Part shown: positions 1 through 63,324 of the stretch, piece after piece
Numbering within the stretch: the first letter of the stretch is position 1
Layout: the number at the start of each line of letters is the position of its first letter
DNA from: a virus
IMG/VR virus record: IMGVR_UViG_3300020021_000007
Location: 1 to 63,324 of that record
Length of the DNA stretch: 63,324 nt
Reading direction: 5' to 3' (one strand)
Program-made: the position numbers and the translations under genes
The notes under the pieces: generated by a model
Databases searched by the model: none
Told to the model about the DNA's origin: nothing
What the model saw: only the letters and a program-made list of their open reading frames with translations

Positions 1-122
1 TGCGAAAAGATAGAAGTTTCGAACGTGCGTTTTTCAAGGCTATTGGAATAATGATTGCTGTCATCGCAATCTTTGGTTCCATAATCTATGCGTTGATGTG
101 CTGGGTGGACACCGAGCCATGA
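1..122 (+). CDS. Small membrane protein, start cut off by window edge
   Basis: The window begins at the second base of the start codon; the complete copy of this 40-residue gene is 62656-62778 and is identical where they overlap. The product has a charged N-terminus, one hydrophobic helix (about residues 13-34) and an acidic tail. Its stop overlaps the next start (ATGA at 119-122), so the two genes are probably translationally coupled. Function unknown; it is typical of the tiny membrane proteins at the head of phage early operons. Confidence 0.6.
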   Translation, partial: RKDRSFERAFFKAIGIMIAVIAIFGSIIYALMCWVDTEP

Positions 123-202
123 ATATCCAACGTCTTGGCAATTTTGTGAACTGGTTCAATATCCTTTTGTTCTGCGTTTGGGTATTATATGCCTACGGTT
201 AA
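119..202 (+). CDS. Hypothetical 27-residue membrane peptide
   Basis: ATGA-coupled to the preceding gene. After a short polar stretch (MNIQRLGNF) the peptide is almost wholly hydrophobic and aromatic, consistent with one membrane helix. The counterpart in the right-hand repeat copy (62775-62855) keeps the first eleven residues with two changes, then has a different hydrophobic tail. Conservation of the reading frame in both copies supports a real gene; function unknown. Confidence 0.45.
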   Translation: MNIQRLGNFVNWFNILLFCVWVLYAYG

Positions 203-221
203 ACGCAAACGGAGCAAGAAG

Positions 222-341
222 ATGAACAAACTTACAGACGACCAGCGCTTTGCAGAGCTCCGCTCAATCACGAATGTGCGCCAGCAAATCCGTGCGCAAG
301 CTGCGGCCCTGAAAGCAGCCCAGAAAGCGGCGAAGAAATGA
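222..341 (+). CDS. Hypothetical 39-residue Ala/Lys-rich protein
   Basis: Preceded by GGAG eight bases upstream, and its stop overlaps the next start (ATGA at 338-341). The product is a likely single amphipathic helix ending in alternating Ala and Lys. The gene is missing from the second repeat copy, where the flanking genes are joined directly, so it is a presence/absence difference between the two copies. Function not recognised. Confidence 0.5.
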   Translation: MNKLTDDQRFAELRSITNVRQQIRAQAAALKAAQKAAKK

Positions 342-523
342 ACGCACAGCTTAAATTCGAACCGCTTAAGACTCAACCCATGCCGACGCGCGAGCGCTTG
401 AACCGCATCGCCGAAGGTTTGCAGGGTTGGATCGACGGTAAGGTTGCTGATCACAATGCGCGTCGCGCTGCGGATCGGCGGGTCAACTACTCCGTACAGG
501 GTTGGAGCATCGTCAATGGCTAA
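338..523 (+). CDS. Hypothetical 61-residue protein
   Basis: ATGA-coupled to the gene before it. A nearly identical homologue lies at 62852-63037; the differences between the copies are mostly synonymous, which argues for selection on the protein. The product is basic and polar, with an Arg-rich stretch near residues 40-50. No known family recognised. Confidence 0.7.
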   Translation: MNAQLKFEPLKTQPMPTRERLNRIAEGLQGWIDGKVADHNARRAADRRVNYSVQGWSIVNG

Positions 524-698
524 TATGATCAGTCTGGAAGTTGAGATCGTCATAAAGGCGAAGCTACCGTCGCTCACGCAGAGCGCTATACGGAAGCTTG
601 AGCGCGGCGGTGTTGTGGTTACCAGTGTTGACACCAGCGCGAACCGTTGTACCGTACACGGCACGCTGAAGGTGCAACCCTGGCGAACTAGGAGCTAA
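516..698 (+). CDS. Hypothetical 60-residue protein
   Basis: The start ATG at 516 was chosen because it aligns with the ATG of the homologue at 63025 and follows GGAG at 505. It overlaps the end of the preceding gene by eight bases. The central part (EVEIVIKAKLPSLTQ and GGVVVTSVDTSANR) is well kept between copies, while the last residues differ completely. A small beta-rich protein of unknown function. Confidence 0.65.
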   Translation: MANMISLEVEIVIKAKLPSLTQSAIRKLERGGVVVTSVDTSANRCTVHGTLKVQPWRTRS

Positions 699-700
699 CC

Positions 701-880
701 ATGAAATCAATTCTGTTCGTATTGCTGATGCGCATCAACGGCGACACCAGTGCGGTAGCTGTGTACGAGTCCATAGAGCAGTGCCGTGACGCACAGCACT
801 CCGGAGTCAACATCGCTGCGGCATATAGCTGCCAGCCTGTTGATGTGCGCGGAACGCTGGCGCTACAGAAGCACAGATGA
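701..880 (+). CDS. Hypothetical 59-residue protein
   Basis: Begins behind AGGAG at 690 with a good spacer. The first ten residues are hydrophobic (MKSILFVLLM); the rest is polar with two cysteines. The right edge of the window ends inside the second copy of this gene (63233-63324), which is identical over its last 83 bases. Its stop overlaps the next start (ATGA). Function unknown. Confidence 0.6.
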   Translation: MKSILFVLLMRINGDTSAVAVYESIEQCRDAQHSGVNIAAAYSCQPVDVRGTLALQKHR

Positions 881-1122
881 ATCAGCGACGCGAGTTTGAT
901 GCAAGATGCATGTTGTTGTGGAGCGCTTGCCATCACAGTTCCGTCAATGTTTTACTGTTCGTACTGGCACGGCAGTTCCGTGACGCAAGTTGGGTGATGC
1001 CCAACATCAAGTCCTCAACTATGGTGTACACAACGCACCGTCGGCATGAGGCATCCTTACAGGGCCGCGCCTGGCGCTGGACACCGGGTGATACCGGAAA
1101 GAAGATAGGCGACGATGTTTGA
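877..1122 (+). CDS. Hypothetical 81-residue protein
   Basis: Coupled to the previous gene by an ATGA overlap at 877-880. The product is basic, with a hydrophobic segment near residues 23-32, and shows no family motif I can name. It lies just outside the duplicated block. Coding status rests mainly on the start-stop overlap and the tight packing of the operon. Confidence 0.5.
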   Translation: MNQRREFDARCMLLWSACHHSSVNVLLFVLARQFRDASWVMPNIKSSTMVYTTHRRHEASLQGRAWRWTPGDTGKKIGDDV

Positions 1123-1200
1123 TTCCGTCGCGCTAGAGTGCTCTTGCCGGCACAAAGGCGCGGTCAACGGGCAAGCGTTGAAGCGGAGTTTTTGTGACAC

Positions 1201-1240
1201 GACACGCCTGGGGACTGGTGCCCTGGGCGTGTCACTCTTT
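1201..1240 (+). terminator. Strong hairpin, possible terminator or attenuator
   Basis: Arms 1201-1213 and 1221-1233 pair over 13 positions (eleven Watson-Crick pairs and two G.T wobbles) around a seven-base loop. The stem is followed by ACTCTTTGT, which is only a weak T-run, and then by the ribosome binding site of the next gene. The stretch 1123-1254 holds no other convincing feature. The hairpin may attenuate transcription or protect the downstream mRNA. Confidence 0.55.
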
Positions 1241-1254
1241 GTAAGGAGAACGAA

Positions 1255-1446
1255 TTGGCCATTGACAAGAAAATGCCGAGCGCTCGAACAACTGTCGAGC
1301 TCGCGGCAATGGTGAATGCAGGGTTATGCCCAAATGGTTGCGGGTTGATGCACGACTGCCCGCCTGACGGACAGCATTGTCAGAAATGTGATTTCATGTG
1401 CGACGAACAACCTGATACACCTCCAACCAAAGAGCACACAAACTAA
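1255..1446 (+). CDS. Small cysteine-rich (zinc-ribbon-like) protein
   Basis: 63 residues from a TTG start, chosen because AAGGAGA lies at the right distance upstream while the later in-frame ATG has no ribosome binding site. The second half holds two Cys pairs with histidines (CPNGCGLMHDC, HCQKCDFMC), a pattern typical of small zinc-binding phage proteins. It is followed closely by the next gene. Partner and function unknown. Confidence 0.65.
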   Translation: MAIDKKMPSARTTVELAAMVNAGLCPNGCGLMHDCPPDGQHCQKCDFMCDEQPDTPPTKEHTN

Positions 1447-1452
1447 GGAGTG

Positions 1453-1674
1453 ATGATGCAACGACATAAAGCACAGACCCATTCCGGTTCTCATGCGAAC
1501 CTGGCAGTCAACCGCGCTCACAAGCGTCTTGCGCTTAAACGTCAAGCGCGTGTTACGATCAACGACAATCCAAACCGCGCAGCACGTCGCGCACCACTGC
1601 GCGCAGCCGCGCTCGCTGCCAAGATCGCTGCACAGTCACCGGAGGCAATTGTCAATGCACCGCCTTCGGCTTAG
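1453..1674 (+). CDS. Basic Arg/Ala-rich hypothetical protein
   Basis: About 73 residues; ATG at 1453 or 1456 behind AAGGAG. Strongly basic N-terminal two-thirds (many Arg, Lys and His) and an Ala-rich helix after it, suggesting nucleic-acid contact. The last 20 bases overlap the start of the lipoprotein gene in another frame. No family recognised. Confidence 0.55.
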   Translation: MMQRHKAQTHSGSHANLAVNRAHKRLALKRQARVTINDNPNRAARRAPLRAAALAAKIAAQSPEAIVNAPPSA

Positions 1675-1852
1675 CGTAGCTCTGCTCGCGCTCAGCGGCT
1701 GCACCACGATGCAACAGCATCCGTATATCACGACAGGCGCTATTGTGTTCCTGTCGACGTCGCTGGTACTCTGCACTCAGCACGATGCGCGTCAACCGAA
1801 CCATATGCGCATCCATGATCCGAATTGCACAACACCGGGAGCTTGTCAGTGA
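1655..1852 (+). CDS. Small outer-membrane-type lipoprotein
   Basis: 65 residues starting at an ATG behind GGAGG (1641-1645). The N-terminus is a classic lipoprotein signal: two Arg, a hydrophobic run, and the lipobox LSGC with Cys at residue 16. A second hydrophobic stretch follows near residues 27-41. It is not next to the lysis genes, which have their own Rz1, so a superinfection-exclusion or surface role in early infection is plausible but only inferred. Confidence 0.65.
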   Translation: MHRLRLSVALLALSGCTTMQQHPYITTGAIVFLSTSLVLCTQHDARQPNHMRIHDPNCTTPGACQ

Positions 1853-2259
1853 TCCGTTTTATCTTCGACGCGCTCCGCTACCGCTGCGCATACATCGACC
1901 TGGATGGGTGCTTATTGCGTCGCATGCGCTGTCCAATGGGCACCGGAATGAAAGGCATCGACTTCCTAATGTGGTGGCGAGAAAACCTGACAGTGCGTCC
2001 GGTCATCAAGCGTCGCTTGCCGCTGCTCTACTTGCTGCGCCTGCTAGGCGTGAAGCTGATCGTGTGGACGAACCGCGATAACATGCTGCATCGTTGTATC
2101 ACGTTCGACTCGCTAGGTTATCATCAGTGGCTGTTCAGCGATTACAAGTTCTACGACGGTCAGAAGATCTTGTCGCGCGTGCCCGGACCTGTAATGGACG
2201 ACCAAAAGAACTATCTGGCTTGCGGCAAAGGTCGCGGCCTGCTAGTGTCGCAATTGTGA
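1849..2259 (+). CDS. HAD-superfamily phosphatase
   Basis: 136 residues from a GTG that overlaps the stop of the lipoprotein gene (GTGA). HAD motif I is seen as YIDLDGCLL, motif II as the Thr of VWTNR, and a late acidic motif as MDDQKNY. This is a compact HAD fold with little or no cap, as in phage 5'-nucleotidase or polynucleotide-phosphatase-like proteins. The substrate cannot be told from sequence; the neighbours in this region handle nucleotides. Confidence 0.7.
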   Translation: MIRFIFDALRYRCAYIDLDGCLLRRMRCPMGTGMKGIDFLMWWRENLTVRPVIKRRLPLLYLLRLLGVKLIVWTNRDNMLHRCITFDSLGYHQWLFSDYKFYDGQKILSRVPGPVMDDQKNYLACGKGRGLLVSQL

Positions 2260-2468
2260 GCGAACCCTTCCCTGACATGAAGATCTACTTGTGGCGGCAG
2301 TTCTGGGGCGTGCTATGTAGGCGCAAACCAGACTATGCACTATCATGCGATACGCTGCGGTTGATCGAAGGTGAGGAGTTCCGTGTCTACGGCAAGATTC
2401 TACCATTCAAAAGGAGACAAACATGCGAGCACTTCGAAACTCAGTTGCGTTCTTCGCAGGCGTCCTAG
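2256..2468 (+). CDS. Hypothetical 70-residue protein
   Basis: Starts with GTG overlapping the stop of the HAD gene (GTGA); an internal ATG at 2277 is an alternative. The C-terminal 15 codons overlap the next gene in a different frame. Basic with several tryptophans and aromatics near the N-terminus. Function not recognised. Confidence 0.4.
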   Translation: MSEPFPDMKIYLWRQFWGVLCRRKPDYALSCDTLRLIEGEEFRVYGKILPFKRRQTCEHFETQLRSSQAS

Positions 2469-2740
2469 CTGTCTGCATGGTTGCGCGGGCAATGGGTGCG
2501 GAGCTACAGCAACCCGCGCCGCAGGTGTCGTTCGGCGTGATTCAGTGTGGTGACATCGTTGCAGTCTGGGTGATTACGCACGACGGCAAATTGATGCGTA
2601 TGGACGCGACCAATGCTCCGAAGAACGCGGAAGCGTACAACGCCTTCATCGCATGGATCAACAAAAGCAAGCAAGACCTATACGAGATCCCTTGCGCTGT
2701 TGCGACTGGCGGCAAACCGCGCGTGAAACAGCTGACATGA
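2423..2740 (+). CDS. Secreted hypothetical protein with signal peptide
   Basis: 105 residues behind AAAGGAGA. The N-terminus (RALRN, then a hydrophobic run ending in ARAMGA) is a Sec signal peptide with a likely cleavage after AMGA, giving a periplasmic product of about 80 residues with two cysteines. The stop overlaps the next start. Unknown function; secreted early phage proteins often act on the host envelope. Confidence 0.65.
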   Translation: MRALRNSVAFFAGVLAVCMVARAMGAELQQPAPQVSFGVIQCGDIVAVWVITHDGKLMRMDATNAPKNAEAYNAFIAWINKSKQDLYEIPCAVATGGKPRVKQLT

Positions 2741-2901
2741 GGGAGATCATCAAGCTGAAGCCCGCTGAGTGCGTCACTGTGTTCGGTACGTTGATTCTCA
2801 ATCAGCATAAACACAAACCGATGTATGTACGCTTAGGTCGAAAGTCTGTTACAGTATCGGACCGCAAACCAGCGGCATACGGAGTGAAGAAACGTGCCTA
2901 A
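2737..2901 (+). CDS. Hypothetical 54-residue protein
   Basis: ATGA-coupled to the secreted-protein gene. The product is basic with a beta-rich pattern (VTVFGTLILN, PMYVRLGRKSVTV). No family recognised; too short for a confident structural guess. Confidence 0.5.
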   Translation: MREIIKLKPAECVTVFGTLILNQHKHKPMYVRLGRKSVTVSDRKPAAYGVKKRA

Positions 2902-3088
2902 TGAAATGGCTGATTATTACGGTAAAGACCAACCTAGCGCCTCATTCAAATGGGGCGTTATTGTACCTGCGGTGTTCGGTGCTACGGACACGAAATGGTC
3001 TGCTGTAGCGTGGTTCCGCTCGCGCAAGCGAGCTGTAGACTATGCAAACATCCGTTACACAGTCTACGCAATTGCGCGGATGAAATGA
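2894..3088 (+). CDS. Hypothetical 64-residue protein
   Basis: GTG start chosen because GGAG sits ten bases upstream, inside the tail of the preceding gene. Mixed alpha/beta composition with aromatic residues (FKWGVIVPAVFG, SAVAWFRSRK). Function unknown. Its stop is interleaved with the start of the next gene. Confidence 0.5.
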   Translation: MPNEMADYYGKDQPSASFKWGVIVPAVFGATDTKWSAVAWFRSRKRAVDYANIRYTVYAIARMK

Positions 3089-3537
3089 TGCGCGGACATC
3101 CTTGCCCTCTTGTTTTTCGTGGACCTATGTGCCACTATGCAGGTGCAGAACAGACGTGCGACAAGTCTGCTAGACGATGTCGCGAACTAGGCAACTTCCA
3201 CAATTACCAAGGGTGGCCCATGGAAGACGATTTAGAACATACCCAGCGCTTGCCGGTGCTACCTGATGGCACATGCAACTGTCCAAGCAAAGACATGATT
3301 GTGCATGTAGTCGGTTGTCCGCTGCGCAAGCCTCCGTTCCTGTATACGGTGACCGGCAAACCGCTATCTGACATCGGACTTGACGGCGCAATAGTCGTGC
3401 ATCCCGACGGAAGTTCGCATCCGTTGATCGGCATTTACTTCCACAAGTGGGATGACGACATTTCACTTTACGACAATCTGCGACTCGCGTTCGGTGAGCA
3501 ATACCCAGGTTGCTCGCTGGTGTTTGGACCGCTGTGA
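3085..3537 (+). CDS. Hypothetical 150-residue Cys-rich protein
   Basis: Starts at tandem ATGs overlapping the stop of the previous gene. The first 35 residues hold four cysteines with histidines, and two further Cys lie in the middle (TCNCPSK, VVGCP). The C-terminal third looks globular (GAIVVHPDGSSHPLIGIYFHKW). Could be a zinc-binding protein; no named family recognised. The next gene starts on its stop (GTGA). Confidence 0.55.
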   Translation: MMRGHPCPLVFRGPMCHYAGAEQTCDKSARRCRELGNFHNYQGWPMEDDLEHTQRLPVLPDGTCNCPSKDMIVHVVGCPLRKPPFLYTVTGKPLSDIGLDGAIVVHPDGSSHPLIGIYFHKWDDDISLYDNLRLAFGEQYPGCSLVFGPL

Positions 3538-3962
3538 GAGGAACTGATTTAACTGGTTCGACAGAAGGTTTTTTGACCTACATCGAAGAAGCTGGCATGC
3601 GCAAGCGAGAACGTTTGATCAAATGTAATTGTTCTTGCGGAAAACAAAACGTGATAGTTAGAGCTACCCATTATATGAATGGAACTGCTAAAAGTTGTGG
3701 ATGTTATCAGTCTATAATCGCTTCACAACGTTTTCTTAAGGACATGACCGGTCAAAAATTTGCACGTCTGACAGTTTTACGCAGAGACTTAACGCTTGCA
3801 CCTAAAGTTCGCCCTCATTGGATTTGCAAGTGTGAATGTGGAACAGAAATTTCTGTGCTAGGCTCAAACTTGCGTAAAGGCGGCACCAGAAGTTGCGGTT
3901 GTTACAGACGTGATAGATCAATTGAGGTGAATATGGGTAACTCCTACCGGACAGGTAAATAA
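3534..3962 (+). CDS. Tandem cysteine-module protein of the homing-endonuclease type
   Basis: 142 residues from a GTG overlapping the previous stop. It consists of two copies of one module: an N-terminal DLTG/DMTG...LT(Y/V)(I/L) strand followed by C-x-C-x-CG and SCGC. The first copy has KCNCSCG and SCGCYQ, the second CKCECG and SCGCYR. This module is the DNA-binding cysteine cluster attached to many phage HNH/AP2 endonucleases; no nuclease domain is visible here. The gene is clearly AT-richer than its neighbours, which marks it as a mobile newcomer. Confidence 0.65.
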   Translation: MRGTDLTGSTEGFLTYIEEAGMRKRERLIKCNCSCGKQNVIVRATHYMNGTAKSCGCYQSIIASQRFLKDMTGQKFARLTVLRRDLTLAPKVRPHWICKCECGTEISVLGSNLRKGGTRSCGCYRRDRSIEVNMGNSYRTGK

Positions 3963-3964
3963 TC

Positions 3965-4192
3965 ATGACAATCCAAACTGCCCAACTTGTCATAGATGCG
4001 CTGGTACGCGATTGTCAATCATTCACATGCGGTCAGGCTGGTGGGTCAGCTGAGTCTCATCGTTTATTTGCAATCGGCCTTTTGAATAAAGCTCGTAGAG
4101 AATTATTTCGAGCACAACAACTTGAACCAAAACCAGATGATACGCCAGAAGAACGTATATCTGATGATGGTTTGCCAAGAGGGTTCGAATGA
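3965..4192 (+). CDS. Hypothetical 75-residue protein
   Basis: Follows the cysteine-module gene by two bases. Helical, with an acidic C-terminal third (PKPDDTPEERISDDGLP). No signal peptide, metal site or known family seen. Its stop overlaps the next start (ATGA). Confidence 0.5.
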   Translation: MTIQTAQLVIDALVRDCQSFTCGQAGGSAESHRLFAIGLLNKARRELFRAQQLEPKPDDTPEERISDDGLPRGFE

Positions 4193-4377
4193 ACTTCTAC
4201 CAGGTAACCACCGGCAAGCGTCAGTACGCCTTCCACGCGCGGAGCATCCAAGTTGCCTCCTCGTTTGTGCAGCACTGGCGCCCCGGTGTCGTCGTGACTC
4301 GCATCAACTACGCGCAGTTCTTGATGATGCTGAAGTCACGCTTGCAACGCTTGGCGATACAGGGGAAGCTCACATAA
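4189..4377 (+). CDS. Hypothetical 62-residue protein, paralogue of the gene at 4444
   Basis: Shares with the 4444-4686 product an N-terminal pattern MNxYxVxxG, then IQxAS.FV.HW.PGV.V.R. The two genes therefore come from a local duplication. A compact alpha/beta domain of about 45 residues is likely. Function unknown. It ends just before the first of the conserved promoter-like elements. Confidence 0.6.
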   Translation: MNFYQVTTGKRQYAFHARSIQVASSFVQHWRPGVVVTRINYAQFLMMLKSRLQRLAIQGKLT

Positions 4378-4391
4378 TGCCTTGATGTTAG

Positions 4392-4443
4392 AACTGTGAA
4401 CTACGTCACGTCCGTACCTGGTTGCATGATCTAAGCTCTATTC
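4392..4443 (+). promoter_or_regulatory. Promoter-like element P1 (AACTGTGAACTAC box)
   Basis: AACTGTGAACTAC at 4392-4404, then the -10-like hexamer TAAGCT starting exactly 40 bases after the box start, then six bases ending in TC, then the ATG of the next gene. It is one of five such elements in the window. The predicted +1 coincides with the A of the start codon, so the mRNA would be leaderless. Confidence 0.6.
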
Positions 4444-4686
4444 ATGAACATCTACACTGTCGTTTCTGGACTGGGCTGGTACTTGATGCCGGCGCCGAAC
4501 ATTCAAGCTGCGTCGCAGTTCGTGCGGCACTGGCCCGGTGTCAAGGTGCGCCGAGTTACCGACGAGCATGTGGTCACGCAGCTCCATGCGAAATCGCTTG
4601 CACGATCCATTCAATCAGACGTACAACGTAAGCTCTACACACGTGAGGAGCTGCAATGTCTGCTAAGTGGGATCAATACTGGTTAG
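4444..4686 (+). CDS. Hypothetical 80-residue protein, paralogue of the gene at 4189
   Basis: N-terminal half matches the 4189-4377 product (MNIYTVVSG, IQAASQFVRHWPGVKVRR), followed by a helical extension. The gene has no Shine-Dalgarno site; instead a -10-like hexamer ends six bases before the ATG, which suggests leaderless expression from element P1. Its end overlaps the dCMP deaminase gene by 31 bases, so the two may be cotranslated. Function unknown. Confidence 0.6.
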   Translation: MNIYTVVSGLGWYLMPAPNIQAASQFVRHWPGVKVRRVTDEHVVTQLHAKSLARSIQSDVQRKLYTREELQCLLSGINTG

Positions 4687-5171
4687 AGGATGCGTTGCAC
4701 GTAGCGCGCAAGTCCAAAGACCCTTCGACCAAGGTCGGAGCGGTCATCGTTCGTGATAACGACAAACTCACTGAAGGCTGGAACGGGTTCCCGCGCGGTA
4801 TCGCTGATACTGTGGAACGCCTTGCTGACCGAGACATGAAGCTGAAGCTGGTGGTGCATGGCGAGATGAACGCGGTGTTGAACGCTGTGCGCATCGGCAT
4901 GTCGCTACGCGGAAGCACCGTGTACGTCGTCGCACTTGACGCTGTGTCGGGCGAAGTGTGGGGCGGCGCACCCTGCACACGCTGCACCGTCGAGTGCATA
5001 CAGGCTGGCATTGTTGAGTACGTGTCCTACCCTGTAAAGCGCGCTCCTTCGCGCTGGCACGGTGATTGCAGCTTCGCAGCGGGGCTCATACACGAAGCTG
5101 GGTTGCTGTACCGCGAGGTTGAATACCCGGAGGCGCTGTCGAAAGGCGGGCTGATAGATGTCCGTGCGTAA
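4656..5171 (+). CDS. Deoxycytidylate (dCMP) deaminase
   Basis: 171 residues. Converts dCMP to dUMP, feeding dTMP synthesis. The zinc-dependent cytidine deaminase signature is complete: HGE at residues 68-70 (zinc ligand and catalytic Glu) and PCTRC at 106-110 (two zinc cysteines). The N-terminal VGAVIVRDN strand and the NGFPRG segment are typical of the dCMP branch. The start ATG lies behind GGAG inside the preceding gene. With the dNMP kinase, Nudix and MazG genes it forms the phage's nucleotide supply set. Confidence 0.88.
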   Translation: MSAKWDQYWLEDALHVARKSKDPSTKVGAVIVRDNDKLTEGWNGFPRGIADTVERLADRDMKLKLVVHGEMNAVLNAVRIGMSLRGSTVYVVALDAVSGEVWGGAPCTRCTVECIQAGIVEYVSYPVKRAPSRWHGDCSFAAGLIHEAGLLYREVEYPEALSKGGLIDVRA

Positions 5172-5631
5172 GCAGACCACGCTTGCAAAGGCGGTGTTCA
5201 ACGTACTGCAACTAATTGGCGGTGATGCAAAGCACGAGTTTATTCAAGACTTCAACGCTTTGGATTCTTCTATTAGTTCTGATATCAAGCCACCGATCTA
5301 CGATAGGTCGTGTTCGATTACAATGCCGCTGTGCGGTGAAGTGGAGCTACCAGGTGACGACCGTACCGCCGAAAGTTGTCGAAACATGTATCCAGATCCT
5401 CGTGGAACATCATTTCCTCCTCAGCCTCCTAACCTTGGGGTTGCTAGCGCTCGCGATGTACTGCGTGAGCAGTCCGAGTTGATCAGCAAGTACGCTGCGG
5501 AATTGGACAAATTCATGCAGACGCATGAGTGTCGGCGAAATTGCGACACTTGCACTGAGCTACGGTCACGCGCTACGCTCGCCCGGGACATATCGTTAAT
5601 TTATTTCCGTGCAGCTACCTTGGAGGTGTGA
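5158..5631 (+). CDS. Hypothetical 157-residue protein
   Basis: Overlaps the end of the dCMP deaminase by 14 bases. The middle is Pro-rich (GTSFPPQPPN); the C-terminal 60 residues are helical with a Cys cluster (HECRRNCDTC). Another frame within the same region (5216-5482) is also open and hydrophobic, but this frame has the coupled start and runs to the next ribosome binding site. No family recognised. Confidence 0.5.
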   Translation: MSVRKQTTLAKAVFNVLQLIGGDAKHEFIQDFNALDSSISSDIKPPIYDRSCSITMPLCGEVELPGDDRTAESCRNMYPDPRGTSFPPQPPNLGVASARDVLREQSELISKYAAELDKFMQTHECRRNCDTCTELRSRATLARDISLIYFRAATLEV

Positions 5632-5632
5632 C

Positions 5633-5863
5633 ATGTTCAGTCTATTGTTTACTCTGTTGTTCGTGCTTGCCGCGTTGATCGTGTCAGGTCTGTTCTTCAA
5701 GGGCCGCGTGTGGAGCCCGACAGTTACCGCGTTCGGTTATCGCGTCAAAGTCACCATCGCTGTGCCGCAGGTTGCGTTCAGCATTGCACCGGCACCCACT
5801 GCACCTGCTAAAGCAGCGACTCCCATTGAACAGACCCCGCCCGCGCCTCCGTCGGCCAAGTAG
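5633..5863 (+). CDS. Small membrane protein with Pro/Ala tail
   Basis: 76 residues from the ATG behind TGGAGGTG. One hydrophobic helix at residues 2-20, then a soluble segment and a low-complexity Ala/Pro C-terminus (APAPTAPAKAATP). Single-span inner-membrane protein with the tail outside or inside undetermined. A terminator follows directly. Function unknown. Confidence 0.6.
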   Translation: MFSLLFTLLFVLAALIVSGLFFKGRVWSPTVTAFGYRVKVTIAVPQVAFSIAPAPTAPAKAATPIEQTPPAPPSAK

Positions 5864-5877
5864 GGTAAATAAGAATC

Positions 5878-5904
5878 GCCCCGTCCGTGATGGCCGGGGC
5901 TTTT
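5878..5904 (+). terminator. Rho-independent terminator
   Basis: GCCCCG (5878-5883) pairs with CGGGGC (5895-5900), with further CC/GG pairing inside, and is followed by TTTTCTCCCTTT. It closes the first early block after the 5633 gene. Confidence 0.75.
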
Positions 5905-5912
5905 CTCCCTTT

Positions 5913-6023
5913 ATGATAAGCGGAACTCGGTGCAAGTTCTGCGGTCACATCGTACTCGCACCATGCGACGAATCTCAATCAAGTGAGTGTCCCAACAACG
6001 ATAAGGACGAAGACGACAAATGA
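5913..6023 (+). CDS. Tiny zinc-ribbon protein
   Basis: 36 residues starting right after a terminator. CKFC near the N-terminus, then single Cys at APC and SEC, and a highly acidic tail (NNDKDEDDK). A four-Cys zinc knuckle is likely. Its stop overlaps the Nudix start (ATGA). Such tiny proteins in phages often bind host transcription or nucleic-acid proteins, but nothing here shows which. Confidence 0.5.
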   Translation: MISGTRCKFCGHIVLAPCDESQSSECPNNDKDEDDK

Positions 6024-6466
6024 AGAACTATGTTCTTGGTTTTGCGTTTGATAAGCGCGCGGCAGTTGCTCTGATCTGCAAAGCGCGCCCGGACTGGCAA
6101 GCAGGCAAATGGAACGGTATCGGCGGGCACGTCGAACCAGGTGAGAACAGCTTCGAAGCAATGGAGCGCGAATTCTACGAAGAAACGACGATGCGCATCA
6201 AAGCGAATGCATGGCGCTACTGTGGTCAGCTGAAGAAGCTAGGAGCATACCATTGCGCAGTATTCACGACGAACGTCATGGACTTGCGGGTGCAAACGAA
6301 CACCGACGAAGCGGTCAAGGTTTTCACGCGACAAGAACAGGCATTGTTCCTCGATACAAGGGAATGGCCTTGCCTCGCAAACATCCTGCCGATGCTCTAT
6401 CTGTGCAACATGGCACCGGATCGCGAAGCAGTGATCCCCTTCTTCACACTGGACTATACAAAATGA
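6020..6466 (+). CDS. Nudix hydrolase (MutT-like)
   Basis: 148 residues. The Nudix box runs from Gly36 to Ile60 and keeps the metal-binding core: G-x5-E (Glu42) and REFYEE (residues 50-55). The N-terminal LGFAFDKRAAVALI strand and WNGIGGHVEPGE are typical of MutT-type (d)NTP pyrophosphohydrolases. Likely removes non-canonical or excess nucleotides during infection. The Gly normally after the EE pair is replaced, a mild departure. Coupled on both sides by ATGA overlaps. Confidence 0.85.
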   Translation: MKNYVLGFAFDKRAAVALICKARPDWQAGKWNGIGGHVEPGENSFEAMEREFYEETTMRIKANAWRYCGQLKKLGAYHCAVFTTNVMDLRVQTNTDEAVKVFTRQEQALFLDTREWPCLANILPMLYLCNMAPDREAVIPFFTLDYTK

Positions 6467-6726
6467 CAGACACACCGCTGCGCACCCAGTCGCGCAAAGC
6501 CAGTTTGATTGAAGCAATCGCGAATACGATGATCGGTCTTATCATTGCATACTTCATGAACATTCTGCTTTACACCGCGTATCACGTACAGGTGGGCGGT
6601 GGCACGGTGTTCGCAATTACCATGTGGATGACGCTCGTATCAGTGATACGCAGCTTCGTCCTTCGCCGCCTTTGGAACTCAGAGTGGTGGAAGCACTGGA
6701 AGGTGTTGCACGGACTCAAACGATAA
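6463..6726 (+). CDS. Two-helix membrane protein (DUF7220-like)
   Basis: 87 residues. The SRKASLIEAIANTMIG opening, two membrane helices (about 22-40 and 48-66) and the SVIRSFVLRRLWN exit segment match a family of small phage membrane proteins known to me as DUF7220, identified from memory. Function of the family is unknown. Start coupled to the Nudix stop. Confidence 0.65.
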   Translation: MTDTPLRTQSRKASLIEAIANTMIGLIIAYFMNILLYTAYHVQVGGGTVFAITMWMTLVSVIRSFVLRRLWNSEWWKHWKVLHGLKR

Positions 6727-6735
6727 CTGTACGCT
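6706..6735 (+). promoter_or_regulatory. Possible sigma70-type promoter before the metallophosphoesterase
   Basis: TTGCAC (6706-6711) and TACGCT (6730-6735) are 18 bases apart, placing +1 near 6742, before the ribosome binding site TGGAG of the 6766 gene. Weak consensus, so chance occurrence cannot be excluded. Confidence 0.3.
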
Positions 6736-6765
6736 GCGCGCTGCCTTACCACACCTGGAGCCCGC

Positions 6766-8454
6766 ATGCCTAAGAACCATGGACTTACGAACGAAGAAGT
6801 TGCAAAGGCATTCGACAAATGCGGCAACGTCCTCAAGACCGCCAAATATCTAGGGGTCGCAAGATCCACCGTTCACCACCACCTTGATCAACTGGGCATT
6901 CGCCCGGGCAAGGCACTCGCCGGCGGTTCGCTCGACGGTGACATCAAAGAGACAGTTCGCGACCTGCCTGCTGAAGGTACGGTCAAACGCTACCTGCTCA
7001 CGTGCGCACAGAGCAACACGTACCTGAACGACAACGTATGGGACACCCTGCTCGGCATCGCAAAGTATTACGGCGCTGAGCTGCACATCAGTCGCTTCAG
7101 CTATAACAAGGGCGCGTATCTGAATCGAGGCAACCTGCAAAAGCCAGGCGCGTTCGAAACCGACGAACAAGACGAAGACCACGCAATCACTGACGACGGT
7201 GCGATGTGGTTCGATCCGCGTATCGTGCCTTATGCTTCCGACCAGCGTCTCGAGCTCGCGCCCGGGCTCGTGTTCTGCGGCGAGCTCAACATCTTGCCGA
7301 CAGCGGTGCGCCCGCTCAGCTCGCTTGAGTCGTACACCGGACGCAAGTCGTCCATCGTGCCGCACGTCAAGATTGCCATGGAGTCGGTTGCTTCTTCGAA
7401 CAGCGAACCGCCGAAGTTCATGTACACCACTGGCACAGTGACATTCAAGAACTACATCCAGAAGAAGGCTGGGCAGAAGGCGGAGTTCCACCACTGCTAC
7501 GGCGCGTTGCTAGTTGAGGTCACTTCGAAAGGCGACTGGTACGTGCGCCAGCTCAACGCGGATCGCAAGGGTCGCATATACGACCTCGGTGACCGCGACG
7601 ACGGTGTAATCTTGTTCAGCGGCAAAGAAAAGCCCAAGTTCAAGCAGCGCGTTGAGGCAATTAACTGGGGCGACATACACGTTGCGGAAGCGCTGTATGA
7701 TGAAGAAGTTATTGAGTTGAACTGGGGCGTCGGTGGCATGCTCGACGTGCTCAAGCCGAAGTACCAGTTCGGGCACGACACGTTCAGCTTCTTGAGCCGC
7801 AACCACCACGACGAAAAAGACTCGCACCGCAACTTCGAGAAATTCATCAACGGTGAGGACAACGTCGCAACAGAGTTGTTCAAGACCGGGCAGTTCATCG
7901 TTCAGCGTATGCAGCGTGATTGGACGAAGATCGTCATCGTTGACAGCAACCATGACCGCGCATTGAAGAAGTGGCTCAACGTTGCGAACTACAAGACCGA
8001 TCCGCTGAACCGCATGTGCTTCTTGCGCTTGGAGCTGCGGCAGTCGGAGGCGATTGCGGTCAAGGACGAACACTTCCACTTGCTCGAATACGCACTGGAA
8101 AACTACGGTGCGGTGGACCCGACTGTCGTGAAGTTCCTGCGCGAAGACGAAGGGTTTGTCATTTGCCGCGATTCATCAGGCGGCATTCAGTGTGGTAACC
8201 ACGGGCACCTCGGCGCAAACGGTGCCAAGCCTGCTCCGCTCCAGTTCGCGAAGATGGGACGTCGGCAGAACACCGGGCACACGCACAGTGCGTGCATCAT
8301 CGACGGTCTGTTCGTTGCTGGTGTCACCGGCAAGCCGAAGCGATTCAAGTACCGCAAAGGTCCCTCGAGCTGGAGTCAGAGCGACATCGTGACGTACCAG
8401 AACGGTAAGCGTCAGATTGTCACCAAGTGGCAGAACAAATACCGCGCCGCTTGA
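6766..8454 (+). CDS. HTH-metallophosphoesterase, possibly T5 A1-like
   Basis: 562 residues. An N-terminal helix-turn-helix (residues 7-45, LTNEEVAKAF...GVARSTVHHHL) is followed by a large central region and a calcineurin-like phosphoesterase core: GDIH at 302-305, SNHD at 394-397, GNHGH near 477 and GHTH near 503, which supply the two-metal site. Size and motif order resemble the DNA-transfer/host-DNA-degradation protein A1 of phage T5, from memory. It may act in early takeover or as a nuclease; the substrate is not shown by the sequence. Confidence 0.7.
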   Translation: MPKNHGLTNEEVAKAFDKCGNVLKTAKYLGVARSTVHHHLDQLGIRPGKALAGGSLDGDIKETVRDLPAEGTVKRYLLTCAQSNTYLNDNVWDTLLGIAKYYGAELHISRFSYNKGAYLNRGNLQKPGAFETDEQDEDHAITDDGAMWFDPRIVPYASDQRLELAPGLVFCGELNILPTAVRPLSSLESYTGRKSSIVPHVKIAMESVASSNSEPPKFMYTTGTVTFKNYIQKKAGQKAEFHHCYGALLVEVTSKGDWYVRQLNADRKGRIYDLGDRDDGVILFSGKEKPKFKQRVEAINWGDIHVAEALYDEEVIELNWGVGGMLDVLKPKYQFGHDTFSFLSRNHHDEKDSHRNFEKFINGEDNVATELFKTGQFIVQRMQRDWTKIVIVDSNHDRALKKWLNVANYKTDPLNRMCFLRLELRQSEAIAVKDEHFHLLEYALENYGAVDPTVVKFLREDEGFVICRDSSGGIQCGNHGHLGANGAKPAPLQFAKMGRRQNTGHTHSACIIDGLFVAGVTGKPKRFKYRKGPSSWSQSDIVTYQNGKRQIVTKWQNKYRAA

Positions 8455-8488
8455 AATCAACACGAGCATCGAAGCAGTATGCGTATGT

Positions 8489-8548
8489 GCCCGCGCGCCG
8501 CCACACAGTTGGGTTGTATGCCTGGAGAACCAGCATCGACGCGCGGGC
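8489..8548 (+). other. Structured intergenic element
   Basis: GCCCGCGCG (8489-8497) and CGCGCGGGC (8540-8548) form a perfect nine-pair outer stem. Inside it, ATGCCTGG pairs with CCAGCAT around AGAA with one bulge. The rest of 8455-8570 carries only the AAGAGGT ribosome binding site of the next gene. There is no T-run, so this is not a plain terminator; a processed RNA or mRNA-stability element is possible. Confidence 0.45.
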
Positions 8549-8570
8549 CGTTTCTAACTAAGAGGTAACA

Positions 8571-9128
8571 ATGATTCAGCGACTCATCGGTATCACCGGC
8601 CTTGCTGGTGCAGGAAAAGACACATTAGCGAATGCGATTGTGAGTGAGTTCGCTGGAATCAAATACAGTTGGGCGTTACCTCTGAAGCTGGCGCTCAACG
8701 CCATGTTCGGTTGGACGATGGAGATGTGGGACGACCGCGTCTGGAAAGAGACCGAAATCCCTTGGCTCGGCAAGTCACCGCGTCAGCTGGCGCAGACGAT
8801 GGGCACTGAATGGGGCCGCGAGCTGGTGCATCCTGAACTGTGGGTCATGCTTGGAATGCGTCAGTACGAAGCGCATGCCGCGCTCAGCAATTCTCCGTTC
8901 ATTATTGCAGATACGCGCTTCGACAATGAAGCGCGCGCGATACACCGCAACGGCGGCATTGTTGTGAAGGTCATCCGCGATGACGCTGCACCGATCTTCG
9001 CACACAAGTCTGAGAAGGGTGTTTCGCCCGACCTCATCGACTACACGCTGGGCAACAACGGCACAGTTGATGATTTCGTCAACCTGTCGTTAGCACTGTT
9101 CGATATTTGGTCGACGCAGCGCGCGTGA
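8571..9128 (+). CDS. Deoxynucleoside monophosphate kinase
   Basis: 185 residues, starting behind AAGAGGT. P-loop at residues 8-17 (ITGLAGAGKDT), then the DTRFDNEA segment and a C-terminal NNGTVDDF motif typical of T4 gp1-like dNMP kinases, which phosphorylate dGMP, dTMP and related nucleotides for phage DNA synthesis. Phages with modified bases often keep such a broad kinase. The stop overlaps the next start (GTGA). Confidence 0.85.
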   Translation: MIQRLIGITGLAGAGKDTLANAIVSEFAGIKYSWALPLKLALNAMFGWTMEMWDDRVWKETEIPWLGKSPRQLAQTMGTEWGRELVHPELWVMLGMRQYEAHAALSNSPFIIADTRFDNEARAIHRNGGIVVKVIRDDAAPIFAHKSEKGVSPDLIDYTLGNNGTVDDFVNLSLALFDIWSTQRA

Positions 9129-9676
9129 GCGAACCTAAGCCCTGGGAACAGGCGTCGCTTGACCGGGCGCAGGACACCGCGCGCCGCACCGCAGAACCGA
9201 TAGCTGCCCCTGCAAAGCCACCGCGTCGCATCAACATCCGTCAGAAGGGCGCGAACGGTGAGCGCGAGCTCGCAAACGAGCTGAACGCAATCGTTGTTCA
9301 GTTGCTCACGAAGCACGGCATACCGGTGCCCGACAAGCCTGTTATCCAGCGCAACCAGAACCAGACCGCTGTCGGCGGCAACGACCTGTCCAACTGCTTC
9401 GGCATTGGTATCGAGGTCAAGCGCCAGGAACAACTCAGCGTGAACAAGTGGTGGGAGCAGTGCGTCAAAAGCTGCGCCAAGAACCAAGAATTCCCGGTGC
9501 TGATTTATAGGCAGAACAAGCAAGCCTGGCGTGTGGTCATGCATTGCTGGGTGCAATTACCGGTTGGATCCGTTGCTATGATGGCGCGCGGTGAGGTAAG
9601 CTGGCAGTTCTTCCTACACTGGTTTCACAACTGGGTGGACCAGAAACTTTCGAACGGTGAGCTTCCCCAATGTTAG
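9125..9676 (+). CDS. PD-(D/E)XK nuclease, Holliday-junction-resolvase-like
   Basis: 183 residues from a GTG overlapping the kinase stop. The C-terminal 140 residues show the Hjc/VRR-type core: KGANGERELANEL (first Glu), GGND (Asp) and IEVKRQE (the E-x-K). A polar Pro/Arg-rich N-terminus precedes it. Likely resolves branched replication or recombination intermediates before packaging; a general PD-(D/E)XK endonuclease is the alternative. Confidence 0.7.
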   Translation: MSEPKPWEQASLDRAQDTARRTAEPIAAPAKPPRRINIRQKGANGERELANELNAIVVQLLTKHGIPVPDKPVIQRNQNQTAVGGNDLSNCFGIGIEVKRQEQLSVNKWWEQCVKSCAKNQEFPVLIYRQNKQAWRVVMHCWVQLPVGSVAMMARGEVSWQFFLHWFHNWVDQKLSNGELPQC

Positions 9677-10227
9677 ACCGCATTGTCGATTTCTTCCTGA
9701 ACTTCGCGAAAGCGTTTCAGTTCTGGGTAATCATATATGCGTATGAGCAGGGTGTCCACATGCGGTTCGGCAAGTTCCGCCGCATCCTTCAACCGGGCCT
9801 ATGGTTCTGCTGGCCGTTCCACATGGACCATGTGCTCGTTGATAACGTCGTTATGCGCACCGTGCATCTCGGCGCACAGTCGCTTACCACGAAGGATGGC
9901 AAGTCGGTTGTTGTGAGCGCCGTGATCACACTTAAGATCAATGACATTTATAAAGCCTTGCTTGAGGTAGAATCAATTGAGCACGCAATGATGGACGTGT
10001 GCTACGGTGCTATCAGCCGACACGTTGACTCGAGCACCTGGGAACAGCTACACACCGAAGAAGCGTTCGACGGATTGACGAAAGAATGCCGTCGAACTGG
10101 CAAGCGCTACGGACTTGAAATTGATAAGGTGCAGCTTGCGGACCTTGCCACCTGCCGTACCTATCGCATGGTCAACAGTGAACACCCAACCCGCTACGAA
10201 GAGAAAAAGGAGCAGAGTCGATTATGA
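9670..10227 (+). CDS. SPFH/Band 7 (stomatin-prohibitin-like) membrane protein
   Basis: 185 residues. A hydrophobic N-terminal anchor (about residues 7-25) leads into an SPFH domain: EQGVHMRFGKFRR, LQPGLWF, then TKDGKSVVVSAVITLKI and a helical second half. Host family members scaffold membrane microdomains and control membrane proteases such as FtsH (HflK/HflC). A phage version could modify host protease action or the membrane site of replication or lysis; this role is inferred. Overlaps the nuclease gene by seven bases. Confidence 0.75.
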   Translation: MLDRIVDFFLNFAKAFQFWVIIYAYEQGVHMRFGKFRRILQPGLWFCWPFHMDHVLVDNVVMRTVHLGAQSLTTKDGKSVVVSAVITLKINDIYKALLEVESIEHAMMDVCYGAISRHVDSSTWEQLHTEEAFDGLTKECRRTGKRYGLEIDKVQLADLATCRTYRMVNSEHPTRYEEKKEQSRL

Positions 10228-10538
10228 GCTATATTCCAAAGAGCGCGCTTCGTAAGATTGAAGCAGCTAACCGCGCGATCAAAGCAATGCCGCACCGAGT
10301 ATTTGACGGTGTAGAAAAGATCGCTGTTCCGTTTGTACCGACGGTCCTTTCTGCCGGCCAAGGTGGCGCGCAAATGTGGGACGTGTTCTTCAACGGCACG
10401 AAGCAACATTTATGCCAGCACGCTGACAGCGAGCAGGGCTATATTGTCCGCTACGTGCGCGGTGTTGGGAACAAACCGCAGACGAAAGAAACGGAGAAGC
10501 TTTTTGGAATTGTCGAGATCAAACGGAAGGTACGTTGA
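10224..10538 (+). CDS. Hypothetical 104-residue protein
   Basis: ATGA-coupled to the SPFH gene. Basic, with a helical N-terminus and a beta-rich remainder (MWDVFFNGTKQHLCQH, GYIVRYVRG). No family recognised. It may work with the SPFH protein given the overlap, but nothing in the sequence proves this. Confidence 0.55.
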   Translation: MSYIPKSALRKIEAANRAIKAMPHRVFDGVEKIAVPFVPTVLSAGQGGAQMWDVFFNGTKQHLCQHADSEQGYIVRYVRGVGNKPQTKETEKLFGIVEIKRKVR

Positions 10539-10738
10539 TGGCAAAGCTAGACAGCGCATTGAAGGCCAAGTTCGACGCACTGAACGACGAACAACTGTCG
10601 CGCAAGGTTGATGAGCTCAAGCAGACTATTCCGCATCTTAACGAGCAGCTTGATTACGCTGCTCGGATGCTTCGCGATCGCCGCGCCGCAGCGGCAAGGA
10701 AGGCCCTTGACGAAGCCCGTAGCAGACGCACCAGCTGA
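10538..10738 (+). CDS. Small coiled-coil protein
   Basis: 66 residues starting on the last base of the previous stop (TGATG). Nearly all charged heptad-like helix (LNDEQLSRKVDELKQTI and onward), predicted coiled coil, with a basic Arg/Ala C-terminus. Function unknown. Confidence 0.55.
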   Translation: MAKLDSALKAKFDALNDEQLSRKVDELKQTIPHLNEQLDYAARMLRDRRAAAARKALDEARSRRTS

Positions 10739-10946
10739 CGCGCAAGACTGCGCGAATCGCATGAACGCTTGCAAGATCCAAGCGGAAGGCGAACAGCGAT
10801 TCTATGATGCGGCGCTGGTGCTGCGTGACTACCCGGCATCGGAGAAGCACCGGGCCCGGTTACACGAACTCCTTGACTTGGAGTTGAACTACAAAGCGTC
10901 CATGTATTCCATAATCCAAAACGCGCGATCCAATCGGCACAAATAA
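10707..10946 (+). CDS. Hypothetical 79-residue helical protein
   Basis: TTG start chosen because AAGGAAGG lies directly upstream; the longer frame would begin deep inside the previous gene. Two cysteines near the N-terminus (DCANRMNAC), then a long helix. Overlaps the coiled-coil gene by 32 bases. No family recognised. Confidence 0.45.
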   Translation: MTKPVADAPADAQDCANRMNACKIQAEGEQRFYDAALVLRDYPASEKHRARLHELLDLELNYKASMYSIIQNARSNRHK

Positions 10947-10972
10947 GAATCGTTCACATCGCTTGATGCGAA

Positions 10973-11022
10973 AACTGTGAATTAGGTCTAGATTTACGGT
11001 GCAGGTGTGCTATCCTTGCATC
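10973..11022 (+). promoter_or_regulatory. Promoter-like element P2
   Basis: AACTGTGAATTAG at 10973-10985, TATCCT at 11011-11016, then TGCATC and the ATG at 11023. The box-to-hexamer distance is 38. Upstream, TTCACA at 10952 forms an inverted repeat with TGTGAA inside the box. The +1 is predicted at the start codon, so the transcript would be leaderless. Confidence 0.65.
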
Positions 11023-11688
11023 ATGAAAACGAAACACACCCACCAAGGAACTTGCCAGGCCTGCGGCGCTGTGCAAGCGGTTGACAACACCACCAAGCTG
11101 ATCGCGAAGCACGGTTACCAGGTAGCAGGCTTCGGGTTCTTCAACGGGGTTTGCCAGGGCAGCGACAACCCGCCCGCGGAGCTCGAGGTGTTCCTCACCT
11201 ACCGCATCATCACCAACCTGCTCGCCTGGGCAACGGAAAAGGATCGCATCGCGGAGCTGTACGCCAACGGTGTCTTGATGGTCCACATGCACAGTTCGTA
11301 TTCGGGCAAACGCACGCCCAAAGGCAACCGCATATACCACGACGTCATGATGTTCGGTTGCACCGAGGACCAGATCATCCACCAGGGTACGCTTGAAATT
11401 GACAGCAACACGTCCGCCGCGAACATGGCGCGCAGCCACATTGACTCGCTGAAGCGTCTGGTGCTTACGCGCTTGGGTCAACCGCTCTACCCGGTGTCGC
11501 ACAAGACGGTGCGACAGTTCGCGGTGGGCGATGTGGTCAAGCTGTACAGCAAGGACTTCGTGCTGGTTGCCCCGCGCTATGGTATGTCGACCACCAGCAC
11601 CCCGAAGTTCTGGAAAGGCTATTACAAAGACGATGCGGACAAGAAGATGTTCTTCCCGACAGTTCGAACACTGAGGAGCCAGAACTAA
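11023..11688 (+). CDS. Hypothetical 221-residue protein with N-terminal CxxC
   Basis: The start is set by element P2, which leaves no room for a Shine-Dalgarno site. A CQAC motif near residue 11 suggests a zinc knuckle, followed by an alpha/beta domain with several histidines (VLMVHMHSSYSG) and a C-terminal basic beta segment. It stands alone between two promoter/structured regions, so it is probably its own transcription unit. No family recognised. Confidence 0.6.
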   Translation: MKTKHTHQGTCQACGAVQAVDNTTKLIAKHGYQVAGFGFFNGVCQGSDNPPAELEVFLTYRIITNLLAWATEKDRIAELYANGVLMVHMHSSYSGKRTPKGNRIYHDVMMFGCTEDQIIHQGTLEIDSNTSAANMARSHIDSLKRLVLTRLGQPLYPVSHKTVRQFAVGDVVKLYSKDFVLVAPRYGMSTTSTPKFWKGYYKDDADKKMFFPTVRTLRSQN

Positions 11689-11699
11689 GACCTACATCA

Positions 11700-11795
11700 C
11701 AGTATCGCCGCCGCGAGGCACCGATACTGGATTCAAGGCTGGTTAAGCCAGCGCACAGCACCGGGACCGACACCGGTAGGGATTCCAAACCCCGC
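11700..11795 (+). other. Three-hairpin intergenic RNA candidate
   Basis: In the 145-base gap between genes: CAGTATCG/CGATACTG (11700-11707 with 11722-11729), GCTGG/CCAGC (11738-11742 with 11748-11752) and ACCGG/CCGGT (11760-11764 with 11773-11777). There is no start codon in the stretch. It does not fold as a canonical tRNA. It could be a small RNA or a leader element for the 11834 gene. Confidence 0.4.
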
Positions 11796-11833
11796 TAGTC
11801 AGTGCGCTTGCTTAAACAGCTACGGAGATTATG

Positions 11834-12040
11834 ATGGACGACGAGTTGAGTGCAACCGACATTTTGATGTTTGACATGAAGGCAGCGCAGCTGGCCTATC
11901 TGTTGAACAAGCGTAAGCAGCGTAAAGCCTCCGGGCTCGTTGTCGACGTGCAGGCGGAAGCGCTCAAGATGTGGGAACCCGCGCCGTTCAGCCCATTCGA
12001 TCCCAACTTGCCGATGTTTTTGCGGCGGCAGGCGGATTGA
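11834..12040 (+). CDS. Hypothetical 68-residue protein
   Basis: Two adjacent ATGs; the second (11834) has the better spacing from CGGAG at 11823. The N-terminus is acidic, the middle is a basic helix (LLNKRKQRKASG) and the end is Pro-rich. Follows the structured intergenic element. Function unknown. Confidence 0.5.
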   Translation: MDDELSATDILMFDMKAAQLAYLLNKRKQRKASGLVVDVQAEALKMWEPAPFSPFDPNLPMFLRRQAD

Positions 12041-12041
12041 T

Positions 12042-12224
12042 ATGACGCGCTGCGAAACACAACTCGCGCACGTGATTACTGATGCGATCGCAATGTTGCG
12101 GTGGCAGGTGCGTAAGCCGCTGTCTGCGGACTCGTGGTCCGGGTGGTGCAACACCGCGATCGAAGCGATTCAAGAGTGCGTCGACCAACCGAAGACGCGC
12201 GAAATGATTGATGGTGATTTGTAA
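12042..12224 (+). CDS. Hypothetical 60-residue protein
   Basis: Begins one base after the preceding stop. Helical with three cysteines and several tryptophans (LRWQVRK, SWSGWCNTAIE). No family recognised and no clear ribosome binding site, so translation probably depends on the upstream gene. Confidence 0.45.
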   Translation: MTRCETQLAHVITDAIAMLRWQVRKPLSADSWSGWCNTAIEAIQECVDQPKTREMIDGDL

Positions 12225-12242
12225 CAACTACTGGAGAAACTG

Positions 12243-13169
12243 ATGAAAGGTCTTATGATTAAAGCGGCGCTGTTGACAGCGCTTTTCAGCAGCTCAGCTA
12301 TGGCCTGGGACTGCACCAACCCTGCGAACTGGTCACTGAACGTGCCCGGAAACGAGTGCTATCACAAAGGCCCGAATCCGACCACACCGCCCGCGACCAC
12401 GCCACCAGGGAACACGTCCACCAACACAAACGGAAACACCAATACGCTCGGTCAGGGTCAAGACCAAGGTCAGGGGCAATCCCAGGGACAAGGTCAGACC
12501 GCAACCGGAGGCAAAGCTACTGGCGGTAAGTCCACCAGCAACAGCAATGCGACCGGAGGCACCAGCACCGCGCAGGGCGGGACCAGCAATGCAGCCGGGG
12601 GTAAAGGCGGCAAAGCTACCAGCAACGCGGCAGGCGGTGCAGGCGGGTCGGGTGGTGCAGGTGGTGCGGGTGGTACCGGTACAGCGACCAGCGCAAGCGA
12701 CAGTCACGCGTCGACCACGCTGACAGCACCATCGAGTGCAACTGTGGATAGTCACGATAGTTCCAGCACGTACATCGCAGCACCGCGCATCCCGGTCAAC
12801 ACGGCAATCGCCGGGTACCAGGACACGAACGCACCGTGCCGCTTTGCGGAGGGCTTGGGAATCCAAACTATGCCGGGTGCCGCGAGCGCTGGGTTTACGT
12901 TCAAGGACCATGACTGCATGAAGTTCCGCCTTGCGGAATACTTCTATGCACGTCACCAGGACGTAGCGGGTGATCGTTTGATGTGCAGCATGAACGAGGT
13001 GCGCAAAGCCCTAGGCAAAGACTGCCTGGATGTGGTCGGTGTGGTGTTCAACCCGCCCCAGGTAGCGGTGGCGCCCGTAGATGCCGTTTCACATAAGGAG
13101 CTCCAGGAGTTCGAAAACCGTCAAGCGGAGCGCGACAAGCGCATTATCACGCACACTCTGTCGAAGTAG
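12243..13169 (+). CDS. Secreted protein with long low-complexity linker
   Basis: 308 residues behind CTGGAG. Sec signal peptide (cleavage after SSAMA), a short Cys-containing head, then about 110 residues of Thr/Asn, Gln/Gly and Gly/Ala/Ser repeats (NTNGNTNT, GQGQSQGQGQ, GGSGGAGGAGG), then a folded C-terminal domain with four cysteines ending in a charged helix. The build suggests a periplasmic or surface protein holding its C-terminal domain away from an anchor point. Function unknown; a host-envelope role is inferred from export. Confidence 0.65.
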   Translation: MKGLMIKAALLTALFSSSAMAWDCTNPANWSLNVPGNECYHKGPNPTTPPATTPPGNTSTNTNGNTNTLGQGQDQGQGQSQGQGQTATGGKATGGKSTSNSNATGGTSTAQGGTSNAAGGKGGKATSNAAGGAGGSGGAGGAGGTGTATSASDSHASTTLTAPSSATVDSHDSSSTYIAAPRIPVNTAIAGYQDTNAPCRFAEGLGIQTMPGAASAGFTFKDHDCMKFRLAEYFYARHQDVAGDRLMCSMNEVRKALGKDCLDVVGVVFNPPQVAVAPVDAVSHKELQEFENRQAERDKRIITHTLSK

Positions 13170-13172
13170 CAA

Positions 13173-13223
13173 AATTGTGAACTAGATCTAGCCCGGGACT
13201 GCAAACCGGGCTATTCTTGCATC
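13173..13223 (+). promoter_or_regulatory. Promoter-like element P3
   Basis: AATTGTGAACTAG at 13173-13185, TATTCT at 13212-13217, then TGCATC and A at 13224. The hexamer and the next seven bases match element P2 at all but one position, yet no ATG follows; the helicase starts 26 bases later behind CGGAG. The shared ATCA therefore belongs to the promoter, not to the start codon. Confidence 0.65.
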
Positions 13224-13249
13224 ACAATAGTTCATCGGAGTTTTCGCAA

Positions 13250-14716
13250 ATGGGTACAGAAACACGAATTTGGTCCGCGCTTCAGCTCGCACTGTTCGGC
13301 GACGCTGCAATCGGCACCGGTAACCGCATCGTTATCGCGGTCGCTGGTTCGGGCAAAACCAGCTCGGGCGAACAGATGGTGAAGCGCGTGCGCGGTTCGC
13401 ACGTCTACCTCGCGTTCAACAAACCCATCGCCACCGAGTTGTCGGCGCGCGGGTTGAACGGTCGGACCTTCCACAGCATTTGCTACAGTGTGGTCACCAA
13501 GGCCCGTAACGTCAAGACGGTCGACGCGGACAAGCTGCGCCGGTTGTGCGATGCGAAGCTCACCGGTGACCACGGTCAACTGTACGGTTCGTTCATCCAG
13601 CGCCTTGTCGGTCTCGCGCGCAACGCGGGTATCGGTTGCCTGGTGGACAACGTCGATTCTGCTTGGTATGACCTGATCGACCATCACGACCTCCAGCTCG
13701 AGTCCGAGCTCGCGGACGTCACCAAAGCGGTCGAGCTCGCACAGCAGCTTCTTGTCTGGTCCAACGAATCAACGATGGTTGACTTCGATGACCTGCTTTA
13801 CTTTGCGGTCAAAGACGGCCTGGTGATGCCCAAGTTCGACAACGTGTTCGTTGACGAAGCGCAAGACACCAATGCGATCCAGCGCGCGATCATCAAGAAG
13901 ATGATGAAGCCCACCTCGCGCCTGTTTGCCATCGGTGACCCGGCGCAAGCAATCTACGGGTTCCGGGGCGCGGACAGCAACAGCATGAACATGATCAAAG
14001 AGGAGTTCAACTGCACCGAAATGCCCCTCACGGTCAGCTACCGGTGCGCCACCTCAATCGTCGCGTATGCGCAGCAATGGGTTGACCACATCCAAGCGGC
14101 ACCGGACGCTCCTGAAGGCGAAGTGGTGGACCTCAACTACGATTGGAACACCGGCAACTTCAAGCCGAACGACTTGGTTGTCTGCCGCACCACCGCCCCG
14201 ATCATTACCCTCGCCTACCGCATGCTGAAGGCGCGGGTACCGGTGCGGGTGATGGGTCGTGAGATTGGGCAGGGCCTCAAGTCGCTGATCAAGAAGATGA
14301 ACGCGCGCACCATGGAGCAGCTTGAAAGCAAGTTGGACGTGTGGTCAGCGCGAGAGTGCGAGAAGGCGCGCGTCAAGAACCAGGACAGCAAAGTTGAAGC
14401 GATTCAGGACAAGTGCGACGCGATCAAGTGCCTCATTGATGGTCTTGACGAAGGTGACCGCAGTATCTACGCGCTGAACAACGTGATCGACAAGCTGTTC
14501 TCTGACGCAGTGAATTGCACGGTGCTGGCAACCATACACAAGTCCAAAGGCCTAGAAGCTGACCGGGTGTTCTGGTTGAACAGCTCACAGTGTCCCAGCA
14601 AGTGGGCGAAACAAGCGTGGCAGGTCCAACAAGAGAATAATCTCTGCTACGTTGCTACCACGCGCGCCAAAACGTCCTTATTCCTGATCGAAGAAAAGAA
14701 GGAGAAATCACGATGA
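13250..14716 (+). CDS. UvrD/Rep-like superfamily 1 DNA helicase
   Basis: 488 residues. Walker A at residues 31-38 (VAGSGKTS), Walker B VFVDEAQDT, motif III GDPAQAIYGFRGA, motif V TIHKSKGLEADRVF and motif VI YVATTRAKT, giving a complete SF1A helicase core without the large accessory domains of host UvrD. A 3'-5' translocase for replication restart or recombination is expected. The chosen ATG is nine bases after CGGAG; transcription should come from element P3. Confidence 0.88.
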   Translation: MGTETRIWSALQLALFGDAAIGTGNRIVIAVAGSGKTSSGEQMVKRVRGSHVYLAFNKPIATELSARGLNGRTFHSICYSVVTKARNVKTVDADKLRRLCDAKLTGDHGQLYGSFIQRLVGLARNAGIGCLVDNVDSAWYDLIDHHDLQLESELADVTKAVELAQQLLVWSNESTMVDFDDLLYFAVKDGLVMPKFDNVFVDEAQDTNAIQRAIIKKMMKPTSRLFAIGDPAQAIYGFRGADSNSMNMIKEEFNCTEMPLTVSYRCATSIVAYAQQWVDHIQAAPDAPEGEVVDLNYDWNTGNFKPNDLVVCRTTAPIITLAYRMLKARVPVRVMGREIGQGLKSLIKKMNARTMEQLESKLDVWSARECEKARVKNQDSKVEAIQDKCDAIKCLIDGLDEGDRSIYALNNVIDKLFSDAVNCTVLATIHKSKGLEADRVFWLNSSQCPSKWAKQAWQVQQENNLCYVATTRAKTSLFLIEEKKEKSR

Positions 14717-14895
14717 AGACCTTTAAACGGTTGCTGGCAGGAAAGTCCCTGCTGGCGGTGGCCAAGCTGCGTAGGGAGCGCGCAGCAACCGCACGTAAGC
14801 TGCGCACCGCACAGCAGCGGCAACGGGAAGCCCTGGGGCAGCGTGCGCTTATAGCGCTCCGTAGCGCGTTCCCTGGTAGCCGGTACCGACGTTAA
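14713..14895 (+). CDS. Small Arg-rich basic protein
   Basis: 60 residues, ATGA-coupled to the helicase. Almost a single helix with about a third of residues Arg or Lys (LRRERAATARKLRTAQQRQR). Likely binds nucleic acid, or works with the helicase; no family recognised. Confidence 0.5.
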   Translation: MKTFKRLLAGKSLLAVAKLRRERAATARKLRTAQQRQREALGQRALIALRSAFPGSRYRR

Positions 14896-14897
14896 AG

Positions 14898-14949
14898 AAC
14901 TGTGAACTAGCGCACGAAAGGATTCGTGCATCTGACCGATACTTAAATC
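14898..14949 (+). promoter_or_regulatory. Promoter-like element P4
   Basis: AACTGTGAACTAG at 14898-14910, GATACT at 14938-14943, then TAAATC and the ATG at 14950. Box-to-hexamer distance 40. As in P1 and P2, exactly six bases ending in TC separate hexamer and start codon, predicting a leaderless mRNA. Confidence 0.65.
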
Positions 14950-15084
14950 ATGAACAAGCACACATACAACGCGCACCAAGCGCTGACCGCCACCGCCCGG
15001 ATGCGGTTGACCCCTGTACAGCAGGAAGCACTTTTGAAAGCAGCGCTTGAGCGTGCGGAGATCCTGCGCAAACTAGGCGCTTAA
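14950..15084 (+). CDS. Hypothetical 44-residue protein
   Basis: Short helical, basic product starting exactly at the predicted +1 of element P4, with no Shine-Dalgarno site. The precise promoter-to-ATG geometry shared with two other genes is the main evidence that it is real. It precedes the lysis cassette. Function unknown. Confidence 0.5.
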   Translation: MNKHTYNAHQALTATARMRLTPVQQEALLKAALERAEILRKLGA

Positions 15085-15147
15085 CACTGCCGTTGCAGCG
15101 CCCGCGTTATCACTGTTAGGGTGCAACCTCCCGCCCAAGGAGCTTGC

Positions 15148-15324
15148 ATGATGGCAAAAACGAAGAATGACCTCGACCTTCAGGCGCACCAACAAGGTGA
15201 CGCAGATGGGTTTGGTATGTTCCGTGGCGCGTTTGTCGCTTTCGGTGTTGAAGTAGCGGTTGCGTTGATCTACGGATTGATCCTCCTGCTTACCCACCCT
15301 GCCACTAGCGCGCTATATCGATGA
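15148..15324 (+). CDS. Small single-span membrane protein of the lysis cassette
   Basis: 58 residues behind AAGGAG. Polar N-terminus of about 25 residues, one membrane helix (about 33-52, VAVALIYGLILLL) and a short tail. Its stop overlaps the endolysin start. Position suggests a second holin, pinholin or antiholin working with the 15910 gene, but it could be another inner-membrane protein. Confidence 0.5.
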   Translation: MMAKTKNDLDLQAHQQGDADGFGMFRGAFVAFGVEVAVALIYGLILLLTHPATSALYR

Positions 15325-15848
15325 CACCCCTCGCATGGGGTTCTAAGGTCTCCCAGGCCTTTCGTGATCGGGTCCGCGCAATCGCTGCAAACCTTGGACT
15401 ACCGCAAGACGGTGCAAGCTGGTTGATGGCGTGCATGGCTTGGGAGTCCGGGCGCAGCTTCAGTCCGCACGTACAGAACGCAGCCGGCAGCGGCGCGGTA
15501 GGGTTGATCCAGTTTATGCCTGCAACTGCTGGCTCGCTGGGAACCAGCACTGAAGAGCTTGCGGCAATGACGCCTGAAGAACAGCTTGAGTATGTGGACA
15601 AATACTTCGAACCCTTCCGCGGACGCTTGCACCTGCTAAGCGACGTATACATGGTGATCCTCTGGCCAAAGGCTGTAGGGCAACCGGACTCAACCGTACT
15701 GTGGAACAAAGACACGCGTCCAACAACCTACCAACAGAACGCGGGTTTGGACGGTGACCACGATGGTTCGATCACGAAAGCAGAAGCAGCATCGCGCGTG
15801 CATGACTGCTATGTAGAGGGCTTGCGGCCTTCACTTGCTCTTGCGTGA
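15321..15848 (+). CDS. Endolysin, lysozyme/transglycosylase-like, with EF-hand loop
   Basis: 175 residues, cytoplasmic (no signal peptide), so it needs the holin for release. The lysozyme-like core is seen in MAWESG (likely catalytic Glu42) and GSGAVGLIQFMPATA (residues 57-70), as in SLT-type muramidases. Near the C-terminus residues 144-155 (DGDHDGSITKAE) form a full EF-hand calcium loop with Asp at 1, 3 and 5, Gly at 6, Ile at 8 and Glu at 12. Calcium may therefore stabilise or switch the enzyme. ATGA-coupled to the preceding membrane gene. Confidence 0.82.
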   Translation: MTPLAWGSKVSQAFRDRVRAIAANLGLPQDGASWLMACMAWESGRSFSPHVQNAAGSGAVGLIQFMPATAGSLGTSTEELAAMTPEEQLEYVDKYFEPFRGRLHLLSDVYMVILWPKAVGQPDSTVLWNKDTRPTTYQQNAGLDGDHDGSITKAEAASRVHDCYVEGLRPSLALA

Positions 15849-15909
15849 GGATCACTGCTACCGTCACCAGCAACGGAGCATGGTCTCTGTCCAACGAAGG
15901 AGAGTGACC

Positions 15910-16245
15910 ATGCTTCAAGACAACTGGTGGATCCGAGCCGCAGCTTACACCGCGTTTAGCGCTGTCGGTGGAATGCTCGGGTTCACGATGCGCGCCATTG
16001 ACGGTAAGCAGAAAGAGAAGTTCAGCTTTCTGCGCTGCATCGTAGAAGGTGCTGCGGCCGCGTTCGTCGGTTTGCTTGTGCTTATGATCTGCGAAGCAAT
16101 GAACCTGAGCCCGCAATGGACCGGTGTCATTGTCGGTGTGTGCGGGTGGTTGGGCGCCAGCGCGACGATTCGAATGCTTGAGACTGTGGTCAGGAATAAA
16201 CTCGGTGCAAACCGTGAGGTCAACGACGATGCTCAGCAGCCTTAA
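15910..16245 (+). CDS. Holin
   Basis: 111 residues from the ATG behind AAGGAGAG. Membrane helices at about 9-27, 45-63 and 68-86, with a charged C-terminus. The LVLMICEAMNLSPQWTGVIVGVCGWLGA segment, quoted in part only (VIVGVCGWLGA), resembles the lambda-S/LysS-type phage holin families. It would open the inner membrane for the endolysin. It sits directly between endolysin and spanin genes, and its end overlaps Rz by 17 bases. Confidence 0.75.
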   Translation: MLQDNWWIRAAAYTAFSAVGGMLGFTMRAIDGKQKEKFSFLRCIVEGAAAAFVGLLVLMICEAMNLSPQWTGVIVGVCGWLGASATIRMLETVVRNKLGANREVNDDAQQP

Positions 16246-16729
16246 AGGTTATATGATTGCCGCAGGTGCAGTCCTGGTTCTCGCTCTTCTGGTCGGTGCC
16301 TACTTCAAAGGTCGCAACGACGTCATCAAGCTTGACGGTCCGAAGTTCGCTGCCATTGCGCAGCAAGCGAAGGACGAACAAGCTGCCACCGACAAGACCA
16401 ACATCGCAAACAATTTCGTCACAAAGGAAGCATATGCGGAACTCCAATCTAAGCTTGCTGGCTACAGCAACAATGTTGATGATCTCACTAAGCGGCTGTC
16501 AGACCTCGCAGCCCAGAACAAACCCATCATCGTGTCCGGCCCAGTGGTCGCTACCTGCAAATCTACCGACGCGGGACCAACTGGAGCAACAGCGCCAAGC
16601 AATCCAGGACCAGTTGAATCAGCTTCCACCCTCCCAACCGAAGTCCTCCGCGACGATCTCACACTAGCGCTGCAGAATATTGACGCGCTCATTGTGATTG
16701 CTGAAGCGGCAGACAAAGTGCAGCGGTGA
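16229..16729 (+). CDS. Rz: Inner-membrane spanin subunit (Rz-like)
   Basis: 166 residues. N-terminal signal-anchor helix (residues 8-26), then a periplasmic region that begins as a long helix/coiled coil. The outer-membrane partner is nested inside it in another frame (16434-16667), the classic Rz/Rz1 arrangement. The pair spans the periplasm and disrupts the outer membrane after peptidoglycan is cut, which proves a Gram-negative host. Starts behind GAGG within the holin gene. Confidence 0.8.
   Translation: MLSSLKGYMIAAGAVLVLALLVGAYFKGRNDVIKLDGPKFAAIAQQAKDEQAATDKTNIANNFVTKEAYAELQSKLAGYSNNVDDLTKRLSDLAAQNKPIIVSGPVVATCKSTDAGPTGATAPSNPGPVESASTLPTEVLRDDLTLALQNIDALIVIAEAADKVQR
16434..16667 (+). 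CDS. Rz1: Outer-membrane spanin lipoprotein (Rz1-like), nested in Rz
   Basis: 77 residues entirely inside Rz in a different frame. Signal peptide with lipobox LSGC (Cys near residue 22), then a Pro- and Gln-rich mature part (PSSCPAQWSLPANLPT, QLNQLPPSQP), as expected for Rz1-type o-spanins. AAGGAAG sits seven bases upstream of the ATG. The lipidated protein pairs with Rz across the periplasm. Confidence 0.85.
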   Translation: MRNSNLSLLATATMLMISLSGCQTSQPRTNPSSCPAQWSLPANLPTRDQLEQQRQAIQDQLNQLPPSQPKSSATISH

Positions 16730-16971
16730 CCCAGCGCAATCTATCCGCATCGACTACACCGGGCAGCATGCCCGGTTATGTCAGTGTGAATTTCACACCG
16801 CAAACGGATGATCCGAAGTGCAGCGCTTTCGTGACCATTGATGTCCGCGGGCACGCGCGCGAGCGCTACTTCGACGGACCAATGGACTACGGTCCTACTG
16901 CGCGTGTTGTGCTCACCGTCGAAGAGTTTTCGAGCCTTCTTGCGCGATATGGCTGCACGCGCACTCGCTGA
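16726..16971 (+). CDS. Hypothetical 81-residue protein
   Basis: GTG start overlapping the Rz stop (GTGA). Globular, with a beta-rich centre (KCSAFVTIDVRGHARERYF) and a helical end. Located between the lysis and packaging modules. No family recognised. Confidence 0.5.
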   Translation: MTQRNLSASTTPGSMPGYVSVNFTPQTDDPKCSAFVTIDVRGHARERYFDGPMDYGPTARVVLTVEEFSSLLARYGCTRTR

Positions 16972-16975
16972 AGGC

Positions 16976-17005
16976 TTGCTTTAGATTCAACCTCCTCTGT
17001 ATGCT
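16976..17005 (+). promoter_or_regulatory. Possible promoter of the packaging/head operon
   Basis: TTGCTT (16976-16981) and TATGCT (17000-17005) with an 18-base spacer in the 77-base gap before the terminase genes. The only clear gap upstream of the structural operon, so a promoter is expected here; the sequence match itself is modest. Confidence 0.35.
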
Positions 17006-17048
17006 GACGGCAATCATAGCAATGTCGCTGTGAGCACCGGAGCTTGAC

Positions 17049-17513
17049 ATGCCGAGCGAGCCAACGGGAATGCGATTCTGGGACGAGCGTGTGCTCCAAC
17101 CAGCGCTAAGCCCAACAGAACGTGAACTTCGCGATCGGTTCGTACAGCAATACCTGATTGACTACGACCCGTATGGCGCCTGCTTGCGTGTTGGTTTCGT
17201 CAAGAGCGTTGCGCAGCAATACTCCGCTGAGCTCATGGACGACCCGTATGTGCGTCGTCAAATTGCCGCGCTCGAGCGCACGAAGGCAGAAAACCCGGAA
17301 GCTGAACAAACCGAACGGAAGCGGATGGTCGAAGCGTTGCTCATCAAAGAAGCTACCAACACCAGCGGCGAAGCGAAGCACTCCGCCCGCGTGACCGCAC
17401 TGGGCTTGCTTGCTAAGATGTACAAGCTTGTCGACCAGGACACCGACGGTGCGGGTCGCGACGAAAAATTGATTAACGCGTTCCGCGAGATCGCAACGAA
17501 AGTTCCGGTGTGA
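17049..17513 (+). CDS. terS: Terminase small subunit
   Basis: 154 residues. N-terminal LSPTERELRDRFVQQYLIDYDPYGACLRVGF is the helix-turn-helix region of Terminase_2-type small subunits (quoted parts: ERELRDRFVQQYL, AACLR-like repeat), followed by a coiled region and a polar C-terminus. It recognises phage DNA for packaging and delivers it to the large subunit, whose gene overlaps its stop (GTGA). Confidence 0.8.
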   Translation: MPSEPTGMRFWDERVLQPALSPTERELRDRFVQQYLIDYDPYGACLRVGFVKSVAQQYSAELMDDPYVRRQIAALERTKAENPEAEQTERKRMVEALLIKEATNTSGEAKHSARVTALGLLAKMYKLVDQDTDGAGRDEKLINAFREIATKVPV

Positions 17514-18832
17514 GTGAACTAGCGCTTAAACGCGACTGGGCTCGCTGGTACCCGCTGCGGGACCATCCGGTGCAACTGAAGCTCGTCAACGCTGTTGACG
17601 ACCATGTGCGCTTCCCCATTGTGCCCGCTGGCCGCCGCTCCGGTAAGACTGAGCGCGCGAAGCGATTCCTATCACGTCAGAGCATGTGGTACCCGGGCAA
17701 GAAGTATTTCGCTGCGGCGCCAACTTTCAACCAAGCGAAGAAAATTTGGTGGGATGATCTGAAGAAGTTGACGTTCAGTTCCATGCACGTCAAGCGACCC
17801 AGCGAGAGCGACCTGAAAATCTTCATGCCCAACGGCACCGAGCTACATGTGTTGGGTCTAGATCAGCCCCAGCGCTTCGAGGGTATTGATTGGGACGGTG
17901 GAGTGATCGATGAAATTGCGGACGTCAAGTCCGAAGCGCTTGAAGCGAATATCATGCCCGCGCTCAACACAGTGAACCCGACGCGCCCAGATTATCGCGC
18001 TTGGTGCTGGTTCATTGGCGTACCGGACGGTCTCAACCATTTCTATGACATGGCTGAAATCGCGCGTATGGAGACCAACCCTGATTATAGATTGTTCCAT
18101 TGGACAAGTGCTGAGATCTTACCGCCCGACGTCATTGAGTCCGCCATGCGGACCATGTCACCAAAACAGTTCAAGCAAGAATACTGCGCAAGCTTTGAGA
18201 CCGCAAGCGGGCGCATTTACGAAGACTACAGCAAAGCGAACCAGTGCAGCGAGCGCATAGCTTCGCACGAGGTACTGCATTGGATGCACGATCAGAACTT
18301 CACACCGTTGAGTAGTGCGATAGGTGTGGTCAGGAGTGGTATACCGTGTTTGCTTGATGAAATCGTGCTCGAGAGTGCGGTCAGCAGACAGAGCGCGGAA
18401 GAGTTTGTCGAGAAATACAAAGCGCACGATAACAAGATGGTGTACATATACGGCGACCCTTCTGGGCGCGCTGGAGAAAAGCATGGCCACAAATCTGATT
18501 ACAATGATATTGAGGACGTGCTTCGTCTTAATCATTGGAAGTTTGAGCGTCGTGTACGTCCTGCGCATCCTGCTATCAAAGATCGTCAGAATGCTGTTCG
18601 GGCGCTAATCAAAAACGCAAAGGGTGAAATCCGGTTGTACGTGAACCCCTCGAGCGCTCCCTGGTGCCACAAGGGTCTTGCGACTGTGCAGCTACAGAAG
18701 GGGTCTAGTTTTCAAGAAGATCAGAAGAACCAGTACCAACACATCACAACCGCTATCGGGTACTTTGTGGATTGGCATTGGCCGGCGGGACGCATCATAA
18801 CGAAGTCTGGTGCAGTAAGCGGACACTACTAG
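17510..18832 (+). CDS. terL: Terminase large subunit
   Basis: 440 residues from GTG. Packaging ATPase with Walker A GRRSGKT at residues 41-47, Walker B as GVIDEIAD, and a C-terminal RNase H-like nuclease domain beginning at the DPSGRAGEKHG segment. Moves DNA into the procapsid and cuts it. Standard length for the family. The packaging mode (headful or cos) cannot be read from the sequence alone. Confidence 0.92.
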   Translation: MSELALKRDWARWYPLRDHPVQLKLVNAVDDHVRFPIVPAGRRSGKTERAKRFLSRQSMWYPGKKYFAAAPTFNQAKKIWWDDLKKLTFSSMHVKRPSESDLKIFMPNGTELHVLGLDQPQRFEGIDWDGGVIDEIADVKSEALEANIMPALNTVNPTRPDYRAWCWFIGVPDGLNHFYDMAEIARMETNPDYRLFHWTSAEILPPDVIESAMRTMSPKQFKQEYCASFETASGRIYEDYSKANQCSERIASHEVLHWMHDQNFTPLSSAIGVVRSGIPCLLDEIVLESAVSRQSAEEFVEKYKAHDNKMVYIYGDPSGRAGEKHGHKSDYNDIEDVLRLNHWKFERRVRPAHPAIKDRQNAVRALIKNAKGEIRLYVNPSSAPWCHKGLATVQLQKGSSFQEDQKNQYQHITTAIGYFVDWHWPAGRIITKSGAVSGHY

Positions 18833-18899
18833 CAATTAGCTTGCGTTGATGTTTGCATCGACGGTACTCTTGCACGGCATCACCCCTGCCGGAGTCATC

Positions 18900-20537
18900 A
18901 TGGCGATCAATAGCGAACACCCTCTCTTCGGCGAGTTCAAAGGCGACTGGATCACCATGCGTGACCTGTACCGGGGTGAACGCATCATCAAAGAACGCGG
19001 TGAGCACTACCTGCCCGCGACAAGTGGCATGCGCTTGGATGGTATGGGGTTCGACACTGGCAAGAAACCGAAGGCTGGGCAAGCTGCTTACAACGCGTAC
19101 AAGATGCGCGCGTACTTCGCAGACTACGTCAAAGAAGGTGTTGAAGCTCTCATTGGTATGATGCACCAAAAACCTGCGACGTTTGACCTGCCCGATCAAA
19201 TGCAACCGCTGATCGACAAATGCACGTTGCAAGGGGAAGGGTTGCAAGACCTGCTCCGCCGTATCAACACCGAGCAGCTTATTGAAGGTCGTATCGGTTT
19301 GCTCGCTGACTTGCCCGTCGCACCTCCGACCGCCTCTCCTGGCGCAACCGCTGCTCCGGTGCTGCCGTATATCGCTTGGTACATTGCTGAATCGGTCATC
19401 AACTGGGACGAAGCAGACGAGGCGGAAGGGTACCGTGCGCTGAACCTGGTGGTACTGAACGAAAGCGGGTTCCTTCGCGACAGCGATTTCACCTGGAAAG
19501 AATTGCTCAAGTACCGTGTGCTGATGCTCAACAAAGGCACCGACATTGCTCAAGAAGGCGCGAACACCACAATCGCGGATGCGCCGACGGGCAATTACAT
19601 GATGGGCACGTTCACCAACACGCAAGGCGCAAACAACATTGCCTTCGACCCGTCAGCTATGAAGCAACCCATGTTGCGCGGTGTGAACCCCGACGAAATC
19701 CCATTCGTGTTCATCAATACGAAGGACATTGTTGCAGCTCCAGACGAACCGCCTTTGCTTGGGTTGGGTCGGCTGGCACTTGCGATCTATCGCGGCGATG
19801 CAGACTACCGCCAAGCGTTGTTCATGTCTGGTCAAGACACCTTGGTCGTCATTGGTGGAACACAGAGTTCAAATGGCGACGGTACTTCCACAACCGACGA
19901 ACCGCTGCGCACTGGCGCCGGTGCTCGTATCAATGTGGAAATGGGTGGCGATGCCAAGTACATTGGTGTGACCGCAAACGGTTTGGCAGAGATGCGGCAA
20001 AGCATTGAAAGCGACCGCATGGAAGCCGCTTCCAAAGCTGGTCGTTTGACACAAGCAAAGTCGGGCAAACCTGATGAGTCCGGTGAAGCTCTCAAGACAC
20101 GGCAAAGTGCGCAAACCGCCTCGCTGATGCAGATTGCAATTGCAGGTGCGAAGGGTTTGGAAAACCTGCTCAAGAAAATGGGCACCTGGATGGGACTCGC
20201 TGACGCGGTCGTTGAAAAGATCAAGGTTACCCCGAACACCGAGTTCGCAGACTTCGCACTCGTCGCGCAGGACATTGTGCAACTGATGACAGCGAAGAGC
20301 ATGGGCGCACCGCTCAGCAAAGAATCGATTCATGGAATCCTGGTGGAGCGTGGTATCACCGAAATGGCGTTCGAAGACGAAATGGACAAGATCGCTGAAG
20401 AGGTTGCGGATATGCCTACCACACCCGCACCGCTGCTCCCGGGACAGAAACCGGCACCGGGTGATGATCCAAACGCACCTGACCCGAATGCGTCGGCACC
20501 AAAACCCGGTGACGCTCCTCCTGCCAAGCCTAAGTAA
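18900..20537 (+). CDS. Portal protein (DUF4055-like)
   Basis: 545 residues. The ATG at 18900 is chosen over upstream alternatives because CCGGAG precedes it and the conserved part begins there (SEHPLFGEFKGDW, MRDLYRGERIIKERG). Length, position after terL and the helical core agree with the DUF4055 portal family. Forms the dodecameric ring at the packaging vertex. The last 45 residues are a Pro/Ala/Asp-rich tail. Confidence 0.82.
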   Translation: MAINSEHPLFGEFKGDWITMRDLYRGERIIKERGEHYLPATSGMRLDGMGFDTGKKPKAGQAAYNAYKMRAYFADYVKEGVEALIGMMHQKPATFDLPDQMQPLIDKCTLQGEGLQDLLRRINTEQLIEGRIGLLADLPVAPPTASPGATAAPVLPYIAWYIAESVINWDEADEAEGYRALNLVVLNESGFLRDSDFTWKELLKYRVLMLNKGTDIAQEGANTTIADAPTGNYMMGTFTNTQGANNIAFDPSAMKQPMLRGVNPDEIPFVFINTKDIVAAPDEPPLLGLGRLALAIYRGDADYRQALFMSGQDTLVVIGGTQSSNGDGTSTTDEPLRTGAGARINVEMGGDAKYIGVTANGLAEMRQSIESDRMEAASKAGRLTQAKSGKPDESGEALKTRQSAQTASLMQIAIAGAKGLENLLKKMGTWMGLADAVVEKIKVTPNTEFADFALVAQDIVQLMTAKSMGAPLSKESIHGILVERGITEMAFEDEMDKIAEEVADMPTTPAPLLPGQKPAPGDDPNAPDPNASAPKPGDAPPAKPK

Positions 20538-21739
20538 TGGCCAAGACGGTCAATGAAGAGTTGCAAGATGCAATGCTGCGTCATCAGACGTATGTATTGC
20601 GCTACTCAGGTTCTGTGCGTAATAAGATCAACGCACTCCTCGACGCTACCGAACAGGACATCGCTGACAAGATCCGCGCACGCTTAGCGAACGCACCTGG
20701 TGGCCTTACCGGCCCCTACGAAGTGCGACGCATGCAAGCACTCCAAGATCAGATCAGTACCATCCGCGCAAGCGCCTGGGAAAAGTCTAGCAACGAGCTC
20801 AAGACTGAAATGACAAACTTGGCGCTTGCTGAGTCCGTAACGCTAGGCAATACGATCACGCTGTTGCTACCTGTCGCGATCAATGTGGTTCAACCCTCCG
20901 CGCGCTTGCTGCGGTCTATTGCGCTGTCGCGCCCGTTCCACGGTCGCATACTCATGGACTGGGCAAGGGACATGGAAGCTGACGATCTGCGACGCATACA
21001 CAATGCGATCCAGGTTGGCATGACCGAAGGGCAAACCACCGAAGCAATTGTGCGCCGGGTCATTGGTACGCAAGCGCTTGGATACTCCGATGGCGTTACG
21101 CAAATGACGCGCACGAACGTGAGCTCCATCGTGCGCACCGCAGTTAACCACATTGCGAACCATTCACGTGAAGCTTGGTTTCAAGAGAACGCAGACGTCA
21201 TTACTGAAGAACGGTTCGTTGCAACGCTCGACTCGCGTACCACACCGATATGCCGCGCATACGACGGACAGCAGTTCGACGTTGGCACTGGGCCTGTGCC
21301 ACCGTTGCATTTCAATTGTAGAAGCTTGCGTATCGCCGTGATCGACGGTACTCTTGCAGGCGACCGACCAGCAAAGCCTTACACGGAGAATCAGCTTGCA
21401 ACCGAATATGCGGACGAGAACGACATTGACGATGTTGAGACTCGGGACGACCTACCGCATGGAACGAAAGCTGACTTTGACAAATGGTCGCGTGGAAGAA
21501 TCCGGGAACTTGTTGGTCCTGTTCCAGCCGACACGACTTACCAGGAATGGCTTACTGGGCAGACCAACCATTTCCAGGACGATCTGCTCGGTGTCACGAA
21601 GGCAAAGCTCTTTCGCGACGGTGGACTAAAGCTTACGAGCTTTGTCAATAGACAAGGTGATGAACTCACCTTGCACGAATTAGCAGGGAAAGAGGCCGCA
21701 GCGTTCCGCGCCGCTGGACTCAACCCAGACGATTTTTGA
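20537..21739 (+). CDS. Head morphogenesis protein (Mu F/SPP1 gp7-like)
   Basis: 400 residues starting on the last base of the portal stop (TAATG). The C-terminal signature ATLDSRTTPICRAYDGQ and PPLHFNCRS is diagnostic of the Mu gpF/SPP1 gp7 minor head family, preceded by a helical N-terminal region. Present in few copies in the capsid, often linked to the portal. Order portal-MuF-scaffold-capsid is standard. Confidence 0.88.
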   Translation: MAKTVNEELQDAMLRHQTYVLRYSGSVRNKINALLDATEQDIADKIRARLANAPGGLTGPYEVRRMQALQDQISTIRASAWEKSSNELKTEMTNLALAESVTLGNTITLLLPVAINVVQPSARLLRSIALSRPFHGRILMDWARDMEADDLRRIHNAIQVGMTEGQTTEAIVRRVIGTQALGYSDGVTQMTRTNVSSIVRTAVNHIANHSREAWFQENADVITEERFVATLDSRTTPICRAYDGQQFDVGTGPVPPLHFNCRSLRIAVIDGTLAGDRPAKPYTENQLATEYADENDIDDVETRDDLPHGTKADFDKWSRGRIRELVGPVPADTTYQEWLTGQTNHFQDDLLGVTKAKLFRDGGLKLTSFVNRQGDELTLHELAGKEAAAFRAAGLNPDDF

Positions 21740-21755
21740 TAGTGTGGTAATTCAC

Positions 21756-21769
21756 GTGGCATGTGCCAC
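21756..21769 (+). promoter_or_regulatory. Palindrome GTGGCA-TG-TGCCAC before the scaffold gene
   Basis: Perfect six-base arms with a two-base centre, followed by TTTT and the AGGAG site of the scaffold gene. A near-identical palindrome lies at 22673-22686 before the capsid gene. Could be an operator or an RNA hairpin in each leader. Confidence 0.5.
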
Positions 21770-21784
21770 TTTTAGGAGAAGAGC

Positions 21785-22618
21785 ATGGCTCTGAAAGTTT
21801 CGTTTGATAAGATTGAAGATGTCCCCGAGGGTGTGCGTGAACACTACACCGAAGTTGACGGGAAGTTTGTTCTAGGTGTTGACGGTGCTGACGCACTGCC
21901 GGCAATGAAAGGTCTCCGGGACGAAAATGCCAAGCGCCGCATTTCAGAGCGCAAGGCAACCGAGCAGCTCACGGTCTATACAACCGCGTTCGGCACCCGC
22001 AAACCTGACGAGATTCTGACGATCCTTGACCGCGTACCGGAGCTCGAGGCCGCAGCCGCTGGCAAGATCGACGAAAACAAAATCAACAGCATGGTTGAGA
22101 CGCGTATCGGCGCCAAGCTTGGCCCGGTACAGCGCCAGGTGACAACGCTCACTCAGCAGCTTGCGGAAAAGGACGGGGTTATTGCCCAGTACCAGACCAA
22201 AGAGAAAACCCGCGCAATACACGACAGCGTGCGCGCAGCGATCGGTGCCAGCAAAGGCTTCCAGCCCAGTGCAGCCGAAGACGCTTTGATCCTTGCTGAG
22301 CGCATGTTCGAAGTCAACGACGAAGGAAAGGTCGTGACGAAAGACGGTGTTGGCGTGACTCCGGGTGTGGACGCGGTTGTGTGGTTAACCGACCTGCAAA
22401 CGAAGCGCGCTCACTGGTGGGGTCAGACTTCCGGCGGCGGCGCTGGGGGCAGCGGTGGCGGTGGCGGCGGTGGAGCCGAGAATCCGTGGCGCACTGATCA
22501 GTGGAACATGACCAAGCAAATGGCACTCGTTCGTGAAAACCCGACTCGTGCCGCTCAGCTTGCTCAATCAGCGGGATCTTCGATTGGTGCGGTGAGACCG
22601 CCCGCTGCGAAAAAATAA
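21785..22618 (+). CDS. Scaffolding protein
   Basis: 277 residues between the MuF-like and capsid genes. N-terminal DKIEDVPEGVREHYTEVDGKF, quoted in part (EDVPEGVREHY), is typical of phage scaffold/capsid-assembly proteins, followed by a long coiled coil (about residues 95-145) and a Gly-rich linker near 218-232 before a helical C-terminus that would contact the coat protein. Removed or released during head maturation. Confidence 0.75.
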   Translation: MALKVSFDKIEDVPEGVREHYTEVDGKFVLGVDGADALPAMKGLRDENAKRRISERKATEQLTVYTTAFGTRKPDEILTILDRVPELEAAAAGKIDENKINSMVETRIGAKLGPVQRQVTTLTQQLAEKDGVIAQYQTKEKTRAIHDSVRAAIGASKGFQPSAAEDALILAERMFEVNDEGKVVTKDGVGVTPGVDAVVWLTDLQTKRAHWWGQTSGGGAGGSGGGGGGGAENPWRTDQWNMTKQMALVRENPTRAAQLAQSAGSSIGAVRPPAAKK

Positions 22619-22624
22619 TGGTGA

Positions 22625-22638
22625 GGGGGCTTGCCCCC
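22625..22638 (+). terminator. GC hairpin after the scaffold gene
   Basis: GGGGGC-TT-GCCCCC immediately after the scaffold stop, without a strong T-run. It may partly terminate or stabilise the 3' end and so help set scaffold and capsid levels apart. Confidence 0.45.
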
Positions 22639-22686
22639 AGCGTTTGGCGCATGCTACTTTGTCACCGTCAATGTGGCATGCGCCAC
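22631..22686 (+). promoter_or_regulatory. Capsid leader: possible promoter and second palindrome
   Basis: TTGCCC (22631-22636) and TACTTT (22655-22660, with TG-C just before it as an extended -10) are 18 bases apart, followed by GTGGCATGCGCCAC at 22673-22686, the partner of the palindrome at 21756. The 139-base leader ends at the GAAGGAG site of the capsid gene. A dedicated promoter for the major capsid protein would make sense of its high dose. Confidence 0.4.
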
Positions 22687-22757
22687 GCAACATCGAAAGC
22701 CAGCCATGGCGCTCCGGCTTCGAGAAATCGAACCCTAATTCTTGAAGGAGTATTATC

Positions 22758-23840
22758 ATGGCCAATGGCGTAGTTGCTCTCAGTGATGTCGTTGTACCGG
22801 CAATCTTTGCCCCGTACATCCAACAGCTGACGGAAGAGAAGTCCCGCATCATCCAATCGGGTGCAGCGGCTCGCGATGGCGCGCTTGACTCGTTGCTTGC
22901 CGGTGGTGGCGCGACGTTCAACAGCCCCAGCTTCAAAGACCTCGACGACGATGCAGAGCGTTCAGCGACTGACAACAGCGCGAGCGACACCAGCATCTCG
23001 AATATCGGGCATTCAGGCACCCTTGCCCCGCTCCAGCACAACAAGATAGGCACCGCGACGGAAATTCAGGTCCGTTTGTCCCGCAACAACAGTTGGGCAT
23101 CTGCCAACCTGGTTGCTGACTTGATCGCGGAAGACCCGATGGCTGCGATCATGGGCCGTGTGTCCGCGTACTGGACCCGTCGTTTGCAGACCGCTTTCAT
23201 CGCCACGATGACCGGTGTGTTCGCGAACAACGCGCTCGGTTCTCCGGGTGGCACTGGCGTCCAGAATGATCTGACGCACGATGTCAGCGGTGTGTCGTTT
23301 GCTGACGGTGTGACCAACTTCTCCGCCGAGGCTTTCCTCGATACGGCGGTGACGATGGGTGACAGCATGGGTGACCTCGGTCTGGTGTTCATGCACTCGA
23401 TCGTGTACAACCGAGCGCTGAAGAACAACCTGATCGACTTCATCCCGGACAGCACGAACACCGCCGCTCAGGGTATCCCGACGTTCCTCGGCCGCCAGGT
23501 CGTGGTTGACGACGGTACCCCCCGCACCAGCGGTGTGTTCGAGACCTGGTTGTTCGGCGCCGGTGCGGTTCGGCTGGGCATGGGCTCACCCAAGACCTCG
23601 CCAGCGGTCGAAGTGTTCCGTGACCCGGCAGCGGGCAACGGTGCCGGTGCGGACGTGCTGTTCAACCGCGTCGAGTGGATGATCCACCCGGTCGGTCACA
23701 AGTACGCTGGCACCGCTCCTCAGGGCGGCCCGACGAACGCGAACAGCTCGAACAACCTCGCCAACAGTGGCTCGTTCGTTCGCGTGTTCACCGAGCGGAA
23801 GCAGATCAAGATCGCGCGACTCATCACCCGCGAGTTCTAG
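22758..23840 (+). CDS. Major capsid protein
   Basis: 360 residues behind GAAGGAG. Follows the scaffold gene and precedes a terminator, as usual for the most abundant head protein. The sequence shows features of HK97-fold coat proteins of the phage coat family: an N-terminal arm, WTRRLQTAFIATMTGVF spine helix (partly quoted), a central VFMHSIVYNRALKNNLI segment and a C-terminal beta-rich domain. No signal for proteolytic maturation is obvious. Confidence 0.85.
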   Translation: MANGVVALSDVVVPAIFAPYIQQLTEEKSRIIQSGAAARDGALDSLLAGGGATFNSPSFKDLDDDAERSATDNSASDTSISNIGHSGTLAPLQHNKIGTATEIQVRLSRNNSWASANLVADLIAEDPMAAIMGRVSAYWTRRLQTAFIATMTGVFANNALGSPGGTGVQNDLTHDVSGVSFADGVTNFSAEAFLDTAVTMGDSMGDLGLVFMHSIVYNRALKNNLIDFIPDSTNTAAQGIPTFLGRQVVVDDGTPRTSGVFETWLFGAGAVRLGMGSPKTSPAVEVFRDPAAGNGAGADVLFNRVEWMIHPVGHKYAGTAPQGGPTNANSSNNLANSGSFVRVFTERKQIKIARLITREF

Positions 23841-23853
23841 GCCACGGAAGGGT

Positions 23854-23880
23854 GCGGGGCAACGGTGCCCCGCTCTTTCC
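23854..23880 (+). terminator. Rho-independent terminator after the capsid gene
   Basis: GCGGGGCA (23854-23861) and TGCCCCGC (23866-23873) form an eight-pair stem with an ACGG loop, followed by TCTTTCC. Probably a partial terminator that keeps downstream head and tail genes below capsid level. Confidence 0.75.
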
Positions 23881-23907
23881 TCCACTTCCAAAGCTCAGGA
23901 GAGCAAC

Positions 23908-24423
23908 ATGAAAGGTCTTCCCCGTTCTCTTGCGCACGGCCCCGCGTCGCGCGCTGAAATTGTAAAGGCGGTCATCCCGTTCGCAGTTGGTCTCGTGTCC
24001 AGCGGCGCTACCGGTGTTGGCTTCGGAACAACCCCGATTGCAGGATTGCCGGAAGGTAACATTCTTGTCGTCGGTGCAGTCGCGTATGCCCAGATCAGCA
24101 AGGACACCGTTCTCGGTGCTGCTGGCACACTGGACGCGTTCACCGGTTCGTACTCGATCGGTTCTTCTGCAACTGCTGATGCGACCCTGGCCACAACGGA
24201 AATCGATGTGATCGCTGCCCAAGCGACCGCAGCGGCAACCGCTGGTGTGTCACCGGTAACTCGCGGTGTCGGTGTTGCACAATCGGTCATCGACAATACC
24301 GACTCGTCCAAGGTGCTCAACCTGAACGTGTTGCTTGACGATGCTTCGGTAAGCGCCGATACCCAGCACCTGAAAGTCAGTGGTACACTGTACCTGGCCT
24401 ACATCGTGTTGGGCGACGACTGA
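23908..24423 (+). CDS. Putative head decoration/stabilisation protein
   Basis: 171 residues from the ATG behind CAGGAGAG. Ala/Gly/Thr/Val-rich, beta-rich, no cysteines, no signal peptide. Position directly after the capsid gene is where cement or decoration proteins usually lie. Assignment rests on position and composition only. Confidence 0.5.
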   Translation: MKGLPRSLAHGPASRAEIVKAVIPFAVGLVSSGATGVGFGTTPIAGLPEGNILVVGAVAYAQISKDTVLGAAGTLDAFTGSYSIGSSATADATLATTEIDVIAAQATAAATAGVSPVTRGVGVAQSVIDNTDSSKVLNLNVLLDDASVSADTQHLKVSGTLYLAYIVLGDD

Positions 24424-24437
24424 AACTAGGAGATCGC

Positions 24438-24989
24438 ATGTCCGTTGAAAACAAGACGACTGCGGATGTTCCGGGAGCTGCGCCAGCAGCTCCCGCAGCA
24501 CCGCCCGCTGCACCCCCTGCCGCACCAGCGCCCCCGGCGCCGAGCACCGCACCGCCAGCACCGCCTGCTCCCCAGCAAGCACCGCCGCCGGTTGCTGCAC
24601 CTGCGAAGGGTGACCCTGACGCGCTTACACAAGCGGTCGAAGAATTGGCTGACGCGCAAGCTGAACTTGCGCAAATGGATAAATGGTTGGAAAAGGCCAA
24701 AACCGAACGAGTCAAGCTTGAACAGGTCCGCGACCTTGCGCAAGCGGCTCTTGACCGGTTGCAGCCCATCCAAACCAATGGGGACGCAATTCGTGCGTAC
24801 CTGGATCAGCAGAAGGCAATCCTTCAGGCGCGAGGCGACAAACAGGTGGCTCTCAAGAAGGCTGCTGATGAAGCAGGTTTGACCGTTGCGCAGTACCTCG
24901 GACACTTCAATGTGAAACGCGCACCGATTGATATGGCAATGGCGCGTCGGAACACTCGGGGAACCCAGCGACCGGGCGGAGCGAAATAA
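24438..24989 (+). CDS. Pro/Ala-rich and coiled-coil protein in the head module
   Basis: 183 residues. N-terminal 55 residues are nearly all Pro and Ala (APAAPAAPPAAPPAAP), followed by a coiled coil (about residues 62-115) and a basic C-terminus. Such extended Pro/Ala arms occur in virion-surface fibres and linkers. Could be a head fibre or a virion-internal protein; not recognised. Confidence 0.5.
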   Translation: MSVENKTTADVPGAAPAAPAAPPAAPPAAPAPPAPSTAPPAPPAPQQAPPPVAAPAKGDPDALTQAVEELADAQAELAQMDKWLEKAKTERVKLEQVRDLAQAALDRLQPIQTNGDAIRAYLDQQKAILQARGDKQVALKKAADEAGLTVAQYLGHFNVKRAPIDMAMARRNTRGTQRPGGAK

Positions 24990-24991
24990 TC

Positions 24992-25342
24992 ATGAGCGAC
25001 AATGACGACTACTACGGCGGGTATTCTGCTTGTCGTCGTCAAAAGCAGCGAAAAGCAGTCAGCACCTTCGCCGCTTTGATCGCGACACCAGCGTCCGGGG
25101 CATTCACCATGCCCGCGGGCGCGCGTCTTTCGTTTATCGCAACTGCCGGTGCAACCGCTGGTGACACGCTTGCAACGATCACGGGCGCAACAAACCGCAC
25201 TATCAAAGCGAAGACGCTTGCAGCCGGTGACCGACAAGTGTTCGATTTTGCTGAACGAGGTGTGGTTATCACGCCGAGTGCAGGCATTGAGGTTGACGTC
25301 GATACGGGCTTGGCTGTCTGGGCAAAGATTGCGGAGGGTTGA
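24992..25342 (+). CDS. Hypothetical 116-residue virion protein candidate
   Basis: A charged N-terminal tail with YYGGY and a basic patch (RRQKQRK), then a beta-rich Ala/Thr/Gly domain of about 90 residues. Genes of this shape between capsid and neck are often minor head or decoration proteins. Function unknown. Confidence 0.45.
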   Translation: MSDNDDYYGGYSACRRQKQRKAVSTFAALIATPASGAFTMPAGARLSFIATAGATAGDTLATITGATNRTIKAKTLAAGDRQVFDFAERGVVITPSAGIEVDVDTGLAVWAKIAEG

Positions 25343-25344
25343 TC

Positions 25345-25878
25345 ATGGCCGCGAACTTTACTCCTGAAGATGGCACTGGACTCGCAGACGCGAACTCATA
25401 CGTTGCGCTCGCCTTCGCAGACCAATATTTCCTCGACCGCGCAGTAACCACATGGACCGGTGCGGACGCTGTCAAGCAGAGTGCGCTCGTGCGTGCCACT
25501 GACTACGTCGAAACGCGGTACGGTGACAAGTTCGTCGGTTGCAAGTTCAGTGAAACCCAAGCGCTATTCTTCCCGACGAATGGTGGATTGACGGACCCGA
25601 TGACAGGTGATCCGATCCCAGACCCGATGCCTGTCAAGCTGCTGAAAGCGATCTGCGAATACGCGGTGCGTGCGCTTACCGCGCAGCTTGCACCAGACCC
25701 AACCACGGACGCCACCGGTCAGCGCGTGCAAGCGAAGACCGAAACAGTTGGCCCCATCAGCGAAAGCACAACCTACATGACGGGCGGTACCGTGTATACG
25801 TTCGTCCCATATCCTGCGGCAGATATCTTGCTGCGCGGTTTGATTCGCAACACCGGTGGCGGCACCATTCGGAACTAG
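25345..25878 (+). CDS. Head-tail adaptor (DnaT-like/gp6-like)
   Basis: 177 residues; the ATG at 25345 is six bases after GGAGGG. The DANSYV..AFADQYF start, ALVRATDYVETRYGDKFVG, and VKLLKAICEYAVRAL helix match the family usually labelled DnaT-like, found at the head-tail connector position of siphoviruses. Likely binds under the portal as the adaptor ring. Confidence 0.65.
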   Translation: MAANFTPEDGTGLADANSYVALAFADQYFLDRAVTTWTGADAVKQSALVRATDYVETRYGDKFVGCKFSETQALFFPTNGGLTDPMTGDPIPDPMPVKLLKAICEYAVRALTAQLAPDPTTDATGQRVQAKTETVGPISESTTYMTGGTVYTFVPYPAADILLRGLIRNTGGGTIRN

Positions 25879-25879
25879 C

Positions 25880-26254
25880 ATGAGCCAGTACACGAATGCG
25901 ATCGCGCTGGCCCTTCGCTTGATTGCAAAATTCGGGCGACCGGTCACATTCAATCAACTTGGTGGCGGTACCGACCCAGCAACGCCTTGGAAGGCTGATG
26001 CGCCTAGTGTGGTTACTACGATCACACAACCTGCCGTATTCCTACCTATCAGCGCGGTCGACGACTTGGGTTTGACCTTGACAGCTGAACAGCTCGAGAA
26101 GCGCGCAAGCGAATCGGTGCTCACTGCGACAGGTGCAATGGATTTGTCGTTGGCACACCAACTTGTCGACGGATCAACTTATACGATTCTTTGGACCAAG
26201 GTTTTGAAACCAGGCCCAGACGTCGTGTTGTATGCAATGGGGATAGCGCGATGA
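25880..26254 (+). CDS. Neck protein, head-closure candidate
   Basis: 124 residues starting two bases after the adaptor gene. A helical N-terminus (ALALRLIAKFGRPVTF) followed by a beta-rich domain with GSTYTILWTKVLKPG. This layout and place correspond to head-closure (stopper) proteins. Its stop overlaps the next start (ATGA). Confidence 0.6.
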   Translation: MSQYTNAIALALRLIAKFGRPVTFNQLGGGTDPATPWKADAPSVVTTITQPAVFLPISAVDDLGLTLTAEQLEKRASESVLTATGAMDLSLAHQLVDGSTYTILWTKVLKPGPDVVLYAMGIAR

Positions 26255-26664
26255 TCGCCAGCGAAGCCAAAGACGCAATACTCACGGTGTTCAAAACCGT
26301 GTGGGACGCTTACCCGGGCACGCCTGTTGCGATCTACCCTGATATCCCTGGCGACCCTCCCACTACTGAGGTACTGTGGGCGCGCGCTACCGTACAACAC
26401 GCTACCGGTGCTCAAACATCGCTTGCAAGTGATATCGGTACACGGCGGTTTACCGCTACAGGCTTCTTGTGGGTGCAGGTGTTTGCTCCCACCGGTGATG
26501 GTTCGTCTGCTGCACTTACTGCCGCTCAGGCGATCGTCAACGCTTATCGGGTTGCACGGCTGGCCGTGTTGTTCCGTGATGTTGGGTTGATTGAAATGGG
26601 CAGAGATGGTGCTTTCAGCCGTGTGGACGTGAAGGCGAACTTCGAATACGACGACATCAGGTAG
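26251..26664 (+). CDS. Tail terminator candidate
   Basis: 137 residues. N-terminal helix (EAKDAILTVFKTVWDAY) followed by strands with ARATVQHATGAQTSLAS and a helix with AAQAIVNAYR, consistent with the alpha/beta fold of tail-terminator/tail-completion proteins that cap the tail tube. Immediately precedes the tail tube gene. Confidence 0.6.
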   Translation: MIASEAKDAILTVFKTVWDAYPGTPVAIYPDIPGDPPTTEVLWARATVQHATGAQTSLASDIGTRRFTATGFLWVQVFAPTGDGSSAALTAAQAIVNAYRVARLAVLFRDVGLIEMGRDGAFSRVDVKANFEYDDIR

Positions 26665-26673
26665 GAGAGTATC

Positions 26674-28188
26674 ATGGCCAATAAAATTGATTCAAACTTG
26701 ACTGGGCTGCGTTTTGCAGAAGAGGCCTCGTTGAAGGTGCTCCCCGGTTCCCCGATTTGGTTCCAATTGGAACCGAACACGTACAAGGACTTCGGCGGGC
26801 AGATTGCCACCGTCGCCCGCAACCCGATCAATGCTTCGCGCCAGCGCAAGAAAGGCGTGACGACCGACCTCGACGCGTCGGGTGGGTTCAACCAGGACTT
26901 GACGTTCCTGAACACGACCAGTCTGCTGCAAGGGTTCTTCTTCGCGGACATCGAAGAGAAGTTCACGAACCTGCACACGAACAGTGCTGCACACGTGATG
27001 ACCGCGATCCTTGCTTCCGCGGATGACTATACCGCAGCGGCGGGCCTTGCGGGTCCGATCGTCGGTACCCTGATCTTCGCGACCGGGTTCGGACAATCTG
27101 CGAACAACGGCTTGCACGTCTCGAACAGTGTGGCCAGTGCGACTGCGGTCAGCGTGGTTGACGGTCTCGCGGACGAGCCCACTCCCCCGGCAACCGCCAA
27201 GATCAAAAATGTCGGTCACCAGTTCACCAGCGGAACCAGCGCAATCGTTCTGAACGGCACCTTGGTGCAGCTCACGGACAGTTCGCAGGACATGACCGCA
27301 CTCAGCTGCAAAGTCGGTGAGTGGATCTTCTTGGGTGGCGACACCACACCGACGACTTTCGTGAACAACGTCGGGTTCGCACGCATCTCACGTATTACCA
27401 CGGGCTTGCTCGAGTTCGACAAGGTGTCTTGGACACCCGCGAACGAAACCGGCACCGGGTTGACCGTGCAGATCTTCTACGGTGACATCATCCGCAACCA
27501 GGCTGACCCGACGCTGATCAAGCGCCGCACGTACCAGGTTGAGCGGTCTTTGGGCAACGACGCAGATGGCGTTATGTCCGAATACCTGGTCGGTGCAGTT
27601 GCCAACGAGTTGCAGATCAACGTCGCGCAAGCGAACAAGGTCACCGTTGACCTGTCGTTCGTTGCTGTGGACAACGAGCAGCGCGCGGGCATCACCGGGT
27701 TGAAGGCTGGTGCGCGTCCTTCCCTCGCGGTTGCTGATGCATTCAACACCAGCTCGGACTTCTACCGCATCAAGTTGGCGAGCGTTGCAGCGAATGCGTC
27801 CATCGCACCGCTGTTCGCGTTCAGCACCGACCTGACGCTCACCATCAAAAACAACGTCACAGCCAACAAGGCGATCGGTGTGCTGGGTGCTTTCGACACC
27901 AGCGCGGGCACCTTCGAAGTTGGCGGCAACCTGACAGCGTACTTCGCGAACATTGCAGCGGTCCAAGCCGTGCGCAACAACGCGGACGTAACGCTGGACT
28001 TCGTGCTCACCAAGGGCCAGAAGGGTTTGCTGTTCGACATCCCGCTGCTCGCCTTGGGTGATGGTCGGTTGGACGTTAAGCAGGACCAGGCAATCACGTT
28101 GCCCCTGCAAACCAATGCGGCGCAGAGCTCTTTCGGTTGGACCCTTTTGTTCCAATCGTTCGAGTACCTCCCGGTGATTGCCGGCTAA
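26674..28188 (+). CDS. Tail tube (major tail) protein
   Basis: 504 residues behind AGGAGAG. Beta-rich protein with NLTGLRFAEEASLKVLPG at the N-terminus, as in siphovirus tail tube proteins of the lambda V/Phage_tail_3 type. At this length it likely contains one or more inserted immunoglobulin-like or surface domains in the middle. It is followed by the strongest terminator of the window, as expected for an abundant product. Confidence 0.8.
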   Translation: MANKIDSNLTGLRFAEEASLKVLPGSPIWFQLEPNTYKDFGGQIATVARNPINASRQRKKGVTTDLDASGGFNQDLTFLNTTSLLQGFFFADIEEKFTNLHTNSAAHVMTAILASADDYTAAAGLAGPIVGTLIFATGFGQSANNGLHVSNSVASATAVSVVDGLADEPTPPATAKIKNVGHQFTSGTSAIVLNGTLVQLTDSSQDMTALSCKVGEWIFLGGDTTPTTFVNNVGFARISRITTGLLEFDKVSWTPANETGTGLTVQIFYGDIIRNQADPTLIKRRTYQVERSLGNDADGVMSEYLVGAVANELQINVAQANKVTVDLSFVAVDNEQRAGITGLKAGARPSLAVADAFNTSSDFYRIKLASVAANASIAPLFAFSTDLTLTIKNNVTANKAIGVLGAFDTSAGTFEVGGNLTAYFANIAAVQAVRNNADVTLDFVLTKGQKGLLFDIPLLALGDGRLDVKQDQAITLPLQTNAAQSSFGWTLLFQSFEYLPVIAG

Positions 28189-28224
28189 AAGGATCTTTGC
28201 CATAAGCTCCGAGGGACGAACTAG

Positions 28225-28250
28225 GCACCCGCGCAAGCGGGTGCTTTTTT
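28225..28250 (+). terminator. Strong rho-independent terminator
   Basis: GCACCCGC (28225-28232) and GCGGGTGC (28237-28244) form a perfect eight-pair stem with a GCAA tetraloop, followed by six T. Separates the tail tube gene from the tail-assembly genes. Confidence 0.92.
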
Positions 28251-28303
28251 GTGCGTGCTGCTGTACACTTGCCATGCTCAAATCCATTCACTAGAGGTGT
28301 CTA

Positions 28304-28723
28304 ATGTCCCTGTACGCAAAGTTCGAAACCGACCGCTCACTCGAGAAGCAAGGTATCACGCTCGACTACGGTCCGAACAGCCAAGGCAAGCAAATTGAAA
28401 TCAAAATCGCTCGTGCTGGTGGTGCCAACACCACTTACTTGAAGCGTATGGAAGCACGCGCGAAACCGCACCGCTTGCAGATCCAACACGAAACCATTGA
28501 CCGCATCGTGCTGGAAAACATCGTCAAAGAAGTCTACGCGGAGACTGTGGTACTGGGTTGGAGTGGTGTCGAAGACCGCGAAGGCGCTGACATGCCGTTC
28601 ACGAAAGAGAACTGTATCAAGCTGTTCAACGACTTGCCCGAGCTGTATGCAGACATCCAGGCCCAAGCTCAAAGCGCTGCATTGTTCCGCACTGCGGTCA
28701 GAGAGACTGACGCAAAAAACTAG
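28304..28723 (+). CDS. Tail assembly chaperone, zero-frame product
   Basis: 139 residues behind AGAGGTG. Lies between tail tube and tape measure, the fixed position of the lambda gpG-type chaperone. Alpha/beta N-terminal part and a helical C-terminus. Its last codons form a slippery heptamer at 28714-28720 so that a fraction of ribosomes continue into the downstream frame. It coats the tape measure during tail assembly and is absent from the virion. Confidence 0.82.
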   Translation: MSLYAKFETDRSLEKQGITLDYGPNSQGKQIEIKIARAGGANTTYLKRMEARAKPHRLQIQHETIDRIVLENIVKEVYAETVVLGWSGVEDREGADMPFTKENCIKLFNDLPELYADIQAQAQSAALFRTAVRETDAKN

Positions 28724-28758
28724 AAGGGGTTCTGTTGTATTGGTTGGAACAGGGCCCC
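28714..28758 (+). promoter_or_regulatory. Programmed -1 ribosomal frameshift signal
   Basis: A AAA AAC in the correct phase (codons GCA AAA AAC TAG), five-base spacer, then an 11-pair hairpin with arms 28726-28736 and 28748-28758 (two G.T wobbles) around an 11-base loop. All three parts of a standard -1 frameshift site are present. Confidence 0.88.
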
Positions 28759-29082
28759 ACTGAGAAAGTGATTATTGAGCAATGTGTCCGACAGCGCTTA
28801 CCGTTGCCGGACAAGATTGCAAACGCTCCGGAAATAGCTTTTGCGCTGGAAGTATATTACTTAGCGTTTATGGATTTGACGTCGTGTCGAGGAAGCGGGT
28901 ACGGGACAGAGGGCCCGATCAGTTGGTTGGCGATCCACCAATACGCTGACGCGAAAAGGTTTGAAGATGATCAGCGCGAAGACTTGTTTTATTTCGTCCA
29001 GAAGCTTGACATGGTTTACTTGAACTTCAAGACCAAGAAACTAAAAGAGAATATTCCGGGCGGAGGTCGAATAGGTGGGTGA
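28720..29082 (+). CDS. Tail assembly chaperone, frameshift extension
   Basis: The -1 frame is open from the slippery site to 29082, adding about 120 residues to the zero-frame product for a fusion of about 259 residues (gpGT analogue). No ATG or good ribosome binding site allows separate translation; the only early start is a TTG inside the frameshift hairpin. The extension is helical with several tryptophans and tyrosines, and in lambda-type systems it links the chaperone to the tape measure or tube protein. Confidence 0.82.
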   Translation, partial: LEGVLLYWLEQGPTEKVIIEQCVRQRLPLPDKIANAPEIAFALEVYYLAFMDLTSCRGSGYGTEGPISWLAIHQYADAKRFEDDQREDLFYFVQKLDMVYLNFKTKKLKENIPGGGRIGG

Positions 29083-29085
29083 CGC

Positions 29086-29538
29086 ATGGCAGAGCTGAGC
29101 GACCTGAAGGGTGATTTAAATAAAGCAGGCGCAAACGTGATAGCCAATGCGGACCGCCTTGTGCGACGCTGTGCGCTTGCTACTGACGCTGCTGTGGTCA
29201 TTGCCACACCGGTCGACACTGGTCGAGCGCGAGCGAATTGGCAGGTGGAGCTCGGGCAAGCCGCAAGCGGTGTGATCGGCGACCCGAGCAACAAGAAAGA
29301 GACTTTCGACAAAAGCGGTCAGGGTGCGGTCAGTGAAGGCCGCAAAGTGATCGCAGGTTATAAGAGCGGCACGTCGGTGAACATCACCAACAACCTGCCT
29401 TATATCGAAAGGTTGAATGATGGTTGGTCGGCGCAAGCGCCGGCCGGGTTCGTCGAAAAAGCAGTGCAGGTTGGCATCAACGCTGTCGCTGCTGAAGCTG
29501 CGAACATTGTTGGTGGACAGGTCAAGGAGAACCCATAA
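29086..29538 (+). CDS. HK97 gp10-like tail completion/neck protein
   Basis: 150 residues. ATPVDTGRARANWQVE, NNLPYIERLNDGWSAQAP and FVEKAVQVG match the HK97 gp10/tail-completion family, normally found at the head-tail interface. Here it sits between the chaperone and tape measure genes, an order seen in some siphoviruses. Overlaps the tape measure start by one base. Confidence 0.7.
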   Translation: MAELSDLKGDLNKAGANVIANADRLVRRCALATDAAVVIATPVDTGRARANWQVELGQAASGVIGDPSNKKETFDKSGQGAVSEGRKVIAGYKSGTSVNITNNLPYIERLNDGWSAQAPAGFVEKAVQVGINAVAAEAANIVGGQVKENP

Positions 29539-32165
29539 TGGGAACGTCAAGCACCAGCAATATTAATATCGTCATCAAGGAAGACGGTTCGCGCGTTGTC
29601 AAGCGCAACCTGGACGACCTTGGTGAGAGCGCTGGCGGCGCTGACAAAGCAATTGAATCCTTGAAGGGTGCGCTTGAAGCGATCGCTGCGGCGGAAGGTG
29701 TGCGCGCCCTGGTTGAAATGGTCAACCAGTATCAGGAGCTGCACAATCAACTCATATTCACGACCACCAGCCAAGCGAACCTGAACGCGGTGTTCGAGAA
29801 GCTCACTGACGTTGCGGCAGCCACGCATACTTCTGTCGCTCAAAACGTCCAAGAATATTCTGCATTGTCCCAGGCTACACATGACCTTGGACTTTCGCAA
29901 GCCCAAGTTATTCAGTTCCAAACGCGCCTCAACGAAGCTGTGGGGCTCAGCGGTGCGGGCAGCAAGGACGCTGCGGGTGCTGTGGATTTGCTTGCCAAGT
30001 CCCTAGCGACCGGCAGGCTTGAGGGTGGTGGGTTTGCGCGCACATTGCAGCAAGTCCCTGTAGTTGGCGACATCCTTGCCAAGACCCTTGGTGTTACGCG
30101 CGGTCAGTTAAAAGACATGGCGGACACTGGCGAGCTCAGTGCGAAGCAACTTGTCGACGCATTTGCGAAAGCTGGCCCGGCGCTGGACAAACAGTTCAAA
30201 GGGCTTGCGCCAACGATCAGTGAAACCTTTGGTGAATTGAAAGACTCCGTCACCAATGCGGTGGGCATCTTCAGCACCGCAACCGGTGCGGGCAATACGC
30301 TTGCTGAAGGTATCCGCAGCCTTGCAGAGTTCGTCAAAGAAGCCACTCCGTTCGTCATCCAGTTCGCGAACGCTATCCAAGGCACCCTTGGTCCTAGCGA
30401 TCAGCTCAGCACGGGCATGAAGGTGTTCTCCACGATCATCATCGTACTGTACGGTGCGTTGAAACTGGTCGCAGAACTCTTGATCGACGGAGTTGTCGGC
30501 GGTTTCAAAACCGTCGGTGACTTGATCGGTGGTCTAGGTGCAACCATCTCCGCCTGGGCTGAAGGGGTCATTGACTCATTCAAGGCTGTCGTGGAAGGTG
30601 TGCTCGCAATCCCTGACGCAATCAAAGCAGCGAGCAAGGGTGACTTCGCAGCCGCTGGCAAGATTGTTGCTGATGCCTTTTCCAAACCCTGGGACGACGC
30701 AAGCAAGGACTTCGACCGCAGTGCGGCCGCGTTTGATGATACCGTTGCGGGACTTGCGGAGAACATCGGCAAGAACCTCACGACACAGTTTGACGATGTG
30801 GTTAAGGTGGGGCGCGAGACCTGGGACAAGCTCGACAAGATCTGGGACGAAGGTGCGCGCGACCTGAAGAAGAAAAGCGAACCGATTGGCGCGGTCAGCA
30901 CGAAGTCCGGCCCCAATGTGACCACACAGTTCAGCGCGCAAGAAATTGCAGCTACCCGCAAAGCGCTCGCGGACCTGCTCGCGCAGTTTGACCCGCTCAG
31001 CGCTGCGGTGCTGAAGTACGGTGACGCGCAGAAGCTCATCATCAAAGCTGAGCGTGAAGGTATTATCACCAAGGCGCAGGAAGTCACGTACCTCCAAGAG
31101 CTGGCGAAGCACTACGTTGATATCCTCGATCCCATCGGTGCGTACTCGCGCAAGATCACCGAACAGACTGACCTGTTGAAGTTCAGCCAGGAGCAGCGGC
31201 AGATTGAAACCGAGTTGCTGGCAAAGACCCAGGAATGGCAGAAGGCCGGTGTCAAGTTCACGCAAGACGAAATCGACGGGTTGCGCAGCAAGCTCCAAGC
31301 ACAACAGGACTTGAACAAAGTCGTGGCGCAGCAAGACACGTTGCTCGCAGATAGCGTGCAGAAGCGTCAAGCGTTTACGACGCAGCTCAGCGCGATTCAG
31401 AACTTGCTCTCTGACCCGAAGAGCGGGTTCAAAAAGAGCGATGCGAATAGCGCGCTTGCCGGTGCAAACCCGGACTTGTTTGCTGGCACGAAGGAACAGC
31501 TTGACGCGCAGCAAGCGACCTATCAGAACATGTACAACCAAATTGATCAAATGCGCCAAAAGGATTTAATCAGTGAGCAGACAGCTTCGCAGATGAAGGC
31601 GAAGGTTGCACTCCAAGCCAACGACCAGCGCTTGCAGAACGAAGACAAGTTCTTCGGCAGCTTGGCGAGCTTGAGTCATTCCAGCAATCGCGAAATTGCA
31701 GCCATCGGCAAAGCTGCCGCGATCGCGCAAGCAACCATTGACGGTATCGCAGCGGTGCAGAAGGCACTCGCGAGCGCACCGCCTCCGGTCAACTTTGCGC
31801 TGGCCGCTGCGGTCGGTGTGGAAACCGCTGCCAACATCGCAAACATTGCAGGTATAGGGTTCGCAACCGGTGGCACGTTTAATGTTGGGGGTAGCGGCGG
31901 CACCGACAGCCAAATCGTTGCATTCCGCGCTACACCGGGAGAACACGTTGCGGTCAGTACCCCACAGCAGCTACGCCAAGGGGGTGGTGGTGGCCAGCAG
32001 GGTGGCGGTCAACAAGCTCCGAATGTTACAGTTAACCCGCAGATTATCAACGTGCGCGATCCGAGCGAAATCCCGACAGCAATTCAGAGCGATGAAGGGA
32101 CTAAAGCGATCTTGAACGTCATCAGCAACAACAGTTCAGCTGTTAAGAATTTCCTCGGAGGCTAA
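29538..32165 (+). CDS. Tape measure protein
   Basis: 875 residues, the longest gene of the structural region. N-terminal coiled region and conserved tape-measure core (GFARTLQQVPVVGDILAKTLG, quoted in part), hydrophobic segments near residues 295-330, further coiled coils (550-650) and a Gly-rich tail. Sets tail length and probably forms the DNA channel in the host membrane. The gene length predicts a tail of about 130 nm if the usual 1.5 angstrom per residue applies. Confidence 0.9.
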   Translation: MGTSSTSNINIVIKEDGSRVVKRNLDDLGESAGGADKAIESLKGALEAIAAAEGVRALVEMVNQYQELHNQLIFTTTSQANLNAVFEKLTDVAAATHTSVAQNVQEYSALSQATHDLGLSQAQVIQFQTRLNEAVGLSGAGSKDAAGAVDLLAKSLATGRLEGGGFARTLQQVPVVGDILAKTLGVTRGQLKDMADTGELSAKQLVDAFAKAGPALDKQFKGLAPTISETFGELKDSVTNAVGIFSTATGAGNTLAEGIRSLAEFVKEATPFVIQFANAIQGTLGPSDQLSTGMKVFSTIIIVLYGALKLVAELLIDGVVGGFKTVGDLIGGLGATISAWAEGVIDSFKAVVEGVLAIPDAIKAASKGDFAAAGKIVADAFSKPWDDASKDFDRSAAAFDDTVAGLAENIGKNLTTQFDDVVKVGRETWDKLDKIWDEGARDLKKKSEPIGAVSTKSGPNVTTQFSAQEIAATRKALADLLAQFDPLSAAVLKYGDAQKLIIKAEREGIITKAQEVTYLQELAKHYVDILDPIGAYSRKITEQTDLLKFSQEQRQIETELLAKTQEWQKAGVKFTQDEIDGLRSKLQAQQDLNKVVAQQDTLLADSVQKRQAFTTQLSAIQNLLSDPKSGFKKSDANSALAGANPDLFAGTKEQLDAQQATYQNMYNQIDQMRQKDLISEQTASQMKAKVALQANDQRLQNEDKFFGSLASLSHSSNREIAAIGKAAAIAQATIDGIAAVQKALASAPPPVNFALAAAVGVETAANIANIAGIGFATGGTFNVGGSGGTDSQIVAFRATPGEHVAVSTPQQLRQGGGGGQQGGGQQAPNVTVNPQIINVRDPSEIPTAIQSDEGTKAILNVISNNSSAVKNFLGG

Positions 32166-32166
32166 G

Positions 32167-33204
32167 ATGGCATGGGCTCAAGCTACAGCGAATGATTGGA
32201 TCGACATGCTCCGGTTGCTGACCTCGTTTGCAACCGGTGGAGTCAATGCGCACACCGCTGGCGGCAAGTGGATTGATGGCACCTCCGGTGTCGTAGGATC
32301 AACAGATGTATGGACCCAATTGTCGAACGGCGGCCTCCAACCTTCCTTGCCTGGTTCTGGCTCTGCAACTGACGGTGAGTTGTATCTCCAAGGCCAGGGC
32401 TCAAGCGGCACCGACCAGATTATCGTCGGCATGCAAACGTATCGCAACGTCGGCAACAACGTGTTCGGTATCAAGCTTCAAGGCTACACCGCGTTCGACA
32501 ATACGTTGGCATTCGCAACGATGCCCGGTGTATCGCCTACCACCTTCACCGCGCTCGCCAACGTCTCGTTCAACTGCTTCTTCTGGGTCAACGCTCGACG
32601 TATCATGGTAGCTGCGCGTATCGGCACAACTGACGTGTTTTTCACGTTCGGGTATATGCTGCCGTTTGCAACCGCAAATCAATATCCCTACCCATTGTTC
32701 ATCACTGGGTCAGTACAAGACGTCACATACAACTTCCAACAGAACAATTTCGGACAGTCGTGCTTCCCTGACCCTTGCCCGAACGGTTGCTATTTCCGCT
32801 GGGTTGATGGCACCTGGATCAGTGTCATCCATTACAGCAGCAACAATGCTTCGCGCCCGAGCGCGCTCAACAACACAAACCCGTATCTATGGTACCCGCT
32901 GCGTGATAATACCACGGGCGACGGCACGGAGAATGACGGCACGGGCAGTGAGTTGAACTTGTTTGGTGGATACAGTGCTACCAGCGTGATCGTTTCACCT
33001 TCGCAAATCGGTGCGTACCCGCTGTATCCGGTGATCTTGGTGAATCCGAACCAACTGATTGGGCAAGTTGACGGTATGTACGTAGTTCCGGGACAGGGGC
33101 TTTCTGCGGGTGACACGGTTACTGTAGGCAGCGATACCTACGATGTGTTCCACAACACCTGGCGCACTGAGTTCCCGGACTTCTTCTGCATAAAGAGGGC
33201 CTAA
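32167..33204 (+). CDS. Tail protein, first of a paralogous pair
   Basis: 345 residues. Helical start then a beta-rich body containing FTFGYMLPFATANQYPYP and a C-terminal domain with VTVGSDTYDVFHNTW. The next gene has the same domain plan. This position, directly after the tape measure, suggests distal-tail or tail-tip structural proteins. Not assigned to a named family. Confidence 0.6.
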   Translation: MAWAQATANDWIDMLRLLTSFATGGVNAHTAGGKWIDGTSGVVGSTDVWTQLSNGGLQPSLPGSGSATDGELYLQGQGSSGTDQIIVGMQTYRNVGNNVFGIKLQGYTAFDNTLAFATMPGVSPTTFTALANVSFNCFFWVNARRIMVAARIGTTDVFFTFGYMLPFATANQYPYPLFITGSVQDVTYNFQQNNFGQSCFPDPCPNGCYFRWVDGTWISVIHYSSNNASRPSALNNTNPYLWYPLRDNTTGDGTENDGTGSELNLFGGYSATSVIVSPSQIGAYPLYPVILVNPNQLIGQVDGMYVVPGQGLSAGDTVTVGSDTYDVFHNTWRTEFPDFFCIKRA

Positions 33205-33205
33205 C

Positions 33206-34222
33206 ATGGCTTATTCAAACGTCACTGCCCTTGCGAACATGGATGCGGTGCTAACTGCGTTGACCACATTCTTGAACGGTTTGACCGGGTGGACGCTGCA
33301 CACCAATCTCGGTTCACCGAGCGTAGGTTCCGCCGCTGGCGGTCATGTCACCATTGCTTCCAACGGCACCACAATGGTTGGCTTGCGTTCAACCACGGGC
33401 AGCGCTGCGGGTAACGCGTTGATGCTCTTCAGCGGTCTCGGTGCGTACTCTTCTGGTATAGAAGGTTCATTGAATGGTGATGACGGTATTGGCGCGTCCT
33501 ATACAACTGCGGGTATCACAACCGGCAATCCAACCTTCCGGGGTTTTCAGAATCTCACTGGGCCGTTCCCGAACCTGTACATGTTCTCAAATGCTGCGGG
33601 CGATTACTGCCACGCGGTGCTGGAATGGTCCGCGGGCAAGTTCCGTCATATGGCTTTCGGCAAGGTGACTCAATTTGGTACGTGGCTAGGCGGAAATGGG
33701 TCGTATTTTGCTGGGTCGTTCTGGTCGCAAAGCGGCTTGGGCAGTGGTACATCTCAAATTATCAACCAGCCTGCATCAACTCAACACTCTCTTCCATTCG
33801 ACAATCGCACTGGGGGGCCAAGCGCGTTATGCGATTGGACGCTCAACTATTCCAACGGTACTGACGTATGGATCGGTCCGACCGAACAATTGTTCGGCGC
33901 GGTGCAACACCGTACAGGACGAGGTTCGATACGCGCTGGCGCTGCGCGTATGTATAAAAACATTCAAGAATCTCTGTTCACTGGGTTGATTCCGCTTGGT
34001 CCTATTGTTCTTGGAGCGGAAAAGCTTAGCGACTCACCTCCCACGATTCGTTATGTCGGGCAAGTGCCCGACATTCGTACGGTCAACATTGCGCATCTGA
34101 CTCCCGCGCAAGAATTCTCCATCGGTTCTGACACCTGGAAGGTCTTCCCGTTTGCTTCTAAAGGATCGACAAACGGCCAAGAATCTAGCTTGTTTGGCGG
34201 TCTAGCCTACAAGAAGATCTAA
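33206..34222 (+). CDS. Tail protein, second of a paralogous pair
   Basis: 338 residues, one base after the preceding gene. Shares the plan of its neighbour: N-terminal helices, a middle block with RHMAFGKVTQFGTWLGG and SYFAGSFWSQS, and a C-terminal FSIGSDTWKVFP. Similarity is moderate but collinear, so an old gene duplication is likely. Probably part of the distal tail. Confidence 0.6.
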   Translation: MAYSNVTALANMDAVLTALTTFLNGLTGWTLHTNLGSPSVGSAAGGHVTIASNGTTMVGLRSTTGSAAGNALMLFSGLGAYSSGIEGSLNGDDGIGASYTTAGITTGNPTFRGFQNLTGPFPNLYMFSNAAGDYCHAVLEWSAGKFRHMAFGKVTQFGTWLGGNGSYFAGSFWSQSGLGSGTSQIINQPASTQHSLPFDNRTGGPSALCDWTLNYSNGTDVWIGPTEQLFGAVQHRTGRGSIRAGAARMYKNIQESLFTGLIPLGPIVLGAEKLSDSPPTIRYVGQVPDIRTVNIAHLTPAQEFSIGSDTWKVFPFASKGSTNGQESSLFGGLAYKKI

Positions 34223-34223
34223 C

Positions 34224-35918
34224 ATGACCGCGCAGACGGGTTACATGTTTCCGACAGTGATCCAGTATCAGCATCCAATGGCTGGCGCGATTACTTCGAA
34301 CCCGTTGCAGTTGCCACCAGCGCTGACACTTGTTGATCCCGAACCACATTTCGCGTTGTTCGGTGTGAAGCATAAAGTCACACAACCCGCTTCGCAGACC
34401 TTCAGCCAGGGCGGTTACTTGTTCCCTGGTTACGGGAATGACCTGTTCAATCATTGGTTGCTCGTGCCCGCACGACTTGACATGGGCAACCTGCTGACGA
34501 ATCAAGCACGCAACGTCGAAGTTGCAAACATGTTCTTTACTGCGCAGGATATCGACACTGTGGTCAATAGCGGTGGTGGGGGTATTTCGCTGAGCGGGGT
34601 ACCTTCGCTCCCGCACACTGTGAATCCTTTCGACAGCATTGTCTTGAGTGTATCAATCAGTGCAGACGGCGCACCGAACATCAACGGTACCATCGACTTC
34701 ACGTTCGGAGGCGGGGCAGCGCCTATCAGCTTGCCGCTGACTGGTACCCGCATCACCCTGTTCCCATGGCAGCCTGACATTCCGGTCACAGAAACACTTG
34801 AATGGACCACAGACGTCATGATTTCCGCAAATGACACTGAACAGCGGGCAAGTATCCTACTCGCTGCGCGTCAGCGCATTCGCATGTCGGTGGCATTTGA
34901 TACAGCGATTGATTGGCAACGCGCTCATAACGTATTGTTCGATTGGATGCCACGCGTGTTCGGTATACCCATCTGGTGGGAGCAACGTCCGTTGTCCGCT
35001 GCGGTAGGGGCTGGTCAAGACTTCTTACCGTGTGACACCAACTACGGTGACTTCCGCGAGGGCGGGTTGGTCATGATTATCAACACAGTCGACGGTACAT
35101 TCGAAGCATTTGAAATTGACACGTTCACAGGTACACAGATCAATCTGACATCGCTGGTGCAGAATGACTATGCAAAGACAGCGATGGTGATGCCGGTGCG
35201 CAGCGGCTATCTGAGCTCAACGCCAAACGGTTCGCGCAAGCTGAACAACTTCGAAACATTGAGCGTTGAATTCTTGACGCTAGACAATGTTGATCTCAGC
35301 GACACAACTGGCGCAGCTACGTTGAACGGGCTCGTGTTGTTTGATGACCCGAATGCATGTGGTGACTCGCTTGCTGAAACCTGGAGCCGCGACATTACTG
35401 TCATTGACGGCAAGTCCGGGCGCGTGTTCCAGACAACTTTAATTGATCGTTCACGCATCCATACGAAGAAGGGTTGGGCACTGAACAGCTTGCAAGACAC
35501 CTGGCGCGTGCGTCGGTTGTTGCATTCGTTCAAGGGCAATTTCAACACGTTCTATTTGCCGACGTTCCGCACTGACTTCACATTGTCTGAAGATATCACT
35601 GGCGGCGCAACGAGCTTCCGCGTCACGCACAATGGTTACACCCAGTTCATACAGTCCCGCGCGCCGATGAACTACGTGCGGTTGCTGTTCAATGACGGTA
35701 CATATTTGATTCGGCAGATTACAGGTTCAAGCGAAGATGACGATGAGGAGGTGATCCAAATTCTCAGCACGTTCTCAGGCACGCTTATTTCGCGGTCATT
35801 GATCCACCGCATGGAGCTAGTCGTGCTAATGCGCATCGAAGACGACAAGGCAACATTCGATCATTCTTCAGCAGGGGTTTCAGACGTTACTATCAACGTC
35901 GTGAGTACCAAAGGATAA
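34224..35918 (+). CDS. Distal tail / minor tail protein (gpM position)
   Basis: 564 residues, beta-rich, with a C-terminal half containing FKGNFNTFYLPTFRTDFT and later strands. Precedes the gpL-like gene, so it occupies the place of lambda gpM-type distal tail proteins, although it is much longer and probably carries extra surface domains. Function inferred from position. Confidence 0.6.
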   Translation: MTAQTGYMFPTVIQYQHPMAGAITSNPLQLPPALTLVDPEPHFALFGVKHKVTQPASQTFSQGGYLFPGYGNDLFNHWLLVPARLDMGNLLTNQARNVEVANMFFTAQDIDTVVNSGGGGISLSGVPSLPHTVNPFDSIVLSVSISADGAPNINGTIDFTFGGGAAPISLPLTGTRITLFPWQPDIPVTETLEWTTDVMISANDTEQRASILLAARQRIRMSVAFDTAIDWQRAHNVLFDWMPRVFGIPIWWEQRPLSAAVGAGQDFLPCDTNYGDFREGGLVMIINTVDGTFEAFEIDTFTGTQINLTSLVQNDYAKTAMVMPVRSGYLSSTPNGSRKLNNFETLSVEFLTLDNVDLSDTTGAATLNGLVLFDDPNACGDSLAETWSRDITVIDGKSGRVFQTTLIDRSRIHTKKGWALNSLQDTWRVRRLLHSFKGNFNTFYLPTFRTDFTLSEDITGGATSFRVTHNGYTQFIQSRAPMNYVRLLFNDGTYLIRQITGSSEDDDEEVIQILSTFSGTLISRSLIHRMELVVLMRIEDDKATFDHSSAGVSDVTINVVSTKG

Positions 35919-35921
35919 GCC

Positions 35922-36734
35922 ATGGCATTCGATACATTTGAAAGTGCTGGCGGTCGCCCAATTGAATTCTACGAGTTCAGTTACCAGGGGCGCACGCTGC
36001 GTTACACCAGCGCGGACCGCGACATTACTATCGATGCGGTCACCTACTCCGCTACGACCATCAGTCGTTCAACATTTGTTGACACGAATGACATTGCAAA
36101 AGCGACGCTGACACTGACCTGCGAACCTCACTTCGAAGTCAGTGAGCTGTTCAATACCGAACCACCCGATGACGTCGTTGGCTTGGTGCTGAAGCGTTTT
36201 CAGAACGACGACCCGGACTTGGAAGTAAAGGCAATTTGGTTGGGACGTGTGGTCAACTGCGCATGGCCTACCAATCAGTCGACGCTTCGTTGCGAGTCCA
36301 TTTACACAGCGCTGAAGCAACCGGGGTTGCGTCGTCCGTACTCCAAGAATTGTACCTATGTTGTGTATGGAGATGAGTGTCAATTAGACATCGGTGCGTT
36401 CACGACTGTCAACACCATTGACTCGCAAACCGGCAACGTTATCAATGGTTCAATATTTGCGACGCAACCCGACGGGTTCTGGGCAGGCGGCCGCATCTAC
36501 TGGGAGCAGACGCCAGGGTTCATCGTGAAGCGCGGTATCAAAAACCATGTTGGTTCGCAGATTGAGGTGACCCATACAATGCCTGGCCTTCCCCCTGGTG
36601 CAACGGTGAGTATTGTCCCAGGCTGTGACCACACCTTCGCGACGTGCGCCGCTAAGTTCAGCAACAGCATTAATTACGGCGGGCAGCCCAATATGCAGAA
36701 CAAGAACCCCTTCGGTTCTGCAAACGTATTCTAG
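35922..36734 (+). CDS. Tail tip protein, lambda gpL-like, Fe-S cluster candidate
   Basis: 270 residues. The N-terminal domain (FYEFSYQGRTLRYTSADRD) matches the DUF2163/gpL family, and the C-terminal part (CDHTFATCAAKFSNSINYGG) matches its second domain. Cysteines at 144, 153, 235 and 242 have the 9- and 7-residue spacings reported, as I recall, for the four ligands of the [4Fe-4S] cluster of lambda gpL. Together with the hub protein downstream it closes the tail tip. Confidence 0.8.
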   Translation: MAFDTFESAGGRPIEFYEFSYQGRTLRYTSADRDITIDAVTYSATTISRSTFVDTNDIAKATLTLTCEPHFEVSELFNTEPPDDVVGLVLKRFQNDDPDLEVKAIWLGRVVNCAWPTNQSTLRCESIYTALKQPGLRRPYSKNCTYVVYGDECQLDIGAFTTVNTIDSQTGNVINGSIFATQPDGFWAGGRIYWEQTPGFIVKRGIKNHVGSQIEVTHTMPGLPPGATVSIVPGCDHTFATCAAKFSNSINYGGQPNMQNKNPFGSANVF

Positions 36735-36743
36735 GACGCAACG

Positions 36744-38852
36744 ATGTTCATTATTGACGACATCATTATCATTATCGTTGCGATTGCGCTCTCCATTGCG
36801 CTCGCTCCCAAACCCCCGCGCCCCAAAGCTGCAACCATCAGTGACTTCGACCTCCCAACTGCGGAGGAAGGACGCGCGATACCGGTGGTGTTCGGACAGT
36901 GCGATATCACAGGCCCGAACGTGTTGTGGTACGGCGACTTATCCACTACACCGATCCGCAAGCACAGCTTGTTCAGCTCTACAACGGTTGGTTACCAATA
37001 CTATCTCGGCTTTCACTTGGGGTTGTGCCACGGACCCGTTGACGCAATCACGCGCGTTACTTGGGCTGACAAGATTGCTTGGCAGGGGAACATCACCGCG
37101 AGCGGTACTTCCGGAATCAGTCGGCCCAACTTATTCGGAGGCGAGACGCGTGAAGGTGGAATTGTTGGCGCATTCGACGTCATCATGGGCGGTCCCACCG
37201 AACCAATCAACACATATCTGAACACTGTCCTTGGCGCTGTGCCTGCTTACCGTGGCATTACGAGCTTCGTATGGAAGACGCGCAACCAGACTACGAACTA
37301 CACGCTTGACGATGGTTCAATCGCTGTGGGCGCTACCGCACAGTCGGGCAATGTAGGCACAACCCCATACATGAAGCCTGTTGCGATCCGGGTGCGCCGC
37401 ATTCAGCAAGGTTGGTCGACCGGGGGCGTGTGGTACTCAGCGAAGGCAGAAATTGATTCTTCCAATGTTTTCAGTAGCGCGCCGACTTGGACAGCATCAT
37501 TCGGTTCGCAGTTGCGCGGCGCGATCAACAGTTCGCAAACCTCTATCGGTTACCCGACGTCAGACAGCAATATCAACGCGGACACGCTTGGGTTCATTCT
37601 TATTGACTCCGAATGGATGAAGGTAACGGCGGTCAACACCAGTACGAATGCACTGACCGTTGTCCGCGCGCAGTTTGGTACTACGGGTGCCACACACGCT
37701 GACGGTGAACCGATACTGTACTGGCTTGCGGACACCAGTACCACCACCAGCATGAACGCTGCGCATATTATCTATCAGTTGCTCACTGACCCGCGCTGGG
37801 GCAATGGGTTGCCCGTTACGTCATTGAACGACACCGCGTTCCGTGCCGCAGCTGACACGTTCTTTGCCGAAGGCATGGGTCTGTGTATGCAGTGGGTGCA
37901 GGCTGCAACCGTCGGTGACTTCTTGGCAATCGTGTTGACCCATTGCAATGCATCGCTTGTGTTCGACCCGGTAGCAGGTCTGTACTCGCTAATACCGATT
38001 CGCGGCGGTTACGACGTCAGCACGTTGCCGCTTTACGACGAAACCAATATCGCTTCTTTGGACGATTGCCAGATGCCTGGCTACGCGGACCAGCCCAACG
38101 AAGTTACGATCACGTATACCGATCCAGCTTCAGGCAAGTCCACCGCGATCACCGCACAGAACATTGCATCGGTTGATATTCAAGGTAAGGTTGTTCCGGT
38201 GACAATTGACCTGTCGGGTATCCGGTCGCACCAGCTTGCTTTCAACACGATGGGACGTGAGCTCAGCAGTCGCACGACCCCGCTGATCCGCATCAAGATC
38301 AAAATTAACCGGTCAGCTTGGAAGATGAAAACGTCCGGGTTGTTTAAGTTCAGTTGGGCAGACCGTAAACTGAGCAATGTGGTCATGCGCGCTATCTCCG
38401 TTGACCGAGGTACGTTGCAAGCGAACATGATTACGATTGACGCTGTGCAAGATATCTTTGCGCTGGGTTTGTCGAACTACGTGCTTGCGACCAACCCGTC
38501 ACCGAGCACGTACTCACCGCCCACACCGAGCACCGCAGTTGAGAACAGCGGTGGTTCGATTATCAGTTCTAGCGTTACAGCACCTCCTGGCTCTCCTGCT
38601 GATCTTGATACCTATATGGTACCCGTTGGTGCGACCGGTGCGTGGTCAGGTAAGACCGGTAACCTTGCGCGGTGGGATGCGAATACGAACGCATGGGTGT
38701 TCATACCGGTCCCCGCTGGTGTGCCCTTGTACGACAACTCAACCAGCGGGTACACTACGGTGAACGCGCTCGGTCAGCCTGTTGCAGCCAACCTCGGCGG
38801 AAGTGGCTTAGATTTGTCCGCCATGTTGCAACTCCGCGTCTTTGGAGAATGA
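36744..38852 (+). CDS. Tail hub / receptor-attachment protein
   Basis: 702 residues. A hydrophobic N-terminal helix (residues 2-20) is followed by GRAIPVVFGQCDITGPNVLWYGD, quoted in part (AIPVVFGQ), typical of gpJ-like tail hub proteins, then hub domains, and a C-terminal region (residues 610-680) resembling DUF2793 (WSGKTGNLARWDANTNAW). It follows the gpL-like gene as gpJ does in lambda. Likely forms the central tip and carries host-recognition domains. Confidence 0.72.
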   Translation: MFIIDDIIIIIVAIALSIALAPKPPRPKAATISDFDLPTAEEGRAIPVVFGQCDITGPNVLWYGDLSTTPIRKHSLFSSTTVGYQYYLGFHLGLCHGPVDAITRVTWADKIAWQGNITASGTSGISRPNLFGGETREGGIVGAFDVIMGGPTEPINTYLNTVLGAVPAYRGITSFVWKTRNQTTNYTLDDGSIAVGATAQSGNVGTTPYMKPVAIRVRRIQQGWSTGGVWYSAKAEIDSSNVFSSAPTWTASFGSQLRGAINSSQTSIGYPTSDSNINADTLGFILIDSEWMKVTAVNTSTNALTVVRAQFGTTGATHADGEPILYWLADTSTTTSMNAAHIIYQLLTDPRWGNGLPVTSLNDTAFRAAADTFFAEGMGLCMQWVQAATVGDFLAIVLTHCNASLVFDPVAGLYSLIPIRGGYDVSTLPLYDETNIASLDDCQMPGYADQPNEVTITYTDPASGKSTAITAQNIASVDIQGKVVPVTIDLSGIRSHQLAFNTMGRELSSRTTPLIRIKIKINRSAWKMKTSGLFKFSWADRKLSNVVMRAISVDRGTLQANMITIDAVQDIFALGLSNYVLATNPSPSTYSPPTPSTAVENSGGSIISSSVTAPPGSPADLDTYMVPVGATGAWSGKTGNLARWDANTNAWVFIPVPAGVPLYDNSTSGYTTVNALGQPVAANLGGSGLDLSAMLQLRVFGE

Positions 38853-38853
38853 T

Positions 38854-39210
38854 ATGAACTTTGCTAAAATTCCGCTTTCCGGTTCAACCGACTTTGCTCC
38901 AATTAAAGTACATCAGACTGCAATTGCATCCGGTGACACCATACACACCGGTGGCGGAGCGCTTCCCGCATTTGACGAACTCTATGTGTATGTCACCAAC
39001 ACCGACACAGCTGACCGCATGTTGACTCTTGCATATGCAGGCACGACAGATCCTGACAATATGATGTGCAAAAACATCTTGATCGCAGCGAATAGCGGAC
39101 CGACACCAGTGCTCACCGGTCACGCGGCAACAAATGCGAAGGTATTGAAAGCGTCGGCAGATGTTGCTGACAAATTGACCATTACCGGGTTCGCGAACCG
39201 AGCGACGTAA
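38854..39210 (+). CDS. Hypothetical tail-tip protein
   Basis: 118 residues from the ATG after TTTGGAGAA. Beta-rich, Thr/Ala-rich and lacking signals; the pattern LYVYVTNTDTADRMLTLAYAG is typical of small beta-sandwich tip or capsid-attachment proteins. Its stop overlaps the next start. Not assigned. Confidence 0.5.
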   Translation: MNFAKIPLSGSTDFAPIKVHQTAIASGDTIHTGGGALPAFDELYVYVTNTDTADRMLTLAYAGTTDPDNMMCKNILIAANSGPTPVLTGHAATNAKVLKASADVADKLTITGFANRAT

Positions 39211-39749
39211 TGGCACACAAAGATTTTAGGATGCCGTTGCAAGGAGGCCTGAAAGGCACCTTGCCACGCGCATTGGTACGCGGTGAGGAAGTCGGACTCG
39301 GTATTTCACGGCAGGTGTACGGACAGAAAGTGCTCGGTACTCCGGTCCGCGGTCTGACAGGTGCGATCGGTCCCAGCGGTGCGCAGCAACCTCCTGGCGC
39401 AGCTTGGTCGAATATTATATTTGGTTCGCCGTTGCAGACGCCCACCAATCCAGTACCACGATTGGTCTCTGGCACATACAATATTCAAGAATGTGTGGTG
39501 TTGACCGAAGGTGGTGTAGGCTCGTGTGTAATCAGTCTCTGGAAAGCAAATCTTTCCGCGCACTACCCGCCGAACGTCGGTGACGATATTACGGGCGGTC
39601 ATAACATCGCCATTGCAGGCGGCACGTTCCTACGCGATTCAACCCTTGCAGGTTGGACGCTGGGACTCGCGCAAGACGATGTACTTCTGTTCTCTTTGCA
39701 GTCTGTCGCGACATTCAGCTATATCGCAATACAGTTAAGGATCGGGTAA
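39210..39749 (+). CDS. Hypothetical tail fibre-region protein
   Basis: 179 residues. A short collagen-like stretch (GLTGAIGPSGAQQPPG) near residue 48 is followed by a beta-rich domain. Collagen-like Gly-x-y segments are common in phage fibres. Probably part of the tip fibre; not recognised further. Confidence 0.5.
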   Translation: MAHKDFRMPLQGGLKGTLPRALVRGEEVGLGISRQVYGQKVLGTPVRGLTGAIGPSGAQQPPGAAWSNIIFGSPLQTPTNPVPRLVSGTYNIQECVVLTEGGVGSCVISLWKANLSAHYPPNVGDDITGGHNIAIAGGTFLRDSTLAGWTLGLAQDDVLLFSLQSVATFSYIAIQLRIG

Positions 39750-41018
39750 ATGACAACAGCTACACTGACAACTGCCATTGCGCAAACCAGCACCGCGACG
39801 TTCGATGCTTGGGTAAACGAAATGGATCAGCTCCTGGTGACCACATTAGGTCTTACCAGGTTGCCTGCTGCAATGGATACAGGCCAGATGGCGGTCCCGT
39901 CAGTGACTGCCGTTCCGGGTGCCGCGAACACGTCGTCCGGGTACTACATGTACACATTCAATGACGTGTTGGGTCAAGGCCCGCTCGTGACGGCGACCGC
40001 GTTGTTAGGCTTGACCGCCGGCACCGGATACAACGGCGGTTCTTCTGGTACGGTCGCAGGTGTTGCACTGTCAGGAGGCACCGGTACCGGCGCAGTTGCA
40101 ACGGTGGTGTTCGGAGCTGCGGGTGTTATCTCGTCTATTACACCGACGAACGGCGGCACCGGGTACAACATAGGCGACAAGTTGATCGTGACGAGCGCGA
40201 ACGTCGTTTCCGCGGGCGGTGCGGCAGGTGGCGGTTCTAGCGGCTTCGCACATGTGCATCGCTTGTCGGTTGCGGCATCACCGATCATATTCAAACTTGA
40301 ATTCGGTTCCGGTTCTCTTGCTACAAACCCCGCTATGTGGATTACGATGGGTACATCATGGGCAAGCAATGGTACGCTTGCCGCTGCCAGCAATGGTGCG
40401 GTGACAACCCGCCTTGCGATCGGTAGCCTTAGTGCCCCGAGTAGCACCAGCACTCCAGCCAATACATTGGCTTGTTACAACACGACCTATGGATTCTTGG
40501 GAGTAGTACATAAGCTTGGTGTGAATACAGGCGTTAACAACGTACCGCTTTCATCGTTCTTTATTGCACGTAGTTCAGGTAGTTCAGGTACGCCGATATC
40601 CAACGGTGCTTGCCTATGGACAGGCAGTAACGCAACGACGTCTGCCGGAACAGGAAATCTTCTGTCACCGCAGCAATGTATCTCTTATACCAACAATATC
40701 ATATTTCCGACGTTCAATTCGACGTCAAGCAATTCGTGGAGTGGTGCGCCAGGTGCGAACGCATCAGCGGTTCCTTACAACCTGACAAGTACGTTGGCAA
40801 ACGGACTTGTCAACTTGTTCCCCATCTTCGTGCCTGATCCGAACTTCCGGTATGCAGCTTGCATGGGTTCATGTTTCCCAGCCGATATCCCGTTTATGAC
40901 AACGTTCACAACTTCGATCATTGGCGCAACCACGCTGACGTTCATCAATTGCGGTCTCGGGTTCCCGGGTGGTGTGCTAAATGCTGCGGGTCTGAATCTC
41001 TGTATGTTGTGGCAATAA
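39750..41018 (+). CDS. Tail fibre / receptor-binding candidate
   Basis: 422 residues directly after the previous stop. Contains Gly-rich beta repeats of the kind GTGYNGG...GGTGTGA and NGGTGYNIGDKL (about residues 90-155), common in fibre and adhesin shafts, then a Ser/Thr/Asn-rich globular domain with six or more cysteines. Last large gene of the rightward structural block, the usual place of the receptor-binding protein. Confidence 0.55.
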   Translation: MTTATLTTAIAQTSTATFDAWVNEMDQLLVTTLGLTRLPAAMDTGQMAVPSVTAVPGAANTSSGYYMYTFNDVLGQGPLVTATALLGLTAGTGYNGGSSGTVAGVALSGGTGTGAVATVVFGAAGVISSITPTNGGTGYNIGDKLIVTSANVVSAGGAAGGGSSGFAHVHRLSVAASPIIFKLEFGSGSLATNPAMWITMGTSWASNGTLAAASNGAVTTRLAIGSLSAPSSTSTPANTLACYNTTYGFLGVVHKLGVNTGVNNVPLSSFFIARSSGSSGTPISNGACLWTGSNATTSAGTGNLLSPQQCISYTNNIIFPTFNSTSSNSWSGAPGANASAVPYNLTSTLANGLVNLFPIFVPDPNFRYAACMGSCFPADIPFMTTFTTSIIGATTLTFINCGLGFPGGVLNAAGLNLCMLWQ

Positions 41019-41019
41019 C

Positions 41020-41184
41020 ATGTCAACTCCAGTTATCGTTGCAGGTATACCCCAACCTTTGCCTCAGGTTGTTACTAACCATTTCGGTCTAGTGATTTTA
41101 CGGTTGGACCCATCACGCGCAGCGGTCCCGGTTGCGCCGCTGCCCTTCGTTGGTGGGTCTGGTACCGTCGGGGTCCCGATTTAA
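41020..41184 (+). CDS. Hypothetical 54-residue protein
   Basis: ATG overlaps the end of the fibre-gene stop region by close spacing (one base). Hydrophobic, Pro/Val/Gly-rich (AGIPQPLPQVV, VPVAPLPFVGG). Last rightward gene before the convergent terminator. Could be a small fibre accessory peptide; unknown. Confidence 0.5.
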   Translation: MSTPVIVAGIPQPLPQVVTNHFGLVILRLDPSRAAVPVAPLPFVGGSGTVGVPI

Positions 41185-41186
41185 AG

Positions 41187-41226
41187 TCAAAAAAGAAAGC
41201 TCGCGCCGCTTTCACGACGCGAGCTT
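41187..41226 (-). terminator. Terminator closing the leftward operon (possibly bidirectional)
   Basis: Arms 41197-41205 and 41218-41226 pair perfectly over nine bases with a 12-base loop. On the minus strand the stem is followed by TTTCTTTTTTGAC, a strong T-run. It also lies just after the last rightward gene and may stop transcription from that side. Confidence 0.85.
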
Positions 41227-41236
41227 CACGCACTGA

Positions 41237-41557
41237 TTACGCAACAGCCGTGCCTACATGTGCTTGCCTCCAGCGGTAGAACTGGATGCGGCTCGTATTG
41301 TCGTTCCAATGCTTGCGCGCCGCTATCTTGCGCACCGTCGCGATGTCCGGTTCTTTACCCGCTGCGGTCAGCTTGTCGAGTTCCGTCCAAATCGCGCGGC
41401 ACTTACCTTCGTTGATCGGACCTGGTGTGGTCACCGGTACCTTGCGCGTCTGCATCTGCACAACCCGAAGTGCTCCCTCAACGGCCTTGGGAACTTCAGC
41501 TGCCAGTTGCTTCAAAACCAGTTCGCTGATTGCCTTCGTCATATTTACTGCTTTCAC
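41237..41557 (-). CDS. Paralogue D of the QY-RWR domain family
   Basis: 106 residues from a GTG behind a perfect AAGGAGGT; a longer ATG start at 41596 has no such site. The C-terminal 55 residues (KCRAIWTELD...VRKIAARKHWNDNTSRIQFYRWRQAH in outline) match the C-terminal module of three proteins encoded at 49249, 49716 and 50639: an IW/LD helix, a small helix pair, then QxYxRWR. It resembles a winged-helix or HTH DNA-binding domain. Last gene of the leftward operon. Confidence 0.65.
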   Translation of the reverse strand: MKAVNMTKAISELVLKQLAAEVPKAVEGALRVVQMQTRKVPVTTPGPINEGKCRAIWTELDKLTAAGKEPDIATVRKIAARKHWNDNTSRIQFYRWRQAHVGTAVA

Positions 41558-41567
41558 TGTAACCTCC

Positions 41568-41702
41568 TTAACGGTCGATATTGACCGTGGAAGCATAATA
41601 CTCGAAGGAATTACCTTCTTCTGTACGGTAACGCACGAAGTAGACGTAAGTTTTTGGGTCGAGTATTTGTAGGGAAAAGCTTACAAGCGCTGCGTTGCAC
41701 AC
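41568..41702 (-). CDS. Hypothetical 44-residue protein
   Basis: Open frame from a GTG, ending in the TAAGGAGGT that serves as the ribosome binding site of paralogue D, so the two would be coupled. Tyr-rich, beta-like sequence (TYVYFVRYRTEEGNSFEYY) of protein-like quality. Start uncertain; no family recognised. The rest of 41703-41778 shows nothing clear. Confidence 0.45.
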   Translation of the reverse strand: MCNAALVSFSLQILDPKTYVYFVRYRTEEGNSFEYYASTVNIDR

Positions 41703-41778
41703 CCTACCCGCTGCAACACCATGAGTTTAATAATCAAACAGCACCACGGCACCCTGCCTGCTGTTTAAACCGTAATCA

Positions 41779-42414
41779 TTACGCTTGCCACAGGTGCGCT
41801 AATCGCTCTCTGGTAGCTTTGCGAGAATCATTACCTAAACATCCACAGCTAAGGCTTAATCGATGGGTTAAACTAGACTCTGCAATCGCCCGGATGGTTC
41901 CGCATTCGCACTTGCATAACCAGCGTTTGCCTTTAGCTGGTCTAGTCCTTGTTCCTTTTAACGCTGCGACGAAAGAAAGTACGGTCCATCGTCCGACTAT
42001 CAAACCTGAATAAGCTTTCGTTGTAACGTACCTGCGAGGAACTGGTTCTAAATTTGCGCCCGCGGCTTTCCAGTCTCTCAGCCATTGTGGTTCATCATAT
42101 ATTTTCTTTTCTTTGATAATCGTTTGTAATTTCTGAACCGGTTTAGGTGCTTCAACAATTTCAATTGTTTCAGGTATTCTATCAAAGATTCCTAATTTAT
42201 ACCATACAAATGCAATGCGTTGTTCTAATGTTAGAAGCTGATTCCCTATACCGCAATTCAAAATATTGCAATTACATCGCTTGCAAGCTGGATACGTCTT
42301 AGTATTAAAAGGAGCAGCGCATTTCGGGGGCACATGGTCACGAGTATCAGCGGGCTGTCCGCAATATACGCATCGTCGCATATGCAACCGCTTTAATTGA
42401 TCAAGGCTTCTCAT
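41779..42414 (-). CDS. HNH homing-endonuclease-like protein with SCGC module
   Basis: 211 residues. N-terminal HNH-like zinc finger: CVYCG, a DHVPPK core (the His of the active site) and CKRCNCN. The C-terminal 60 residues carry the cysteine module also found in the 3534 and 54911 products (WLCKCECG, LSCGCLG) after a RWTVLSFV strand. AT-rich compared with its neighbours and overlapping the 3' end of the DNA polymerase gene by 14 bases: a typical mobile, free-standing endonuclease next to a conserved replication gene. Confidence 0.72.
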   Translation of the reverse strand: MRSLDQLKRLHMRRCVYCGQPADTRDHVPPKCAAPFNTKTYPACKRCNCNILNCGIGNQLLTLEQRIAFVWYKLGIFDRIPETIEIVEAPKPVQKLQTIIKEKKIYDEPQWLRDWKAAGANLEPVPRRYVTTKAYSGLIVGRWTVLSFVAALKGTRTRPAKGKRWLCKCECGTIRAIAESSLTHRLSLSCGCLGNDSRKATRERLAHLWQA

Positions 42415-44434
42415 CGGTTTCCTTCGCTAAGTAACCGATGTCGCGGAGGATGCTTTCCGTTTCGCTGATGTACCAAGTATGATCAACATCGCTGGGGAAC
42501 TCCAGGGGTAGTTGCATCACAGGTTTAGCACCGTCGCTGCGCGGTACCTTGTTCCCGCTAGACGCATAAATGATCTCACCAGTTTGATCGGTTGCATAGT
42601 ACCAGCGGATAGAATTGCCGAGGTATTGATCGTCTTTGACCGCGCCGCCTTTCACCTTGCGCACGCAAATAAACTTCCTGATGTCTTTGCAGGCTTGCAC
42701 GGTTTCGGCAATGGGGACGTTCTTGGTCAGCAGCGCTTCCACCGCGTCGATGCATATAGTATTCGTCGGATTCTTGTGCAGGCGCATTGCGGACGCGCTT
42801 GGGTCGTTCCAGGGGTTGGCATACGCACCCTTGTTCTTCGTGCCGACCTTACCCTTCTTGTCAGGTTTCTTCACAGCGATGTAGTTGTTGACGTCACGCC
42901 CATAGTACGCGCTGTACTCCGTTTCCTCGGTTTGGAAACCAGTATCAACCTCCCATTGCTTGACTAAGGTTTCCAACTCCGCGCGGCGCACCTTCGGGCA
43001 CTTCATGACCACACCGTCTGTGTTCGCGCTGACAACCATAAACCCAGCGAGCTCCAGGCGTTCAATAAGCATCAGCAGCGATAGCTGACCGGTAATGGTG
43101 ACCTGTATAAGCAGGTCAGGCGCATAGAAGATCGACCATTTGCTTCCCAGCTTGCCGAACGAACCGTTGACAACAATCTTTAAGCTGTTCGCGACCGCTT
43201 TCAGTCCGTCCACCTTCGCTTTGATGCGACGATCGACAATGCCTCCGTACACCTTCAAGAAGTTCGTTCCCAAATGCTTCGGGTACAGCCCGCAACGCAA
43301 GATGATAGCAGGGTAGTAACTTGTCACGTCACGGTCGTAGATTTGCACGTCATCGCTGGCAACGTGAACCGCAGTTGTTTCGGAGCTGTGCAACCCACCA
43401 ATCCCCATGCGGTAGATATTGTTCGCAATTTGCAGCTTCAACGCACCAACCTGCGGCGGCATTTCGACAGACCCATGTTCAGCAACAATGAACTTCGCGC
43501 TTGCGATGACACCGGTTGCCCAAATCATCAACGGAGTTGTGAACTTGATGAAACTGGGAACCTGGTACTGGTAGCAGGTACCAGGGTCGATTTGCGGACG
43601 CTCGGGGCGGCGCTTGTTCAACCGCTCGAGCTCGTGCGCGATAACCGCTTCTGCGATTTGTGCGTCGGACTTGCTGCGTAGGTCAACCCCGTATTGCTGG
43701 GTCATTTCCTCGCGCAGTTGGATTTCTTCTTTCAATGACTCGTGCAAGAACGCAGTCTGCGTCAAATCGTTTACGCAGTACCACCGCACGATAGCGCGCT
43801 GTTCGAAGTTCAAGCGTTCGCCGTGGTGGAAGGGGAGGTCTTGCATACGCGGGGTATGCAACCGACCGCCGTAGATTTTCAACGAAGCAGACAGCGGCGC
43901 CACTTCGATCAAATCAATGTGGTCAATCTCTTTGAGGTTCTTCACTTTGTACGAACGAAGGACGTCGCTGTACCGCAGTTCCTCGATAATGATTTTGTCC
44001 GACGCGGTTTTGATTTGGTCGCAGGACTTGCCAGCGAGCGCCATGCTGATTAATGGTACGTCGTAATTGTGGGAGTTGAATCCAACGACTGTGAAATTTG
44101 TCATTATCCAACCAAGTCGGTTGATGTTGAGCTCGGGTTCGTCCTCGCTCATTTCAACGTAGGCTACCGCACCGGTCTGCAGGCTTGTGAAGGCACATAG
44201 GAAGTAGTTGCGGTACACTTCAATGTCGAAGATCATGCGCTCGCGGCGCGCACGCGCGTTTAGCAGTGCATCGTCGTCCATGATGGGTACTTGGAACGCA
44301 AGCGCGTCTTGTAACCCGGGCAGGTAGCCAGGCTCGCGCCAGAACTGTTTTGGAGGCGTGCGCTTTATCTTTTCTTTGAGGACTTTAATCACTGGCTCAT
44401 CGCGCCAGAAAAATCCTAAAGCATCTGGGCGCAT
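42401..44434 (-). CDS. Family B DNA polymerase with 3'-5' exonuclease
   Basis: 677 residues. Exonuclease motifs FDIE (69-72), NSHNYD (120-125) and YCVND (219-223); polymerase motif A DVTSYYP (369-375), motif B KIVVNGSFGKLG (419-430) and motif C NTD (471-473). Motif C has Asn where most family members have the first Asp of DTD, while the second Asp, the metal ligand, is kept. Replicates the phage genome, probably with the sliding clamp encoded just upstream. Confidence 0.92.
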   Translation of the reverse strand: MRPDALGFFWRDEPVIKVLKEKIKRTPPKQFWREPGYLPGLQDALAFQVPIMDDDALLNARARRERMIFDIEVYRNYFLCAFTSLQTGAVAYVEMSEDEPELNINRLGWIMTNFTVVGFNSHNYDVPLISMALAGKSCDQIKTASDKIIIEELRYSDVLRSYKVKNLKEIDHIDLIEVAPLSASLKIYGGRLHTPRMQDLPFHHGERLNFEQRAIVRWYCVNDLTQTAFLHESLKEEIQLREEMTQQYGVDLRSKSDAQIAEAVIAHELERLNKRRPERPQIDPGTCYQYQVPSFIKFTTPLMIWATGVIASAKFIVAEHGSVEMPPQVGALKLQIANNIYRMGIGGLHSSETTAVHVASDDVQIYDRDVTSYYPAIILRCGLYPKHLGTNFLKVYGGIVDRRIKAKVDGLKAVANSLKIVVNGSFGKLGSKWSIFYAPDLLIQVTITGQLSLLMLIERLELAGFMVVSANTDGVVMKCPKVRRAELETLVKQWEVDTGFQTEETEYSAYYGRDVNNYIAVKKPDKKGKVGTKNKGAYANPWNDPSASAMRLHKNPTNTICIDAVEALLTKNVPIAETVQACKDIRKFICVRKVKGGAVKDDQYLGNSIRWYYATDQTGEIIYASSGNKVPRSDGAKPVMQLPLEFPSDVDHTWYISETESILRDIGYLAKETDEKP

Positions 44435-45394
44435 TTACGTCCTCATGCCTATGATCGCTCCGCGTAACCTTGGACCAAAAAACAGGCAAGGCTTAGGGTA
44501 AGTCGTGAAGTCCACCTTCTCCGCGATACCTTCAAGCAAGCGAAGCATCGGAATGGCGTACACACCCTCGCATTGTAGCCCGGGCACCGCGTACTGCGCG
44601 CCTTCACCATCGTCGGGTACTGTGCTGAGCACACCGTCTTTGATAAACACCCGATTCATTGCGTCCGAGCGCTTAGCGATTTTGTCCAACCCTTCAAACA
44701 AGCGCGGGTCGATAGGTGCCGGGTTGCATTCGTCGTCAAGGATGCGCGAAAGGTCGGGCCATTCGGTTGCAAAGAGCTGTGAACGAATCCACCGGTCACC
44801 AGGGTAGTGGAACGTGATGCTGTTGCTGCCGAGCTGGGCGTGCGTCGGTGCTTCGCCTATGCGTAGCATTTCCTTGATCGCAGCGTGCGGCACATTGACC
44901 GTACTGGGGAAGTCAGCCCCGATCCAGTATTCGACAAGCGTCACGTTATTGGTCGCGAACGCGCTTTGCCCGCGGAGCAGCACACCATTTGACCACGGTC
45001 TTGAAGCGTCTTCACCTACGAACGGTTCAATTACCTTCAATGCGTCAAGCAGCTCTGTCCCGGCAAACTCCATGCGTTCGCCTTCCGGAAGCACATGCAC
45101 CGTTTCTTCGGTCACGCACTTCACGAACGCTTTGTAGCTGCCGCTGACAATGCGCAAGCGACCGGTGTCGGTCATACTGAGCACGATGGTTTCGTCGCAA
45201 TGCGTGACAGCGTTGATGAGCTCGTCCGCTTTGGGTTTGCAGTCAATGTCGAACGCGATAGGGCTGCACAGTGCAATGACTCCGTTGTACCCGCGCACCA
45301 TGCCCTTCTCGATTACGAAGTGGGTCAGCGCCGGCAAGAAGTCCTTCTTCGCGATACTGCCCTTCACAAATTTAAGCGAGTCGATAATCTCCAT
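44435..45394 (-). CDS. DnaN-like DNA polymerase sliding clamp
   Basis: 319 residues from the ATG at 45394 (TAATG overlap with the dpdA stop, AGGAG upstream). The beginning MEIIDSLKFVKGSIAKKD and the three-fold repeated beta-alpha pattern through the ending LRGAIIGMRT fit beta-clamp (Pol III beta) proteins, a length close to but shorter than bacterial DnaN. It lies directly before the family B polymerase gene, so it should be that enzyme's processivity factor. No clamp-loader genes are visible, so host loader use is likely. Confidence 0.72.
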   Translation of the reverse strand: MEIIDSLKFVKGSIAKKDFLPALTHFVIEKGMVRGYNGVIALCSPIAFDIDCKPKADELINAVTHCDETIVLSMTDTGRLRIVSGSYKAFVKCVTEETVHVLPEGERMEFAGTELLDALKVIEPFVGEDASRPWSNGVLLRGQSAFATNNVTLVEYWIGADFPSTVNVPHAAIKEMLRIGEAPTHAQLGSNSITFHYPGDRWIRSQLFATEWPDLSRILDDECNPAPIDPRLFEGLDKIAKRSDAMNRVFIKDGVLSTVPDDGEGAQYAVPGLQCEGVYAIPMLRLLEGIAEKVDFTTYPKPCLFFGPRLRGAIIGMRT

Positions 45395-46353
45395 TAGTAA
45401 AGCTCCTGGACGCGCGCCTTGAATGTATTGTCGTGCGCTGCGTTGACCATAGTGTTGATGACACCGAACGCCCAAAGGTTGTAAGCTGCACGTGATTCGT
45501 AAATTGTTGACAATCTCTCGAACGTGAACCCTTGCTGTTCTAATTTTTTGAACAAATGGTCTTGCTCAAGCTGTGTCAGTGTGGTTATATGCCTCCCTGT
45601 TTCATGCCTGCTAGGACTTTTTTCTGACACGCTTAAAGGTTCCGCCCGGATATGGGGTAGTTTATCTTCGCGATAGTTGGGCATGACGATGTTGCCGAAC
45701 GCTGCGGACTGAATCCACGACGAGGAGTCGCAACTATACCACGGAAACATTTCCATGAGCTCGACGGAAGTCATACCGAATGCATGTACTTTGACAAGCG
45801 GTGTGCCATGTGGCGCAAGGTAACGCTCCCAAATACGGTTGAGCCACGTCTTCAATTGCTCAACGCTTGTTCCTACCATGCCTCCTAAAGTAATGTATTC
45901 ATATCCGTCTTCAAGGTACTGCTTCAACCATCGTTCATCGTCACCCTTGTGGAAGCATGGTAGCGGGCGCACACCAAGGTATTCCATGTGCTTTTGCTTG
46001 ACGTAAGTGCCTTTGCCAACTTCTATGTCGCCAATATGGTCAAGCACAGAGGCCATGAATGCGCCGTCTTCAATACGAATAATATCTGCATTGCGCTTCA
46101 GGTAGTCGCAATACTCTTCGATATTCAGTTCCGCACCCAACGTCCACGCAGAGAACGCGCCGCTGTCCATGAACACCTTAGCGTTCTCGCGTCGCATGTC
46201 GTCAACCCATTTCTGTTTATTGACGTAGTGAAACGATTCGAGGATATTTGGGATGGCGTTGACAAGCCCCTGTTCATGTTCGTTTAGCTTCACATAGCGG
46301 TTCTGCCCGCGCATGTAGCTGTTGCCGAACACAGCGGCGCAATACAGGTGCAT
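45394..46353 (-). CDS. dpdA: DNA 7-deazaguanine transglycosylase
   Basis: 319 residues, starting just after folE (stop and ATG three bases apart). Related to queuine tRNA-ribosyltransferase: FMDSGAFSAW (residues 61-70), DHIGD, YITLGGMVG, HAFGMTS and YSCDSSSW hold the conserved acidic residues and barrel loops of the DpdA family. It would swap guanine in phage DNA for preQ0 or a relative made by the QueE, QueC, QueD and FolE proteins encoded immediately upstream. Modified DNA resists many restriction enzymes. Confidence 0.82.
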   Translation of the reverse strand: MHLYCAAVFGNSYMRGQNRYVKLNEHEQGLVNAIPNILESFHYVNKQKWVDDMRRENAKVFMDSGAFSAWTLGAELNIEEYCDYLKRNADIIRIEDGAFMASVLDHIGDIEVGKGTYVKQKHMEYLGVRPLPCFHKGDDERWLKQYLEDGYEYITLGGMVGTSVEQLKTWLNRIWERYLAPHGTPLVKVHAFGMTSVELMEMFPWYSCDSSSWIQSAAFGNIVMPNYREDKLPHIRAEPLSVSEKSPSRHETGRHITTLTQLEQDHLFKKLEQQGFTFERLSTIYESRAAYNLWAFGVINTMVNAAHDNTFKARVQELY

Positions 46354-46355
46354 AG

Positions 46356-47243
46356 TTATTTCTTGAGGCTCAGGAACTCCGCGCGAGTGCTGTCCTGCTC
46401 GAGCATTGCACCGCGCAGCGCTACCGTTTGAGTGTGGTGACCCTGTTGGCACACGCCCCGGGACTCCATGCACATGTGCCGCGCTTTGATGATTACACCC
46501 ACACCCTTCGGCTTGAGCGCGTCTTGCAACGCGTCCGCGATCTGGTTGGTGAGGCGCTCCTGCACCTGCAACCGCCGCGCGAAGATATCAACCAAGCGGC
46601 TGAGCTTGCTGAGCCCAACGATTTTGCCGTCAGGTATGTAGGCAATAGTTGCGGTGCCGAAGATCGCTGCCATGTGATGCTCGCAATGCGAGTACACCGG
46701 AATATCAAGCACCGCGATCATCTGGTTATAACCCTCTGCACCGTCTTCGAAGGTCTTGAGTACGTCGGCCGGTTTCTTGCCGTACCCGCTGCACCAGTGC
46801 TGCCAGGCTTTGACCACACGTCCCGGTGTCTCCTCGAGCCCGCCGCGCTTGACGTCCTCGCCTACCACCTGGAGCAAGCGGATAATGTTGTCTTCTGCTG
46901 AAGCTTCAATATCATCACCTTCCCAGGGGAACACGACGTATTGCCCGCGGAACGCTGAACCCTCTTCTTTGTGGATCATGGTGAAGAATGGTCGGCCCGG
47001 GTAGAGGCGCTTAAAGCGTTCCATGGTTGCACCGCTGTCAAGGATATCGTCGATGAAAATGTCCGCTTCGCCTGGGTGCTGCGTCAGCGAGAGGTGCGGC
47101 ATGAATTCCTTCAGCGCGTATGCAACCGGCACACCGCCGCGCGGTACCGGGTGCGCGACCAGGTGCTCGCGGCCGCATTCCTCTAAAATTGTCACAGCCA
47201 TTTGTTGGCACAGTGATGCGATCTGCAGATGGTTCAATTTCAT
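46356..47243 (-). CDS. folE: Fusion of phosphoribosyltransferase and GTP cyclohydrolase I
   Basis: 295 residues from the ATG after AGGACG, one base past the queD stop. Residues 1-110 form a Gpt-like phosphoribosyltransferase: VPRGGVPVAYAL, the PRPP motif FIDDILDSGAT, YPGRPFFTMIHKE and a VVFPWE end. The rest is FolE: EETPGRVVKAW, the zinc Cys/His pair in HCEHHM, QERLTNQIADAL and the HMCMESRGV loop with the third zinc ligand. It makes dihydroneopterin triphosphate from GTP, the first step to 7-deazaguanine. The N-terminal domain may salvage guanine or xanthine to feed the pathway (inference). Confidence 0.85.
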   Translation of the reverse strand: MKLNHLQIASLCQQMAVTILEECGREHLVAHPVPRGGVPVAYALKEFMPHLSLTQHPGEADIFIDDILDSGATMERFKRLYPGRPFFTMIHKEEGSAFRGQYVVFPWEGDDIEASAEDNIIRLLQVVGEDVKRGGLEETPGRVVKAWQHWCSGYGKKPADVLKTFEDGAEGYNQMIAVLDIPVYSHCEHHMAAIFGTATIAYIPDGKIVGLSKLSRLVDIFARRLQVQERLTNQIADALQDALKPKGVGVIIKARHMCMESRGVCQQGHHTQTVALRGAMLEQDSTRAEFLSLKK

Positions 47244-47244
47244 T

Positions 47245-47727
47245 TCACGTCCTGTCGACATAGGGAGGAATATAGATCGCTGAGTTCGCGCCGTGCTCTT
47301 TCACTTCGCAGCTGACCACACTGACGCGCGGGTGCCAACCGTGCAACCGTACTTGAGCATCCGCAAGATGCCAACCCAACTTCGCGAATGCTTCACAACC
47401 AACTTTCGGCACCACCACCACTTCAGCGATCTTGCATACCTTGTCCAACCCTTCAAGTGTCAGCAGGTATGGGTCGTCCGCTGCCACGAGCAGTTTGTGA
47501 TCGAAGTACCGCTCAATTTCGGTCTTCAGTGGTTTGAGCCCACCGAAGTCAACAACCCAGTTGCGGTGATCCAACTCACCAGCTTCAAAGATGAACGTGA
47601 ACGCAAGCGCGTATCCGTGGAGCAGCCTGCAATGTGAGTCAGCTTTGTGCTGGCGAAAGCAGGCGCTCAGGCCAACTTCATGACCATAGGTCTTAGTAGA
47701 ACGAAACACCTCAACGGTACCGATCAT
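47245..47727 (-). CDS. queD: 6-carboxytetrahydropterin synthase
   Basis: 160 residues. Converts dihydroneopterin triphosphate to 6-carboxytetrahydropterin, step two of preQ0 synthesis. Catalytic Cys33 four residues before His37, WVVDFGGLK, FDHKLL and the CEVKEHGANSAIY end are kept. The usual zinc motif HGH reads HGY here (37-39) and no His is evident at the first ligand position, so the metal site may differ. It overlaps queC by 17 bases. Confidence 0.82.
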   Translation of the reverse strand: MIGTVEVFRSTKTYGHEVGLSACFRQHKADSHCRLLHGYALAFTFIFEAGELDHRNWVVDFGGLKPLKTEIERYFDHKLLVAADDPYLLTLEGLDKVCKIAEVVVVPKVGCEAFAKLGWHLADAQVRLHGWHPRVSVVSCEVKEHGANSAIYIPPYVDRT

Positions 47728-48457
47728 AGTTCGCCGTAAGTGGCAAAGGCATCAAGCCTTCATTGTTCGCGCGCAACACCAGCGGATCCGGTAGCATTGC
47801 GTCTTCAAACCCCTTCGCACGCAATACGTTCGAATGGTTCATGTCGGTGGGCGGGTACTTGCCGTCATAGCTGGTGTGCGTGTACGCGACCGCAGCCCAA
47901 GACTTCGGCCCCAGGTCCAGGGCCATTTGGCACGTCAGTGCTTTGCTGAAGTGCATCAGCGGTGTCATGATTTCAACATGGTGCGCGCCGAGCGACTCAT
48001 TGATCGCAACTTCCATCGCCATGATATAGCGCTCGCGGCAGTCCGGGTAGTTCGCATTGTCCTCCTGGCATACACCGGTGACAATCTTCTCGCAGCCCAG
48101 CGCCAGCGCGCGGTTCGCTGCAATGGTCAAGAACAAGGTGTTGCGCATCGGTACGAACGTGAGCTCGACCCGGTTGCCAATGACCTGTTCCATTTGCTCA
48201 GCGTCACGATACTTTTCCAGTGAGCTACCGCTGGTCAGCGGAGAGGTGGACTTCAAGCAGCCCGGGACGTCAATGACTTCGTGCGAGTCAACACCCGCCA
48301 TTTCCGCAACCTTGCGTGCTGCTTCAATCTCGAGCGCGTGCCGCTGCCCGTAGTTGAAAGTGATTGCGTGTAGCTCCGTGCAATCGACGCGCGCCTTCGC
48401 CCAAAACAAGCAAGCGGTTGAATCTTGTCCACCCGATAGAACAACTAAATACTTCAT
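47711..48457 (-). CDS. queC: 7-cyano-7-deazaguanine synthase, zinc-site variant
   Basis: 248 residues; the ATG at 48457 is just after the queE stop. The ATP pyrophosphatase loop SGGQDS (8-13) and FNYGQRHALEI identify QueC, which turns carboxy-deazaguanine into preQ0. The C-terminal segment that normally binds zinc through four cysteines aligns as THTSYDG...LRAKGF (193-217) and contains no cysteine at all. Activity may stop at the amide intermediate or proceed without zinc. Confidence 0.82.
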   Translation of the reverse strand: MKYLVVLSGGQDSTACLFWAKARVDCTELHAITFNYGQRHALEIEAARKVAEMAGVDSHEVIDVPGCLKSTSPLTSGSSLEKYRDAEQMEQVIGNRVELTFVPMRNTLFLTIAANRALALGCEKIVTGVCQEDNANYPDCRERYIMAMEVAINESLGAHHVEIMTPLMHFSKALTCQMALDLGPKSWAAVAYTHTSYDGKYPPTDMNHSNVLRAKGFEDAMLPDPLVLRANNEGLMPLPLTANYDRYR

Positions 48458-48459
48458 GA

Positions 48460-49173
48460 TTACTCCATGCCCAACAGTTTGTGAACTTGAAGTTGCAGGA
48501 CGTACCCGTACCTCAAGCATGAGGCGACACATACCGCGCGATTCAGCGAGTTGATCGCTTCATCCTGCGAGTCCATGGGTTGCAAATAAATCGGTCCCCG
48601 GTAGCCCTTGGGTGGGCGCGCGACACGCGGGTGTGCAGTGTGGTTAAGCGCGAGCACCGGCAGACCGTCGTCCTGGTCAACGCTGTCAGCTGCCATCACG
48701 TATTTGAACGCGCAAGCTGCGGAGGCAATGGTTGGATGCACGCGCCCAGCCTTCGGGCTACATACGATGTACACACCATATCGAAGGTCCGGACGTTGCG
48801 TAAAGAATGAATTGTCAGTTGATAACGTGCCGTTGGTTTCAATCTGCACGTAGAACCCATCATGTACAAGCGCGCGAATCAACGGCGCGATGCTTTGGCG
48901 AAACGGTTCACCGCCTGTGATGACCACAAGTCCAGGGTCGCAGGTCGTGCGTTCCATTTGCACCTGGTACACGATTTCAGCGACGGTCATGTGCCGCCGC
49001 TTGCTGGTATAGTCGGTGTCGCAGCCCGGGCATTGCAGGTTGCAGCCCGCTAAGCGGACGAACACTGCCGGGGTACCGCAGAACGGTCCCTCACCTTGAA
49101 GGGTTGCGAAGATTGATTGGACATCAAGAACGGTTTCTAAGACTCGTTTTTCTGGGGACTGCTGATTCAGCAT
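48460..49173 (-). CDS. queE: 7-carboxy-7-deazaguanine synthase (radical SAM)
   Basis: 237 residues from the ATG after CGGAG. SIFATLQGEGPFCGTPAVF (partly quoted), the [4Fe-4S] motif CNLQCPGC (CX3CX2C), TGGEPF for SAM binding, IETNGT and SPKAGR are all present. Catalyses ring contraction of 6-carboxytetrahydropterin to carboxy-deazaguanine. First gene of the modification cluster, separated by a hairpin terminator from the paralogue A gene upstream. Confidence 0.9.
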   Translation of the reverse strand: MLNQQSPEKRVLETVLDVQSIFATLQGEGPFCGTPAVFVRLAGCNLQCPGCDTDYTSKRRHMTVAEIVYQVQMERTTCDPGLVVITGGEPFRQSIAPLIRALVHDGFYVQIETNGTLSTDNSFFTQRPDLRYGVYIVCSPKAGRVHPTIASAACAFKYVMAADSVDQDDGLPVLALNHTAHPRVARPPKGYRGPIYLQPMDSQDEAINSLNRAVCVASCLRYGYVLQLQVHKLLGME

Positions 49174-49181
49174 TATCACTC

Positions 49182-49215
49182 CGTCGAAGAGAAGTGCGGG
49201 GCCCGAAGGCCCCGC
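49182..49215 (-). terminator. Terminator before queE
   Basis: GCGGGGCC and GGCCCCGC (49196-49203 with 49208-49215) pair over eight bases around a tetraloop (TTCG on the minus strand), followed on that strand by ACTTCTCTTCG. Partly separates the modification cluster from the paralogue genes. Confidence 0.65.
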
Positions 49216-49248
49216 GATTCCACACACTAACCTTTGCAGGTTAACACG

Positions 49249-49629
49249 TTAGGCCGCAGCGGTCTCCGTGGCAGCGGGCGCAGTGGTGCGACCGACGATA
49301 CCGTGGAACTTGCGCCACCGAGCGTACTGCGTCCGAACGGTCGCTTCGGGAACACCCGTCGCCGCCTTCAGAGAGTCACCGATGGTGGCAGGCGAACCGG
49401 CCTTGCCGCTCAGGTCATCGAATATCGCCCACACCTTGCCGGTGACAGTGGCGGGTTTCGGACGACGGACGTCGTTCTGCTTCGGCTGCTTGGACGCTTC
49501 CTTCGCGGCCTTCGCATCGGCTTTCTTCTGCACCTTGGCTGCCAACTTGGCTGCCTTGTCAGCAGCCTTCTTCGCTGCCACTTCCGGGTCGACCGTCTTG
49601 GGGGCCGACGTTGTTCCAGTCTCACTCAT
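49249..49629 (-). CDS. Paralogue A: histone H1-like arm plus QY-RWR domain
   Basis: 126 residues behind GAGGTGATAG. The N-terminal 55 residues are Ala/Lys-rich like histone H1 tails (AAKKAADKAAKLAAKVQKK). The C-terminal module (KVWAIFDDLS...TVRTQYARWRKFHGI) is shared with paralogues B, C and D. It is likely a DNA-binding, perhaps nucleoid-structuring, protein of the phage. No known family recognised. Confidence 0.65.
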   Translation of the reverse strand: MSETGTTSAPKTVDPEVAAKKAADKAAKLAAKVQKKADAKAAKEASKQPKQNDVRRPKPATVTGKVWAIFDDLSGKAGSPATIGDSLKAATGVPEATVRTQYARWRKFHGIVGRTTAPAATETAAA

Positions 49630-49715
49630 GCTATCACCTCGAATGTTTGTTGATCTTCAGCCCTCAATTACAGGGTGTGAGCACAGTACCCGAACAAAGA
49701 GGGATCATGCAATCC

Positions 49716-50432
49716 CTATGGCAAATTATTTTGCTTGCGCCATGCTCCGTACTGAACACCAGCCGTGCTCAGCGACCATCCGTTCTTAAGTGCTAGTTCT
49801 TTGATGCGCGTTCGCGGCGGCACTATACCTGTCATCTTGTAGTCCAAGTCAAGCGCTTCGTGTATTGCAGCGCAAACACCAGACTTAGGTCTAGCCCCCG
49901 CATTAGCGCGTGCTGGTGCGGTGCGCGGTGCCGCTGGTGCGCTGGGTTCACGCGGTGCGTTCGCACGCGCTGCGGCTGCCAGCTTGCGGTCTGCGACCGC
50001 TTTGCGCGCGGTCGGTAGCAGTGCCGCCGGGTCCGCTGTCGTCTTCAATGCGTACAGGTCGCCCGCTTTGCCGGGGCGGTACGAACCCTTGACGTAGACG
50101 AACCCCTGAGGCGCACCGGTAGCTTCCATGTGCGCAGCTTGAATCTCGACTTCGGTCGGTACGCAGTCGGTGCAAGGTAGCGTTTCAGCTATCTGAAGCA
50201 ACCATTGCGCCAGCGTTTCATGATCAGCTGTGTGCGACTCCTTACCGGTGGTGTTGCGGAACAGGGCTTGCAATTCCTCCACGGTAAAGTGATCCATGGC
50301 ACCGGGAGTAGGCACTGGGAAGCATGACGCGCTTTCGTAGCTGCGCGTGATATAATCCAGGTCGCGCACGACCCGGAAGTCTGCGTGCTTGTGGAGGAAC
50401 ACCCTGCGGTCGTGGTCAACGCTAACGTACAT
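49716..50432 (-). CDS. Paralogue B: large N-terminal domain plus QY-RWR domain
   Basis: 238 residues from the ATG at 50432, which overlaps the end of the small membrane gene. The first 120 residues form a distinct globular domain (MYVSVDHDRRVFLHKHADF, DHFTVEELQALFRNTTG), then an Ala/Arg/Pro-rich basic linker (residues 150-190), then the shared module (GVCAAIHEALD...GVQYGAWRKQNNL). The linker-plus-module layout copies paralogues A and C. Function unknown, DNA binding inferred. Confidence 0.62.
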   Translation of the reverse strand: MYVSVDHDRRVFLHKHADFRVVRDLDYITRSYESASCFPVPTPGAMDHFTVEELQALFRNTTGKESHTADHETLAQWLLQIAETLPCTDCVPTEVEIQAAHMEATGAPQGFVYVKGSYRPGKAGDLYALKTTADPAALLPTARKAVADRKLAAAARANAPREPSAPAAPRTAPARANAGARPKSGVCAAIHEALDLDYKMTGIVPPRTRIKELALKNGWSLSTAGVQYGAWRKQNNLP

Positions 50433-50571
50433 CCGCTTGCTCCTCGAGCTGGTGGGTGTGCTTGGCCGCCGCTTGCTCGAGCTGCGCCTGGACACTGATG
50501 CGCATGTGGTGCATCGCGACGCAAGCCGCGAGGAACACAACCATCCATATTATCACACCCTTGAATTTCAT
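50422..50571 (-). CDS. Small membrane protein, 49 residues
   Basis: Starts behind CGGAGAG. One membrane helix (residues 5-20, GVIIWMVVFLAACVAM) and a charged helical C-terminus with several His and Gln. Its end overlaps the start of paralogue B by 11 bases. Function unknown. Confidence 0.6.
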   Translation of the reverse strand: MKFKGVIIWMVVFLAACVAMHHMRISVQAQLEQAAAKHTHQLEEQADVR

Positions 50572-50638
50572 ACGACTCTCCGGAGGCTTGCTACCCTGTT
50601 AGATACAGGATAGCAAGCTTGCGTCCATTAGTCAACTC

Positions 50639-51163
50639 CTAGATCGTGCCGGCGTCGTTCGCACCGCCCAAGGAACGGGGCATCAAACCGTTGAACTGCT
50701 TCCACCGCTGGTACTGGGTCATCGCGGTGTTCTTCTGCCAACCCGCGTCCTTGGCGAGCTCGCGGAGGTGCTCGAAGGTCGGCGTTTCGCCCTTCAGCGC
50801 GGTGCGCTTCGCGTCCAATGCGTCCCAAATTTGACCGCAGATGGTACCCGAGCTCGGCTTGGTCACACCGTTGGCAGCGGCGCGCACCTTGCGCTCAGTC
50901 GCCTTCTTAGGCGCCTTGCGGGTCTTCAACTCCGACGCTGCACCCTTTTCGATGGCGGTCGGGGCACCGATGCCGGTGTCGATCGCTTTGTCCAACAGCG
51001 TGCGGGTGTCTGTGATGGGGGGACTACCGGCGGCAGCTTTCGCTTCCAGCGCGGCGCGCATCCCAGCATTGTCAAGCTTGCCGTACGTGATTCCGGCGAG
51101 TTTGCAAGCGGCACGCAATTCGACCTTGCCCATTGCCGCGAAATCTTCTGTGTACTTGCTCAA
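50639..51163 (-). CDS. Paralogue C: SAP-like domain plus QY-RWR domain
   Basis: 174 residues behind AGGAG, 45 bases downstream of the predicted +1 of promoter element P5. Residues 10-42 (GKVELRAACKLAGITYGKLD) resemble a SAP DNA-binding motif. A Lys/Arg/Ala linker follows, then the shared C-terminal module (GQIWDALDAKR...MTQYQRWKQFNGL). A two-domain DNA-binding protein is the best reading. It heads the paralogue block. Confidence 0.65.
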   Translation of the reverse strand: MSKYTEDFAAMGKVELRAACKLAGITYGKLDNAGMRAALEAKAAAGSPPITDTRTLLDKAIDTGIGAPTAIEKGAASELKTRKAPKKATERKVRAAANGVTKPSSGTICGQIWDALDAKRTALKGETPTFEHLRELAKDAGWQKNTAMTQYQRWKQFNGLMPRSLGGANDAGTI

Positions 51164-51207
51164 GTGAATCTCCTGGTTAGTGTGTTGCTGACGACTTTGT
51201 TCGTCAA

Positions 51208-51259
51208 TGAGGCTAATCTACACCACACAAGGACGAAAGACAAGACCTAGTTCACAGTT
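51208..51259 (-). promoter_or_regulatory. Promoter-like element P5
   Basis: On the minus strand: AACTGTGAACTAG (51259-51247), TAGATT 39 bases from the box start (51220-51215), then AGCCTC and A at 51208. It begins one base after the helicase stop codon and drives paralogue C and perhaps the modification genes. Same layout as P1-P4 on the other strand. Confidence 0.62.
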
Positions 51260-52987
51260 TTAGAAGGGAATATCGTCGTCATATTCCATAGTACCTTGGG
51301 TCTTCGTATTATTGGAAAAATCATTGCGCGGTGCGCGGACATCAATGGTAGGGGGCTCCACCGCGTCACCGCTTTGGGTACCGAACGCAGTACCGTCGTA
51401 GCAATGTGATAGTATTTCCGGGTGCTTCTTGTTCAGCCAGATGCGGAGGTGGGTAGGCACCTTGACTTCCGTCATGCGCTCGAGCGCGCTGCGCGCGTCA
51501 CCAGGTGCATCGGTAGTTGTACGCTCGCGCCACCACTTGCGCGCCTTGTGACCCGCATACCCTTCGTGCTGGAAGCACACGTATTCGTTGAACGCACTGG
51601 GACCGCACCAGTACGTGACCTTCACGCTGTCCGGGCGGTCGTGCTTCTGGTGTAGCTGGTACGTGATGCTATTGCACGCAACCATCTGCACGACCGGCAA
51701 TTCGCCTTTGATTATTTCCTCGGTGCTTGCACCCTGCTTCAACTTGGTCTGTTGCGGGAACTCGTAACCACAGTTGATACACTTCACAGCTCGCGCGTGG
51801 TTGTACGTGTTGCACATCTCGCAAAGGCGTACAGGTGCATTTCCTCCGCCGCTGCCTTTCTTGTGCGGGATCACTGGGTCGTTAATGGGTCCAAGACGCT
51901 TGGTGTTGCCGGCGAAGTCCCCAACCAGACAGTTCTCCTTACCGTCAAACGGTCGCGTACCGCGTCCAAGCATCTGCACCCACAGAACCGTTGACTTTGT
52001 CGGTCGCAGCATGGGGATGAAGTCGATGTCAGGTACGTCAAGACCCGTTGTTAGCACGTTGTTGTTGACGACCGCGCGAACCTTGCCTAAGCGAAAGTCA
52101 CCGTTCGGCCCAATCAGGTCGTCGCGCGCAGCGTCGCTCATTTCCGATGTAACCGTTGGGCACTCGATACCCATCGTGTGCAGCATGTCTGATATAGTTT
52201 TCGCGTGATGCACACCGGAAGCGAATATCAGCCATTTCTTGCGGTCGTATCCCATCTCCATGCACTCGCGCAACGCAGCTTCAGTGACTTCGTCGATGTC
52301 AACCGCAGCCTGGAGTTCCGCTGCAATGAACTCGCCCCCGCGCATATGCACACCGTCGACATTCAGCAGCGTTTGCGTTTTCTTCGGTATCAGCGGGCAT
52401 AGGTAACCTTCGGCAATCAATCGGTTGAACGCCTCCATACCGGTAATGTCGAAGCAAGTATCTGTGAATATGCCACTCTCTTCGGTAATGCGTCCGTGCC
52501 CCATGCGCCAGGGTGTTGCAGTGAATCCAATTATCTTAAGGTACGGGTTAACCGCTTTCAGACCTTTGAAGAACAACTGGTACAGCGTTTCATCGTTCGG
52601 ACTTACCAGGTGGCATTCATCCACCAGCACCAGGTCCACATGCCCGAACGCGGTCGCGTATTTGGCAACTGACGCAATACCAGCAAAGATAATACGATCG
52701 TGGAAGTCGCGCTTGCCTAAGCCCGCGCTGTTGATGCCTGCGGGCGCACCGGGCCACACGCTCAGCAGCTTCGAATAGTTCTGCTGAATAAGCTCTTTGA
52801 CGTGTGTGAGTACAAGGATCTTCTGTCCATGGTATTGACGAAACACGTTCTCAAGGAACATCGCAATGACCACACTCTTCCCGGTGCCGGTGGGCATCGC
52901 GACAATGGGGTTACCCGCTTTTTGTTCAAAGTAGTGGGTAATCGAACTGGATGCTTCGATTTGGTATGTGCGCGGAACAATGAGCAT
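51260..52987 (-). CDS. Superfamily 2 DNA helicase with zinc ribbon and SSB-like C-terminal tip
   Basis: 575 residues. Walker A MPTGTGKS (31-38), DECH box (123-126), TATPWR, and motif VI QMLGRGTRP mark a RecG/UvsW/ERCC3-type DEAD/DEAH ATPase. After the motor, CEMC...CINCG forms a zinc ribbon. The last residues EYDDDIPF match the tip by which bacterial SSB docks its partners. Likely remodels replication forks or branched DNA. The start overlaps the nuclease stop (TGATG). Confidence 0.88.
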   Translation of the reverse strand: MLIVPRTYQIEASSSITHYFEQKAGNPIVAMPTGTGKSVVIAMFLENVFRQYHGQKILVLTHVKELIQQNYSKLLSVWPGAPAGINSAGLGKRDFHDRIIFAGIASVAKYATAFGHVDLVLVDECHLVSPNDETLYQLFFKGLKAVNPYLKIIGFTATPWRMGHGRITEESGIFTDTCFDITGMEAFNRLIAEGYLCPLIPKKTQTLLNVDGVHMRGGEFIAAELQAAVDIDEVTEAALRECMEMGYDRKKWLIFASGVHHAKTISDMLHTMGIECPTVTSEMSDAARDDLIGPNGDFRLGKVRAVVNNNVLTTGLDVPDIDFIPMLRPTKSTVLWVQMLGRGTRPFDGKENCLVGDFAGNTKRLGPINDPVIPHKKGSGGGNAPVRLCEMCNTYNHARAVKCINCGYEFPQQTKLKQGASTEEIIKGELPVVQMVACNSITYQLHQKHDRPDSVKVTYWCGPSAFNEYVCFQHEGYAGHKARKWWRERTTTDAPGDARSALERMTEVKVPTHLRIWLNKKHPEILSHCYDGTAFGTQSGDAVEPPTIDVRAPRNDFSNNTKTQGTMEYDDDIPF

Positions 52988-53958
52988 CAGATCGTCTTCT
53001 TTACCGTGTATTCCCCGCAGCCAACGAGCTGCGTCTGTTTATCGATTGTAACCTCTCTTAGCCTGCAATACCACTCCGCGTTCCCATTAGGTCGCGGTAA
53101 GCTGTACGCGCATGTTCGACAGTTCTTGTCAGGTGCTTCTTTCTTGTGGCACACACCGCGATGATCGCAGAAGCGACACTTCCAAAAGCCCGGTGATTCG
53201 TTCAGCTTCTTGGGTGGCGTTTCGCTGAACACCAGTTTGTCAGCGCGCTCAGTAAACTGGTCAGCGATTGCAGTGTCCAGTGGTATCAACTCTGCATAAA
53301 CAGCATCGTTGTTCTTGTTGGCGCACATGTACAAGCACACCGCCAACCCCATCTTGCGCATGTAAATATTTGATTGAACGTAATGCTCGAACTTCGCAGC
53401 ACGCACACCTTCACCGACAAACTGCACCGCTGGCTTGCCCGGATCGAGCAGGTGCGCAACGTACTCGTTCCAGTTTTCACCAGCGAGTTTGTTGAACGAT
53501 TTTTCGTTCGCAGTCTTGAACTCGAGCAACGCGGCTTGTCCGGGCGACAGGTCTGGAAGATGTAGTGCTACACCGTCGCCGCTGCCACCGAAATGCCCGT
53601 GCGAGTCGCTGACACGGAACTGCTTACCGTGTTCGTCTTGTTGGATTACATGCACACCGATCGAAACCAAGGCCGCTATCATGCGGCCTTCCTCGAGGTG
53701 CCCTCGGTTGAACAATCGCAGCATGCGACCTTCAAACCGTGGCTTGACAGCCCAGCGGAAGTTATACCAAGCGTGCCGCGCGCATTCGGTGCCTATGATT
53801 GACGCACCTAAGTGTGACCGGTGCCCGTCGTTCTCTTCGCGGTAAGCGTCGGTGATGTGTGGTAATACCCGCTGCAATGTCGCGCGGTATGCGTTACCCT
53901 GATCCTTTTCAATGCTTGCCTCGATCGCCGTCAGCGTCTTAGCGGCAATATAGATCAA
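52987..53958 (-). CDS. Cas4/RecB-like PD-(D/E)XK exonuclease
   Basis: 323 residues. ECARHAWYNFRW near the N-terminus, GSGDGVALHL (Asp) and LLEFKTANEKSF (E-x-K plus the helix Lys) form a RecB/Cas4 nuclease core, and a late cluster CRFC, GVC, NCRTC and a further Cys suit an iron-sulfur or zinc site. Such exonucleases accompany DUF669 proteins and Sak4 ATPases in siphovirus recombination modules. Overlaps the next gene by four bases. Confidence 0.78.
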   Translation of the reverse strand: MIYIAAKTLTAIEASIEKDQGNAYRATLQRVLPHITDAYREENDGHRSHLGASIIGTECARHAWYNFRWAVKPRFEGRMLRLFNRGHLEEGRMIAALVSIGVHVIQQDEHGKQFRVSDSHGHFGGSGDGVALHLPDLSPGQAALLEFKTANEKSFNKLAGENWNEYVAHLLDPGKPAVQFVGEGVRAAKFEHYVQSNIYMRKMGLAVCLYMCANKNNDAVYAELIPLDTAIADQFTERADKLVFSETPPKKLNESPGFWKCRFCDHRGVCHKKEAPDKNCRTCAYSLPRPNGNAEWYCRLREVTIDKQTQLVGCGEYTVKKTI

Positions 53959-54146
53959 GGTAAATGCCTGCGATCCCTACACGGTGCGCACGCGCGACCG
54001 ACAAGGCGCTGTGAAGGCTCACCACAATATCCACAGATACCGGGTTCACCCTTGGGTATCTTCGCTGCGTTTATCGACACTTGCCGAACTGCGCATTCGA
54101 CAAGTAATGATTCTTTCTGTTCAGACAGATCGCAATCGTCAGCCAT
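53955..54146 (-). CDS. DksA/TraR-type zinc finger protein
   Basis: 63 residues behind GGGGA. The C-terminal half IPKGEPGICGYCGEPSQRL...CAPCRDRR (in outline) is the C4 zinc finger of TraR/DksA, with the CGYCG and CAPC pairs. Proteins of this kind bind the secondary channel of host RNA polymerase and alter promoter use. The coupling to the Cas4-like gene is by ATGA overlap. Confidence 0.78.
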   Translation of the reverse strand: MADDCDLSEQKESLLVECAVRQVSINAAKIPKGEPGICGYCGEPSQRLVGRACAPCRDRRHLP

Positions 54147-54160
54147 TCAGTTCCCCTAAT

Positions 54161-54192
54161 CGACAAAAGACTGCCCCTCCGAAGAGGGGCAG
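54161..54192 (-). terminator. Rho-independent terminator after the ssDNA-binding gene
   Basis: CTGCCCCTC and GAGGGGCAG (54171-54179 with 54184-54192) form a nine-pair stem with a TTCG loop on the minus strand, followed there by TCTTTTGTCG. Confidence 0.85.
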
Positions 54193-54205
54193 TAACGGAC
54201 CGCAA

Positions 54206-54898
54206 TTAGCGTGCGGCCCAGGGGGGAACGGCAGCGGATGCGTTGAACCCTGCTGGCGCACCAGCGGCGGGAGCTGCGGCAGGTGCCGGACCTGGGACAG
54301 CGGCAGGCGCTTGCCAGGGTTGCTGAGCGGCAGCGGGGGGTGCCTGCCATGCAGGGGTTGCAGCGGGCGCAGCACTGGGAGCGGCTGCGGCGGGAGCACC
54401 AGCCCATGCCGGTGCAGCGGCGGGCGCGGGGGCAGCGGCAGGAGCCTGCCAAGCTGGCGCGACAGCGGCGGGCAGACCAGCAACAGCTTCCGTGGGCTCG
54501 TTGATGTTCTTCCACGACGTGATGTCGTTCTGCGGCTCGTATTCGCCCGTCTTGTCGGTGCGAATCTTGACCTTGATCTTCAGCGGTATGTTGTGCAACT
54601 GCTGACTGTCAGCGACCATCAAAACACCGACAGCGTGCGCCAGCGCGCTCAGCTGCTTGAGACCGATTTCGGTCGCTTGCGGGTTCGCATTCTGCAGGTT
54701 GATGTTCCCGTAGATCTTGCGGCCAGCATGTTGACCATCGAGCACGCTGTAGCGTACTTTCAGATAGCAACTACCGTCACCCGCCTTCGTGGGCTTCATT
54801 TCGGTTTCGTCAACAATGACGTTGTACCAACCGATGGGCAGCGGTTCGAATCCCGTCTGCGGCGCTACTGTTCGCGCGTCGAAATTAAGTTGTGCCAA
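54206..54898 (-). CDS. DUF669 single-stranded DNA-binding protein
   Basis: 230 residues behind AGGAG. Residues 1-140 match the DUF669 family (LPIGWYNVIVDETEMKPT, YLKVRYSVLDG, GRKIYGNINLQN), a phage ssDNA-binding protein. The tail is a 90-residue Ala/Pro repeat with recurring PAW motifs and ends WAAR, without the acidic tip of bacterial SSB. It should coat ssDNA for the Sak4 ATPase and the polymerase. Confidence 0.8.
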   Translation of the reverse strand: MAQLNFDARTVAPQTGFEPLPIGWYNVIVDETEMKPTKAGDGSCYLKVRYSVLDGQHAGRKIYGNINLQNANPQATEIGLKQLSALAHAVGVLMVADSQQLHNIPLKIKVKIRTDKTGEYEPQNDITSWKNINEPTEAVAGLPAAVAPAWQAPAAAPAPAAAPAWAGAPAAAAPSAAPAATPAWQAPPAAAQQPWQAPAAVPGPAPAAAPAAGAPAGFNASAAVPPWAAR

Positions 54899-54910
54899 AA
54901 TAATTCTCCT

Positions 54911-55369
54911 TTAGGAATGACGTTTATTTGCCGATTGTTCAATAGGTGTCGCCCAACGGCAGTTTGAAGGCTCGTAATTGCCGTTCACATTTTTACGGTC
55001 AATAGTCATTCCCTCAGGGCGCTCACCCATGTCTGCGAGAAAATTTGTAAACGATAGCCACCGCTCGCAGACACTAATTCCGCGGCCACCGTAATCTTTA
55101 TATCGACTGTTCTTTGGATTTGAACAACGATATTTCATTCCATACCAACTGATATACGTCGGTGAATTGCATTGTCCGTGACGATAATTATTCTGACCAT
55201 CGCCAGGAGGTTTGCCTTTCTTAGTACAACTTCCACAAGTTTTTGATCGTTTGCCTATTTTGCAAACTGCAACAATTCTTTCTGTCCCGCATATGCACCG
55301 ACATAATGCTCCTGGAAGCGTAGCAGCGCCATTCGGTACTGTATAACCTGTTTCTAAAACAGTCCACAT
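54911..55369 (-). CDS. HNH/AP2-type homing endonuclease-like protein
   Basis: 152 residues whose ATG directly follows the Sak4 stop. N-terminal cysteine module (WTVLE, CRCICG, TCGSC) as in the 3534 and 41779 products, then a C-terminal domain with SWYGMKYRCSNP, YKDYGGRGISVCERW and TIDRKNVNGNYEPSNCRWAT, a pattern very common in phage HNH homing endonucleases. AT-rich against its surroundings and placed between two conserved recombination genes, so it is probably a recent insertion. Confidence 0.75.
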   Translation of the reverse strand: MWTVLETGYTVPNGAATLPGALCRCICGTERIVAVCKIGKRSKTCGSCTKKGKPPGDGQNNYRHGQCNSPTYISWYGMKYRCSNPKNSRYKDYGGRGISVCERWLSFTNFLADMGERPEGMTIDRKNVNGNYEPSNCRWATPIEQSANKRHS

Positions 55370-56095
55370 TCACGCACCAAGGATTTTTCCGAAAACATAA
55401 CTCAAATGAGGGCGCTCCACTGTCGCAAGGGCTCCACTGCGGTCTTTGGCGACGAACTGGAGATCAGGCTGTGTTTGCAAATACCGGTAGGAATTTCCCT
55501 GCGGATCTTTGTTGACAGCCAAACGAAATACTTCATCGAAGAAGTACGGAAACTTCGGACCCAGCTTTGCGCCGGGCATTGACGGTCCGAACCGTACCAC
55601 ACCGGTGAGCTCGTCTTTCATGGGTTCCATTTTGGCCGCCATGTAAACGTGCTTCCCTGGTAGGTCGCGGAACGAACGAACAAGCGACTCCATTTTCTCA
55701 ATGAGTTCGCCGTATGCTTGACGCGGGTCTTTCACCTGGCGCTTCGCGTTGTTGAGCACGACTTCAGCGATCTCGCTGATACTGTCAAGCCCGACGGTTT
55801 GGAATGCCCGCGCTTCCGCACTGGTTGCGCACCAGCGGTGCGCCTCAACCAGGTCATCCACATTGCGCACCAAGATGACAGGCATGTTATACGTGATGTC
55901 TGCTTGGCTCGCACCGAACACGCGCGCCACGTTTGCTGACTTCAACGACAGCAATCCAGACTCAGCGCTGATAAGCACCGGGGAAGGCGCGGTAGCTGCG
56001 ATCATGGTCTTACCCATGCCCGAGTCACCGTAAATCAGAACCTTCACCCCGTTGTTTTCGGAAGACTGCTCAGCGGTCGAAAATTGTAGCGCCAT
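55370..56095 (-). CDS. Sak4-like RecA-fold ATPase
   Basis: 241 residues; the ATG at 56095 lies after AGGAATAAG. Walker A IYGDSGMGKT near residue 21, a central LDSISEI acidic strand (Walker B region) and KHVYMAAKMEP match the AAA_24/Sak4 single-strand annealing or recombinase-accessory ATPases. Normally paired with a DUF669 ssDNA-binding protein, encoded here just beyond the inserted HNH gene. Role in recombination-dependent replication. Confidence 0.8.
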   Translation of the reverse strand: MALQFSTAEQSSENNGVKVLIYGDSGMGKTMIAATAPSPVLISAESGLLSLKSANVARVFGASQADITYNMPVILVRNVDDLVEAHRWCATSAEARAFQTVGLDSISEIAEVVLNNAKRQVKDPRQAYGELIEKMESLVRSFRDLPGKHVYMAAKMEPMKDELTGVVRFGPSMPGAKLGPKFPYFFDEVFRLAVNKDPQGNSYRYLQTQPDLQFVAKDRSGALATVERPHLSYVFGKILGA

Positions 56096-56096
56096 C

Positions 56097-56981
56097 TTAT
56101 TCCTTGTCGAAGTCTTCAGCGATCGTCGAAAGTCGTTCGCGCACGTTTTCAATCTTTGCGGTGCACGCGTCCCACCGTTCCATGTCAACAAGTCCTGCCA
56201 CTTGTGTGGACACCAACTCGTGCAAGTACGTCGGGCTCAATGCATCCAATTCCCAAGACTCATCACCGAACTGTTCCTGGTACTTGTCGAAGCGCGTGTC
56301 CGTAACCTTTGCTGGGTTCGGTGGCGGTTGCTGTTCTTCCACCTGGTCCATGTTCAACGCGATGCGACGGAAATCAATATACACACGCTCGCGCGCAAAC
56401 AATGACAAACGCTCTGCTAAGTCTCTGGACATATCCATGCCACTCGGATCGTGGTCGCCTAAGTGCAGCACGACGATCTGCTGGTGGGAATTCAGTATAC
56501 GCTGCTTTGCAAACTCGCGCAACGTAGTAGCGCTCGGATAACCACGCGCTGGCAATAGCGGACAGTCCCACTCGTTGCAGATCGGTTCGAGCACACCTGC
56601 CAAGGCTTCCTTTTCGACCATGACGAACACGCGGTAGTCTTGGTCTTCCCACATGTCTTCGAAGTATTGCGCTGCGCACGCCTTGAGCAATGCGCCGCCG
56701 CTGGTCCAATGCGAACGCTGAATGACGTCGCGCGTGCGGTCTTCGATAGCGTCCCAGTCAATGAGACCTGCGAGTCGCGCCTTCGTCATCATGCCGACAA
56801 CGTTGTTGTACGAGCGCACAGTGTTCTCGATGTGCCCGCGCGCTACGAGCTGGTAATACAGCTGACGGATGGTAAGGCGGAAACCTTGCTTGCCGTAGTC
56901 GGTGATGATCGCATCGCACATGCGGATCAGTTTGATGCTCGCAGTGTTGAACTTCGAGTCTTCGACGTAACGCTCTTTCAT
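56097..56981 (-). CDS. TOPRIM-domain protein
   Basis: 294 residues. N-terminal winged-helix-like part (RLTIRQLYYQLVARGHI), then a TOPRIM fold with VEKEALAGVL (Glu) and LGDHDPSGMDM (the DxD), as in topoisomerase VI A/Spo11-related and OLD-type nucleases. It lacks a visible catalytic Tyr context for a full topoisomerase, so a nuclease or nicking role in replication is more likely. Found beside Sak4 in related phages. Confidence 0.65.
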   Translation of the reverse strand: MKERYVEDSKFNTASIKLIRMCDAIITDYGKQGFRLTIRQLYYQLVARGHIENTVRSYNNVVGMMTKARLAGLIDWDAIEDRTRDVIQRSHWTSGGALLKACAAQYFEDMWEDQDYRVFVMVEKEALAGVLEPICNEWDCPLLPARGYPSATTLREFAKQRILNSHQQIVVLHLGDHDPSGMDMSRDLAERLSLFARERVYIDFRRIALNMDQVEEQQPPPNPAKVTDTRFDKYQEQFGDESWELDALSPTYLHELVSTQVAGLVDMERWDACTAKIENVRERLSTIAEDFDKE

Positions 56982-57247
56982 TGGAATTTATCCAGTTCTA
57001 ACTCAACCTCTACTGTAATGTCAGATCCACATGCAGGGCAAGCGATTTGTTCTGTTCGCGATGATTCATGGTGTTCACGATCAACAGCTTCGTCCAGTTC
57101 AACCAGCTCTTCAAACCGTTGCAGAAAGGCGGCGAGAAACGGACTCGGTTGTGGAAAGCGGACATGTGCCTCCGCGAGGAACTCCTTCGCGCTGTAGTTG
57201 CTAGCAACTGGACGCTGCGCGCGTGTTTCAGTCATGCTGATCTTCAT
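56978..57247 (-). CDS. Hypothetical 89-residue protein with zinc-binding end
   Basis: Start overlaps the ligase stop (ATGA at 57247). Helical, acidic middle (FEELVELDEAVDREHHE), then CPACG and an acidic strand. One Cys pair visible; a zinc site would need dimerisation. Function unknown. Confidence 0.55.
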   Translation of the reverse strand: MKISMTETRAQRPVASNYSAKEFLAEAHVRFPQPSPFLAAFLQRFEELVELDEAVDREHHESSRTEQIACPACGSDITVEVELELDKFQ

Positions 57248-58131
57248 GACATATCAATCGGGTTTCTAAACCCTTTGAACACCGGGAAACGCGGTGCGTC
57301 CTTCACACCGGTCTGTTCGAAGTGTTTATACACTGCAAGCTTGCCCAGATAGTCAGCACTGTTGTCCCAGATGTGCTGGCGCTCAGCCTCCTTGAACCCG
57401 GTGCCAATGCTGAACGGGATCTTGGTAACGCAGTCGATGACGTTGAGCGCACCCAGCGTGCGCATCGGCACCATGCCTTCGCTGTTCGTGCTGCGTTTGG
57501 ATGCACCGGTGTTGTCGGTCGTCGCTTCGTTACTGTTGTGCATGAGCTCGGTAAAGCCAACGACCACAGCCTCACCGTCGACAAAGCGCTTCACCTTGAG
57601 CAAGTGCCCTTCCTTCGCGGTGCTGCGTCCGTACTTGTACAGCCCTCGCGGCTTGCGTACCATGACGCCTTCAAAGCCCATCTCGAGGTGCGCACGCTCG
57701 TATGCGCGGAGCTCAGCGTCGCTGTGTACCAGCGTTTGCCGCAACGGTTGAATGCACGACATACCGAATTCGCCCGCACGCTCTGCGCGTTCCATGATTG
57801 CTAAGCGGTCGCAGAACGGCATATCAGGTGCAGTCCAAAAGTCGAACACCCAGAACACGAAGTCCGGTTTGCCGCTGCGCGTCATCACAGCGCTCATCGT
57901 GCGCTGCATTACGTCCGGTGCGTTAGCTGGGCCAACCGTAAGCTCGCCGTCCAGTCCGTTTAGCTTGTCGGCGCCGAGCACTGACTGAATATGCTCGTTT
58001 GGGATTTGGATCATTTTCCGTGAAAGGCATAACCCATGCTGGATTATGGCGCGAACACCATCTAGCTTCGCGCTGGCATACAGCGGGAAGGTAAGATCTG
58101 CCGGCGCTTGCACTGCGAGCATAGGCTTCAT
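57244..58131 (-). CDS. ATP-dependent DNA ligase
   Basis: 295 residues, T7-ligase size. Adenylation Lys22 in AKLDGVRAI, then GLDGEL, FWVFDFW, FEGVMVRKP and LLKVKRF give the nucleotidyltransferase motifs I, III, IV and V; a short OB domain follows. Seals nicks in phage DNA. ATGA-coupled to genes on both sides. Confidence 0.9.
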   Translation of the reverse strand: MKPMLAVQAPADLTFPLYASAKLDGVRAIIQHGLCLSRKMIQIPNEHIQSVLGADKLNGLDGELTVGPANAPDVMQRTMSAVMTRSGKPDFVFWVFDFWTAPDMPFCDRLAIMERAERAGEFGMSCIQPLRQTLVHSDAELRAYERAHLEMGFEGVMVRKPRGLYKYGRSTAKEGHLLKVKRFVDGEAVVVGFTELMHNSNEATTDNTGASKRSTNSEGMVPMRTLGALNVIDCVTKIPFSIGTGFKEAERQHIWDNSADYLGKLAVYKHFEQTGVKDAPRFPVFKGFRNPIDMS

Positions 58132-58298
58132 GCGATCCTCCGAAATTCAAAGTGCCAACCGCCGCCCTGAACAGGGTGACGAATAAGAGCAAAAACAGGA
58201 ATATTGAGAGCACGCTGCACAGCCATCCGAATTTGGTTCGGGAATTGTATCTGCGGCCCGCGCGCCAGCCTCTGCCGTTCGTCTTCATGCTTATCCAC
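58128..58298 (-). CDS. Hypothetical 56-residue protein filling the gap before the ligase
   Basis: Starts with a GTG that overlaps the end of the 58291 gene and ends with an ATGA overlap into the ligase start, so it fits the gap exactly. Basic N-terminus, then QIRMAVQRALNIPVFALI and a GGGWHFEFRR end; protein-like sequence. A competing frame here (stop at 57923) would overlap the ligase by 200 bases and is less likely. Confidence 0.55.
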   Translation of the reverse strand: MDKHEDERQRLARGPQIQFPNQIRMAVQRALNIPVFALIRHPVQGGGWHFEFRRIA

Positions 58299-58752
58299 CT
58301 TGAGCCTTCTTCGCCGCAGCGGGCAGCACGATTTCCAGCGCCGGTGAGCCGGGCTTAATGATGAGCGCTTCCTCGAACAACTGCCGCTCTTCGTCGGTCA
58401 GCTTGCGGTACTCTTTGATGACGAGCTCAGGTGTGTACTTGACCAGCTTCGCCAGCGGCAGTTTTGCCTCTTGGAACTTAGGCGTCAGTGTGGTCAACGC
58501 TGCAATGTCGATGTCGCGGTTCAGTTTGTGTACCGCTTTAATCACATTGCCTGTCGGCGCCATACCAGACAGCATGGGCAATGTGTCTAGCTCCACTGTG
58601 TTCGTACCCTCTTCAGGTATGGGGAACAGGTGCCGGAAGATACGCATGCGAAGCAGATTCTCCGCACGCTTGAGCGTTGCCAGGTCAGCTTGCATCTTGT
58701 ACCACACGAACAGGTCGTTCTGTGTCAACGCGTCCTCGGGAATGAGACTCAC
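58291..58752 (-). CDS. Hypothetical 153-residue protein
   Basis: Coupled to MazG by overlap (ATGA). Helical, with ENLLRMRIFRHLFPIPEEGTN (quoted in part) near the N-terminus and a KLVKYTPELVIKEYRKLTDEE segment later, a pattern I recall from conserved phage proteins encoded next to ligase and MazG genes (DUF7173-like, uncertain). Function unknown. Confidence 0.6.
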   Translation of the reverse strand: MSLIPEDALTQNDLFVWYKMQADLATLKRAENLLRMRIFRHLFPIPEEGTNTVELDTLPMLSGMAPTGNVIKAVHKLNRDIDIAALTTLTPKFQEAKLPLAKLVKYTPELVIKEYRKLTDEERQLFEEALIIKPGSPALEIVLPAAAKKAQGG

Positions 58753-59285
58753 GCCTGCTTCCCCTGGTGGTCGAGTGCGTCAAGCTGTTGCTCGCGCAAT
58801 GACTTGGTTTGCGGTTTGCCGATGAAGTTGCGGTCAGCACCTGGTTCCTTCGGCGGTGCAGGCGGTTTGTCCGCGCGTGCAATCGCTTGCTCGGGGCTGA
58901 ACACACCCGACGGGTAACGCTTCATAAGCTTGACCGTGTTCGCTGCCTGGATGTCTTCGTCGGTCAAGCCCAACATGTTGAGCATCGATTGGTAATACCA
59001 TCGCAGGTCACCCATCTCTTCGATGATGTGCTCAACGTCAATCGGTTTGCCGTAGATCCAAGACTTCTTGGTGATGTCGAGAAGTTCGCCCGATTCACCC
59101 GCCATGCCGGTGGTGTGGTGGTGCGCTTCAGACGCTGCGTCCGGCATTTCCTTGCCCAAGTTCTCAACGAACTGCGGGTAGGAACAGAATTCGCCGCTGG
59201 TGCGCTTGGCGCGGATTGCAAGTGTCTGACCGCTGATATTCGACTTGAGCGGCTCTTGTAGTTCGAGACGATACTTAGTAGGCAT
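58749..59285 (-). CDS. MazG-like nucleotide pyrophosphohydrolase
   Basis: 178 residues behind CGGAG. HHHTTGMAGESGELLDITKK and EEMGDLRWYY provide the two acidic helices (GESGEL and EEMGD) that bind magnesium in all-alpha NTP pyrophosphohydrolases; a Pro-rich C-terminal tail follows. It may clear unusual dNTPs or lower (p)ppGpp during infection. Confidence 0.82.
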   Translation of the reverse strand: MPTKYRLELQEPLKSNISGQTLAIRAKRTSGEFCSYPQFVENLGKEMPDAASEAHHHTTGMAGESGELLDITKKSWIYGKPIDVEHIIEEMGDLRWYYQSMLNMLGLTDEDIQAANTVKLMKRYPSGVFSPEQAIARADKPPAPPKEPGADRNFIGKPQTKSLREQQLDALDHQGKQA

Positions 59286-59341
59286 GTAGACTCCGTTGAA
59301 GTGGTGCCCATACTAATGCACGGGCAAATAATCAGGCAAGG

Positions 59342-61771
59342 CTAATCTTTTGCCGAATGAATTGGCAAATCAACAATCATGTAGCATTTGCCTCGGTAAT
59401 TGTAGTCGACCATTGCTTTAGCCTTCTCGATTTCCTTGAGCCAACCAGCGTCGGTGAACTCGCGTATCGCTTGCGTCAGCGACTGCGTCGCACCCATGCG
59501 GTTCTTCGCGAACACTGCCAAGCGCGCGGTGCGGATTTGCAGGTAGCTTGAGGGAACCACATTGTCGGAATGCATCTTCGGGTTAGGTTTATAACCCTGT
59601 GCTGGCATGCCTTCCATGTATTCGCGCAGTATGTTGACGAGCTTGCGCTGCCGACTGTGGTCACCCATGCCGACGTCACCCTTCTCCAGTTTGTTGCGCA
59701 TAATGTTGATGTCGCGACGCACCAGGTCAATCGCCCATTCGATGTGCTCAGGCATAACAATAGGATGCGAAGGTCGATCAGCTGCGCCTAGTAACGCGGC
59801 AATACGTTGAGCTTTGAGCGATGCACGGTTCCACATTTGCCGCCATGCTTCGTCTTTGCTGCCACGGATCTGCGAATCACATTCTGCGTTGAACGTTCGT
59901 ATAATTGCGGAAGCGTCATCGGTGCGTGCTACCAACAACGACTCGCGCCCGCTTGGATTGATTGCACCACCTGTCCCGTTTATTGACGCAGCCATTGCAG
60001 CGAGATTCGTGATATGATCGAGTATTGCCTGAGGCGGGTTTAAGTTCTGATGCAGGTTTTCGTCCGGTCGATCGCCGTCGTATTCTACAATGGTGAAGCG
60101 TGAGAGGAACCCGTCTGCCATCATCGATTCGGTCAGTGACTCGTAGAACGTATCTGGTGTTGTTTCGCCTATCATGCTGTATGCGACACCGCTCACTGAT
60201 TCAATGTTGTTGTCTTTGTTCGAATAGTTCAAACCGCCCATGATCGCTTGAGGCCCTGACTTCTGGTACAGGTTAGTCATGATCGTGCGCAGCGTTGCCA
60301 TCGCTGTGTCGCTACCATCGTCCCTTGCAAGGCGCTTGAGCTTCTGCCCCCATTCACCGGCAACGTTTACGAACGATGCATTGGTGGCACAGAACTTGAC
60401 CAGCGCTGGCCCTGAAACAAAGTCGTTGAACTGCACAAACGATTGCAGCGCCGGTGAACGCGACGCTTTAATGATCGCACTGATACCGGAATGCATTGCT
60501 TCCTTACCAACACCAGAACGTGCAATGAGAATGATGTACAGGTTTAAACCTGATTGCGGTATGTGCCAGGCTTTGCCCATGATCCCAGCAAGTAGTCCAA
60601 GCGCCGACACGATCGCAACCTGCTTCACCGGGCGCGGCGCACTACTATATATGAATTCCGCAACAGCACCCGCGAAGCCGGGTGGGTATTCAAGCGCACC
60701 GTCCCTACTAGGTGGTGGCGTTGTAAGCGTAGCGGCTGCGACAACAGCGGGCATGGGTGCTGGCAATGCGGTGTGCTCGGTTGAACCCAGCGGCACATGT
60801 TCAGCTTGCGTCATTACCTTGGACTTGTTTATAAGGTCTTGCGCGTTCTGTCGGTCTTGCGCGTTTGTTTCTTCGTTGGCTTGCCTGTGGCGAATTAGGC
60901 GCAACGTGTAGTTGAGGTATCGGTCGTTCTTGACAGCCTTCTCTCGCTTGCCGAGTTCGCTTTGTCGAAACAATCTGCGGCACTGCGAATTGATGTCCGA
61001 GTAGAACGTGAACATAGACATCAACGCCAGGTCCGCTTCAGACTGACTCGGGAAGTTGTATTGCTCGTACCGACCGCAACACAGCTCGTTGAACTTGAAT
61101 GCGTTCTCCGCGTTCGTTGCTAGGTAATAGATGAACGCATCGTCACATAGTTCCTCTTCTGGGTCTTGCGGTAGTTCGACCAGCGAACCAAGCGGCGAGC
61201 GTTTGTCGACCGAGTTCATCATGTCTTGCAACATGAGTTCGACCAAGTCTTGGCGATCCTCGATCAACGGGCTGAGCCCTGCTAAGCGGTCACCGGTGCA
61301 TACAATGAAGCGTGCTTGTGAGTACACCTCGACACCATCGCGGCGCCGGCCTTCACCAATGTCCGCGCGCACCCATACGTGCAACCCTTTGCCCGACACA
61401 CTGCGTTCAGTGTAGCTGGCAAAAGCCTGCATGATGAAGTTGTAACGGTTTGCATCTGCAGGCGTCGACCACTTGCTAGGGTCGATCGGTTTGCCCTTGC
61501 GTGCTTGCGACTCAGCGTCTGTCCAGTCAAGGTCGATGCAGCAATACGGATCAGTATCACTGATCACGTAACCGATGCTAAGCCCGTGTTCGTATGCGTA
61601 GCGCGCTGCAACGCTGAAGCTGCACCAGGTACGCGGGTCCGTAACAGAGCCGTTGTACGTGCGCCCGTGTGCGTCAATGCCAAGCGGTGCTTTCGTCGGA
61701 CCCGCAACTAACCATTGCGGCCGAGAGATCAGCTCGTCAGGAATTTGACCCCATAAAGGGGCCTGAGACAT
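59342..61771 (-). CDS. AEP primase-polymerase / DUF3987 helicase-like replication protein
   Basis: 809 residues. N-terminal archaeo-eukaryotic primase domain: catalytic DLD (80-82), SVSGKGLHVW (124-133) and the FIVCTGDR strand. A helical bundle (about 225-295, SQSEADLALM) resembles the NrS-1-type primase HBD domain. The C-terminal part matches DUF3987 with a P-loop-like ARSGVGKE (417-424), where Glu replaces the usual Ser/Thr after Lys. Primes and probably unwinds at the origin. It is the first large gene of the leftward operon. Confidence 0.8.
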   Translation of the reverse strand: MSQAPLWGQIPDELISRPQWLVAGPTKAPLGIDAHGRTYNGSVTDPRTWCSFSVAARYAYEHGLSIGYVISDTDPYCCIDLDWTDAESQARKGKPIDPSKWSTPADANRYNFIMQAFASYTERSVSGKGLHVWVRADIGEGRRRDGVEVYSQARFIVCTGDRLAGLSPLIEDRQDLVELMLQDMMNSVDKRSPLGSLVELPQDPEEELCDDAFIYYLATNAENAFKFNELCCGRYEQYNFPSQSEADLALMSMFTFYSDINSQCRRLFRQSELGKREKAVKNDRYLNYTLRLIRHRQANEETNAQDRQNAQDLINKSKVMTQAEHVPLGSTEHTALPAPMPAVVAAATLTTPPPSRDGALEYPPGFAGAVAEFIYSSAPRPVKQVAIVSALGLLAGIMGKAWHIPQSGLNLYIILIARSGVGKEAMHSGISAIIKASRSPALQSFVQFNDFVSGPALVKFCATNASFVNVAGEWGQKLKRLARDDGSDTAMATLRTIMTNLYQKSGPQAIMGGLNYSNKDNNIESVSGVAYSMIGETTPDTFYESLTESMMADGFLSRFTIVEYDGDRPDENLHQNLNPPQAILDHITNLAAMAASINGTGGAINPSGRESLLVARTDDASAIIRTFNAECDSQIRGSKDEAWRQMWNRASLKAQRIAALLGAADRPSHPIVMPEHIEWAIDLVRRDINIMRNKLEKGDVGMGDHSRQRKLVNILREYMEGMPAQGYKPNPKMHSDNVVPSSYLQIRTARLAVFAKNRMGATQSLTQAIREFTDAGWLKEIEKAKAMVDYNYRGKCYMIVDLPIHSAKD

Positions 61772-61899
61772 TTAAAGACCTTCGTATTCGTCGGAGGTTG
61801 CGGTAACTGCTTGATGGCAAAGGCTTTGTAGTGTCATAGATTTATCCAAATGTTAGGCGCAAGGGTGAGCACTTTACGGGTAACGCGCGCAACGCGCAA

Positions 61900-62097
61900 C
61901 TACACCTGTTTAATGGGTCGCGGCGGAACTGGTACTAGCTTAGCAGCGTGATACGCTGCGCGTGCTTCTTCAACGTGCGCGTCCCATTGTTTCATTGCAG
62001 CTTTGCGAGCAGCAACGCGGGCGCGCCATTCAAGGCAGAACGTTTTGATCCAAGCATTGCGTTGCTTGCATTGTTCAAACCAGTTAATTTCAGCCAT
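61900..62097 (-). CDS. Hypothetical 65-residue protein, first leftward gene
   Basis: Starts behind TTGGAG directly downstream of the leftward promoter. Trp-rich, basic helix (MAEINWFEQCKQRNAW, ARVAARKAAMKQW) with a Pro-rich end. No family recognised. The 128 bases between it and the primase gene hold TTGCGC and TATGAC (minus strand, 18-base spacer), a weak promoter candidate, and the primase ribosome binding site. Confidence 0.55.
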   Translation of the reverse strand: MAEINWFEQCKQRNAWIKTFCLEWRARVAARKAAMKQWDAHVEEARAAYHAAKLVPVPPRPIKQV

Positions 62098-62130
62098 TAC
62101 TAGACTCCAATGTTAATAATAAAAAGCAAT

Positions 62131-62160
62131 ACTATAGCGTTTTTACACCTAACGCCATTA
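62131..62160 (-). promoter_or_regulatory. Leftward early promoter
   Basis: On the minus strand TATAGT (62136-62131) is a near-consensus -10, preceded by weak -35 sequences (TTAATG or AATGGC). It is followed by a short leader and the TTGGAG site of the 62097 gene. Confidence 0.5.
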
Positions 62161-62374
62161 ACGCATTAGCGTGGGGTGCGTGCGGCTATACGCGCCGCCC
62201 GATACGTCTAGTAGATAAGTAGATAGATGATATAGGCACTATAGGTTAATGTGTTAATAATGTTATTATATATCTATAGATACTGACCGCATGCGGTACC
62301 ACATTTAGAACGAAGAAGCAATAACATATCTGGTGAATTACATTAACCGAGCGTATGCATCATAGTGTGGTTAT

Positions 62375-62403
62375 TTAATTTGAATAGGGTTGCCAATTAT
62401 AAT
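62375..62403 (+). promoter_or_regulatory. Rightward early promoter
   Basis: TATAAT (62398-62403) matches the -10 consensus exactly; TTAATT 17 bases upstream is a weak -35. Transcription would start near 62410 and read into the small early genes from 62448. Confidence 0.55.
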
Positions 62404-62447
62404 AAACTGGTATAGGGTTGTGTTGATGCATCTTAAAGGCGTAAGTC

Positions 62448-62654
62448 ATGAACCATGGATTGACAATTGCGATGCGGAGCTGCCTCTTGAAAGCAGCACG
62501 CACACGACTTGCACAGCTCCACGAAGAATACGAGGGGTTGTTGGTGCAATTACTAATGACCGCGCAACGCGATGTGTTGTTCAGCGAGATAGCATGCGTC
62601 ACCGCCGCTATCGCTTGGCTTTGGGCACAACCTGCAACGGACGATGGGAGGTAA
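62448..62654 (+). CDS. Hypothetical 68-residue protein, first rightward early gene
   Basis: Behind TTAAAGG, immediately downstream of the rightward promoter. Helical (RSCLLKAARTRLAQLHEEYEG) with a hydrophobic end containing AAIAWLWAQP. No family recognised. Confidence 0.6.
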   Translation: MNHGLTIAMRSCLLKAARTRLAQLHEEYEGLLVQLLMTAQRDVLFSEIACVTAAIAWLWAQPATDDGR

Positions 62655-62655
62655 C

Positions 62656-62778
62656 ATGCGAAAAGATAGAAGTTTCGAACGTGCGTTTTTCAAGGCTATT
62701 GGAATAATGATTGCTGTCATCGCAATCTTTGGTTCCATAATCTATGCGTTGATGTGCTGGGTGGACACCGAGCCATGA
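62656..62778 (+). CDS. Small membrane protein, complete copy
   Basis: 40 residues behind GGGAGG. The cut gene at 1-122 is its identical other copy. Charged N-terminus, one membrane helix (AIGIMIAVIAIFGSIIYALM) and an acidic end. Coupled to the next gene by ATGA. Confidence 0.65.
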   Translation: MRKDRSFERAFFKAIGIMIAVIAIFGSIIYALMCWVDTEP

Positions 62779-62855
62779 ATATCGAACGTCTAGGCAATTT
62801 TGTGAACTGGTTGGCGGTTCCAGCGTTCGTAGCTCTGCTATGGTACGGGTCATGA
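62775..62855 (+). CDS. Hypothetical 26-residue membrane peptide
   Basis: Homologue of the 119-202 gene with the same first residues (MN, RLGNFVNW) but a different hydrophobic tail. Coupled by ATGA at both ends; in this copy it is joined directly to the 62852 gene. Confidence 0.45.
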   Translation: MNIERLGNFVNWLAVPAFVALLWYGS

Positions 62856-63037
62856 ACGCACAGCTTAAATTCGAACCGCTTAAGACTCAGCCCATGCCGA
62901 CGCGTGAGCGCTTGAACCGCATCGCGGAAGGTTTGCAGGGTTGGATCGACGGTAAGGTCGCTGATCACAATGCGCGTCGCGCTGCGGATCGGCGGGTCAA
63001 CTACTCCGTGCAAGGGTGGAACATATGCCAAACATGA
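62852..63037 (+). CDS. Hypothetical 61-residue protein, second copy
   Basis: Near-identical to the 338-523 product except for the last four or five residues. The ATG at 62852 overlapping the previous stop is chosen over a GTG upstream because it matches the other copy. Confidence 0.7.
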   Translation: MNAQLKFEPLKTQPMPTRERLNRIAEGLQGWIDGKVADHNARRAADRRVNYSVQGWNICQT

Positions 63038-63231
63038 TCACGCTCGAAGTTGAAATCGTCATTAAGGCAAAGTTGCCTTCCCTCACGCAGCGCGCTATAC
63101 GCAAGCTTGAGCGCGGCGGTGTTGTGGTCACCAGCGTTGACACCAGCGCGAACCGTTGCACCGTACACGGCACGCTTAAAGTGCGCGCAACACCGCTGTA
63201 TCCCGATGAACACGCTTCGTGGCGGAGGTAG
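63025..63231 (+). CDS. Hypothetical 68-residue protein, second copy
   Basis: Homologue of the 516-698 gene. Same core, with conservative changes (for example MPNMITLEVEIV), but a C-terminus eight residues longer and unrelated in sequence. Starts inside the preceding gene. Confidence 0.65.
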   Translation: MPNMITLEVEIVIKAKLPSLTQRAIRKLERGGVVVTSVDTSANRCTVHGTLKVRATPLYPDEHASWRR

Positions 63232-63232
63232 C

Positions 63233-63324
63233 ATGAAATCCATTCTGTTCGTATTGCTGATGCGCATCAACGGCGACACCAGTGCGGTAGCTGTGTACGA
63301 GTCCATAGAGCAGTGCCGTGACGC
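63233..63324 (+). CDS. Hypothetical protein, second copy, cut by window edge
   Basis: Begins behind GGAGG and encodes the first 30 codons of the homologue of the 701-880 gene; identical to it from codon 4 onward. The gene runs off the right end of the window. Confidence 0.6.
   Translation, partial: MKSILFVLLMRINGDTSAVAVYESIEQCRD

Follow-up and report, generated by a model that had tools for sequence, protein, structure and literature searches.

Why should five genes scattered over a viral record of 63,324 bases, the whole of which we analyzed and refer to as the window, be preceded by the same 13-base box, AACTGTGAACTAG? The initial annotation had seen in these copies a family of promoters probably served by an activator or by an altered host polymerase. 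We asked whether the copies and their spacing stand out from chance, what the same gaps hold in related phages and which protein is likely to bind.

The box family and its core promoters

All five positions named in the initial annotation were recovered when the record was scanned for the box at up to one mismatch (4392+, 10973+, 13173+, 14898+ and 51259-). The copies at 14898+ and 51259- are perfect, and those at 4392+, 10973+ and 13173+ have one mismatch each. By our own arithmetic about 0.08 copies are expected at this threshold on both strands, and all five copies are intergenic and oriented toward the next gene. A matrix built from the five sites gives the members 27.6-31.7 bits and the next-best window position 14.8 bits. 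The extent first given to the box was too short, as the conserved block comprises an A at -1, bases 1-13, TC at 15-16 and a G at 19. It reads AAnTGTGA-nCTAGn-TC, and its inner part, GAnCTAGnTC, is near-palindromic. Since the flanks are otherwise unrelated, the copies are not parts of a longer duplicated segment. The sites are listed below with their ranks under the CRP matrix discussed further on.

4392..4413, plus strand: CRP-like site AACTGTGAACTACGTCACGTCC; reported box at 4392-4404, degenerate -35 ACGTCC at 4408-4413; CRP-matrix rank 3
10973..10994, plus strand: CRP-like site AACTGTGAATTAGGTCTAGATT; -35 TAGATT at 10989-10994; CRP-matrix rank 4
13173..13194, plus strand: CRP-like site AATTGTGAACTAGATCTAGCCC; -35 TAGCCC at 13189-13194; CRP-matrix rank 6
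14898..14919, plus strand: CRP-like site AACTGTGAACTAGCGCACGAAA; -35 ACGAAA at 14914-14919; CRP-matrix rank 1
51238..51259, minus strand: CRP-like site AACTGTGAACTAGGTCTTGTCT; -35 TTGTCT at 51243-51238; CRP-matrix rank 11

Each box is followed by a -10-like hexamer in a fixed register, as had been claimed. The hexamer starts at box offset 39-41 in all five members, a shared register reached in 1 of 20,000 trials against random places and in 18 of 20,000 with ±15 jitter of the regions themselves. In 5/5 members the hexamer is followed by six bases, the last two of them TC, and then by an A; at three members this A is the first base of the ATG, again in agreement with the initial annotation.

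4432..4437, plus strand: -10-like TAAGCT; predicted start A at 4444, the A of the ATG
11011..11016, plus strand: -10 TATCCT (extended, TGC); predicted start A at 11023, the A of the ATG
13212..13217, plus strand: -10 TATTCT; predicted start A at 13224; syntenic with a sigma70 promoter of phage NP1
14938..14943, plus strand: -10-like GATACT; predicted start A at 14950, the A of the ATG
51215..51220, minus strand: -10 TAGATT; predicted start A at 51208

The further claim that these promoters have no -35 proved wrong. When the -10 of each member is kept in place, the highest-scoring -35 occupies box offset 17-22 in every case, an agreement that shuffles equal in 52 of 20,000 trials; a degenerate -35 thus adjoins the box in a fixed register. 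The -35 and -10 hexamers are separated by 16, 17, 17, 18 and 18 bp, and the variation of the -10 offset between 39, 40 and 41 is absorbed by the spacer. All members therefore have the layout of sigma70 promoters, with a -10 and a -35 lying 16-18 bp apart and a start about 7 bases past the -10. The core promoter at 51259 is TTGTCT-17-TAGATT. Members 4392 and 14898 have weak hexamers; in the former, TAAGCT makes a poor -10 and the core promoter is weak as a whole (score 0.9). The genes that follow are these.

4444..4686, plus strand: 80-aa gene, predicted leaderless; without Shine-Dalgarno; paralogue of 4189-4377
11023..11688, plus strand: 221-aa gene, predicted leaderless; homologue in L287
13250..14716, plus strand: UvrD-like helicase; ATG at 13250, GGAG 9 bases upstream, leader of ~26 nt
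14950..15084, plus strand: 44-aa gene, predicted leaderless; without Shine-Dalgarno, no family match
50639..51163, minus strand: gene of the subfamily-wide family phrog_21588; start at 51163, Shine-Dalgarno AGGAGA, leader of ~45 nt

Members 13173 and 51259 precede genes with leaders, which are not leaderless. At the other three, the start codon at 4444 is supported by the paralogue at 4189-4377 and that at 11023 by the homologue in L287, which has the same first residue, yet an ordinary leader and Shine-Dalgarno. Shine-Dalgarno energies at 4444, 11023 and 14950 are -0.5, -3.3 and 0.3, compared with -5 to -9.5 for most genes. With predicted starts on the A of the ATG and a weak or missing Shine-Dalgarno, leaderless mRNAs at these three genes, which the initial annotation had foreseen, are well predicted but unproven.

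The gene at 50639-51163 has a paralogue at 49716-50483 on the same strand, both belonging to a subfamily-wide family (phrog_21588/17772/7864). A helical C-terminus, perhaps of the HTH type, is predicted for them, and the predicted fold of the 50639-51163 product found no significant structural match.

Counterparts in related phages

Portal, major head protein, tape measure, DNA polymerase, primase and gene order place the virus beside Nipunavirus NP1 and other Queuovirinae. TerL is 80% identical to that of NP1 and 79% to that of the nearest IMG/VR relative, and the helicases share about 50-62% identity with those of relatives. In most relatives examined, sigma70-like promoters occur in the gap before UvrD and in the gap behind the second helicase. 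A simple promoter scorer finds strong promoters in NP1, G003, G010, MiCath, L288 and others, and is weak in GC-rich relatives, where the scan window or the model may be at fault. The NP1 promoters in the two gaps are TTGCAC-17-TATACT and TTGCAT-16-TATAGT. In the UvrD gap, the NP1 promoter corresponds to TAGCCC-N17-TATTCT of the window, and CTGCAA is common to both spacers. The -10 of the orthologous NP1 promoters is also trailed by TC-A, and the -35 at 51259 aligns with that of NP1, L288 and L289. Since two of the box gaps hold ordinary sigma70 promoters in relatives, we consider the box loci to be promoters. The core promoters of the five members score 0.9, 3.7, 6.8, 7.2 and 9.8, as opposed to 9.8-10.8 for the NP1 orthologues. 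On this sequence comparison, the window appears to hold the ancestral promoter, to which the box was added upstream and whose core was weakened.

The search of related phages that the initial annotation had suggested found the box in none of those searched, which do not include a close relative. It is absent from the searched relatives found through TerL (80 loci), UvrD, the 11023 protein and the 50639 protein, including those with ~50-62% helicase identity, and at up to one mismatch from G003 and from all five TerL loci in bacterial genomes. In NP1, the first 50 kb show no excess of a shorter box core, and a de novo repeat search in relatives returned no comparable promoter box. Scans of other viral contigs with the box alone or with box and ATG gave single occurrences in unrelated phages, which we attribute to chance. 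No enrichment of the box with its core was seen in 59 Pseudomonadaceae genomes, where the three matches are at chance level; the exact box is not a host regulon motif in Pseudomonadaceae. The proposed link between the box and the DksA/TraR-like protein is not supported either, given that NP1 and G003 have a DksA-like gene and no such site was found in G003 or, with the shorter core, in most of NP1. The DksA-like zinc-finger protein of the window (53955-54146, minus strand, phrog_54) is the orthologue of NP1 gp46.

Candidate binders of the box

Our preferred reading takes the box for the left arm of a CRP-type inverted repeat, TGTGA-N6-TCACA. The choice of CRP was post hoc, as the box was seen first and several other motifs were weighed by eye, among which those of ECF sigma, sigma54, LexA, TrpR, PhoB, ArgR, the LuxR-box and MetR fitted more poorly. 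We built a matrix from a set of 16 textbook CRP sites of E. coli, independent of the window. This matrix ranks the five sites 1, 3, 4, 6 and 11 of 63,303 positions. It outdoes 6,000 permuted decoy matrices, by a narrow margin for one decoy type. The fairest test concerns the right arm, because bases 15-22 lie outside the reported box: the arm is enriched at the exact CRP spacing (offset 15, the best of 60 offsets; P-value = 2.6e-4, Fisher test). The left arm is perfect in 5/5 sites, while the right arms read only TCACG, TCTAG, TCTAG, GCACG and TCTTG, and are poor (TCTAG, TCTTG, GCACG) at 4/5 sites. Across the sites the N6 core (ACTAG) varies less than recognition by CRP would call for, and this suggests that the binder has a specificity of its own.

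The position of the sites agrees with a known mode of activation. Class II CRP sites are centred at -41.5 and overlap the -35 (PMC5957442, PMC10328515), and the five centres lie at -41.5, -39.5, -40.5, -41.5 and -40.5 from the predicted starts, overlapping the -35. A CRP-like site with a -10 at the class II offset occurs nine times in the window and 0-3 times in shuffles; two of these nine lie in coding sequence and are copies of one another. In Pseudomonas and Xanthomonas, the CRP orthologues recognise sites resembling TGTGA-N6-TCACA (PMC5449483), and both genera are known hosts of related phages. A search of the window with HTH_Crp_2 matched no CRP-family gene in the phage, so that the binder would most likely be a host protein of the CRP/Vfr/Clp type. 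As a separate observation, a CRP-like TTTTGTGAACTGG with a -10 at the class II offset is present at 142+ and 62798+, possibly by chance. These two were not counted as family members as both are internal to coding sequence, in two diverged copies of one gene for a small membrane peptide.

An activator very probably acts in the class II position upstream of the core promoter. That it is of the CRP type we hold with slightly better than even confidence. The full reading, in which the five dispersed loci are sigma70 promoters that depend on an activator, most likely a CRP/Vfr/Clp-type protein of the host, has in our judgment an even chance of being right. According to this reading the box would be the upstream arm of an inverted repeat centred ~40-42 bp before the transcription start, and a CRP-family dimer on this repeat would cover part of the weak -35 and touch RNA polymerase in the manner of class II CRP promoters, where activation depends on CRP and cAMP. 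The genes concerned, for the UvrD helicase, for a putative DNA-binding protein found across the subfamily and for three proteins that are small or uncharacterised, would respond to the state of the host, and transcription at 4444, 11023 and 14950 would start on the A of the ATG and yield leaderless mRNAs. Of the initial interpretation, the upstream activator site and the three leaderless starts are thus supported, and the absent -35 and the DksA/TraR link are not.

Other explanations fit parts of these data. A phage-encoded activator unrelated to CRP could bind a 16-bp box by the weak -35 and switch on a delayed gene set, the likeness to CRP being coincidental. This is possible though rather unlikely. 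In its favour, CRP would demand neither the ACTAG core nor the near-identity of the five copies, the motif appears confined to this phage and several window genes have no family match. Against it, the second arm of the CRP site is exactly where the spacing predicts, and the proteins scanned gave no match to a known family of activators, sigma factors or appropriators. The product of 50639-51163 would be a candidate through its helical, possibly HTH-like C-terminus (fold matches not significant) and through the box borne by its own gene, yet its family is also found in relatives where the box was not. It is quite improbable that the box is instead an operator at which a phage or host repressor blocks the -35 of a repressed regulon. 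The box adjoins and partly overlaps the -35 and its inner part is near-palindromic, as an operator could be; however, a box added to an ancestral promoter with a weaker core fits an activator better than a repressor, the mostly weak cores suit a need for activation and the proteins scanned include no repressor or integrase.

Near-identical short copies are typical of the promoters of single-subunit phage RNA polymerases, and the five copies could be read in this way, with incidental -10-like hexamers. We regard this as highly improbable, since the -10 and -35 registers are non-random and the orthologous gaps hold sigma70 promoters. The proteins compared with PHROGs or Pfam include no polymerase of this kind; the window also has no RNA_pol (PF00940) match, a weak argument as the control genomes are silent too. 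A chance repeat without function would agree with the absence of the box from the relatives searched, but is scarcely credible when five copies are found for ~0.08 expected, all intergenic, co-oriented with the next gene and in a fixed promoter register.

Returning to a host CRP-type activator, the sites resemble class II CRP promoters of the galP1 type in their TGTGA half-site, in lying over a weak -35 and in a centre at about -41.5 from the predicted start. They differ in being phage-borne and predicted from sequence, in the consistently poor downstream arm, in the unusually uniform N6 core and in a centre 0-2 bp nearer the start. In phage lambda, the activator site of PRM adjoins a weak -35 and the cI mRNA begins on the A of the ATG, an arrangement similar to the one predicted here. 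Unlike lambda, whose activator is its own CI repressor, the window has no such gene that we could find, and its promoters are five and dispersed. The sigma70 promoters of NP1 occupy the same gaps, with the same -10 and start region and an aligned -35; they differ in lacking the box, in a -35 of the TTG type and in leaders that carry a Shine-Dalgarno. Borrowing of a host regulator through sites in phage promoters, as proposed here, resembles the case of GIL01, a temperate phage repressed by host LexA (PMC4551915), with the difference that we propose activation of dispersed genes rather than repression.

Rather tentatively, a presumably lytic siphophage may have brought ancestral sigma70 promoters, belonging to several unlinked genes, under a CRP-type sensor of its host in the class II position, thereby reading the cAMP or carbon state of the host and firing leaderless mRNAs from three of them. 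If so, a phage of the Queuovirinae group would place replication and accessory genes under a host metabolic sensor, at promoters whose counterparts in relatives seem to need no activator. Phage gene expression would then be tied directly, and testably, to the carbon state of the host, and the leaderless genes, if real, would be a rare instance in which one regulator governs several leaderless mRNAs.

Other features of the record and its relatives

The most over-represented octamer of the window is TGACCACA, with 27 copies compared to 2.3 expected under an order-3 Markov model (for example at 14083+, 30919+, 4569- and 6221-). Genome-wide and on both strands, it has 34-53 copies in NP1, MiCath, G009, G010 and G023, where 1.3-2.0 are expected. 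It may be a dispersed subfamily-wide signal, such as a nicking, primase, recombination or modification site.

The record ends (1-790 and 62656-63324) are diverged copies of one small-gene block, exact only in the first ~100 bases. Because of this divergence they probably stem from a tandem duplication, cut open where the record begins and ends, and not from a terminal repeat. The AT-rich intergenic region at 62100-62450 has strong sigma70-like promoters in both directions and is likely an early control region.

Upstream of 16124, the partly non-coding segment 16045-16181 shares 77% DNA identity with contig L281 (5018-5154), above that of the neighbouring genes, and could be a packaging site or an RNA. 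L281 (DYKZ01000001.1), a contig of 111.8 kb assigned to an Anaerolinea MAG, carries Queuovirinae TerL and head genes, with 79% TerL identity, and is probably a mis-binned phage.
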